Source of the DNA: Holophagae bacterium
Lineage (GTDB): Bacteria > Acidobacteriota > Holophagae > Acanthopleuribacterales > Acanthopleuribacteraceae
NCBI GenBank assembly: GCA_029263455.1
Contig: JAJCXM010000006.1
Coordinates: forward strand, 1 to 33,528
Reading direction: 5' to 3'
DNA length: 33,528 nt
Notes under the pieces: generated by a model
Told to the model about the DNA's origin: nothing
The model's input: only the letters and a program-made list of their open reading frames with translations
The model's database searches: none
Shown here: one piece after another, positions 1 to 33,528 of the stretch
Numbering within the stretch: position 1 is the first letter of the stretch
Layout of the letters: the number at the start of each line of letters is the position of its first letter
Position numbers and translations under genes: made by a program

Positions 1-423
1 CCTTCGCAGTATCGCTGGTGCTCCATCGGCCGATTCCATCGCGGCGGTAAGAAGGCGGCTGGCGTTAACTTCCCTAAAATCAAGGGCTTTGATTTCGCCA
101 AGACCCAAACCAAACGTCAAAAGGCGTTTCGCTTATTTGTCGATCACCTGGCCGATCGCGAGCATGATTTGGAGACTAAATTACCGATAGAATCTGCTGA
201 CCTTCAAAAAGCGCTATCGTCATTCAACCTCGAAGAGATCGCCGATTTGGTTTTGCGTCGTAGCGAATGGATGATGCAGAGTTTGGTGTTGGGTTCCGAG
301 TCCTTCTGTCGAGATATGATTGATCGTTATGGCTTGCAGACGGCTGGCTACAATCAACCCTATCAGCTCTCGCCAAGGGTGTGTAATAGCCACTTAAGGG
401 CGGGTCCACATTCCAGCGCTTGA
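1..423 (+). CDS. REP-associated tyrosine (Y1/IS200-like) transposase, C-terminal part only
   Basis: The reading frame is open from the first base to a TGA at 421-423, so the N-terminus lies outside the window. The visible 140 residues start with a QYRWCSIG stretch, which resembles the YRWSSY/G motif that follows the catalytic Tyr region in REP-associated (RAYT) Y1 transposases. Further on, WMMQSLVLGSESF resembles the usual 'lvlGs.eFv' C-terminal helix of that family. The HUH and Tyr motifs that would prove it are not visible. Such enzymes act on short palindromic repeats, which is relevant here because the window is full of them. The last ~15 residues look less conserved. The family call rests on motif resemblance alone. 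Confidence 0.55.
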   Translation, partial: PSQYRWCSIGRFHRGGKKAAGVNFPKIKGFDFAKTQTKRQKAFRLFVDHLADREHDLETKLPIESADLQKALSSFNLEEIADLVLRRSEWMMQSLVLGSESFCRDMIDRYGLQTAGYNQPYQLSPRVCNSHLRAGPHSSA

Positions 424-779
424 CGGCGATCTAGTACGAGTCCTTTGACTCAAGGTCGTCTGGACGATCATCGCGGAAATCTGTCCAAAAACAGAGGTGA
501 GTTCATCTATTTGCCAAAGACACCCTGAAAGCTGATCTCTTTCACTTACAGATGGGAAACGGGCGACAAAATAAGCCGAAGAACAGTTTTTAGATCGTCT
601 CTTAGGCCGATTAAACGTTTAGCCCGCGGTCAAAAGCAGATGAAGTCACTGCTTTTTCACCAAGAGATCCCAAGATGGCCCAAATAGGGGGCAATTCGCC
701 GATCGAAATGAATCTCCTATCTACTGTGTCTCCAATATATATTACCTTATACCTGCACTGTCCCACTCTGTCTCTTCTT
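424..779. other. Intergenic stretch without a recognisable gene
   Basis: There is no open frame with a ribosome site and no recognisable protein remnant on either strand. The only structure seen is an A/T-flanked hairpin near 632-657, listed separately. Confidence 0.5.
632..657 (+). terminator. Possible terminator hairpin downstream of the transposase
   Basis: The arms AAAAGCAG (632-639) and CTGCTTTT (649-656) are exactly complementary around a 9-nt loop. The right arm ends in a run of five T. The stem is mostly A/T with a GC pair at the loop end, so it is a weak terminator at best. It lies about 210 bases after the transposase stop. Confidence 0.3.
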
Positions 780-1091
780 TCAAGAATTAGACTTTACCCA
801 TCCCAAAAAAATCCGGATAAGTTCCTGTAGCTTCTCGGGCCCACCATACCCGACATACTGATTGCCTTCTACTTTGGTATGAAGCCAGTTATTGCCGCTA
901 GAATCAGCCTTAATACCAACCCCATATGAATATTCAGTGTATTCAACATTTTGCATTTCGGTGTCAATAAGATCTATTTTCAAAAGCCAACCAGGATTAT
1001 CGAGCGTTTCCACCTTAACTCCACAAGAATGTTCCCAGTCATCCACACATTGGGACAGGTACCAGCTTTGCAATTCTGTGATTGTGTTCAT
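780..1091 (-). CDS. Imm53-family immunity protein (orphan)
   Basis: The 103-residue product matches the whole pattern of polymorphic-toxin immunity family Imm53: an N-terminal LQSWYLSQC, then DWEHSCGVKVETLDNPGW, then IDLIDTEM, a central W, and a C-terminal helix RIFLGWV. Family members bind and neutralise a cognate contact-dependent or secreted toxin in the cytoplasm. I chose the ATG at 1091 because the family begins just before the LQ.WY motif; a TTG four codons upstream is the alternative. No toxin gene, RHS/CDI protein or secretion gene is adjacent, so it is either an orphan immunity gene against neighbours' toxins or the remains of a larger locus. A good sigma70-like promoter lies 40-68 bases upstream. 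Confidence 0.8.
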   Translation of the reverse strand: MNTITELQSWYLSQCVDDWEHSCGVKVETLDNPGWLLKIDLIDTEMQNVEYTEYSYGVGIKADSSGNNWLHTKVEGNQYVGYGGPEKLQELIRIFLGWVKSNS

Positions 1092-1130
1092 GTCGATGCT
1101 CAACTTGGGTGCGGTCTATTGGTGCTCGTA

Positions 1131-1159
1131 ACTATAGAATTCAAAGACTAAAATATCAA
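1131..1159 (-). promoter_or_regulatory. Sigma70-like promoter of the Imm53 gene
   Basis: On the minus strand TTGATA (1154-1159) and TATAGT (1131-1136) are separated by exactly 17 bases. Transcription would start near 1124, about 33 bases before the ATG at 1091. This suggests the immunity gene is expressed alone. Confidence 0.55.
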
Positions 1160-1290
1160 AATCGGCATGAATCAGAAACGTAAAGCAGCTGCAAGAGGGC
1201 AATAAACTACATATTCTCAAGCGCCATCCTTATGATCGGTGAGTCGTTTGTCTGCTTTCAAACACGCATTCCCAGGCGGGTTACTTCAGC

Positions 1291-1530
1291 CTAATGGGTT
1301 TTCCAAAGGTAAAAGGCTGCGTATCCGATCAGGAACCAAAAGGCAAACCCAGTAATCACCACGACGTAACCTTCGGGATCTGGCTCATAGGATGTTCGAG
1401 AGCTTAAGGTCCCGACAATCAGATAACCCGTACCCTTGATTAATATTTCCGTGCAAATATCTACCAGTAGATAAGCTAATATTCTCGAGATCAACCCGAC
1501 CAATCCCTCAGCGGAAACGCCTAGCGGCAT
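1291..1530 (-). CDS. Small two-helix inner-membrane protein of unknown function
   Basis: This 79-residue protein has two hydrophobic segments, roughly residues 10-38 (LVGLISRILAYLLVDICTEI and onward) and 55-75 (VVVITGFAFWFLIGYAAFYL), joined by a short polar loop with the motif EPDPEGY. The helix-KGTGYLI-loop-DPEG-helix layout resembles a common group of uncharacterised small membrane proteins in Proteobacteria. I cannot name a function. The start at 1530 is supported by CGGAGA six bases upstream of the ATG. It is separated from the Imm53 gene by about 200 bases and is probably not in its operon, because that gene has its own promoter. Confidence 0.6.
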   Translation of the reverse strand: MPLGVSAEGLVGLISRILAYLLVDICTEILIKGTGYLIVGTLSSRTSYEPDPEGYVVVITGFAFWFLIGYAAFYLWKTH

Positions 1531-1732
1531 GAAGGTCTCCGGACGGTCTGTTCAGGTTCTGAGCTATAGCGAATGCTAAAAACATTCCTCCTAAGTCTTA
1601 CGTTTGAATATTGAAAGGCAATACAAATATCTTAAACGGGATTAATGATTGCTCAAAGCCTGTGTTCCGCCAGACTACTTGCGTCTTCGCTAATGTGAAT
1701 CCAGCAAGCCGGACTCGCTTTGTTATCCTCCT

Positions 1733-2389
1733 TCACGGTGGTGAGCATGATACCAATTTGCACAGGTCTCGTATGTCAATGTCGCCGGCCGGAGCCGTTA
1801 GATCGTATAGCGCATTGGATTGCAGCCAACTGGCCACGCCAGTTAATAAGTCTAAGTTGAACGATCCTGGGATGGTAACGACCAATGCGTTCGGTAACTG
1901 ATAGGCAATCACGTCGGGACGATTGGTTGGGCTGACCAGGCGGGAAGCCAATGAGCTCGTGCCCTCCACAGCGACCGTCACGGGACCTGGATCACCGGCG
2001 AAGAGTAAGGTGGCCAAGTGATAGGAGCCATTGGGCGCGCTGGGCTCAGGCCACCAGCCCACCAGAGTGACCTCATCGAAAATGACAGTTTCGTGGGTGG
2101 TGATCAAGCTCCAATGCACCTGGGCGGGTTGGTTTCCTGGCGTCGCAGATGTGAAGCTGCCGTCGGGATCGAACGAGACTGCGAGCACATAGCCGTTGAG
2201 TCCAGCCAGTTCATTGCCGTCTCCGATGAGGCCGGTCAGGTCGGCATGGATCTCGACCCGTCGCGCCAGGCCATTGCAGTCGGTTCCGCCGTCAAGGACG
2301 GTGATGGTGGCAGTACCCTGTACGCTTGATTGGGCCAGCCCGACCGATGCTGCCACCATGCACATAATAAACACGTTAAAGTTTTTCAT
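1733..2389 (-). CDS. Secreted protein of unknown function with dockerin-like acidic C-terminus
   Basis: The product is 218 residues with a normal Sec signal peptide (MKNFNVFIMCMVAASVGLAQ, cleavage likely after Ala-Gln). The open frame runs 29 codons further upstream, but an AGAGAGGGG ribosome site sits directly before the ATG at 2389, so I use that start. The middle is beta-rich (for example GNELAGLNGYVLAVSFDPDG and HLATLLFAGDPGPVTVAV), reminiscent of cohesin/Ig-like secreted domains. The end, W followed by LYDLTAPAGDIDIRDLCKL and a final Cys, resembles half of a dockerin Asp-rich loop. It follows the S74 protein by 83 bases on the same strand and is probably co-transcribed. Function unknown. 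Confidence 0.7.
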   Translation of the reverse strand: MKNFNVFIMCMVAASVGLAQSSVQGTATITVLDGGTDCNGLARRVEIHADLTGLIGDGNELAGLNGYVLAVSFDPDGSFTSATPGNQPAQVHWSLITTHETVIFDEVTLVGWWPEPSAPNGSYHLATLLFAGDPGPVTVAVEGTSSLASRLVSPTNRPDVIAYQLPNALVVTIPGSFNLDLLTGVASWLQSNALYDLTAPAGDIDIRDLCKLVSCSPP

Positions 2390-2472
2390 GGCCCCTCTCT
2401 TCTTTCTGAATGCCCGGCCCCGACAACGGGGCACGGAAATAGGCGTCAGGCTGGTAGCCGTAAAGTAGCGCA

Positions 2473-3927
2473 TCATGACCCATCGCGCAGCGCATGCAGT
2501 TCGGCCTTCAATTGATCGATTTCGGCCTGCTGCTCTTGAATTGCGCGTGTAAGCGGGACCACGAACATGGCGTAACGCAGGGCGAAAGGGGTCTGAGTGT
2601 TGCTTGGCTCATCAATGCCATTGAAATTGAACCCCAAGGATTGAGCCGCGCGTTGAACATCTTGAGCGATGAAGCCGGTTTCAACGTTCATTGACCGTGA
2701 TTTCGACTGGGGAAATTCGTCTTTAACACCCAGGAACCGGTTAAGGCCTTCAGTGTCTACTTGATAGGTCACAGGTCGCAGGCCGAGGATAAAAGACAAG
2801 CCGGGTACGTTTTCGCTGATTTCCGTTTTGAAGCGACCATCTGAAAGCGTGGACCAAGCTACCTGACCACCTATGGAATTCACCGAGGCGTTCCCGATTC
2901 GGACCTGATCGTCAGCTGTGGTTCTCGCGAAGTAGCCCAGTGCTGTCGTGTTGCTGAGATCGTCGGTCTGGGTACCGGAGTTGGTGCCAAGGGCTGAATT
3001 GCGGTGGCCCGTGATGTTATCTTCAAGGGCATTCTTGCCAAAAGCTGAGTTGGAAACACCTGTCGTAGTGAATTGCGACGCACCATCACCAGCAGCAGTG
3101 TTGTGAGAGCCAGTGGTGTTGTTGTACATAGCGCCGCGACCCACTGCCGTGTTGTAGCTGCCGGTCATATTGAGCAGCAGTGAATAGGTTCCAAGTGCGG
3201 TATTGTCTTGCCCTGTGGTGGAGTTTTTCAATGCGTTGAGACCGAAAGCCACATTGGTACTTCCGGATATATTCTCCTTGAGAGCGGAGCTGCCCACGGC
3301 GGTGCAATTGTTCAATGTGCCATCATCGTTGAGCCCCGCATCCTTCCCCACAAAAACACTATTGCCGGGAATATTAGGAATCAGCCGACCTCCGACCCAG
3401 TCACCGTTGGCGTTAATCACTGTGCCGTTTCCGGTTACCGAATAGCTATCGCCCAGCACGTCCAGACTGGCCAGGTTTCCAGCCAGATAATGAGCGACCT
3501 GGGTCAGGTAGACGGCGTCCAATCCGGGTACTCCCGCTTTGAGTTGGGATGTGATTTCGTCGGCCTGGGAGGTTAGCGTGAGGGTGTCGCGACGCGGGTA
3601 AATCGAGATCGGCCCCCAACGGCCCTGGTCGTTCTCTATCCAGACGAAAGCGACAGCTCGTGTGGTCACGCTACGGGGCAGAGGACTCCCGGTGGCGCCT
3701 AGCATCAGAACCATGTCGTCCTGAACTTGCCATACACGCTCACCGGGTTCCACGTGGATGGCTTCGCCGTTTGGTTGAGCGGTGTAGATAACTTCGACCC
3801 ATTGGCCTTCGATAAACTTGTCGGCTTCTATGGGTAAGACCAGAGGCAACACCTTAGGTGGATCCAGCTTTTGATGGATCTGTAGTTGACCCAAAAAGCT
3901 AATCAGGGTCATTAAGCAAGCATTCAT
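2473..3927 (-). CDS. Exported tail-spike-like protein with S74 intramolecular chaperone domain
   Basis: The product is 484 residues. About residues 206-325 consist of ~20-residue repeats of the form TG..NTA.G..A...N.T (for example SYNTAVGRGAMYNNTTG), the left-handed beta-roll type also seen in trimeric adhesin heads. From about residue 355 comes a Peptidase_S74 (chaperone of endosialidase) domain beginning SDGRFKTEI, ending in a coiled coil (QEQQAEIDQLKAELHALR). In endosialidase tail spikes this domain trimerises the protein and then cuts itself off at Ser-Asp, using the Ser and a Lys five residues on; both are present with that spacing. The ATG at 3927 follows AGGAGA by six bases; a GTG 18 bases upstream is the alternative. 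No phage genes are nearby, so it is probably a cell-surface or secreted trimer. Confidence 0.85.
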   Translation of the reverse strand: MNACLMTLISFLGQLQIHQKLDPPKVLPLVLPIEADKFIEGQWVEVIYTAQPNGEAIHVEPGERVWQVQDDMVLMLGATGSPLPRSVTTRAVAFVWIENDQGRWGPISIYPRRDTLTLTSQADEITSQLKAGVPGLDAVYLTQVAHYLAGNLASLDVLGDSYSVTGNGTVINANGDWVGGRLIPNIPGNSVFVGKDAGLNDDGTLNNCTAVGSSALKENISGSTNVAFGLNALKNSTTGQDNTALGTYSLLLNMTGSYNTAVGRGAMYNNTTGSHNTAAGDGASQFTTTGVSNSAFGKNALEDNITGHRNSALGTNSGTQTDDLSNTTALGYFARTTADDQVRIGNASVNSIGGQVAWSTLSDGRFKTEISENVPGLSFILGLRPVTYQVDTEGLNRFLGVKDEFPQSKSRSMNVETGFIAQDVQRAAQSLGFNFNGIDEPSNTQTPFALRYAMFVVPLTRAIQEQQAEIDQLKAELHALRDGS

Positions 3928-4489
3928 GGACATTCTCCTAATCACTGTAATGAATTGAGAGCCGGATACGACGTCACCTGCCGCGAAATATGCCTCAGCA
4001 GATGGCGCGTTCCGTTTCTTTATCCTTGCAAGCGAGAAAACCCTGCCATGACCCTAACTCTTTCTTCGGGTTTTTGTGTGTCGTCGCTCAATCCGGGTGG
4101 TTATTGAACGGCAGCAATTCAAATTCGCACAGCCACTCACGTGACGTGTTCGAAGGGGTAAAAGCGAAACTGAACGACTACAAAAGAAATGGGTGACAGG
4201 CAACGCAAAACGAGGCCATGAAATTTATGGGGAGATGTTGTGGCAAGGCTTGTTGGACATTTATGTTATGTCGGCTTGTTTAAACGTACACGCTCCCGGT
4301 TTGGTGGATTTATGAAGCTGTTGCTCTCTTACGAGCCTGAGTCATTAAGCGATGATCTTGACTAGCGATGGTCTGACTGCCACACCCTGTGAATCGAACA
4401 GTGCGACCCACTTGAGTTAGCCTTAATGGGATGGCGAAATCATGGTACAGTATTCAATGGTAATACCTTTTGATATGTAGGGTGACAAG
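3928..4489. other. Intergenic stretch, no gene recognised
   Basis: About 560 bases separate the divergent S74 operon and the antitoxin gene. A 68-codon frame at 3990-4196 has no ribosome site or recognisable composition, and I do not call it. Near the antitoxin start, GTATT-N7-AATAC (around 4449-4466) could be part of an autoregulatory operator, but the arms are short. Confidence 0.45.
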
Positions 4490-4762
4490 ATGGCGACATC
4501 GGTGAAACTAGACGATGAATTGAAAAGCCGTATCCAACATTTAGCCGATGTGCGGCAGCGTTCCGCGCACTGGATCATGCGTGAAGCGATCCGTGATTAC
4601 GTCGAACGCGAAGAGAAACGTGAGCTTATCAAAGAGGATGCCTTACGTGCCTGGCAAACTTACCAGGAAAACGGACTGCATATGACGCTTGAAGAAGCAG
4701 ATACGTGGTTGGCAAGGCTTGAAGCAGGTGAAGATGTGGAGCTGCCTGATTGCCACGCCTGA
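4490..4762 (+). CDS. RHH/CopG-type antitoxin
   Basis: The product is 90 residues. The N-terminus SVKLDDELKSRIQHLADVR followed by SAHWIMREAIRDYVEREE is a ribbon-helix-helix DNA-binding fold: a short beta strand, then two helices with the turn at RQRS. The charged C-terminal half with WLARLEAGEDVELP is the usual flexible toxin-binding tail of ParD/RelB-type antitoxins. AGGGTG lies six bases before the ATG. Family members repress their own operon and neutralise a RelE/ParE toxin. The partner gene directly downstream overlaps the last 13 bases but carries a stop codon, so this antitoxin may now be a lone regulator. Confidence 0.85.
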   Translation: MATSVKLDDELKSRIQHLADVRQRSAHWIMREAIRDYVEREEKRELIKEDALRAWQTYQENGLHMTLEEADTWLARLEAGEDVELPDCHA

Positions 4763-5040
4763 TCTGGGCACCGCCAGCACTGGCTGACGTTCAGCGCATT
4801 TATCGGTTCTTGGCTCCTAAGGATTAAGCCGCTGCTCGCCGCGCCATCAAGTCGATCAGAGTAGGCGTTAGAATACTGGCACACCAACCGGCATCAGGAC
4901 GCCCGCTTGAAAATATGGGGCCCGAGTTTCGGGAATGGTTGATCGATTTCGGCAGTAGTGGTTATATCGCGCTGTATCGCTTTGATGGGGAAACAGCAAC
5001 CATTCTCGCCGTCCGACATCAAAAAGAGACCGGAGACTAG
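4750..5040 (+). pseudogene. RelE/ParE-family toxin with one in-frame stop
   Basis: The frame starting at TTG 4750 reads LPRLIWAPPALADVQRIYRF, then LAPKD, then TAA (4825-4827), then AAARRAIKSIRVG, and finally LIDFGSSGYIALYRF and ILAVRHQKETGD, ending at TAG 5038-5040. With the stop read through it is 96 codons, the usual size of a ParE/RelE toxin. All the expected blocks are present in one frame: the N-terminal strand and helix, the RPLENMGPEFREW segment and the C-terminal VRHQKE. A single substitution therefore explains the damage. The upstream 25 codons cannot fold alone, and no good start follows the stop. The overlap with the antitoxin shows the original operon arrangement. A sequencing error is the main alternative. 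Confidence 0.82.
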
Positions 5041-5083
5041 ACGGTCCAGGATCAGGCGAAAGATGGGTTGAAGTCCGTGGCAA

Positions 5084-5103
5084 GGGCGGTTCTCAAACCG
5101 CCC
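5084..5103 (+). terminator. Possible terminator hairpin after the toxin remnant
   Basis: GGGCGGTT-ctca-AACCGCCC is a perfect 8-bp stem with a 4-base loop, followed within a few bases by a short T run (tgcaatattttt). It would end transcription of the antitoxin/toxin operon. The T run is displaced, so the call is tentative. Confidence 0.4.
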
Positions 5104-5212
5104 CTGCAATATTTTTGATCGGAGACGGGTTGCTGACCACATAAAAGAGTAGCACTGGTTCGCTGAGACTGGAGGGCCGGTCGCCCGCACCGACATGGAT
5201 GCCACGACGGGC

Positions 5213-5571
5213 ACCGGCACGTGGTTCTAACTTGTCACTCCCATACTCGGCGCTTGCGAACCTCGCTGCGCTCGATTCACAGACCCGGTCACTTCGGCTC
5301 ATTCTAAGTCTTCGTCCAAAGCGGTGCCTCAGTCGCTTAGGCTCCTGTCGACTCCGCACTCCGACTGGCAGTTCGTTCCAACCCGCGCCCCGAGGTGCAC
5401 CGGCACCTGGTACTAACTTGTCACTCCCCTACTCGGCGCTTGCGAACCTCGCTGCGCTCGATTCACAGACCCGGTCACTTCGGCTCATTTTAAGTCTTCG
5501 TCCAAAGCGGTGCCTCAGTCGCTTAGGCTCCTGTCGACTCCGCACTCCGCCTGGCAGTTCGTTCCAACCTA
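5213..5571. repeat. 186-bp tandem repeat, two copies (module A of a dispersed family)
   Basis: Copy 1 (about 5213-5398) and copy 2 (about 5399-5571) are nearly identical and exactly 186 bases apart (CTTGTCACTCCC at 5231 and again at 5417). Because 186 is a multiple of three, a 125-codon frame runs through both copies; I consider it spurious. The same unit occurs in opposite orientation at 26489-26610 and 29807-29928, where each begins GTCGACAGGAGCCTAAGCGA. It contains an imperfect palindrome around GCGCTTGCGAACCTCGCTGC. The remaining bases between 5104 and 5644 show no gene. Confidence 0.85.
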
Positions 5572-5644
5572 CTTAAGTATTTCATAATGAGGTTGTTACG
5601 GATGAGGAATCTTATGTCGCTTAGCGCGCAAATCAGGGCAAGTA

Positions 5645-5672
5645 CAAAAAAGGGGCGAGCTAGGCTCGCCCC
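5645..5672 (-). terminator. Intrinsic terminator of the M36 protease gene
   Basis: GGGGCGAGC (5652-5660) and GCTCGCCCC (5664-5672) form a perfect 9-bp GC-rich stem with a 3-base loop. On the minus strand it is followed by a run of six T, 29 bases after the protease stop codon. This is the cleanest terminator in the window. Confidence 0.88.
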
Positions 5673-5700
5673 AATTGGGTTCACGGTTTCAGAGGACCGC

Positions 5701-8700
5701 TCAAGGTTGGTAGGTCATGGTCACATGGTAGGTTGTACTACTACTTGAATAGTTGTACACACGTACTTGGTACGTGCCCGAAGCGCCATTGGTATTGTAG
5801 GTTAATGTCTCAGGCTCCGAAGTACTGGTGGCACTCGCAACGCGAGTACCGCTGGGGTTGTAGATATAGAGATCAATATCACGATTATTCTGATCCCAAA
5901 TACACGACAGATCGATGGTGCCACTGGCTACATCAATCGAGTAGTACTTGCTTGCTTTGCCAGAAAGCGTACCGTTTTCGGTTACAGTGACAGGTCCGCC
6001 GCCACCGCCTTCGGTGTAACTGGCTGTTAGGCTAGCACCCGAATAAGCTGCATAACCGTAGACAAGCACGTGATAGGTTCCCGCACTTGCACTGCCAACG
6101 CTGATCGACTCATTGTTGGAACCGTTCCATGAACGGAAGTCAAAGGTGGAAGTGGTTGGCTGGCTACCAAATCGAACGTAGAGGTCCGCATCGCCCGATC
6201 CGCCACTCAGCGTAAAGCTAAGATTAGTTGCACCTGCCGGTACACTGATTGTGTAATAAGTGGACGACGCTTGCGCACCACTTAGATTGTTTACAGATAC
6301 GCCGTTCTGCAACACATTTCCGCCAGGAGGAGGCGGTGCGCTAACAGATAGTGACTTACTGGTTGTATTGGAGAGTCCGCCGTTGTCGGTCACGGTTAGG
6401 CTCACGGTGTAACTACCAGATGATGAATAAGTGTGACTGGGATTTATGCTGCTACTGGTTGATCCATCGCCAAAATTCCACGCATAAGCGGTAATAGTGC
6501 CGTCGCTGTCGGTACTAGTACTGGTGAAACTAATGGTCAAATTGCTGATGGATTGATTGAAGCTTGCAGTCGGAGCCACATTTGGCGCCGTCAGGCTAAA
6601 TGTTTGTGAGGTCGAATCAGTGAGGCCACCATTGTCAGTAACGGTCAAGTTTACGGTGTAACTGCCACCACTTGAGTAGGTGTGGGAAGGATTGCTTTGT
6701 GAAGAACTCGATCCATCACCAAAACTCCAAGAGCGCGACACAATCGTTCCGTCGTCGGTACTGGTGTCGTTGAAATTGACCGTCAAACCGTTGATGCTTC
6801 GTGTAAACGAGGCATTGGGAGCTTGGTTGGAATTAGATTGATAGCTTCCGGTTAAGGTCGCCCCAGAATAGGCAGCATATCCGTAAATGAGTACATGGTA
6901 CGTTCCCGCGCTCGGCGAGCTAACCGAAATCGACTCATTGTTTGAGCTATTCCAAGATCGATGATCGTAGCTCGATGTCGACGGTTGACTACCTAATTTC
7001 ACGTACAGATCGGCATCGCCTGAACCACCGCTTAAGGTAAACGACAGGTTCGACGCGTTACTGGGTACAGCAAGCGTAAATCGAGTGGATGAATTTTTGG
7101 CACCGCTTAGATTGGGTACCGGAACGCCGTTGGTCAGGGTGTTGCTCGGTGGTGGAGGCGGTGGTGCGCCGTCCAGAATGTTCTGATCTTCAAATTTTTG
7201 TTGGAACACGGCCGCATGTGTTCCGCTGGGGTACAGGGTTTGAGCTGTAGAGACGATGGCAGCGGCCATGTCTCGCATCTTCAGTCCTGAACCTAAACCA
7301 AAATGGGCCTGTAATACGATTCGGTCGATCTCACCACGTGCGACGCCTTGTCCGCGCAGGCTGATCATGGCTTGAAAAAGCGGCGTTGACCATAACTCAT
7401 CGCCATACACACCACCAACCGTTGCATGAGCACCGTAAGTGGCATTGGGGTTGTACTGAAAATCGGTACGGTTCATATTGCGTCCGCCCCAGCAATTGTT
7501 GTGACCATCCCAAGGGAACGCCCATTCTGGGTGGAAACTGCCGTTGGCCGTACTATAGCGATACGATCCACCCCAGTAGTCACCAAAACCCTCACCCATG
7601 GCGCCTGTGTCACCACCGGACCAGTTGTTATTAATACTGTGGTGAATGGCGTGGCCATATTCATGCAAGATGACAAAAGCGTCTTCATTGTCGTCGACAC
7701 AACCATGACCAAAAGCCATGCGGTTGGTTGAGGGAATGAAGTGTGAGTTATCGTCACCGCTTACGCCATCAGAGTCCACACTGATCGAAGTGTACTGAAT
7801 GCCTGTCGAGCCTGAGAAACCTAGAGACTGCATGTAACGCTGACTTTGGTCGACATGAAAATAAGTCATGACATCATTAAATGCGTTGTTACCGCGTGTC
7901 TGAGTCCAGTTTCCTGTTGAAGATGTGGAAGGTGCCGTGTTTGGCGACTCAAAGTTACTAATGGTCACCCATGGTCCCTGCAAACGGTAAGTGCCACTAC
8001 TTAAACTAATGTCCAACAGACTTCGCGTCAGGTAAGCGGCCGTAAATGACGATGCCGAGCTACCGTCTTCCAAGTTGTCATTCTGTAAGGTGGTTACTGG
8101 ATCGGGATCAAAAACTTTGGCGGTTCCACCTGCTTTTTGGGCAGCCACTTTATGGCTCTCTTGCATACGTTCTTGATAACGCTGCAAGCTGGCCAATCGA
8201 TCTGCCACAGGACCTTCATAGGCTCTGAAATCTACCTGTTCCTGAGTCTCACGATCAATCGACGTCTCGCGAACGTCCAAAACATCACCGTAGATTGCGT
8301 CAACTGTATGTTCCCAATACCCAAAAGGCGCTTCCACCGCGTAGCGCACTAAATACACTAAGCGGAAGCTTTCACCTTCAGGAACATAAACCAGGTCCGC
8401 TTGCGGATAGGCCATCAATTCATCGTGAACTTTCAGGTCATGCCACGCCACATCATAGGCGTCGTCCCAATCCAAGAACACTTCAGGAGCAGTGATCGCC
8501 TTTTGTTGACGAACACGATAAGTATTGTTGTAAACCTGATAGACCTGGCCATCGCGGTTCAGCGAAACAACAATTTCGGCTTGATGAATGGGGTAGCCAT
8601 TCAACTTCTGCGCTAAATGCACATGAAAACCGATCAGGCTCTCTTGAACCCGAACTATTTCGAAATCATTGAGAGAGTCAAGACTGTAGCGATCTAGATG

Positions 8701-8892
8701 TGCGTCTAAGAAGTTAAGCGCGATTTCACGTGGCTCTACATCCTTGGCGGCCTCAATGGCAGTTGGTTGAATAATATCTAGTTTGATTCGCTGAGAACGA
8801 TAAGCGTCCTCATGGAAAGTGGTGATGCGATACGAATCAGCTGCCATCACAAAAGCTGTTGTTAAGACTAAAAGCGCGGAAAAACGATGCAC
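5701..8892 (-). CDS. Exported M36 (fungalysin-type) zinc metalloprotease with PPC and PKD domains
   Basis: The product is 1063 residues. Order: signal peptide (MHRFSALLVLTTAFVMAADS); FTP/PepSY-like propeptide (~30-230); catalytic domain (~290-575) with HEYGH at 409-413 and the third zinc ligand in EGFGDYW (Glu434); proline linker; PPC domain (~582-682); two PKD domains (~688-770 and ~771-853, each with the WSFGDGS or WNFGDGS motif); another PPC (~860-960); and a diverged third PPC to the end. M36/M4 enzymes are made as zymogens, exported, and degrade extracellular protein. PPC domains are usually removed after export. The start is a GTG at 8892 preceded by AGGAGG. The gene is monocistronic with a strong terminator. 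The second and first PPC are very similar, suggesting internal duplication. Confidence 0.92.
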   Translation of the reverse strand: MHRFSALLVLTTAFVMAADSYRITTFHEDAYRSQRIKLDIIQPTAIEAAKDVEPREIALNFLDAHLDRYSLDSLNDFEIVRVQESLIGFHVHLAQKLNGYPIHQAEIVVSLNRDGQVYQVYNNTYRVRQQKAITAPEVFLDWDDAYDVAWHDLKVHDELMAYPQADLVYVPEGESFRLVYLVRYAVEAPFGYWEHTVDAIYGDVLDVRETSIDRETQEQVDFRAYEGPVADRLASLQRYQERMQESHKVAAQKAGGTAKVFDPDPVTTLQNDNLEDGSSASSFTAAYLTRSLLDISLSSGTYRLQGPWVTISNFESPNTAPSTSSTGNWTQTRGNNAFNDVMTYFHVDQSQRYMQSLGFSGSTGIQYTSISVDSDGVSGDDNSHFIPSTNRMAFGHGCVDDNEDAFVILHEYGHAIHHSINNNWSGGDTGAMGEGFGDYWGGSYRYSTANGSFHPEWAFPWDGHNNCWGGRNMNRTDFQYNPNATYGAHATVGGVYGDELWSTPLFQAMISLRGQGVARGEIDRIVLQAHFGLGSGLKMRDMAAAIVSTAQTLYPSGTHAAVFQQKFEDQNILDGAPPPPPPSNTLTNGVPVPNLSGAKNSSTRFTLAVPSNASNLSFTLSGGSGDADLYVKLGSQPSTSSYDHRSWNSSNNESISVSSPSAGTYHVLIYGYAAYSGATLTGSYQSNSNQAPNASFTRSINGLTVNFNDTSTDDGTIVSRSWSFGDGSSSSQSNPSHTYSSGGSYTVNLTVTDNGGLTDSTSQTFSLTAPNVAPTASFNQSISNLTISFTSTSTDSDGTITAYAWNFGDGSTSSSINPSHTYSSSGSYTVSLTVTDNGGLSNTTSKSLSVSAPPPPGGNVLQNGVSVNNLSGAQASSTYYTISVPAGATNLSFTLSGGSGDADLYVRFGSQPTTSTFDFRSWNGSNNESISVGSASAGTYHVLVYGYAAYSGASLTASYTEGGGGGPVTVTENGTLSGKASKYYSIDVASGTIDLSCIWDQNNRDIDLYIYNPSGTRVASATSTSEPETLTYNTNGASGTYQVRVYNYSSSSTTYHVTMTYQP

Positions 8893-9110
8893 TGGTCGGG
8901 TCCCTCCTGAAGGTTGCGACGATCGTCTCCCTGCTCTGGCCAGAAAAATTCAGCCATCTAAAGAAGGCACACGTCGCTTAATTGTCTAGTTGGATCTTAG
9001 GCACTTTAATCCAGTGTAAAGTTTATGTAAAGAGTTTTTTACACAACCTTATTCAGGGCTAAGGCGATTTCCGAGACTAGGCCTCAACGATCCCAATAAC
9101 AAACTCAGAG

Positions 9111-9701
9111 TTATTTGCTGAACACCACACAAAGGTTGTTGGCCGGCATTTGATGTAGTGATTCTTGCCGCAAGCCCACCTTCTCACATTCGCTTTGCAA
9201 TGACTCTAAATCACGAATCGCACGATGGGCGGATGCCTCTCGCAAAGACGAATCAAATTGGCGATTACTAGCTGAAGTGAATTCGCCATCTATCTTGAAG
9301 GGTCCATAAATAATAAAACGTCCACCTGCAAGTAAGCTACGAGCCGTGCCTTGAACCATACAAATAACCTCAGGCCAAGCCATGATATGAGCGGTATTGG
9401 CAGTGAAAATGGCGTCGAAAGATCGATCTGGCCAGCTGCCAGCAACATCAAGTAGGATCGGAGCATGGACGTTTTTTAGATGAGTCTCGGTGAGGCGAGC
9501 CATGATGCCGGTGTGATTTACCAATAAATCGCTAGTGTGCCAATGCAAATGCTTAAAGTGCTTGGCAAAAAAGACAGCATGTTGCGCCGTACCACTCCCA
9601 ATCTCAAGGACATCTCGGACTGGATCTGCAAGGTAACTCTGCAATACTTCGAGAATGGGTTGCTTGTTTCTTTCCGATGCTGGCGAAAACGGAACGTGCA
9701 T
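9111..9701 (-). CDS. DUF938-family class I SAM-dependent methyltransferase
   Basis: This 196-residue protein spans the full length of the DUF938 family. It has the N-terminal SPASERNKQPILEVL block, the SAM-binding glycine motif VLEIGSGTAQHAVFFA (~36-51), WHTSDL with the acidic residue that usually contacts the SAM ribose, LDVAGSWP, FDAIFTANTAHIMAW, and the closing family block YGPFKIDGEFTSASNRQFD followed by MPANNLCVVF. The substrate of the family is not established. AGGTGA lies a few bases before the ATG at 9701. The gene diverges from the membrane-protein gene at 9745 with only 43 bases between start codons, so both promoters must lie in or overlap that gap. Confidence 0.87.
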   Translation of the reverse strand: MHVPFSPASERNKQPILEVLQSYLADPVRDVLEIGSGTAQHAVFFAKHFKHLHWHTSDLLVNHTGIMARLTETHLKNVHAPILLDVAGSWPDRSFDAIFTANTAHIMAWPEVICMVQGTARSLLAGGRFIIYGPFKIDGEFTSASNRQFDSSLREASAHRAIRDLESLQSECEKVGLRQESLHQMPANNLCVVFSK

Positions 9702-9744
9702 CTTTCACCTCATGTTTTGACAATAGACTAACCTGTCAACGAGA

Positions 9745-10128
9745 ATGGGTCGAGTAGACAATGACGAGGATTATGTGTCGATCGTTTGGATCATTGCAGC
9801 AACGGCGCTTTTGACGAGCGCGCTCACCTTAGGCGGAGCCATACTCGTTTTTCGCTATTTGATGCGCGTTCATTTGGGTAGATTACGTAAGATGCTAGAC
9901 GAGGAGTTGACGGAAATCGCTGATACCATTGAAGATCGCGTTCGAAAAGGCGTAGACGAAGGGGCTCGAGAAGTTTTGCCTGAATTCAGGGTTGAAGTCC
10001 GCGAGGGCTTCAAAGAAGCGATGGTTTCCACCGTGAGCGGCGACGTGCTGACACAAACCACACAGAACGTGGCAAAAAAAGGCTCACAAATGTTACGTGC
10101 CATTCTGTTTGGAGACGAAGGTAAATAG
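9745..10128 (+). CDS. Single-pass membrane protein with amphipathic helical tail, unknown function
   Basis: The product is 127 residues. A hydrophobic segment at about 13-36 (SIVWIIAATALLTSALTLGG) is followed by a long charged helix (DEELTEIADTIEDRVRKGVD) predicted to be amphipathic or coiled-coil and cytoplasmic. The layout resembles small membrane-anchored helical proteins found next to methyltransferases or stress genes, but I recognise no family. The ribosome site before the ATG at 9745 is weak (ACGAG). A GTG 33 bases downstream would remove only the acidic N-terminus and keep the membrane helix. Confidence 0.6.
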   Translation: MGRVDNDEDYVSIVWIIAATALLTSALTLGGAILVFRYLMRVHLGRLRKMLDEELTEIADTIEDRVRKGVDEGAREVLPEFRVEVREGFKEAMVSTVSGDVLTQTTQNVAKKGSQMLRAILFGDEGK

Positions 10129-10187
10129 TTCCTACATCCCACAAAACCGACACTTTTGCCGGTGAGATAATAGAAATAACAAAAAAT

Positions 10188-10213
10188 CCTACTTGGTCGA
10201 AGGCCCAAGTAGG
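10188..10213. terminator. Perfect hairpin between two plus-strand genes
   Basis: CCTACTTGG (10188-10196) pairs with CCAAGTAGG (10205-10213) around an 8-base loop. The T run lies on the minus-strand side (complement of AAAAAAT at 10181-10187), where no gene needs a terminator. On the plus strand it lacks one. It may act as a leader structure of the next gene, whose ATG is 36 bases on, or as a poor terminator of the previous gene. Confidence 0.4.
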
Positions 10214-10248
10214 TCTATGTTAGATTGCAGGATGGTTAAGGAGTCACC

Positions 10249-11070
10249 ATGCCCCTGGTTTCTGTACTGATCGCGCTCTTCTTTTCAGGGATACAAATCG
10301 AAGACAAGATGTACGATTTACACCCTCGTTATCAACTGGGAGATGTATTCACCTCAGAGGAAAAGCAGACAGTCGTTGTCAGTGCTCCCTATTTTCCTGG
10401 CGGATCCTTGCAGTACCAACTGACTACGCGCATGCGCGAGACGGTCGTCGAACTTGAGGACGACGGGGCCATGGAAATCGAAGTCATTATCCTTGAATGC
10501 AATCGAATCCCAGAGTCAGAGTTAACGACGCCCTTCGATTACACGAAGGTAGAAGGTCTACCTATACGAATCAGATACAATTCTCAATGCGTCGTGACGG
10601 AAGTCCTGCCCCCTGACAACCTTCCGGAAGCATCGGTAAAAGCGTTCAGATCATTAAAACAAATGTACCTCAACTACGGGAATCTGGCCCTCTACCCAGT
10701 AAACAACGTTGCCATAAATGAGGTCTGGAAAAACGACGCACCGATGTCTATTGAAATGCCCGATGGCGAGATCGATCAAATCTACACTATCCGACAAAGC
10801 GTCATTGGTGACGAACAATATGAAGGCCAACCGGTTATTAGCATCGCTATGGAAGGCGAATTCACTGGCACGATCGAGAAAGGCAGCAACGGTACGCTCA
10901 AAGGCAACGTTATTGGTAAACGATATTTGGCGAAATCGACGTCAATCGATTGTTTTATTTCGTTAAATATCGACCAGCAACAAACCATTATCACGGCTGA
11001 TGGCGAATCCACCGTTGACCTCACAATCGCATACGAACGCAGAACAACCACAGAGCAACCTGTCAGATAG
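10249..11070 (+). CDS. Exported protein of unknown function
   Basis: The product is 273 residues. The N-terminus MPLVSVLIALFFSGIQ is hydrophobic and resembles a signal peptide without a charged n-region. The mature part is beta-rich with alternating hydrophobic strands (YQLTTRMRETVVELEDDGAM, EIEVIILECNRI, ISIAMEGEFTGTIEKG). The Y.L...M..T.E plus 'T..S.I.C.ISLNID' layout resembles secreted DUF6263-like proteins of Planctomycetes and Acidobacteria, but I cannot confirm that. There is a strong ribosome site (AAGGAG, six bases before ATG). The gene converges on the subtilase gene with four bases between the two stops, so transcripts of the two genes must overlap at their 3' ends. Confidence 0.75.
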   Translation: MPLVSVLIALFFSGIQIEDKMYDLHPRYQLGDVFTSEEKQTVVVSAPYFPGGSLQYQLTTRMRETVVELEDDGAMEIEVIILECNRIPESELTTPFDYTKVEGLPIRIRYNSQCVVTEVLPPDNLPEASVKAFRSLKQMYLNYGNLALYPVNNVAINEVWKNDAPMSIEMPDGEIDQIYTIRQSVIGDEQYEGQPVISIAMEGEFTGTIEKGSNGTLKGNVIGKRYLAKSTSIDCFISLNIDQQQTIITADGESTVDLTIAYERRTTTEQPVR

Positions 11071-11074
11071 GCTC

Positions 11075-13429
11075 TTATTCAGCGGATAAACAATTTTGTG
11101 AGGCAACAAGATCCAACATATTCGTTGTCACTGGCCAATTGCTCCACAAATTTGCCAAAACACCACACTGACTCGGCCAAATCTCATAATAGACCTCTAG
11201 TCTAACGCCAGAAAATGCGCTCCAGGCGTGTACAAGGATATGCCAGGTGCCTTCAGCCGGAGCCCCAACGACAACCGATTCGTTGCTATTAGGTCCTGTT
11301 GAGCTGGCATCAGAAATTGACGTGGTTGGTGGTGACCCATATCTCACGTAAAGATCTGCATCTCCGTTTGAGCCAGTCGTAATTACTCTCAAAGACACAA
11401 CATCTTGCGGCACCTCAACTTGATAAAACAATTGCTGACCCGTGGTTGCCGAAAGCGGTTCCACTTCCAGTAAGGTAACGGTATCTGGAACGGGTGCCTT
11501 AATGATGACGAGGGCAAAGGGTTGTGGACCTTGCGGCACCGTTTCAGCCATGATTGATATGTCGTAATGCCCTGCATTCATGGCGGGTAGTTTGATCATC
11601 TCCACGTTGTTGAGCATGTCGGACGAGCCGCCAGTCGCCGAATAACCATCAACAAAGTTATTGCCCCAATAGTCGTCAACAGCGCCATCAACAAATAGAT
11701 TCAGATCATTCACCAGATTTACATCTGCCAGTGGTGTCGATGGGTAATCGGTCCACACGAGAACGACCTTTAGCGTCTCGTCGTCGTTGATATCAACGGG
11801 ATAGGTTGCAGATTGACCTTGGTTCAAACCCACATGATCAATTACCGTCACCTGCTCAGAGTCACCGTCAAAAAAAAGGGCGCCATCCAGCTCAACTCTG
11901 CCAAATCCCTGAATGTTATTGGGATACGTCGTTTGGCTTGATAAAGGAACGGCGGATGCGATCATGGTCGCTTTTACAAGGGCCGCACTTGGGGAAAAGG
12001 CATCACCGACCTGCGCTAATCCTGACGGATAAAATCCGTCAAAATAGTATTGTCGTACTAAAGCTGCTAAACCAGCCGCAGTTGGACAGGCCATCGACGT
12101 GCCGGACAGGGTTGCTTGCCCGCAATTGTTAAACGTGGCGCTGTTGCCTGCGGAATTGATACCTGCGCCGGGCGTGACCAAGTCTGGTTTCATGCGGCCA
12201 TCTACAACCGGTCCTGATGACGAGAATGAAGCCATCGAATCGGCCGCTGTTCCCCCTTGAGTCGCGCCAACCGCAATCACGTTTTTTGCCGTTGCTGGAT
12301 CTGAGATTGTAGGCCCGCCAGAGTGACCTGCATTTCCTGCCGCAAAAAAGATGAGGAAATCTGGATTGTCCCACATGAATTCGTCAGTCATGACACATTC
12401 AGCGGTATAGTCATTGACGCCAAAATCTTCATGGGCGCCCCAACTATTGGAATGAATACGGGCGCCTAAATCAAAGGCCGGTTGGTATAAATCATTGTAA
12501 TAATCCGCAGGTAGAAACGGCAGATCTGCAAATGGATCGACCGCGTAGCCACCGTCTTGAACGACTAATTTTGCTTGTGGAGCCATGCCATCAAATCCGT
12601 TATGGGTGCCGTAGCCAACATCGTCACCGGCGATTGATCCACCCACGTGTGTACCATGCCCCTGACTATCCAAATTACCTTCGTTACCTAAATCGAGATA
12701 GGCCAAAACCTTACGTTGATCCGGGTTCGCTATTTCGTTGGGGAGCCCTTCCACTGCGTCATAAAAAGAGCAATGGTCCGCGTCTAAACCCGTATCCATG
12801 AAAGCCACGATTTGATTAGCGCCTAAAAGCCCTCGATCATGCACCGTTTTTTGCTGTCCTCCAGCGAGTCCAGATTGACCGATCCACACGCTACGGTCAT
12901 TCATCAGGCTCTTTGGCGTTTGAGCCTCGACCCATATGACAGCTGGATCAAGCAGAACGTCAGCCAAACGGGGGTCAAGCTCGCTGTGCTTAAGCTCAAG
13001 CAAGACGAAAAACTTGCTCATTGCCGTTGTTCTGAATCTTAATTCGGGCCACTTGGCAAACCAAGCGGCAAGATTTGTATGCGGCGACACCATGACGTGA
13101 ACCTTTGAATCACGACCGTGCTCACCAAAGGTCGGGCTTAGCTTCAAGTGACCGGGTAGCTTTCCCTGCCAGTCAACCAATGAATGTTTTCTAATCTCAA
13201 CACCATCACCAAAATCAACAAGGAACGCGCGCTCGGAAAGTACGCCGAGCAGTCGATAGGCAGAGCGTATCTGAATGAGCTGTGCCATCGAGGGTTTGTC
13301 CCTCAACACGACAACACCAACGCCTGAAAGTGCCTTGTCCTGAGCTTGTTGGTGCTCGATGTTCAAGCTACCCGACCTCAGCTGAATAGAATCACCACTT
13401 CCCCAAATAATCAATACAAACAGAATCAT
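11075..13429 (-). CDS. Exported subtilisin-like (S8) serine protease with C-terminal PPC domain
   Basis: The product is about 784 residues. The catalytic triad is visible: Asp in AFMDTGLDADH (~213), His in GHGTHVGGSIAG (~259) and Ser in LSGTSMACPTAAGLAALV (~446). The oxyanion Asn sits in FFAAGNAGHSGGP. A long N-terminal prodomain (~20-190) precedes the core. Beta-sandwich material follows (~530-650), then a PPC domain (~655-745) containing GDADLYVRYGSPPTTS, nearly the same as in the M36 protease. The tail ends with a Trp-rich and Cys-containing segment (LANLWSNWPVTTNMLDL). The ATG at 13429 is one codon after an alternative TTG. The export signal is short and uncharged (MILFVLIIWGSGDS). It is 17 bases downstream of the MFS gene and probably in one operon with it. 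Confidence 0.92.
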   Translation of the reverse strand: MILFVLIIWGSGDSIQLRSGSLNIEHQQAQDKALSGVGVVVLRDKPSMAQLIQIRSAYRLLGVLSERAFLVDFGDGVEIRKHSLVDWQGKLPGHLKLSPTFGEHGRDSKVHVMVSPHTNLAAWFAKWPELRFRTTAMSKFFVLLELKHSELDPRLADVLLDPAVIWVEAQTPKSLMNDRSVWIGQSGLAGGQQKTVHDRGLLGANQIVAFMDTGLDADHCSFYDAVEGLPNEIANPDQRKVLAYLDLGNEGNLDSQGHGTHVGGSIAGDDVGYGTHNGFDGMAPQAKLVVQDGGYAVDPFADLPFLPADYYNDLYQPAFDLGARIHSNSWGAHEDFGVNDYTAECVMTDEFMWDNPDFLIFFAAGNAGHSGGPTISDPATAKNVIAVGATQGGTAADSMASFSSSGPVVDGRMKPDLVTPGAGINSAGNSATFNNCGQATLSGTSMACPTAAGLAALVRQYYFDGFYPSGLAQVGDAFSPSAALVKATMIASAVPLSSQTTYPNNIQGFGRVELDGALFFDGDSEQVTVIDHVGLNQGQSATYPVDINDDETLKVVLVWTDYPSTPLADVNLVNDLNLFVDGAVDDYWGNNFVDGYSATGGSSDMLNNVEMIKLPAMNAGHYDISIMAETVPQGPQPFALVIIKAPVPDTVTLLEVEPLSATTGQQLFYQVEVPQDVVSLRVITTGSNGDADLYVRYGSPPTTSISDASSTGPNSNESVVVGAPAEGTWHILVHAWSAFSGVRLEVYYEIWPSQCGVLANLWSNWPVTTNMLDLVASQNCLSAE

Positions 13430-13449
13430 CAATGTTCCGGTCCCCCAGG

Positions 13450-14619
13450 TTACGCGTTGCGGTTCAAACTACGAGCAAAGACAAATGTCGCAGCCAAAGA
13501 TATACCAGCTGAGAGCAAAAACGAAGTTTCAGCTGAATAAGATTGCCAAACCCAAGCAAAAAGTACGGCGCCAGGAAGTGCCGACAGCCCGTTGATCATG
13601 TGAAACCAGCCAAACGACGTTCCTTTAAGATCTGCTTTTGCCCAATCACCTACAATCGCGCGCTCCACACTTTCAGCCGAACCGGCTGCTGCTGCAAAAC
13701 CAATGAAGGCACACCAAACCCAGACGAGCGATTGCGGTGCCCATGCCAATACCAGCGTGCCAGCTATTCGTAAAAGCCAGCAGGACACCAAAACCGGCCT
13801 ACGTCCCAATCGATCGGATAGTCTGCCGGTAAACGACACCACAAATGAACGCGCCAAGTGAGCAACAGCCCAAAGAATGGCGATCCAACGAACTTCTAAT
13901 CCTGCGCTCTGCGCCCATAAGACCAGAAACGCATCTGGCACGGCGCCAAACGCCAGCAGCCCAACGGCCCACAACACAGATTTCAGCCTGGCTGTGAGTT
14001 CCTTTGACGCCAATTCTGGTTTCTGTTTTTGACCTAATTTAGGCGCGCCCAAGCGCAGCAGTGACAGCGCTAAGAAAACAAGCAAAATGCTTCCTGGAAT
14101 CACCGACAACAGAAAAACCTGCTTGATTCCAAAGCCCCATGACAACAAAGCAAACGCAAGCACCGGACCGACAAATGCGCCAAGGTGGTCCATTGAGCGG
14201 TGGAACCCGAACGCTTTCCCTCTCGTACTTTGGTCCGTCACACTTGCAATCCATGCGTCTCGTGGCGCTGTTCGCAACCCCTTCCCTATCCGATCACCAA
14301 ACCTCAGCCCAAATGCCAGCGACCAGACCGAGACCAAACCAAATAATGGTCTCAATATGTTCGATAATCCATAGCCAGCAAAAATGAGCTTACGCGCTGA
14401 AGCGCCACGATCGACCCAACGCCCCGCCAACAGTTTCAGGAGACTGGCTGTCGCTTCGGCTGTTCCCTCAATGAGTCCTAAAACCACCGGGCTAGCCGCC
14501 AGAACTGTTGTGATCAGAATCGGGATGAGCGGTGTCACCATTTCACTGGCGGCATCGTTCAAAAACGAAACAACGCCAAACACCCAAACGGCTTTAGGAA
14601 GGTGGTTCTTATGTGTCAC
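13450..14619 (-). CDS. Major facilitator superfamily transporter
   Basis: The product is 389 residues with about twelve hydrophobic segments in two halves of six. The loop between helices 2 and 3 carries GRWVDRGASARKLIFAGY, a variant of MFS motif A, and the second-half equivalent GRLSDRLGRRPVLVS is more canonical. The segment RFGDRIGKGLRTAPRDAWIA before helix 5 is typical of a common bacterial MFS subgroup related to drug or metabolite exporters of unknown substrate. The start is a GTG at 14619 with only a weak ribosome site. It lies upstream of the subtilase gene in an operon; a link between transporter and protease is possible but not shown. Confidence 0.86.
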   Translation of the reverse strand: MTHKNHLPKAVWVFGVVSFLNDAASEMVTPLIPILITTVLAASPVVLGLIEGTAEATASLLKLLAGRWVDRGASARKLIFAGYGLSNILRPLFGLVSVWSLAFGLRFGDRIGKGLRTAPRDAWIASVTDQSTRGKAFGFHRSMDHLGAFVGPVLAFALLSWGFGIKQVFLLSVIPGSILLVFLALSLLRLGAPKLGQKQKPELASKELTARLKSVLWAVGLLAFGAVPDAFLVLWAQSAGLEVRWIAILWAVAHLARSFVVSFTGRLSDRLGRRPVLVSCWLLRIAGTLVLAWAPQSLVWVWCAFIGFAAAAGSAESVERAIVGDWAKADLKGTSFGWFHMINGLSALPGAVLFAWVWQSYSAETSFLLSAGISLAATFVFARSLNRNA

Positions 14620-14779
14620 GAATTAGCACTCATATTCTGTCCGACCAGATCATATTGACGATACAAACTCGGCAATAGCTTACACCCTTCACTCCCATGT
14701 AAAACTAACCAATTTGTCAGGCTATGGGCTAATGCAAGCTATGTTAGGATTATTCATATTTGAGAGCGGAATACATGAG

Positions 14780-15814
14780 ATGAAAATGAAGACTTGGGGA
14801 TATCTAGCCGCCTTTAGCTTGCCACTTTTAGTTGTCATGTCTGCGCAACGCGGATGGCAATGGTTTGTAGCACCCGCTTTCGTTTTTGTTGGTATTCCAT
14901 TGCTGGATCTTCTGTTTGGACAGGACGACTCAAACGTTTCTGAAGTTGACTATAAAAAGGTAAAAACTTTCTGGGCCTTCACTCTTATCCCAAGAGTTTA
15001 TGCGCTTGGTCAGTTTGCTTTCTTAATTTGGGCCGTTCATATGTCCGCCACCATGGACATGACAACATGGTTGACTTTTGCCTTGGCGGTTGGACTTGTA
15101 ACTGGCGCTGTCGGCATTAACCTCGCCCACGAATTGGGCCACAAAACGAACAGAACAGATCAACGGCTAAGCCAATTCCTTCTCTTCCAAGTCAATTACA
15201 TGCACTTTTTTATCGAGCACAACAAAGGTCACCACGCCCACGTGGCGACCCCTTCAGACCCGGCCTCCTCAAGACTTGGTGAATCCGTTTACCACTTTCT
15301 GCCGCGGACACTCATAGGCAGTTGGCGTAGTGCTTGGCAAATCGAGTCGAAACGGCTCAAACGCAGCGGAAAATCACAATGGGGCACTCACAACGCCATG
15401 CTTTGGTACGCGGTTTTGCCTCAATTGCTCGCTCTGATGTTGGGCTTCGTATTTGGACCGCGAGCAGTGATGTTCTTTTACCTGCAATCGCTTATCGCTG
15501 TCCTTTTACTTGAAGTCATCAACTACGTGGAACATTACGGGCTCAGCCGTCGCAGACTTGAGGATGGCTCATATGAAAAGGTAACGCCAAAACATAGCTG
15601 GAATGCAACACCGTTGATAAGTGGTCTATTTCTGTTCCAACTTCAACGCCATGCAGATCATCATGCCAACCCGCTTAGACCCTATCAAACGTTACGACAT
15701 ATGCCCGACAGTCCGCAGTTACCAGCAGGTTATGCCACCATGGTTCCCATTGCCCTCTTACCACCCTTGTGGCGTCGAATCATGAATCCCCGAGTCAAAA
15801 AATATGGACCCTGA
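14780..15814 (+). CDS. alkB: Alkane 1-monooxygenase (AlkB-type integral-membrane diiron hydroxylase)
   Basis: The product is 344 residues from the ATG at 14780; a longer TTG start at 14714 exists but adds an unlikely extension. The four histidine clusters of AlkB are all present: NLAHELGHK, HNKGHH, NYVEHYGL and the signature LQRHADHHANPLRPYQTLR. Six hydrophobic helices surround them. The enzyme oxidises medium-chain n-alkanes to 1-alkanols in the cytoplasmic membrane using electrons from rubredoxin and rubredoxin reductase. Neither partner gene is in the window. The length is somewhat shorter than the ~400 residues of the Pseudomonas enzyme and there is no fused rubredoxin. An M17 peptidase gene follows after 34 bases, probably in the same transcript. 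Confidence 0.93.
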   Translation: MKMKTWGYLAAFSLPLLVVMSAQRGWQWFVAPAFVFVGIPLLDLLFGQDDSNVSEVDYKKVKTFWAFTLIPRVYALGQFAFLIWAVHMSATMDMTTWLTFALAVGLVTGAVGINLAHELGHKTNRTDQRLSQFLLFQVNYMHFFIEHNKGHHAHVATPSDPASSRLGESVYHFLPRTLIGSWRSAWQIESKRLKRSGKSQWGTHNAMLWYAVLPQLLALMLGFVFGPRAVMFFYLQSLIAVLLLEVINYVEHYGLSRRRLEDGSYEKVTPKHSWNATPLISGLFLFQLQRHADHHANPLRPYQTLRHMPDSPQLPAGYATMVPIALLPPLWRRIMNPRVKKYGP

Positions 15815-15848
15815 CCCCAATCGTAAATCTTAAACACGCGAGGCCACA

Positions 15849-17414
15849 ATGACCCAACCTAACCTCACTTGTATCGACGACCTAAACTCGGCCTGCAGCG
15901 CCATTTCCCCTTGGGATGCGGTTATTCTGGTGAGTAGCCATATCGCTGAAACAGGGATTGAGGCCATTGATCGCGCCCTCCATCAAGCCAGTTCGACCGA
16001 CATGAGTTTGGGCAAAGAGACCCAGTTACTCATCGAGCCAGATTTAGCTGGCGGTCGCTTGATCCTGGCTCCAACAGGACCACTTGATCGAGATTTTGAC
16101 GACGTCAGGCGCTTCGCTGACGCAGCGGGTTCAGGCATCTTAAGGGCAAAGCGGGCCGGTGCAAAAGCACCCATCATCTTGGTGCGCGGGGTGCCTCATC
16201 ATTTAGCCTTTGCGCATGCCCATGAAGTAAGTGTCCTTGGGGCACTTCAAGCCCTTTGGCAGCCACTCGAGGCGCGTGAAGACTTGGGAGATGACACGAG
16301 TGAACCCATTGCCCGAATAGCCATTGAGGCACCAGAAAATGGTGAGCCAGACGTTTTTTGCGATTGGTTGTGGGCAGTGGAAAGCGGTCGACGCGTCACC
16401 CGAGATGTGGCCGGTGCAAATCCAGAACGCATGAGCCCGCCCAATATGGCCACCTATTGCGAAGCCTTGTTTTCAGATTCATGTATCCAGCTGGAAATCA
16501 TCGCGGACGTCGAAACCATCGCCCAGCAATATCCATTAGCTTACGCCGTTTCGCGAGCCTCGCTCGCGGTTCCCCGACACCATCCTCGTATCGTACGCAT
16601 GAAATACGTCGCTGACGGCATCATCAATCACAGTTATTTTCTTGCAGGCAAGGGCCTCAGCTATGACACAGGTGGAGCCGACCTCAAAGTTGGCGGTCAC
16701 ATGGCCGGCATGAGTCGAGACAAAGGCGGCGGGGCAGCCGTCATCGGCTTTATGAAATTCCTAAATGAAGTGAGACCGCCAGGCATTCAAGTCATCGCTG
16801 AAGTGGGCTGTGTGCGTAATAGTGTTGGCGCCGATAGCTTCGTGAGCGATGAAATCATCCGTTCCCACGCAGGCGTAAGGGTGCGAATCGGAAACACCGA
16901 TGCTGAAGGCCGACTTGTCTTGGCAGACTTATTGTCTCATTTACGCACACAAACCGTTGAAGCACCCAACGCACATATTATGTCGATCGCTACTTTGACT
17001 GGCCACTCAGGCCGAGCTGCTGGTCCTTACACAATAGCCATGGACAATGGTCCCGCATGCGATGCAGGTTTTTCGGCTCGCCTTTCCGAAATCGGAGATC
17101 TGTGGGGGGACCCTTTTGAAATATCGCGTTTGCGACGTGAAGACTGGGCGTTTGTCGCGCCAAGATCAGCTGCTGATGACGTACTTAGCGCCAATAATTT
17201 GCCTTCCACGGCAACGGACCGCGGGCACCAATACCCGATGGCCTTCTTATCTCGTGCATCTGGTTTAGACCAACACGGTCGCACAAGCGGGGTACCGATT
17301 CCTTATACACATATAGACATCGGCGGTAGTGCCTATGAATCGGGTGACTGGCAACACGGCCGTCCAACGGCAGCGCCCTTAACCGCTTTGATTGCGGCTC
17401 TACTGCGTGCTTAG
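15849..17414 (+). CDS. M17-family leucyl aminopeptidase
   Basis: The product is 521 residues. The C-terminal catalytic domain has the M17 metal and substrate motifs: GKGLSYDTGG (~268-277, Lys and Asp ligands), MSRDKGGGAAVIGF (~288, Asp ligand) and the signature NTDAEGRLVLADLL (~349) with Asp, Glu and the catalytic Arg. The N-terminal half is a poorly conserved regulatory domain. Members are cytoplasmic hexamers with two metals per subunit that remove N-terminal residues from peptides. The block normally reading ENM..G.A..PGDV is replaced by VGCVRNSVGADSFVSDEII, closer to the NPEPL1-like subgroup than to PepA. GAGG lies six bases before the ATG. Its place behind alkB is unusual. Confidence 0.87.
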   Translation: MTQPNLTCIDDLNSACSAISPWDAVILVSSHIAETGIEAIDRALHQASSTDMSLGKETQLLIEPDLAGGRLILAPTGPLDRDFDDVRRFADAAGSGILRAKRAGAKAPIILVRGVPHHLAFAHAHEVSVLGALQALWQPLEAREDLGDDTSEPIARIAIEAPENGEPDVFCDWLWAVESGRRVTRDVAGANPERMSPPNMATYCEALFSDSCIQLEIIADVETIAQQYPLAYAVSRASLAVPRHHPRIVRMKYVADGIINHSYFLAGKGLSYDTGGADLKVGGHMAGMSRDKGGGAAVIGFMKFLNEVRPPGIQVIAEVGCVRNSVGADSFVSDEIIRSHAGVRVRIGNTDAEGRLVLADLLSHLRTQTVEAPNAHIMSIATLTGHSGRAAGPYTIAMDNGPACDAGFSARLSEIGDLWGDPFEISRLRREDWAFVAPRSAADDVLSANNLPSTATDRGHQYPMAFLSRASGLDQHGRTSGVPIPYTHIDIGGSAYESGDWQHGRPTAAPLTALIAALLRA

Positions 17415-17542
17415 GCTGATTCGATCCGGTAATTTGTTGCTCTTAAGCTGTATTATGTGATTATGTTTGCGCAACCTTTTTCGAATCTGAGGGTTATAGA
17501 TAATAACGCATTCGATTATTTTAAATACTCAAGGAGACATCC

Positions 17543-18316
17543 ATGAAACTCATCATCTTATTGCTAGCGGCAACACCTTTGATGGCCGAACTGGTCACTG
17601 CAGAAGTCGCTTACGAAAGCGATGGCCTGACGATGAAGGGTTACCTCGCTTATAACGATCAATTTGAGGGCCCGCGCCCAGGTGTCTTGGTTGTCCACGA
17701 ATGGTGGGGACACAACGATTATTCGCGCAAACGTGCGGAAATGTTAGCCGATCTAGGCTACACCGCCTTAGCCGTCGATATGTATGGCGACGGCAAACAG
17801 GCAGACCACCCAGAGGATGCGGGCAAATTTGTGCAGGAAGTCTTCAGTAATTTTGGAGCTGCTCTCAAGCGTTTCAACGTCGCCATGGAACTGTTAAAAA
17901 GCCACCCGACAACGGATGCCAATCGCATCGCTGCCATCGGTTATTGCTTTGGTGGTGCCACCGTACTATCCGTCGCACGTGAAGGTTATGACCTTAAGGG
18001 TGTTGTCAGTTTTCATGGCTCATTAGGGACGCCAAGACCTGCAGAGAAAGGTAAAGTAAAAGCACGCGTGCTTGTTTGCCATGGTTCCGATGATCCATTC
18101 GTTACGCCTGAACAAATGGCCGCATTTAAAGCCGAAATGGAGTCCGCCGAAGTGAACTACGAAGTGAAAATTTACGAGGGCGCTAAACACAGCTTCACCA
18201 ATCCTGACGCGGATGCCAACGGCAAAAAATTCGGTATGCCGCTTGAGTACAACAAAGCAGCTGATGAAGCATCGTGGGCCGACATGAAAGCCATGTTCAA
18301 GGAAATCTTCAAATAA
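17543..18316 (+). CDS. Exported dienelactone hydrolase-family protein
   Basis: The product is 257 residues with a signal peptide (MKLIILLLAATPLMAELV). The alpha/beta-hydrolase catalytic triad of the family is complete: nucleophile Cys135 in GYCFGG, Asp183 or Asp184 in HGSDDPF, and His216 in AKHSFTNP. The oxyanion segment is VHEWWGHNDY. Cytoplasmic members hydrolyse dienelactone in chloroaromatic degradation; exported members have mostly unknown ester or lactone substrates. AAGGAG lies seven bases before the ATG. It stands alone, with 128 bases before it and 121 after. Confidence 0.92.
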   Translation: MKLIILLLAATPLMAELVTAEVAYESDGLTMKGYLAYNDQFEGPRPGVLVVHEWWGHNDYSRKRAEMLADLGYTALAVDMYGDGKQADHPEDAGKFVQEVFSNFGAALKRFNVAMELLKSHPTTDANRIAAIGYCFGGATVLSVAREGYDLKGVVSFHGSLGTPRPAEKGKVKARVLVCHGSDDPFVTPEQMAAFKAEMESAEVNYEVKIYEGAKHSFTNPDADANGKKFGMPLEYNKAADEASWADMKAMFKEIFK

Positions 18317-18398
18317 CGTTCGACTTATCGTGAACTAACGAAGCGTTCGACAGTGATGAATTCCAGGGCTGTCATCGACACACATCTATTTATTTCCT

Positions 18399-18424
18399 AA
18401 GTTATGACTATGGGTTCATAACTT
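18399..18424. promoter_or_regulatory. Perfect inverted repeat directly before the MAPEG ribosome site
   Basis: AAGTTATGA (18399-18407) and TCATAACTT (18416-18424) are exact complements around an 8-base loop. The right arm ends three bases before GGAGGA, the ribosome site of the MAPEG gene. It could be a regulator-binding operator or a leader hairpin that affects translation start. Confidence 0.5.
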
Positions 18425-18437
18425 ACTGGAGGACAAG

Positions 18438-18830
18438 ATGACGACTGACCTGTATTACCTGACGCTTACGTGCCTGCTATGCATGTTCCTGTGGCTACCC
18501 TATATCGGAGCACGAGCGCTTAAATATGGCCTTTTAAGCGCGTCCGACTACAAAAAATTGAGCGAACGTAAATTGCCCATTTGGGTTGCGCGAGCTCATC
18601 GCTCTCATATGAATCTACTTGAGAACCTGCCTCATTTTGCCGCATTAGTCTTGGTGGCTCATGCAGCAGGCATGGCTAATTCAGTTACTGCGACAGCCTG
18701 TATGGTCTTTTTCTGGGCACGTATCGCCCATGCCGTTGTGTTTGTGGCAGGGACAGCCTACGTCAGAACACTTGCCTTCTTTGCAGGATTCGTCGCCGAG
18801 CTTGTCATCGCCTATCAAATCCTAGCCTGA
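18438..18830 (+). CDS. MAPEG-family integral membrane protein
   Basis: The product is 130 residues with four hydrophobic helices, the size and layout of bacterial MAPEG proteins. Diagnostic pieces are the RAHRSHMNLLENLPHFAALV segment, with the conserved Arg/His-N-E-N/L-P pattern between helices 1 and 2, and FFWARIAHAVVFVAGTAYVR between helices 3 and 4. Eukaryotic relatives are glutathione transferases or leukotriene synthases; the substrate of this bacterial subgroup is unknown. GGAGGA is well placed before the ATG. The gene stands alone and its leader contains a perfect inverted repeat. Confidence 0.87.
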   Translation: MTTDLYYLTLTCLLCMFLWLPYIGARALKYGLLSASDYKKLSERKLPIWVARAHRSHMNLLENLPHFAALVLVAHAAGMANSVTATACMVFFWARIAHAVVFVAGTAYVRTLAFFAGFVAELVIAYQILA

Positions 18831-18892
18831 CACGTTCTGAGCCATCGCCGTCACTATTGACCACCCACTATTGATTTCGAGAACGAGCGCGC

Positions 18893-19002
18893 GAATATGA
18901 AAGATATTCACGTGTAGGCTTGTGACACAACTCTGACCCAGATATGAATTTATGCAAAACCTCGGGTGACTGACGAACTGCATCGCTGAACAGCCGTATA
19001 AT
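18893..19002 (+). promoter_or_regulatory. Control region of the propeller / Ig-like operon
   Basis: A consensus TATAAT at 18997-19002 lies about 40 bases before the start codon at 19043, with no convincing -35 box 16-18 bases upstream. Further up, GAATAT-gaaag-ATATTC (18893-18909) is a perfect short palindrome. An activator-dependent promoter would fit, but this is inference. Confidence 0.35.
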
Positions 19003-19042
19003 CAATATTACAAATGTGTTCAGTGATCCAACGGAGGTACCT

Positions 19043-20140
19043 ATGTTTTTGATTCTTTGTTTGTCTTGGTTTGCAGCCGATATGGAAGCCAATCAACCCA
19101 TCCAGTCGATTTCAGTATTGGAATTTATGGATGATGGCACCCTGCTCATTGGGGATTCGATTGGCGGTCAAGTTATTGCCGTCGACCTTGGTGAGCAAAA
19201 CGATGGCAGTGAGGTGAATCGATTATCGGTGCCTGATCTCGAATCCAAGTTGGCGCAAATGTTGGGAACACAACCAGCCGACGTGTTGATCCACGACATG
19301 GCCGTACACCCGGGTTCCCGTGAGGTCTACCTAGCCGTGTCTCGTTCACGCGCAAAGTGGAATAGTCGCTGGGAGTTACCTAACCATTTGGCCAATAGTA
19401 CGACGCTGCTGAAAATGACGCCTGAAGGTGAGTTTTCTGAAGTTAATCTAAAGACGCTTAAGCAAAGTAGCGTTTCCTTGAAGAGCCCCATCGATGCTGC
19501 CAAGGAACATCGCTGGATGAAGGGTCTCAGTCAACGGGTGGAGGCCATCACCGACATTACCTTTAGTGAGGGCAATATTTATGTCGCTGGTCTTTCCAAC
19601 GAAGAGTTTTCCTCGTCGATTTGGAAAGTAGGCTATCCGCTTAAAGAAAGCGCAGCCGCGACCTCCATTGAAATCTTTCACGGCGCGCACGGTAAATACG
19701 AGACTCATTCACCCATTCGCACCTTTGTTCCTTACACACTCAACAACAAAGAACATCTGCTTGCCGCCTACTTATGCACCCCATTTGTCACCATCGAAGT
19801 AGATGACTTGAAGCCAGCTGCCAAGATTAAAGGTCGAACCGTGGCTGAATTTGGCTCAGGTAATTATCCACTGGACATGGTAGTTATTGATTCCAGTGAC
19901 GGCCCTCAGATTATGATTTCGAACAGCAATTTACCCATTATGTTCGTCAACCCCAAAGACATCGAGTCTTTTAAAGGCGAAATTACGGAGCAGCCCAAAA
20001 CCTATGCGGCCGGCGTCAAAACCGAATACCACTCTGGTACTGGCATCTTGCATCTTGACAACCTGTCGCCCAAAAGTGTCGTCATGATTCAGCGATTACC
20101 TAGCGGTAAGCTTGATTTGGTCTCTATCGCCTTTCAATAA
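19043..20140 (+). CDS. Secreted beta-propeller-like protein
   Basis: The product is 365 residues. The start at 19043 is set by ACGGAGGT six bases upstream; the frame extends nine codons further. The first 16 residues (MFLILCLSWFAADME) form a very short uncharged export signal. The mature part has repeated 'visits' of the type found in propeller blades: DGTLLIGDSIGGQVIAVDL, DMAVHPGSREVYLAVSRS, ITFSEGNIYVAGLSNEEFSS, GNYPLDMVVIDSSDGPQIMI. It looks like a 7-bladed or 6-bladed quinoprotein/NHL-type fold without the cytochrome motifs. The next gene begins two bases after the stop, so the two are co-translated and probably work together at the cell surface or in the periplasm. Substrate unknown. Confidence 0.72.
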   Translation: MFLILCLSWFAADMEANQPIQSISVLEFMDDGTLLIGDSIGGQVIAVDLGEQNDGSEVNRLSVPDLESKLAQMLGTQPADVLIHDMAVHPGSREVYLAVSRSRAKWNSRWELPNHLANSTTLLKMTPEGEFSEVNLKTLKQSSVSLKSPIDAAKEHRWMKGLSQRVEAITDITFSEGNIYVAGLSNEEFSSSIWKVGYPLKESAAATSIEIFHGAHGKYETHSPIRTFVPYTLNNKEHLLAAYLCTPFVTIEVDDLKPAAKIKGRTVAEFGSGNYPLDMVVIDSSDGPQIMISNSNLPIMFVNPKDIESFKGEITEQPKTYAAGVKTEYHSGTGILHLDNLSPKSVVMIQRLPSGKLDLVSIAFQ

Positions 20141-20142
20141 GT

Positions 20143-21210
20143 ATGGCGCTCATATGGCTCTTGCTCTTCAGCCAAAGTGACGGATCGCTAAAGGCTGAAT
20201 GGGCTACGACAGGAAAAACGGGTGTACGTATCACTGGATGGCGTGCACCCGACCTGATCAGGACCTCGGAATTTGATCAGGCTCAGCTGAACCGGTTCCT
20301 AAAAGTCTATGTCGGAGAAACACCGCCTGTTGCCAGCCCGTCGGTGCTGGGACAGGTGAATGTCATCCCTGATGGGCTGGCGTTTGAGCCGCGTTATCCA
20401 CTTATCGCCGGTGAACAATACGTTGCCGTTCTCGCGCTAGATATGCTTGAAGGCGAGCGCTTGCCATGGACCGACAGCTATGTCATTCCAAAATCGCCAG
20501 GCTCATCACCGACCGTCACGGCCGTTTATCCGATGGTTGAGGTTGTGCCCGCCAACTTATTGCGTTTCTATATCCAATTCTCTCAACCGATGTCCGAGAA
20601 CGATCCACATGCAAAGGTTCATCTCAATGTGAATGGCGAAACGGTCGATCTACCCTTTGTTGAGGTGCCAAACGGCCTTTGGAACAAACACCGGACACGA
20701 TTGACATTAATCCTGCACCCGGGACGCATCAAACGCGAGGTTGGCCCAAACATAGCGCTTGGGCCAATCATATCAAGCGGTGATCAAATCGAATTGGTGG
20801 TTGACGCCGCTTTTGCGGGCGGTGAGTTGCAACCCATGCCCGCTACATTTAGGCAGTCGTACATGGTCGGAGAACCCATACGCACGGGATTTGATCCCAT
20901 GTCATGGCAATTCGAAATCCCCTCAGCTGGATCGAAAGACGCTTTGACGATCAAATTCGATCGCGCCCTTGATCAAATCCTGCTAGACCGTATGGTCACC
21001 ATTGAGACGAAGCAACCGACCTCGATTAAATCAAGTGCCTTTCAATTGAGCTTCTTGCCTGTCGAAGCTTGGCAACGCGGAGCATTCAATTTAGTTTTCG
21101 ATCCAGCCTTAGAAGACCTAGCCGGCAACCGACCTGGCCGCGCATTTGATCACGATTCAGAAATCTACTCAAAAAATGTTGAGCTGACCCATGTGATCCA
21201 CATTCAATAG
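20143..21210 (+). CDS. Secreted protein with Ig-like (SbsA/Big_5-type) segments
   Basis: The product is 355 residues with a 12-residue hydrophobic start (MALIWLLLFSQS) lacking positive charge. Segments such as TAVYPMVEVVPANLLRFYIQ followed by FSQPMSEND, and LTIKFDRALDQILLDRMVTI, match the 'vP.n..i.i.Fs.pmd' pattern of bacterial Ig-like domains that describe surface proteins. The end, DPALEDLAGNRPGRAFDHD, is the 'lkDlaGN' closing strand of the same domain type. The start codon lies two bases after the stop of the propeller gene. Function unknown. Together with the upstream protein it is likely an exported two-protein unit. Confidence 0.75.
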   Translation: MALIWLLLFSQSDGSLKAEWATTGKTGVRITGWRAPDLIRTSEFDQAQLNRFLKVYVGETPPVASPSVLGQVNVIPDGLAFEPRYPLIAGEQYVAVLALDMLEGERLPWTDSYVIPKSPGSSPTVTAVYPMVEVVPANLLRFYIQFSQPMSENDPHAKVHLNVNGETVDLPFVEVPNGLWNKHRTRLTLILHPGRIKREVGPNIALGPIISSGDQIELVVDAAFAGGELQPMPATFRQSYMVGEPIRTGFDPMSWQFEIPSAGSKDALTIKFDRALDQILLDRMVTIETKQPTSIKSSAFQLSFLPVEAWQRGAFNLVFDPALEDLAGNRPGRAFDHDSEIYSKNVELTHVIHIQ

Positions 21211-21714
21211 ATCAGAAGCAAGCAGCAAGCGGCAAGCTTCAAGCAGCGCCATAGCGCGACAGGATATAGCCCCGACCGTCAGGTCGGGGATAGGTCATAA
21301 AAAAGATCCTGAGCCCTCGTAGGACGGCACATCCGGCCTCCGATGTTAGGGCTAGATCTTGCGTATTAAAGATCTCTCTTTGGATACAAAAGGTTTAATC
21401 CCAACAACGTACGTCAAAACCGACCGCATAATGCTCTCCAAACTTCTGCCGCCCGAAGGGGCTCTGTGAGGATTGTTACGCTCGACCCCGGCCTTACGAC
21501 CGGGGCTAAAACCTGCCGCCTCGGTGAGGCTTAAAACAAGGCACACAAGGTGATCCACGCCCGACTCAAGTGTGAAGATTCAAGCCTCCGATATGGAGTG
21601 CGCGCAGCTTACTGCCGCTGTCGCTTGCTGCCGCTTTTGATCACAGCCTCAATGACGATGAAGAGCCCACATCGATGAACACGCTCGTCGAGCGTCTTAC
21701 TTCATGCAAGGCCT
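21211..21714. repeat. Intergenic repeat cluster II, bounded by inverted AGC/AAGC-rich ends
   Basis: No gene. The left end (GATCAGAAGCAAGCAGCAAGC, from 21210) and the right end (GCTTGCTGCCGCTTTTGATC, to about 21641) are inverted copies, giving a ~430-base element. Inside are module C (21246-21301) with the hairpin CCCCGACC-gtca-GGTCGGGG, a foldback AAGATC..AGCCCT / AGGGCT.AGATCTT (about 21304-21360), a hairpin CCCCGG-N8-CCGGGG (21486-21505) and GCCTC-ggt-GAGGC (~21518-21530). A partial copy of module E follows (to ~21700). It lies between convergent genes. Confidence 0.75.
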
Positions 21715-22869
21715 CTAGCGCTGCCGCAATGAAACGTTGTATACGACCACCTGCATGTCGCCAGACTCTAAAGTCTGCAGACTGAACACTTTGTCACCTA
21801 ACGTCGTCATCTTCGGCATGTAGCCTGCCGGAGTCAATCGCGTCATAGCATGATTAGAAAGCGTCCATTGTGCCAGTAACTGCCCCTTGCGATTGATCAG
21901 ATCAGCGCGATTAATGCCACGAGCGTGGTGCACATCGCGGACGACAAAAATGCTGCCATCGGATCGAGGCACCAAGGAGTAAATGAGTGGTTGGACTGGC
22001 GCCAATTCAGCCTCCACAACCGCTTGTCTAACAACAGAAGGCGTCACGATTTCAGCTATCTCTGGATCGGCAGCGATGGCTTCCAAGAGCGAGTCGAGCA
22101 TGGCGGCTCTGGATTCTTCGCTCTCCAAAAGGATCTTCCCAGGACCCGCGATCGTGGTTATGACCTGGCCTTTCGCATCGATTACCGTGATCGAGTATTG
22201 ATCGCCTAAGGCGATTAAACCGTGACCTTGATGGTCAAACGTAAACACGGGCAGCCGCTGATACAAGAGCTTGAGCTGCTGGGCAATTCTCGAAACCCAA
22301 TACTCAGGGTCTTGAAAACGTGATTGATCGGCCTTGCGACCGACCGTTTGATTGAATTCCGCCAGGACATCCATATTGGAATTCGAAAGCCGCGTTTCAT
22401 ACAGCATAGTGTTCTTAGCCTTATTGGCTTGCACCTCGAAGCTCAACCAAGTGCCATCCATGGGCGAAGCTGAAGCTGACAAAACAATCGCTTGTCGTTC
22501 GTTTGCATAAGATGATTGGTACTCCAGTTCAGCATCAAACGTCATCACCACCGGTTTGATGCCACCGCGTAAATCGAGCACACAAAGCGAGCCATCACCC
22601 AAAATCTGCACTGCCATCAACCCTTGGCTTTCCGCAGGTCCCTGACCTTCACGCACAAGTTGTCGCAGGAAGTTGCCTTGATGATCGAAGGCCAATAGCC
22701 GGTTGTCCCTAGGATCACAAATCAGAATATGTTGATCATTGACGGCCAACGAGACGCGAACATCGTTCCAAATGAAGTGTTCATCGTCGTTGGCGCCGAA
22801 TCGCAGCAGCTCCTGTGAGTCTAATTCAGGTACGTCCCCCAAAAGACATAGTAGACTCATGAACATCAT
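21715..22869 (-). CDS. Secreted 6-bladed beta-propeller protein
   Basis: The product is 384 residues from the ATG at 22869; AGGTGA lies seven bases upstream and a GTG one codon earlier is possible. After a short hydrophobic start (MMFMSLLCLLGDVPE) come propeller strands of the 6-bladed family: ILICDPRDNRLLAFDHQGNF, then LRQLVREGQGPAES with the diagnostic G.GPGE-like turn, SLCVLDLRGG, GLIALGDQYSITVIDAKGQ, and GSIFVVRDVHHARGINRADL. The family is common in secreted or periplasmic proteins of Bacteroidota and Acidobacteriota and its ligands are mostly unknown. It is monocistronic as far as visible and flanked by repeat clusters on both sides. Confidence 0.78.
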   Translation of the reverse strand: MMFMSLLCLLGDVPELDSQELLRFGANDDEHFIWNDVRVSLAVNDQHILICDPRDNRLLAFDHQGNFLRQLVREGQGPAESQGLMAVQILGDGSLCVLDLRGGIKPVVMTFDAELEYQSSYANERQAIVLSASASPMDGTWLSFEVQANKAKNTMLYETRLSNSNMDVLAEFNQTVGRKADQSRFQDPEYWVSRIAQQLKLLYQRLPVFTFDHQGHGLIALGDQYSITVIDAKGQVITTIAGPGKILLESEESRAAMLDSLLEAIAADPEIAEIVTPSVVRQAVVEAELAPVQPLIYSLVPRSDGSIFVVRDVHHARGINRADLINRKGQLLAQWTLSNHAMTRLTPAGYMPKMTTLGDKVFSLQTLESGDMQVVVYNVSLRQR

Positions 22870-22954
22870 CACTTTGTCACCTCCAGGCAGACCTAGAACA
22901 TACGTTAATCAACTCAGTGTCGTTTAGATTAATAGTACCTGGGGACGTGTCACG

Positions 22955-23360
22955 GTAACATGCTTCAAGCAACAAGCATGTGAGTCGGAGTTCCCTCGGC
23001 CCGTCAACTAGTGAAGCCGGCTAGCCGGAGGTTCGACTGTTAGCCTTCATCCAATCGTGGCACATGCGTACCGCTTGTGATGTTAAGGAGTTCCGTTCAA
23101 CATAGCTGCAGCCTTCCTGACGTCCCCACTCACCTCCCCCGAAGCGCCAAAGCGCGGCAGGATATAGCCCCGACCGTCAGGTTGGGGAAAGGTCATAAAA
23201 CGAGTCCCGAGCCCCTTAGGGCGACACATCAAGCACCCACCGCCCAAGCCCTGCCCCGATTAGCGCCCGCGAAGCAAGCATCGCGATGTGTAACTTATCG
23301 TGCCTGGCGAGGCTGTTCGAAAAAGCGGAGGCAAGCCTCCGCAATCCACAGCGGATAACT
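22955..23360. repeat. Intergenic repeat cluster III
   Basis: No gene between 22873 and 23428. In order: a short AAGC-rich stretch (22961-22978), module B (22980-23050) with palindrome CCGGCTAGCCGG at 23017-23028, the end of module E (CACATGCGTACCGCTTGTGA, from 23058, to ~23125), and module C (23144-23199) with CCCCGACC-gtca-GGTTGGGG. The order is the same as in cluster IV, but the internal AGC-rich foldback and most of module E are missing. Confidence 0.75.
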
Positions 23361-23428
23361 TTTTGCAATACTTGCTTTGTTTCTCAAAAACGATAGATTG
23401 ACAGTAATCTCAACATTCGGAGAGGACC

Positions 23429-23716
23429 ATGTCGCTGATCATCGCCTTAATGCTCATCCAGCCAAGAGCGATCACTTGCGCGCAGCCATTGGCATTGACT
23501 TCGACCCAATGTACGGGCACCACCCAAAAAGGTAATCGCTGTAAGAACAAAGTTGCCAGTGGCACACGCTGCCATCTACACCGTGAATCAACCGCCAAGA
23601 AACCAGAACCAACCAGCACGAACACCAGCTCAGTTCAATGTTCGGGTACCACCAAAAAGGGACAACGTTGTAAGAACCGAGTCAAAAACGGCACACGCTG
23701 TCACCTCCACGATTGA
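23429..23716 (+). CDS. Small secreted protein with two Cys/His zinc-knuckle-like repeats (DUF5763-like)
   Basis: The product is 95 residues. A hydrophobic leader (MSLIIALMLIQPRAITCAQ) precedes two copies of a ~23-residue unit, QCTGTTQKGNRCKNKV..GTRCHLH and QCSGTTKKGQRCKNRV..GTRCHLH, separated by a Thr/Pro/Ser linker. Each unit supplies C-x9-C-x8-C-x-H, enough for one zinc site; the motif matches short DUF5763-type domains that usually occur singly in cytoplasmic or phage proteins. An export signal on such a domain is unusual. AGAGGA is well placed before the ATG. The stop codon overlaps the next ATG (TGATG), so it is translationally coupled to the potassium channel gene. Confidence 0.8.
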   Translation: MSLIIALMLIQPRAITCAQPLALTSTQCTGTTQKGNRCKNKVASGTRCHLHRESTAKKPEPTSTNTSSVQCSGTTKKGQRCKNRVKNGTRCHLHD

Positions 23717-24483
23717 TGGAGAATCTGCGCCGTATCCTACGTGGCGAGCATCGGCACAGCCGTCGCTTCGATCTCTTCATCCAGGCCCTCATCCTGCTTT
23801 CCGTCGTTACGTTTTCCATTGAGACGCTGCCCAACCTCTCTGACCGCGCACGAAGCGCGCTTCAAATTATGGAAACCGTTACAGTGATGGTGTTCTCGGC
23901 CGAATACGTGTTGCGGCTGTGGGCGTCCGACCACAAGAAAGGCTACGCTTTCAGCTTCTTCGGCATCGTGGACTTGATGGCCATCCTGCCCTTCTATTTG
24001 GCTTCAGGACTCGATCTGCGCTCAATACGAGCCTTTCGCCTGTTACGCCTCTTCCGAGCCTTCAAGTTGGTGCGTTACAGTCAGGCCATTGCGCGTTTCC
24101 ACCTCGCATTCCGGATCGCTAAGGAAGAAGTCGTGCTCTTCATGAGCGTGACGGGTCTCTTACTCTTCCTGGCCGCGACCGGCATTTACTATTTCGAGAA
24201 CGAAGCTCAACCGCAAATCTTCTCATCGGTGTTCGCAAGCCTCTGGTGGGCAATCTCAACGCTAACCACGGTTGGCTATGGCGACGTCTTCCCTGTCACC
24301 ACGGGTGGCCGTGTCTTCACGGGCATCATCCTCTTGATCGGGCTAGGCATCGTCTCGGTGCCAGCTGGCCTAGTCGCTTCAGCCCTCTCCAAAGCCCGCG
24401 AAATGACACCCGACCCAAGGATAAAACAGGCGGATACCGCCAATAAAACAGAGGAAACGCCCGCCCACGAAGCGACCGAATAA
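23716..24483 (+). CDS. Voltage-gated (Kv-type) potassium channel, six transmembrane segments
   Basis: The product is 255 residues. S1 to S3 are clear (LFIQALILLSVVTFSIETLP; VTVMVFSAEYVLRLW; FGIVDLMAILPFYLA). S4 carries spaced arginines (LRSIRAFRLLRLFRAFKLVR). The pore loop has SLWWAISTLTTVGYGD with the selectivity filter TVGYGD at about residues 184-190, followed by S6 (GIILLIGLGIVSVPAGLVAS). The cytoplasmic tail is short and charged and has no RCK domain. This is a complete bacterial Kv-like subunit, as in KvAP relatives, that would form tetramers in the inner membrane. The ATG at 23716 overlaps the stop of the zinc-knuckle gene by one base. Confidence 0.92.
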   Translation: MENLRRILRGEHRHSRRFDLFIQALILLSVVTFSIETLPNLSDRARSALQIMETVTVMVFSAEYVLRLWASDHKKGYAFSFFGIVDLMAILPFYLASGLDLRSIRAFRLLRLFRAFKLVRYSQAIARFHLAFRIAKEEVVLFMSVTGLLLFLAATGIYYFENEAQPQIFSSVFASLWWAISTLTTVGYGDVFPVTTGGRVFTGIILLIGLGIVSVPAGLVASALSKAREMTPDPRIKQADTANKTEETPAHEATE

Positions 24484-24514
24484 CGACCAACAATTAATGA
24501 ACTATGCGCCGCCA

Positions 24515-24543
24515 TTGACTCTAAGTTACCAAATTGGTAATAT
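24515..24543 (+). promoter_or_regulatory. higBA promoter with built-in operator
   Basis: TTGACT (24515-24520) and TAATAT (24538-24543) are separated by exactly 17 bases, a near-consensus sigma70 promoter. A perfect palindrome TTACCAAATTGGTAA (24526-24540) covers the spacer and the start of the -10 box. Binding of the HigA helix-turn-helix there would block RNA polymerase, the usual autoregulation of such modules. Confidence 0.78.
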
Positions 24544-24575
24544 GATTCTGCCAGATTGCTGTGGAGGGACCTCAT

Positions 24576-24641
24576 ATGGTTCGCGGAGCGATCCAAATTG
24601 GAACTAACTTTTGCCACCAACAAACTACGCAAGTTGTGTGA
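24576..24641 (+). other. Possible 21-codon leader ORF overlapping the higB start
   Basis: The strongest ribosome site in this leader, GGAGGG (24563-24568), is 7 bases before an ATG that is out of frame with higB. It would encode MVRGAIQIGTNFCHQQTTQV plus one more residue, ending in TGA at 24639-24641, inside higB. It may be a leader peptide that tunes higB translation. It may also be meaningless. Confidence 0.28.
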
Positions 24642-24927
24642 AACGCAATCGTTAGCGGTCAAGAAGCTGGGGGACGTTGGCGCGCGCAAACTACGCGCTC
24701 GACTCTCGGACCTTCAAGTAGCAGCAACACCTCTTGAGCTGGTAGCGGGTCGCCCACACCAACTGAAAGGATCGGATTACGGCAGCATTGCGCTCGATCT
24801 CGACGGAGGTCGACGAATTGTCTTTGAACCAACCCACAAACCCATCCCCATGAAACCGGACCAGTCCATCGATTGGAAAAAAGTTACGGAGGTACGTATC
24901 CTCTACATTGGTGACTATCATGACTAG
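24598..24927 (+). CDS. higB: HigB-type toxin of a HigBA module
   Basis: The product is 109 residues. It begins (TTG start) with LELTFATNKLRKLCETQSLA, the characteristic N-terminus of a HigB/RelE subgroup, continues with LGDVGARKLRARLSDLQVA and GRPHQLKGSDYGSIALDLDG, and ends RIVFEPTHKP and VRILYIGDYHD. Toxins of this fold are ribosome-dependent mRNA nucleases. I choose the TTG at 24598 because GGAGCG lies seven bases upstream and family members start at this point; the open frame extends 14 codons further. The 3' end overlaps the antitoxin by eight bases. The toxin-first order is typical of HigBA. Confidence 0.86.
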   Translation: MELTFATNKLRKLCETQSLAVKKLGDVGARKLRARLSDLQVAATPLELVAGRPHQLKGSDYGSIALDLDGGRRIVFEPTHKPIPMKPDQSIDWKKVTEVRILYIGDYHD

Positions 24928-26005
24928 ACCAACAACTAAAGCGTTTACGCCTGACTGGATTTCCCCACCAGGCGAAACGATCGTCGATTTGCTAGAAGAG
25001 CGCAGTTGGTCACAGAGTGAGCTAGCTGACAGGCTAGGCGTCACACCTAAACACGTTAGCTGTGTGATTAGTGGTCAGGCTTCAATCTCAGAATCGTTGG
25101 CGATTAAACTAGAGCGCGTACTCGGTAGTTCGGCCGATTTTTGGATGCGACGAGAGCATCAATTTCGCATTGCGCAACAACGAATAGAAACGACAAAGAA
25201 CTTGGCCAGTTGGACTGATTGGCTCAATGAATTGCCCGTTAAAGAATTAATGCACAACGGCCACATTCAAAAGGTACGACTTACAGAAAAGAACAAGCCC
25301 GCTATCGTTGAGGAGTTATTGAATTTCTTTCGGATTGCAAGTCCAGACGAATGGCGGTCGCGGTATATCGACATTGAAGCCAGGTATAGACGAGTCACGC
25401 ACAAATCAAGTCTTCCATGTATTTCCGCCTGGCTTCGGCTTGGTGAAATCGAAGCTGAGAAAATGAGAGTTGGGAATTTTGACCGCCGTCTCTTTGAGCA
25501 AAACCTAAGTATTGCACGAACACTTACCTCGAAGCCTGCTGAGTCATTCCAGAGCCAACTCAAACGATTATGCAGCGAAGCCGGAGTGAGGCTGGTGTTT
25601 GTTCCTGCTTTGAAGGGAGCCCGAGTCAGCGGCGTTGCTCGGTGGTTGGGCCGAAATTCACCGCTCATTCAGCTATCGTTGTATGGGAAATCGAACGATC
25701 TGTTTTGGTTCACGTTCTTTCACGAATGCGCGCACATCTTATTGCATGAACGGAAGAGCCTCTTCATTGACGATTTTGACGACACAAATGATGCGACCAG
25801 TTGTGAGCAAGAGGCGGACGAATGGGCCAAGAATTTGCTTATCGCGCCCCAATACCGATCAATCTTGCCATCGCTCCAATCCAAGTCTGAGGTCCAGGAA
25901 TTCGCAAATCGTATCGGAATCCATCCTGGTATCGTGGTTGGCAGGCTCCAACATGACGGCCACATTCCATTCAGCTGGATGAACGGACTCAAAGAGAGAA
26001 CTTAA
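24920..26005 (+). CDS. higA: HigA-type antitoxin fused to an ImmA/IrrE metallopeptidase domain
   Basis: The product is 361 residues. An XRE helix-turn-helix (~12-75; SQSELADRLGVTPKHVSCVI) with the HigA signature PGETIVDLLEERSWSQ and LGSSADFWMRREHQF is followed by a central helical linker. The C-terminal half is ImmA/IrrE-like, with zinc-site HECAHILLH (268-272 for HECAH) and the third ligand region SCEQEADEWAKNLLI. HigA neutralises HigB and represses the operon; the peptidase domain in related proteins cleaves a repressor, here possibly itself or another target. The ATG at 24920 overlaps the higB stop, favouring coupled translation. The C-terminus contains a further short helix-turn segment (EFANRIGIHPGIVVGRLQHD) typical of these fusions. 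Confidence 0.91.
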   Translation: MTRPTTKAFTPDWISPPGETIVDLLEERSWSQSELADRLGVTPKHVSCVISGQASISESLAIKLERVLGSSADFWMRREHQFRIAQQRIETTKNLASWTDWLNELPVKELMHNGHIQKVRLTEKNKPAIVEELLNFFRIASPDEWRSRYIDIEARYRRVTHKSSLPCISAWLRLGEIEAEKMRVGNFDRRLFEQNLSIARTLTSKPAESFQSQLKRLCSEAGVRLVFVPALKGARVSGVARWLGRNSPLIQLSLYGKSNDLFWFTFFHECAHILLHERKSLFIDDFDDTNDATSCEQEADEWAKNLLIAPQYRSILPSLQSKSEVQEFANRIGIHPGIVVGRLQHDGHIPFSWMNGLKERT

Positions 26006-26029
26006 ACATCGTGCACGGAAGGCGTTCGA

Positions 26030-26610
26030 GCATCAAGCAACAAGCTTCAAGCATCAAGCATCAAGAATGTGAGTCGGAGTTCCCTCGGCGCGTCAACTAG
26101 TGAAGCCGGCTAGCCGGAGGTTTGGCTGTTGGCCCTCATCCTTGTCGACACAGCAAGCAGCAAGCTTCAAGCTCCGATATGGAATGCGTGCAGCTCGCTG
26201 CCGCTGTAGCTTGCAGCCGCTGCTGCTTGCAGCCGCTGCTGCTTGCTGCCGCTTTTGATCAGTGCGACGCAGGAGACGAAGAAACGACATCGATGAGCTT
26301 GCTCGTCGAGCTCAATGCTTCGAATACTCGCTTCATTTTCCTGAGTGGCACATGCGTCCCGCTTGTGATGTTAAGGAGTCCGGTTCAATCAAACGTTCGG
26401 CCTCACCTGCCTCCCAAAGCGCCCTAGCGCGACAGAATATAGCCCGGCCTAATGGTCGGGATGAGCGCAGCCCCAGACGGAATGCGGTGTCGACAGGAGC
26501 CTAAGCGACTGAGGCACCGCTTTCGCCGAAGACATCGAATGCGTCGAAGACACCCGGTCTAAGAATCAAGCGCAGCGAGGTTCGCAAGCGTTGCGTATAG
26601 GAGTTACGAG
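26030..26610. repeat. Intergenic repeat cluster IV, the most complete copy
   Basis: No gene in 26006-26736. Order: AAGC-rich stretch (26033-26066); module B with CCGGCTAGCCGG (26106-26117); module D, an AGC/AAGC-rich foldback (26152-26260); module E (26258-26395), containing CGATGAGC-tt-GCTCGTCG; module C (26419-26461) with a degraded hairpin; module A (26489-26610). The remaining ~125 bases to 26736 are unremarkable 3' flank of the propeller gene. The short frames here (26093-26504) are repeat sequence, and similar frames recur in cluster V. Confidence 0.78.
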
Positions 26611-26736
26611 GAAGTCCGTACACACCAGCCCGACCACCTAACTGGCATTTCGAAAGGCAAATAGATACGTTATTAAACGATCGAAACCAAGTGACGGAAA
26701 CAGTTGTACCGTGTGTCTCGATAATTTCTCAAATTC

Positions 26737-27858
26737 CTATTTCATGTTCATAGTCAGTTTGTTGACAATAACAACGAGTTGGCCATCCTCTTCCATTGGG
26801 CTATAGAGACGTCCATCAAACCACACAGCTGAAGGGGCTAGATCATCCCAAAACAAAGTTGACGCAGTCCCTTCCCATGCCTTCACGAAAGCACCATCGA
26901 GCCTATACATTTTCATCCCTTGGCGATTTACCGCCCATTGGTCGACTACCCCAACCCCATCATCTCCTAACGTGATCAGCTGCCATGCCATCTTGACAAC
27001 AGGAAACTTTTGTTTCAATTCGTCAGTTAGGTTTCGCAAATCGTTTGCCGAAACGACTTCATCAAAAACGACAGGATCTCGAAACCGAAATCGATCCGCC
27101 CACAACTGAACTAATGGTTCCCAAGGTTCGGACTTAGCCATATTGACGTCAGCAACAAAGGATTCTTGCTCAGTGGATGGATCATAAATGACCAATCTAG
27201 ATCCACGTACCAGGGCTAGTCGACCGTCCCTCAGGAAGGTCGCTGCGACTCTCGGTTGAAGGCTTGAAATGCAAGATGTGCGTAAGAACGCGATCCATTG
27301 ATCTCGGTTAGGTCTTGAGCCATAAAAATACTCAGCTCCCTGCTCACCAAGCACAATAGACCCTGGATAGTCTTTTCTGAACAAACGTTGTGTATAGATT
27401 CTGTGCTCGTTCTCAACGTCAAAAACCGTGTAGCGCGGACAAAGGTACGACCCGTCTGGCGACAATACGAATAACTGGCAAAGTTGTGGCATTTCGTCGT
27501 CCATCATAGGTAAAGCCCGTACAGTGCTTTCAAATGTGTTCGTATCCAGCAAGACGATTTCAGGGGTTTCCAAAATGTGTTTACGGGCCAAAGCAAGCCG
27601 GGTATCCGGCAAGAGACACATTCCCAATATCTCGGAAGGCTCTTTCTCGAATAGCGCATGTTGCCATTTCACCTCCATGGACATATCGAGTCCATAGAGA
27701 ATGCCGGATTTTGTATCGGCAACAATCAATTCATGCTCACCAACGGCAATCCAGTAGCCATTGGTCTTGATGTGGAGACCTGTTTCATATCGTGACATCT
27801 CACCGCCACTCAAATATAGACATGACCAAAATAGACAGAAAAAAAGCATAGGCTTCAT
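26737..27858 (-). CDS. Secreted beta-propeller-like protein, second propeller of the three-gene operon
   Basis: The product is 373 residues from the ATG at 27858; a TTG six codons upstream overlaps the previous gene. The start MKPMLFFCLFWSCLYLSGGE is a signal peptide whose Cys residues do not form a clear lipobox. Strand pairs such as IAVGEHELIVADTKSGILYG, LLPDTRLALARKHILETPEI, RVAATFLRDGRLALVRGSRL and VWFDGRLYSPMEEDGQLVVI fit a beta-propeller, more diverged than its neighbour. It starts four bases after the stop of the upstream propeller gene, so the two products are made together. Ligand unknown. Confidence 0.72.
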   Translation of the reverse strand: MKPMLFFCLFWSCLYLSGGEMSRYETGLHIKTNGYWIAVGEHELIVADTKSGILYGLDMSMEVKWQHALFEKEPSEILGMCLLPDTRLALARKHILETPEIVLLDTNTFESTVRALPMMDDEMPQLCQLFVLSPDGSYLCPRYTVFDVENEHRIYTQRLFRKDYPGSIVLGEQGAEYFYGSRPNRDQWIAFLRTSCISSLQPRVAATFLRDGRLALVRGSRLVIYDPSTEQESFVADVNMAKSEPWEPLVQLWADRFRFRDPVVFDEVVSANDLRNLTDELKQKFPVVKMAWQLITLGDDGVGVVDQWAVNRQGMKMYRLDGAFVKAWEGTASTLFWDDLAPSAVWFDGRLYSPMEEDGQLVVIVNKLTMNMK

Positions 27859-27862
27859 AGCC

Positions 27863-28924
27863 CTAAAACCTGACAAAGTGCTTGGCCGTGTCGTCGTATA
27901 TAAATGGATACTGCAGGCTTAGAGCGTCAAATCGATCCCACGTCGTTCTGATAATCATCGCCGGATCGTCGCCATTATCTTCATCGATAGAACAAAACAC
28001 CACCTCGTCTTCTGTCCATCCAGACACCCTAGTGATTAGAGCGGGGTCAAAATTGAGCCCTACCGGCTTGCCGTTTAAGTTAATAACTGCAAACTTGCGA
28101 TCCTTGTCAGGAAACCCGGTCCATAACTCCACAATCACATGGTCGCCAGGTGCAAACCACGCTTGCTTTATTGCAGGGAATATTTCTGGAGGTGTGTACG
28201 TCACATCAATGCCCGCGCTACCCTGCTTAAACAGTTTGAGTTGTGCTTCACCCCATTCCTCATTAAAGGGTATCTTGGAGAATTCAGGGCAGATGACAGG
28301 TTCCACTGCACCGGTTAGCATGTCCATTTGCCATATCCTGGCCTGATCACCGATCCCAACCAAAATGACCTTATTCCCGTGCGGGTGGAATACAATCATT
28401 GGAGATTGATAGGTTGGATCAAAACGATAACGACCACTCACAGTTGGGCTTTCAACCCTCCAAGTATCATTCAAAACCGATCGATCTAGCCATTCGTTAC
28501 CTTGGCGTTCCAGAAACAACCACTCAAACGGTTTAGGATCAAGATGAGTCCAATTTAGTATGGTGCGCTGTGAATTGAGATAGAACCCAGGCTTAAAAAA
28601 ATCGGCATCCTTCGTCTGGTTCACAAAATGTCCGTCTAGGTCGAAAACCGAACACTTCACGCCATCATGCCGGAGGTAAAGAAGACTGTTGTGAATATAG
28701 AGGTAGTGCGGCCGAATAAAGCTTCCAGGACCTTCTCCTTTACTTCCAAATCTCAGTCGTTTCTGCCCCGACTGTGACCAGACGTCAATACAATGGTTTT
28801 CTCGGTTTAGGTAAAACAAATCTCCGTTTTCACTGATCGCAATCTGATAGCCCACAACAGGTTTAAACGAGTCAGTTGGGGCCGTCCAATCGGCAACCCA
28901 CAACATCACTAAAGCAAGAATCAT
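27863..28924 (-). CDS. Secreted 6-bladed beta-propeller protein, first propeller of the three-gene operon
   Basis: The product is 353 residues. A short uncharged start (MILALVMLWVADWTAP) precedes propeller blades: GYQIAISENGDLFYLNRENH, CIDVWSQSGQKRLRFGSKGE followed by GPGSFIRPHYLYIHNSLLYL, which is the classic 'G..G.gpGeF..P..i.' blade signature of 6-bladed propellers. Later come KVILVGIGDQARIWQMDMLT and HVIVELWTGFPDKDRKFAVI. CGAGG is about eight bases before the ATG. It begins 18 bases after the Cys-rich peptide gene. Propellers of this family are periplasmic or surface binding proteins with mostly unknown partners. Confidence 0.8.
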   Translation of the reverse strand: MILALVMLWVADWTAPTDSFKPVVGYQIAISENGDLFYLNRENHCIDVWSQSGQKRLRFGSKGEGPGSFIRPHYLYIHNSLLYLRHDGVKCSVFDLDGHFVNQTKDADFFKPGFYLNSQRTILNWTHLDPKPFEWLFLERQGNEWLDRSVLNDTWRVESPTVSGRYRFDPTYQSPMIVFHPHGNKVILVGIGDQARIWQMDMLTGAVEPVICPEFSKIPFNEEWGEAQLKLFKQGSAGIDVTYTPPEIFPAIKQAWFAPGDHVIVELWTGFPDKDRKFAVINLNGKPVGLNFDPALITRVSGWTEDEVVFCSIDEDNGDDPAMIIRTTWDRFDALSLQYPFIYDDTAKHFVRF

Positions 28925-28942
28925 TGAAGAACCTCGATTATC

Positions 28943-29128
28943 TTAAAGAGGGCGCCAACAATCACCGGCGAAACAGGTGGTACCTGAGCCTGGTTCTCCG
29001 CAATCGGAACAAATGAAGCCATAAACACCACTGGTCCATACACAATTGCAACGCGGGCCAACGGTCTGCCTGGCAAATATAGCTGATGCCGACGCGATTA
29101 AAAGAAAAGATATCAATAGTTTTTTCAT
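28943..29128 (-). CDS. Small secreted six-cysteine peptide heading the propeller operon
   Basis: The precursor is 61 residues. The signal peptide is classic (MKKLLISFLLIASASAIFA, cleavage after Ala19). The mature ~42 residues hold six Cys at 27, 29, 40, 43, 52 and 57, in the pattern C-x-C-x10-C-x2-C-x8-C-x4-C, plus three Trp/Phe-rich turns (CNCVWTSGVYGF; CFAGDCWRPL). Six Cys in 42 residues suggests three disulfides or a metal site; the peptide would be stable outside the cell. AGAGGTG precedes the ATG at 29128; the frame itself runs 21 codons further up. The gene is 18 bases before a propeller gene. The family is not recognised. The arrangement recalls the NVEALA peptide / 6-bladed propeller pairs of Bacteroidota, but I see no sequence match. 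Confidence 0.72.
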   Translation of the reverse strand: MKKLLISFLLIASASAIFARQTVGPRCNCVWTSGVYGFICSDCGEPGSGTTCFAGDCWRPL

Positions 29129-29156
29129 AAAACACCTCTTCATACGGAATATGGTA

Positions 29157-29167
29157 GTTGTAACAAC
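29157..29167. promoter_or_regulatory. Short palindrome in the control region of the peptide-propeller operon
   Basis: GTTGTAACAAC is a perfect 5-base-arm palindrome 28 bases before the peptide start codon. On the minus strand TTCACA and ATATTC with a 17-base gap surround it, a weak promoter candidate. A regulator site is possible. Confidence 0.3.
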
Positions 29168-29230
29168 AATGTGAAAATTTGTAAACAACAAGAATTCTTC
29201 ACTTCTTGTATAGGCGCATCTGCCATGAGG

Positions 29231-29928
29231 TTACAGTAAGCTTCAAGCTCCGATGTGGAATGCGTGCAGCTGGCTGCCGCTGTAGCTTGCAGCCGCTGCT
29301 GCTTGCTGCCGCTCTTGATCAGTGCGTCTCAGGAGACGAAGAAGAGACATCGATGAGCTTGCTCGTCGATCGCAATGCTTCAAATGTTTGTCTTATGCTC
29401 CTAAGTGGCACATGCGTCCCGCTTGTGATGTTAAAAGAGTTCCGTTCAACATAGCTGCAGCCCTTCCTGACGTCCTGCCTTCGTAACGAAGAAAAGCCCC
29501 CAACAGGCAAGATGAGGCTGTCTCATAAGTCGCTTCAATCGTCTTCAATGTGAGTCCGAGCTTCCTTGGCGCGGCGTAACTAGTGAAGCCGGCTAGCCGG
29601 AGGTTCGAAGTCTTTTGTTTTTATGTACTTAGCGATGATCCAATTGAACCAACAAACTGTTTCGAGCTAATTAGAAGACTTATGCGACAGCCACAAGATG
29701 CCTGTTCCACCCTTGAACTCCACTCACCTCCCAAAGCGCCAAAGCGCGGCAGAATATAGCCCCGACCGTCAGGTTGGGGTGAATGCAGCCCCAGACGGAA
29801 TGCGGTGTCGACAGGAGCCTAAGCGACTGAGGCACCGCTTTCGACGAAGACTTCGAATGAGTCGAAGTAACCCGGTCTGCGAATCAAGCGCAGCGAGGTT
29901 CGCAAGCGCCGAATGCAGGAATTACGAG
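29231..29928. repeat. Intergenic repeat cluster V
   Basis: No gene. Order: module D (29231-29321); module E (29315-29460) with CGATGAGC-tt-GCTCGTCG; an IS-end-like sequence (29514-29530); module B (29548-29610) with CCGGCTAGCCGG at 29589-29600; unique sequence; module C (29736-29780) with CCCCGACC-gtca-GGTTGGGG; module A (29807-29928). Modules D, E, C and A are in the same relative order as in cluster IV, while B has moved. Confidence 0.78.
29514..29530. mobile_element. Solo IS-end-like sequence inside cluster V
   Basis: GAGGCTGTCTCATAAGT matches GAGACTGTCTCATAAGT, the end of the IS at 33155-33171, in 16 of 17 positions. No transposase is attached. It may be the remains of an excised or internally deleted copy of the same IS, or a chance match to its terminal repeat. 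Confidence 0.5.
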
Positions 29929-30291
29929 AAAACTCAAACTCACCTGCCCGAGCACCTCACTGGCTGATTTGGGCGGGAGAATGGTGTTCTGAATGCCAAA
30001 CCATCGAGTGTTTGCAATGGATTTACCGGCGATGTCCATGTAAGCCGCTTTCCTCCTCATGTTGGATTTGAGTTGAACCACCCGATAGATCCAAAGCACG
30101 CCGCCAGCCGTTCACCGAACCGCCGACCGAGTGCCAGGGATCGCCGACTTGCAGTCGGCATTTACTTAGCCACACCAAAGAACGGAGAATGAAGCGGTTA
30201 AGCGCCAAGCGGCACCCATGGCGAGACCAGGTGCGTTGCCAAAAAATCGAAGCCATCCAGTCTCAGTTATGATCTCACAATTGGCTCATAG
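29929..30291. other. Stretch between repeat cluster V and the RdrB-like remnant
   Basis: No convincing gene. It has a perfect hairpin GCCGACT-tgc-AGTCGGC (about 30147-30163). A frame on the plus strand near 30190-30330 (for example SVMISQLAHRLTSRQ) could be a frameshifted continuation of the RdrB-like gene upstream of its stop at 30289-30291. The short minus-strand frame at 29884-30099 begins inside this stretch and runs into module A, and I do not call it. Confidence 0.4.
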
Positions 30292-31356
30292 ACTTACTTC
30301 ACGACAACATGTCCCCGTAAACTACCCCTTTGGGTGGATTCCCCGCCTTTTCGATCTAGGTTTGTTGGGATTGATGCAGCGGGCAACGAATTTCACGCAC
30401 CACCAGAAGTCTTTGCGCCATTGTTTCGACAAGCCAGTTATGATGGCATGACCAATCGAACCTATCATGTTGGCGAGGACTTTCCTCATCTGATTTCAGG
30501 AATACGTGCAGTCGACGAGGCTGTGGCCTTCTTAGAATTGAGGCACGGTGACCGTATTGGACATGCGACAGCAATCGGTATCAATCCAGAATATTGGCTA
30601 AATAGAATGCCTGACAGATGCTACTTAGAAGTAGGTTGTCTGTTAGATGACTTAGTCTTTTCTCTAACAATCCTTGACCGGAATGGTTACGAAAAATCTA
30701 TACTGTCTGTGATCCAAAGGAAGATACTTGAACTTAGTCGATTGGTTTATGGATACGACGTCCCTACTGAAGTTTTGGAACGATCCCGTTTGATGCGCCA
30801 TCTCGACGCGAGGTATCTCGATGAAATTGACTCCATGTGCCTGGGTCTTCAGAAAGAAATGGAATTGGCTAAACTGAGGGAAACTAAAAATATGGATCCC
30901 GAGGCATTCAAGCTATTCGAGTTGTACCACGCCAAAGAAACCGTCATTCGCTACAAAGCTATCACACCCTTTGAAACGAAATTCCTGCCTGCCGATGTGC
31001 TCCGATCTCTTCAACGATTTGTCATGAGTACAGTGATGAGTCAACAAATCTTTATTGAAGTTATGTTGACCAGCAACGTCAGAATCTCAATGTACGATGA
31101 TTATGATAAACATCATTTATGGGAGTGGCTCTCATCAACAGGCGACGGATGTCTGCGCGAATCTAAGCCCACGGTTGTCCTGTGTTCAGATGACCCCGGT
31201 ATCTTTTCATGCAGCATGCGCATCGAAGCGGAGTTGGTTTACCAAATGTTGACGAAAAATAAAACCAACAATTCCTATGCTGAACAAACCGTCAGAGAAA
31301 TCCTCGAGCGGGCAAACGAAAAGTCATTCGGACCTTGTCAACTTCGTCAAGACTAA
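30292..31356 (+). pseudogene. RADAR-type adenosine deaminase RdrB, C-terminal part only
   Basis: The open frame starts after a TAG at 30289-30291 and gives 354 codons. Visible deaminase blocks: FVGIDAAGNEFHAPP, the catalytic HVGEDF (about 45 residues after the GTG at 30334), GIRAVDEAVAFLEL, GDRIGHATAIGI, and LCSDDPGIFSC with the metal/catalytic Asp. The wording of the HVGEDF.HL.SGIRAV block and the following DDLVFSL segment fits RdrB, the deaminase of the RADAR anti-phage system, better than housekeeping adenosine deaminase. RdrB proteins are about 800 residues. The N-terminal half with the first zinc-binding HxH motif is missing, so the product cannot be an active enzyme. No RdrA ATPase gene is present. 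No good start or ribosome site is seen. Confidence 0.68.
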
Positions 31357-31479
31357 AGGCGAATGATCCTATCTTTCAAAAGCAAATCACATCGTAGGTT
31401 ATCTAGAAACGGCTAGATATTGAATCGCCCTTTTGCCTCGCCCAAATTGCAAGAATGCTACTTGGCTCGTTTCCTATTG
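31357..31479. other. Gap between convergent defence-gene remnants
   Basis: Short stretch between the stops of the RdrB-like gene and the helicase gene. No gene and no strong terminator is seen. Confidence 0.4.
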
Positions 31480-33154
31480 TTAAGCAATAACTATGATTTT
31501 GCACTCTCGCAACTTTTCAATCGTTTCGGAGCAATCGTATCTCGCTTCAAAGCAGCGCCTTAGCAGTGCAGGAGGCACACACTCCCGGAATTTAATGCCT
31601 TGTCCTATTAGTCGATCGGTAACGGGTGACCAGGATTCGTTGTTCCGATTAAGGACCGTTCGGAATGCCTTGCTTGCGCTCACAGGCGACGTATCCTGAA
31701 TCTCCACACACCAGTTGGTTGGGGTTGCTTTCAGGCCCTCCGCTTCAAGTCTTTCTGCCAAACAGAGATTAGCTAGCCAACCTGCAAAGGTCCATATGGC
31801 AGATTTAGCGCCAAACTGCGTAACCGCAATCTGACCAGGTTCGAGCCATTCATAGGTCTGACACGTCTCATTAACCAGTTTCTGAGCGCGCTGCGACATC
31901 GCACATGGAACCGAATTACCCATTAGTACCGACATACATGCTTGAGCCAATTCGAAGCCCACCCCATTGCTGCCACCGCGCCAAAGCGACCGCCCGCGTG
32001 CAGGCGCAGGAACAACTTGTGCCTCTTTGCGCTCCCAATCGACATTGGTGACCCTCCAAGCACGGCCACCCAGCGAAAGAATTGGCGTGTGACGCTGCCC
32101 GACGAAATTAGCTGGGTCCACCTCGCCAATTTCTCTGCGTCCCTGCAGCACTTTGATCATGGGCGGAGCAAGGAAGACTGAATAGAGTTCGCTAAAATAG
32201 CGGAATCCATAGCGTCGCTCACCTTCGGTTCCAAAGAACAACACACCGCCATCTTCTGCGAGAATTGATTCGTCGAGGAGATGCTTTTCGATCGCGTAAG
32301 CACCTTTTGGCATGTCGGGCAATATGGGCCAGTTCGCTAGCCAAGCGATCCAGTCTCCCCTAACCAAGGTATCTTCTTGAAGCGCAAGGGCCATCAATTG
32401 GTGCGCCAACAAATGGTAAGGCAACGGCGGTGGAGAGCAGGGTTCCACAAATCCGTCTGCCCAAAGCCGCGTTAATCCAGCCGCTTGCATAAATCTATCC
32501 TCGTCTGTAGCAAGAAATAGGCAATTAGGGACTGTATTTTGCCGACGTCCGGTTCGGCCTAACCGCTGGAGAAAACTGGATACCTGAGTAGGCGCATCTA
32601 TCTGGATGACTCGATCCAAATCCCCTACATCGATGCCCAATTCCAAGGTACTGGTAGCCACAATCACACAGTTTCGATCGTTTGCAAATGCCTGTTCTGA
32701 TCGCGCTCTCTCGTCAGCACTCAAAGAGCTATGAGAAACATGAGTGGCAATTTCCAGATCACGTAAATGTCCAGCAAGTCGCTCAACTCCGTTACGGCTG
32801 TCCACAAAAACCAATCGCTTCTCGCCGCGATGAAGTTGAGCAATTACCTGTGCTGCGTTACGGTAGGATCCGACAAAGTCGAGAGTTACGTCCGGAGTTG
32901 TTTTCTCCGCAACAGGTGATATTACAGATCCAGGTTTGGCATCATTTCCTTGAAACCATCGTAGTAACCCTGCGGGGTTACCAACCGTAGCGGAAAGACC
33001 GATCCGCTGCAGTCGTCGGCCATTGAGATGTTCGATACGGGACAACACAGCCAACAAGTGCCAGCCCCTATCATCGCCAGCAAACGCGTGAATCTCGTCA
33101 ACCACGACAGTACGGACGTTGGCGAACCAAGCTCGATGTTGAGTCGACCTGGAG
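31480..33154 (-). pseudogene. Lhr-like superfamily 2 (DEAD/DEAH) helicase, interrupted by an insertion sequence
   Basis: About 558 residues remain. The sequence starts at RAWFANVRTVVVDEIHAFAG, so motif II (DEIH) is first. It continues through GLSATVGN (motif III), FVDSRNGVERL (IV), ATSTLELGIDVGDLD (V) and QRLGRTGRRQ (VI), then the winged-helix and beta-barrel-like C-terminal region typical of Lhr-type helicases (HLLAHQLMALALQE; GVLFFGTEGERRYGF). Motif I and the rest of RecA domain 1 are absent because an IS end lies at 33155. The missing N-terminus may continue beyond the IS outside the window. Lhr-like helicases are frequent in defence islands, and here the neighbour is an RdrB-like remnant in convergent orientation. 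The internal GTG near 33105 is not a real start. Confidence 0.87.
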
Positions 33155-33528
33155 GAGACTGTCTCATAAGTAAACTTTTTAACTGCTTATGGCTGAATCG
33201 TACGTGATGGATTCTCGTCATTCACTAGCATTGTTGGGTTTTCGATTCTCAGTGCCATAACTCGGGGTTGCGTGAGGATTCTTTAAAATGCCCTCTATTT
33301 CCCGTTTTTTGAGATTCTATTAATAATGGCCACATAAGGCGTTTAAAACAAGCATGTTATGTGGATGAATCATGTGTTTTCATTTGGAAGCATTAGCCCA
33401 TTGCGCTTATGAGTGTTCTCACTCCTAATAGCTTGATGGCGCGTTTTAGGTTGAATGATAGAGCTGCTAGACACATCTCCGCTCCCACATTGTCCAACCC
33501 GCGACTTAAGAACTCGCGCATGCCCATG
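33155..33528 (-). mobile_element. IS1182-like insertion sequence, one end only
   Basis: The left boundary is placed at GAGACTGTCTCATAAGT (33155-33171), a terminal repeat of the type 'GGCTGTCTCA' found in IS1182-like elements, because the helicase homology stops there. About 220 bases without a gene follow, then the end of a transposase gene reading toward this boundary. The element continues past the window, so the second terminal repeat and target duplication cannot be seen. It splits the helicase gene. Confidence 0.72.
33393..33528 (-). CDS. DDE transposase (IS1182-like), last 44 codons
   Basis: The frame is open to the window edge and stops at TAA (33393-33395). It reads MGMREFLSRGLDNVGAEMCL followed by AALSFNLKRAIKLLGVRTLI. 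The pattern 'FL.RGL..V..E..L..L.YNLKR....G' is the usual C-terminus of IS1182/IS4-type transposases. The catalytic Asp and Glu residues lie outside the window, so the family call rests on the C-terminal helix alone. Confidence 0.74.
   Translation of the reverse strand, partial: MGMREFLSRGLDNVGAEMCLAALSFNLKRAIKLLGVRTLISAMG

Follow-up and report, generated by a model that had tools for sequence, protein, structure and literature searches.

In several bacterial groups, some exported six-bladed beta-propellers are encoded directly behind small exported peptides with cysteines, often with a disulfide-handling enzyme alongside, and this layout suggests a system of two secreted proteins that has been little described. 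It is the arrangement that recurs, filled by several unrelated peptide types, and not the peptide P0001 of the stretch of DNA analysed here (the window, an entire 33.5-kb contig of a 6.2-Mb genome). On balance, we think that P0001 and the propeller beside it, P0002, belong to one transcription unit that yields a Sec-exported peptide and the cognate propeller to which it would bind. A cognate pair is the simplest reading because unrelated cysteine peptides have repeatedly been coupled to one class of propeller. Acidobacteriota and Bacteroidota have very many exported six-bladed propellers, most of which, to our knowledge, lack an assigned role. If many of them have a disulfide peptide of their own, and some also a redoxin that folds it, co-expression offers a test of what they do. 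Small secreted proteins overlooked by annotation can also be found by reading the DNA directly upstream of propellers.

P0001 is an orphan precursor of 61 amino acids (28943-29128, minus strand). A Sec-type signal peptide of about 19 residues is followed by a 42-residue mature part, RQTVGPRCNCVWTSGVYGFICSDCGEPGSGTTCFAGDCWRPL, which holds all six cysteines at spacings of x1, x10, x2, x8 and x4. Under a binomial model, the chance of at least six cysteines in 42 residues is about 7e-6 at a cysteine frequency of 1.1%, and 2e-4 at 2%. A strong Shine-Dalgarno sequence, AAGAGGTG, precedes the gene (29133-29140, minus strand; listed as upstream of the L023 peptide). Further upstream is a weak sigma-70-like promoter match, TTCACA-16-CATATT (29148-29175, minus strand; 9 of 12 positions), and such matches are no more numerous than chance would give. 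The first-pass annotation had described a 61-residue precursor with a signal peptide and six cysteines in a 42-residue mature part, and gaps of 18 and 4 bases to the genes behind it; reading frames, coordinates and strand agree with it on all of these points.

It had also held that the peptide lacks recognisable similarity, and this stands. P0001 matched no family in Pfam or NCBIfam, and no credible homolog was found in its own genome, in 60 relatives or in 396 genomes drawn from Acidobacteriota. The weak matches, read singly, were antisense, frame-broken or within other open reading frames, and were rejected as homologs. Kinship between P0001 and the other upstream peptides was likewise rejected, as their similarity is no higher than that of shuffled sequences; the L203 peptide has the final x8, x4 spacing in common with P0001, and the L031 peptide has CxC..GxY in common with it. 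Because P0001 is without a homolog in the genomes searched, there is among them no separate version of the system defined by its homologs, as had been proposed; the homolog search, set beforehand as the refuting test, went against that proposal for the exact sequence. The lack of a homolog anywhere searched is also what would be expected if the 61-codon reading frame were a product of chance and untranslated. We regard this as extremely improbable, given the Shine-Dalgarno sequence, the signal peptide, the six cysteines, the 18-nt spacing and the conserved peptides that fill the same slot at related loci.

P0002 (27863-28924, minus strand) is an exported NHL-type six-bladed propeller of 353 amino acids that begins 18 nt after P0001. 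It is followed 4 nt later by P0003 (26737-27858, minus strand), a probably exported protein of 373 amino acids. From these short gaps only, we infer that the three genes are co-transcribed. P0002 scores 21.3 bits against Pfam DUF5128, 1.6 bits short of the 22.9-bit cut-off; it is a member by the propeller family profile, and its relation to DUF5128 rests on profile and fold. An AF2 model from 30 sequences reached a pTM of 0.64, and a Foldseek search with it returned NHL six-bladed domains, at E-values down to 3e-11, and the exported Bacteroides propellers 4raa and 3s9j. These two DUF5128/NHL-type PDB structures have the same fold and blade motif as P0002, and we know of no peptide partner for either. 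By sequence, P0002 has nine matches in the window genome and 44 in one related genome; by profile, propellers of its type number 32 and 108, respectively. Acanthopleuribacter pedis is among the sources of close propeller relatives, which would place the window organism in the family Acanthopleuribacteraceae (Acidobacteriota). P0003 has a signal-like N-terminus and, by eye, blade-like stretches that make a propeller fold plausible. It had no propeller match in Pfam or NCBIfam, no relation to the propeller profile and no homolog in 21 genomes, and its model was unusable (pLDDT 34). Two exported beta-propellers had been claimed for this unit: the claim holds for P0002, on its profile, its near-cut-off DUF5128 score and the AF2 and Foldseek results, whereas for P0003 it is left without a profile match or a usable model.

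To place this unit among others, we took a census of 99 distinct propellers, almost all of them encoded in seven host-family genomes (the host family being that of the window organism), and read the upstream DNA of each. A signal peptide, at least two cysteines and a Shine-Dalgarno sequence occurred together directly upstream of 15 of the 96 host-family propellers (14 of 96 without a HiPIP-like case), with signal peptides called by a simple hydropathy rule rather than SignalP and gene starts picked by script; one propeller-rich relative weighs heavily here, and many of the counts come from one family of genomes. The upstream peptides are of several unrelated types and carry two to eight cysteines, all in the same slot before the propeller. 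They include one-disulfide, helical-looking peptides, types with paired C-x3-C, C-x6-C or C-x10-C, an eight-cysteine type, and others. Exported cysteine peptides also precede the propellers nearest to P0002 in the tree, those of L048 and L143; at L048, a single gene separates peptide and propeller. The L027 and L048 peptides, from the same bacterial family, resemble P0001 in their slot before homologous propellers, and both have C-x10-C pairs. The palindromic order of these pairs (C-x10-C ... C-x10-C) differs from that of the six cysteines of P0001 and suggests a helical hairpin.

The requirement of at least three cysteines within 150 nt was satisfied at 12 of 96 propellers and at 2 of 393 other genes (Fisher p about 1e-7), the control being 800 kb from three host-family genomes in stretches that were evenly spaced or chosen, by hand and not at random. 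Without the HiPIP-like L026 and without L031, which is from another family of the class, the count was 10 of 94 propellers (p about 2e-6). Both control cases (L260 and L283) precede propellers that simple gene picking had failed to see or to label and that were recognised on reading. When any next gene was allowed, the same 800 kb gave 12 candidates, of which two were convincing, both before propellers; those set aside by eye were YidD, reading frames within larger ones and reading frames without a ribosome site. An association with propellers beyond chance, which the first-pass annotation had asked about for homologs of P0001, is borne out against control genes for small exported cysteine peptides generally. 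These data also bear on the idea that peptide and propeller share only their regulation and their export, each having its own task in one envelope process. Operon neighbours often serve the same process without touching, and many propellers have no peptide, as this idea would allow. The link is nevertheless specific to propellers, with no convincing peptide before another type of gene in the control, and we consider mere co-regulation unlikely.

Some loci met in this survey are worth recording in their own right. The small exported HiPIP-like protein before L026 passes the filter, resembles an ordinary iron-sulfur protein and was kept out of the main counts; the orthologous propellers of L026 (G001) and L040 (G000:C35) both have such a protein upstream. 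The record of L172 (G004, Acidobacteriota bacterium MO_135.B14) has undergone a very large expansion, with 108 propeller profile matches, and many of its propellers have single-disulfide, helical-looking exported peptides upstream. In L193 (Gemmatimonadales; 207-2174), two related cysteine peptides with a common FWRD motif are encoded in tandem, flanked by a CxxC lipoprotein on one side and a propeller on the other.

Beyond the host family, one peptide type could be followed across genomes. A6 is, by its sequences, an unnamed peptide family, found in this analysis, whose profile was built from two 71% identical peptides (L200 and L239) that lie before propellers of other Acidobacteriota. The profile gave 21 matches in 15 of 396 Acidobacteriota genomes, from families f42, f49, f55 and f81, at E-values that take in the training sequences. 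The main copy stands directly before a six-bladed propeller in all 15 genomes, as do 18 of the 21 matches overall (the others are L345-L347), so that A6 alone provides 15 conserved gene pairs. Every main copy has the pattern C-x6-C-x20-C-x6-C, with invariant cysteines. In the propeller tree, the propellers linked to A6 group together (4 changes versus 14.8 in shuffles), and A6 peptide and propeller have therefore been inherited together. The A6 units resemble that of the window in having an exported cysteine peptide directly before an exported six-bladed propeller. They differ in that the peptide is unrelated to P0001 and a redoxin gene comes next, where the window has P0003; the A6 profile had no match in the window genome, and the 1-10-2-8-4 spacing of P0001 is different.

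The gene after the propeller in 12 of the 15 A6 loci encodes a protein of about 155-176 amino acids with CxxC, mostly at an overlap of a few bases, and all eight of these proteins tested match AhpC-TSA, one slightly under the cut-off. Beyond the host family, a redoxin profile independent of its test cases found a thioredoxin-like neighbour with CxxC at 4 of 4 peptide-bearing and 3 of 82 peptide-less propellers (p 2e-5); as L200 and L239 are related to each other, the four amount to about three independent cases. Within the host family, the association is weak (3 of 18 versus 0 of 36, p 0.03), which counts against a cognate pair, and this p value is soft and pattern-dependent because the CxxC pattern was widened after the first pattern had missed real redoxins. 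Separately, the window genome holds a second peptide-propeller example in L381 (G000:C9:1-11000), where a row of genes at about 2146-6051 encodes two exported cysteine peptides, two propellers and one redoxin with CxxC; this redoxin matches Pfam Redoxin under the cut-off.

Some A6 units (L348-L362; for example L353, 823-2857) go on with an unclassified, ABC permease-like membrane protein of about 245-250 amino acids and an ABC ATPase of the DrrA/lantibiotic-protection-like kind. This suggests that a transport step is linked to the A6 peptide-propeller-redoxin unit. The redoxin and ABC-transporter neighbours at related loci had not been foreseen in the first-pass annotation. The transporter genes are among the findings that would fit a peptide acting as a secreted effector, such as a bacteriocin-like competition peptide, with the propeller as chaperone or self-protection partner and the variety of peptides arising from diversifying selection. 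Tandem peptide copies and the sharply different peptide types between related propellers would fit this too. Against it, P0001 is not cationic (net charge about -1, by counting), the A6 peptides are kept across several families, unlike typical effectors, and neither P0001 nor the L200 peptide of A6, which matched nothing in Pfam or NCBIfam, belongs to an effector family there. We rate an effector role as somewhat unlikely.

In the cognate pair that we favour, the six cysteines of P0001 would form three disulfides after export. At related loci, the thioredoxin-fold protein encoded beside the propeller may make or reshuffle the disulfides of the peptide; for the window unit, a general oxidase would have to form them. 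The folded peptide would then bind to the propeller, either as a subunit or as its cognate ligand, and, as the fast-changing part, it may be the source of specificity. The propellers had earlier been suggested to bind, display or modify the peptide. Binding is the role that we take to be the most likely, and modification found no support: no modification enzyme gene was recognised by eye among the window reading frames near the unit, and P0002 and P0003 match no such enzyme in Pfam or NCBIfam.

Several observations count against a cognate pair. A read-through AF2 model of the peptide with P0002 gave no confident placement (peptide pLDDT 30-46), and gene adjacency need not imply physical contact. 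Most of the family's propellers lack such a peptide, and the window unit lacks a redoxin gene. P0001 itself is without a homolog, and cysteine invariance was seen in A6, which is another peptide family.

The layout can also be compared with methylamine dehydrogenase, in which MauA is a small, cysteine-rich exported subunit, MauB the propeller subunit and MauD a redoxin helper. By analogy, peptide and propeller could be the small and the large subunit, respectively, of a redox enzyme whose cofactor is a metal or is derived from protein. A small cysteine-rich exported protein with a propeller and a redoxin resembles MauA-MauB-MauD, though the likeness is one of layout only. Here the propellers are six-bladed and NHL-type, and the peptides are smaller and very diverse, too different from one another for a common active site; among the genes of the window unit, we recognised none for making a cofactor. 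A redox enzyme of this kind is thus very unlikely.

The nearest described kind of system is that of the Bacteroidota, in which NVEALA peptides (PF14055) are paired with TolB-like six-bladed propellers. P0001 likewise adjoins a six-bladed propeller, with P0002 18 nt downstream. Its assignment to NVEALA was rejected, as it had no PF14055 match at E-values up to 1. The NVEALA motif after the signal peptide, present in L296, is absent from P0001 by reading, and the NVEALA profile matched none of 60 Acidobacteriota genomes and did match the Bacteroides ihuae control. The separateness from NVEALA claimed in the first-pass annotation is thus upheld, by profile and by motif. In L296, the only NVEALA locus examined, a redoxin-domain lipoprotein and a four-cysteine NVEALA peptide are followed by the start of a propeller. 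The likeness to the window lies in a small exported cysteine peptide upstream of an exported propeller, with a redoxin-domain gene nearby, and in the KGxGPxEF motif of the first propeller blade, which P0002 also has. The differences are a gap of 353 nt in place of 18 nt and a propeller that is a lipoprotein, cut by the contig end. The open-access literature yielded no NVEALA paper and nothing relevant on peptide-propeller-redoxin units. We tentatively raise the possibility, which we would not yet call probable, of a general secreted system, spread over several phyla, that combines in one complex an exchangeable disulfide peptide, an NHL-type propeller and, in many cases, a dedicated redoxin, the peptide being the specificity element and the NVEALA pairs one branch.

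The peptide-propeller unit of the window is flanked by copies of a dispersed intergenic repeat in the same orientation (26158-26646 and 29234-29964), with more copies at 5201-5569 and 21245-23214. The flanking copies were considered as the sign of a mobile cassette, and this was rejected, since the repeat is dispersed and has 71 matches across the genome. A further exported propeller, of 385 amino acids, lies at 21715-22872 (minus strand); it is kin to host-family L037 and L049 and has no cysteine peptide upstream. Two adjacent exported proteins are encoded at 19016-20140 and 20143-21210 (both plus strand), the first propeller-like by eye and the second with Ig-like or SbsA-like stretches. The 490-residue repeat protein encoded at 2473-3945 (minus strand) has, by reading only, a C-terminal part that resembles the S74 intramolecular chaperone domain of phage tail spikes. 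Just upstream of the AT-rich to repeat-rich stretch before the peptide-propeller unit, the gene at 24908-26005 (plus strand) combines an N-terminal helix-turn-helix with a C-terminal HExxH metallopeptidase-like part, by reading of the ImmA/IrrE type.
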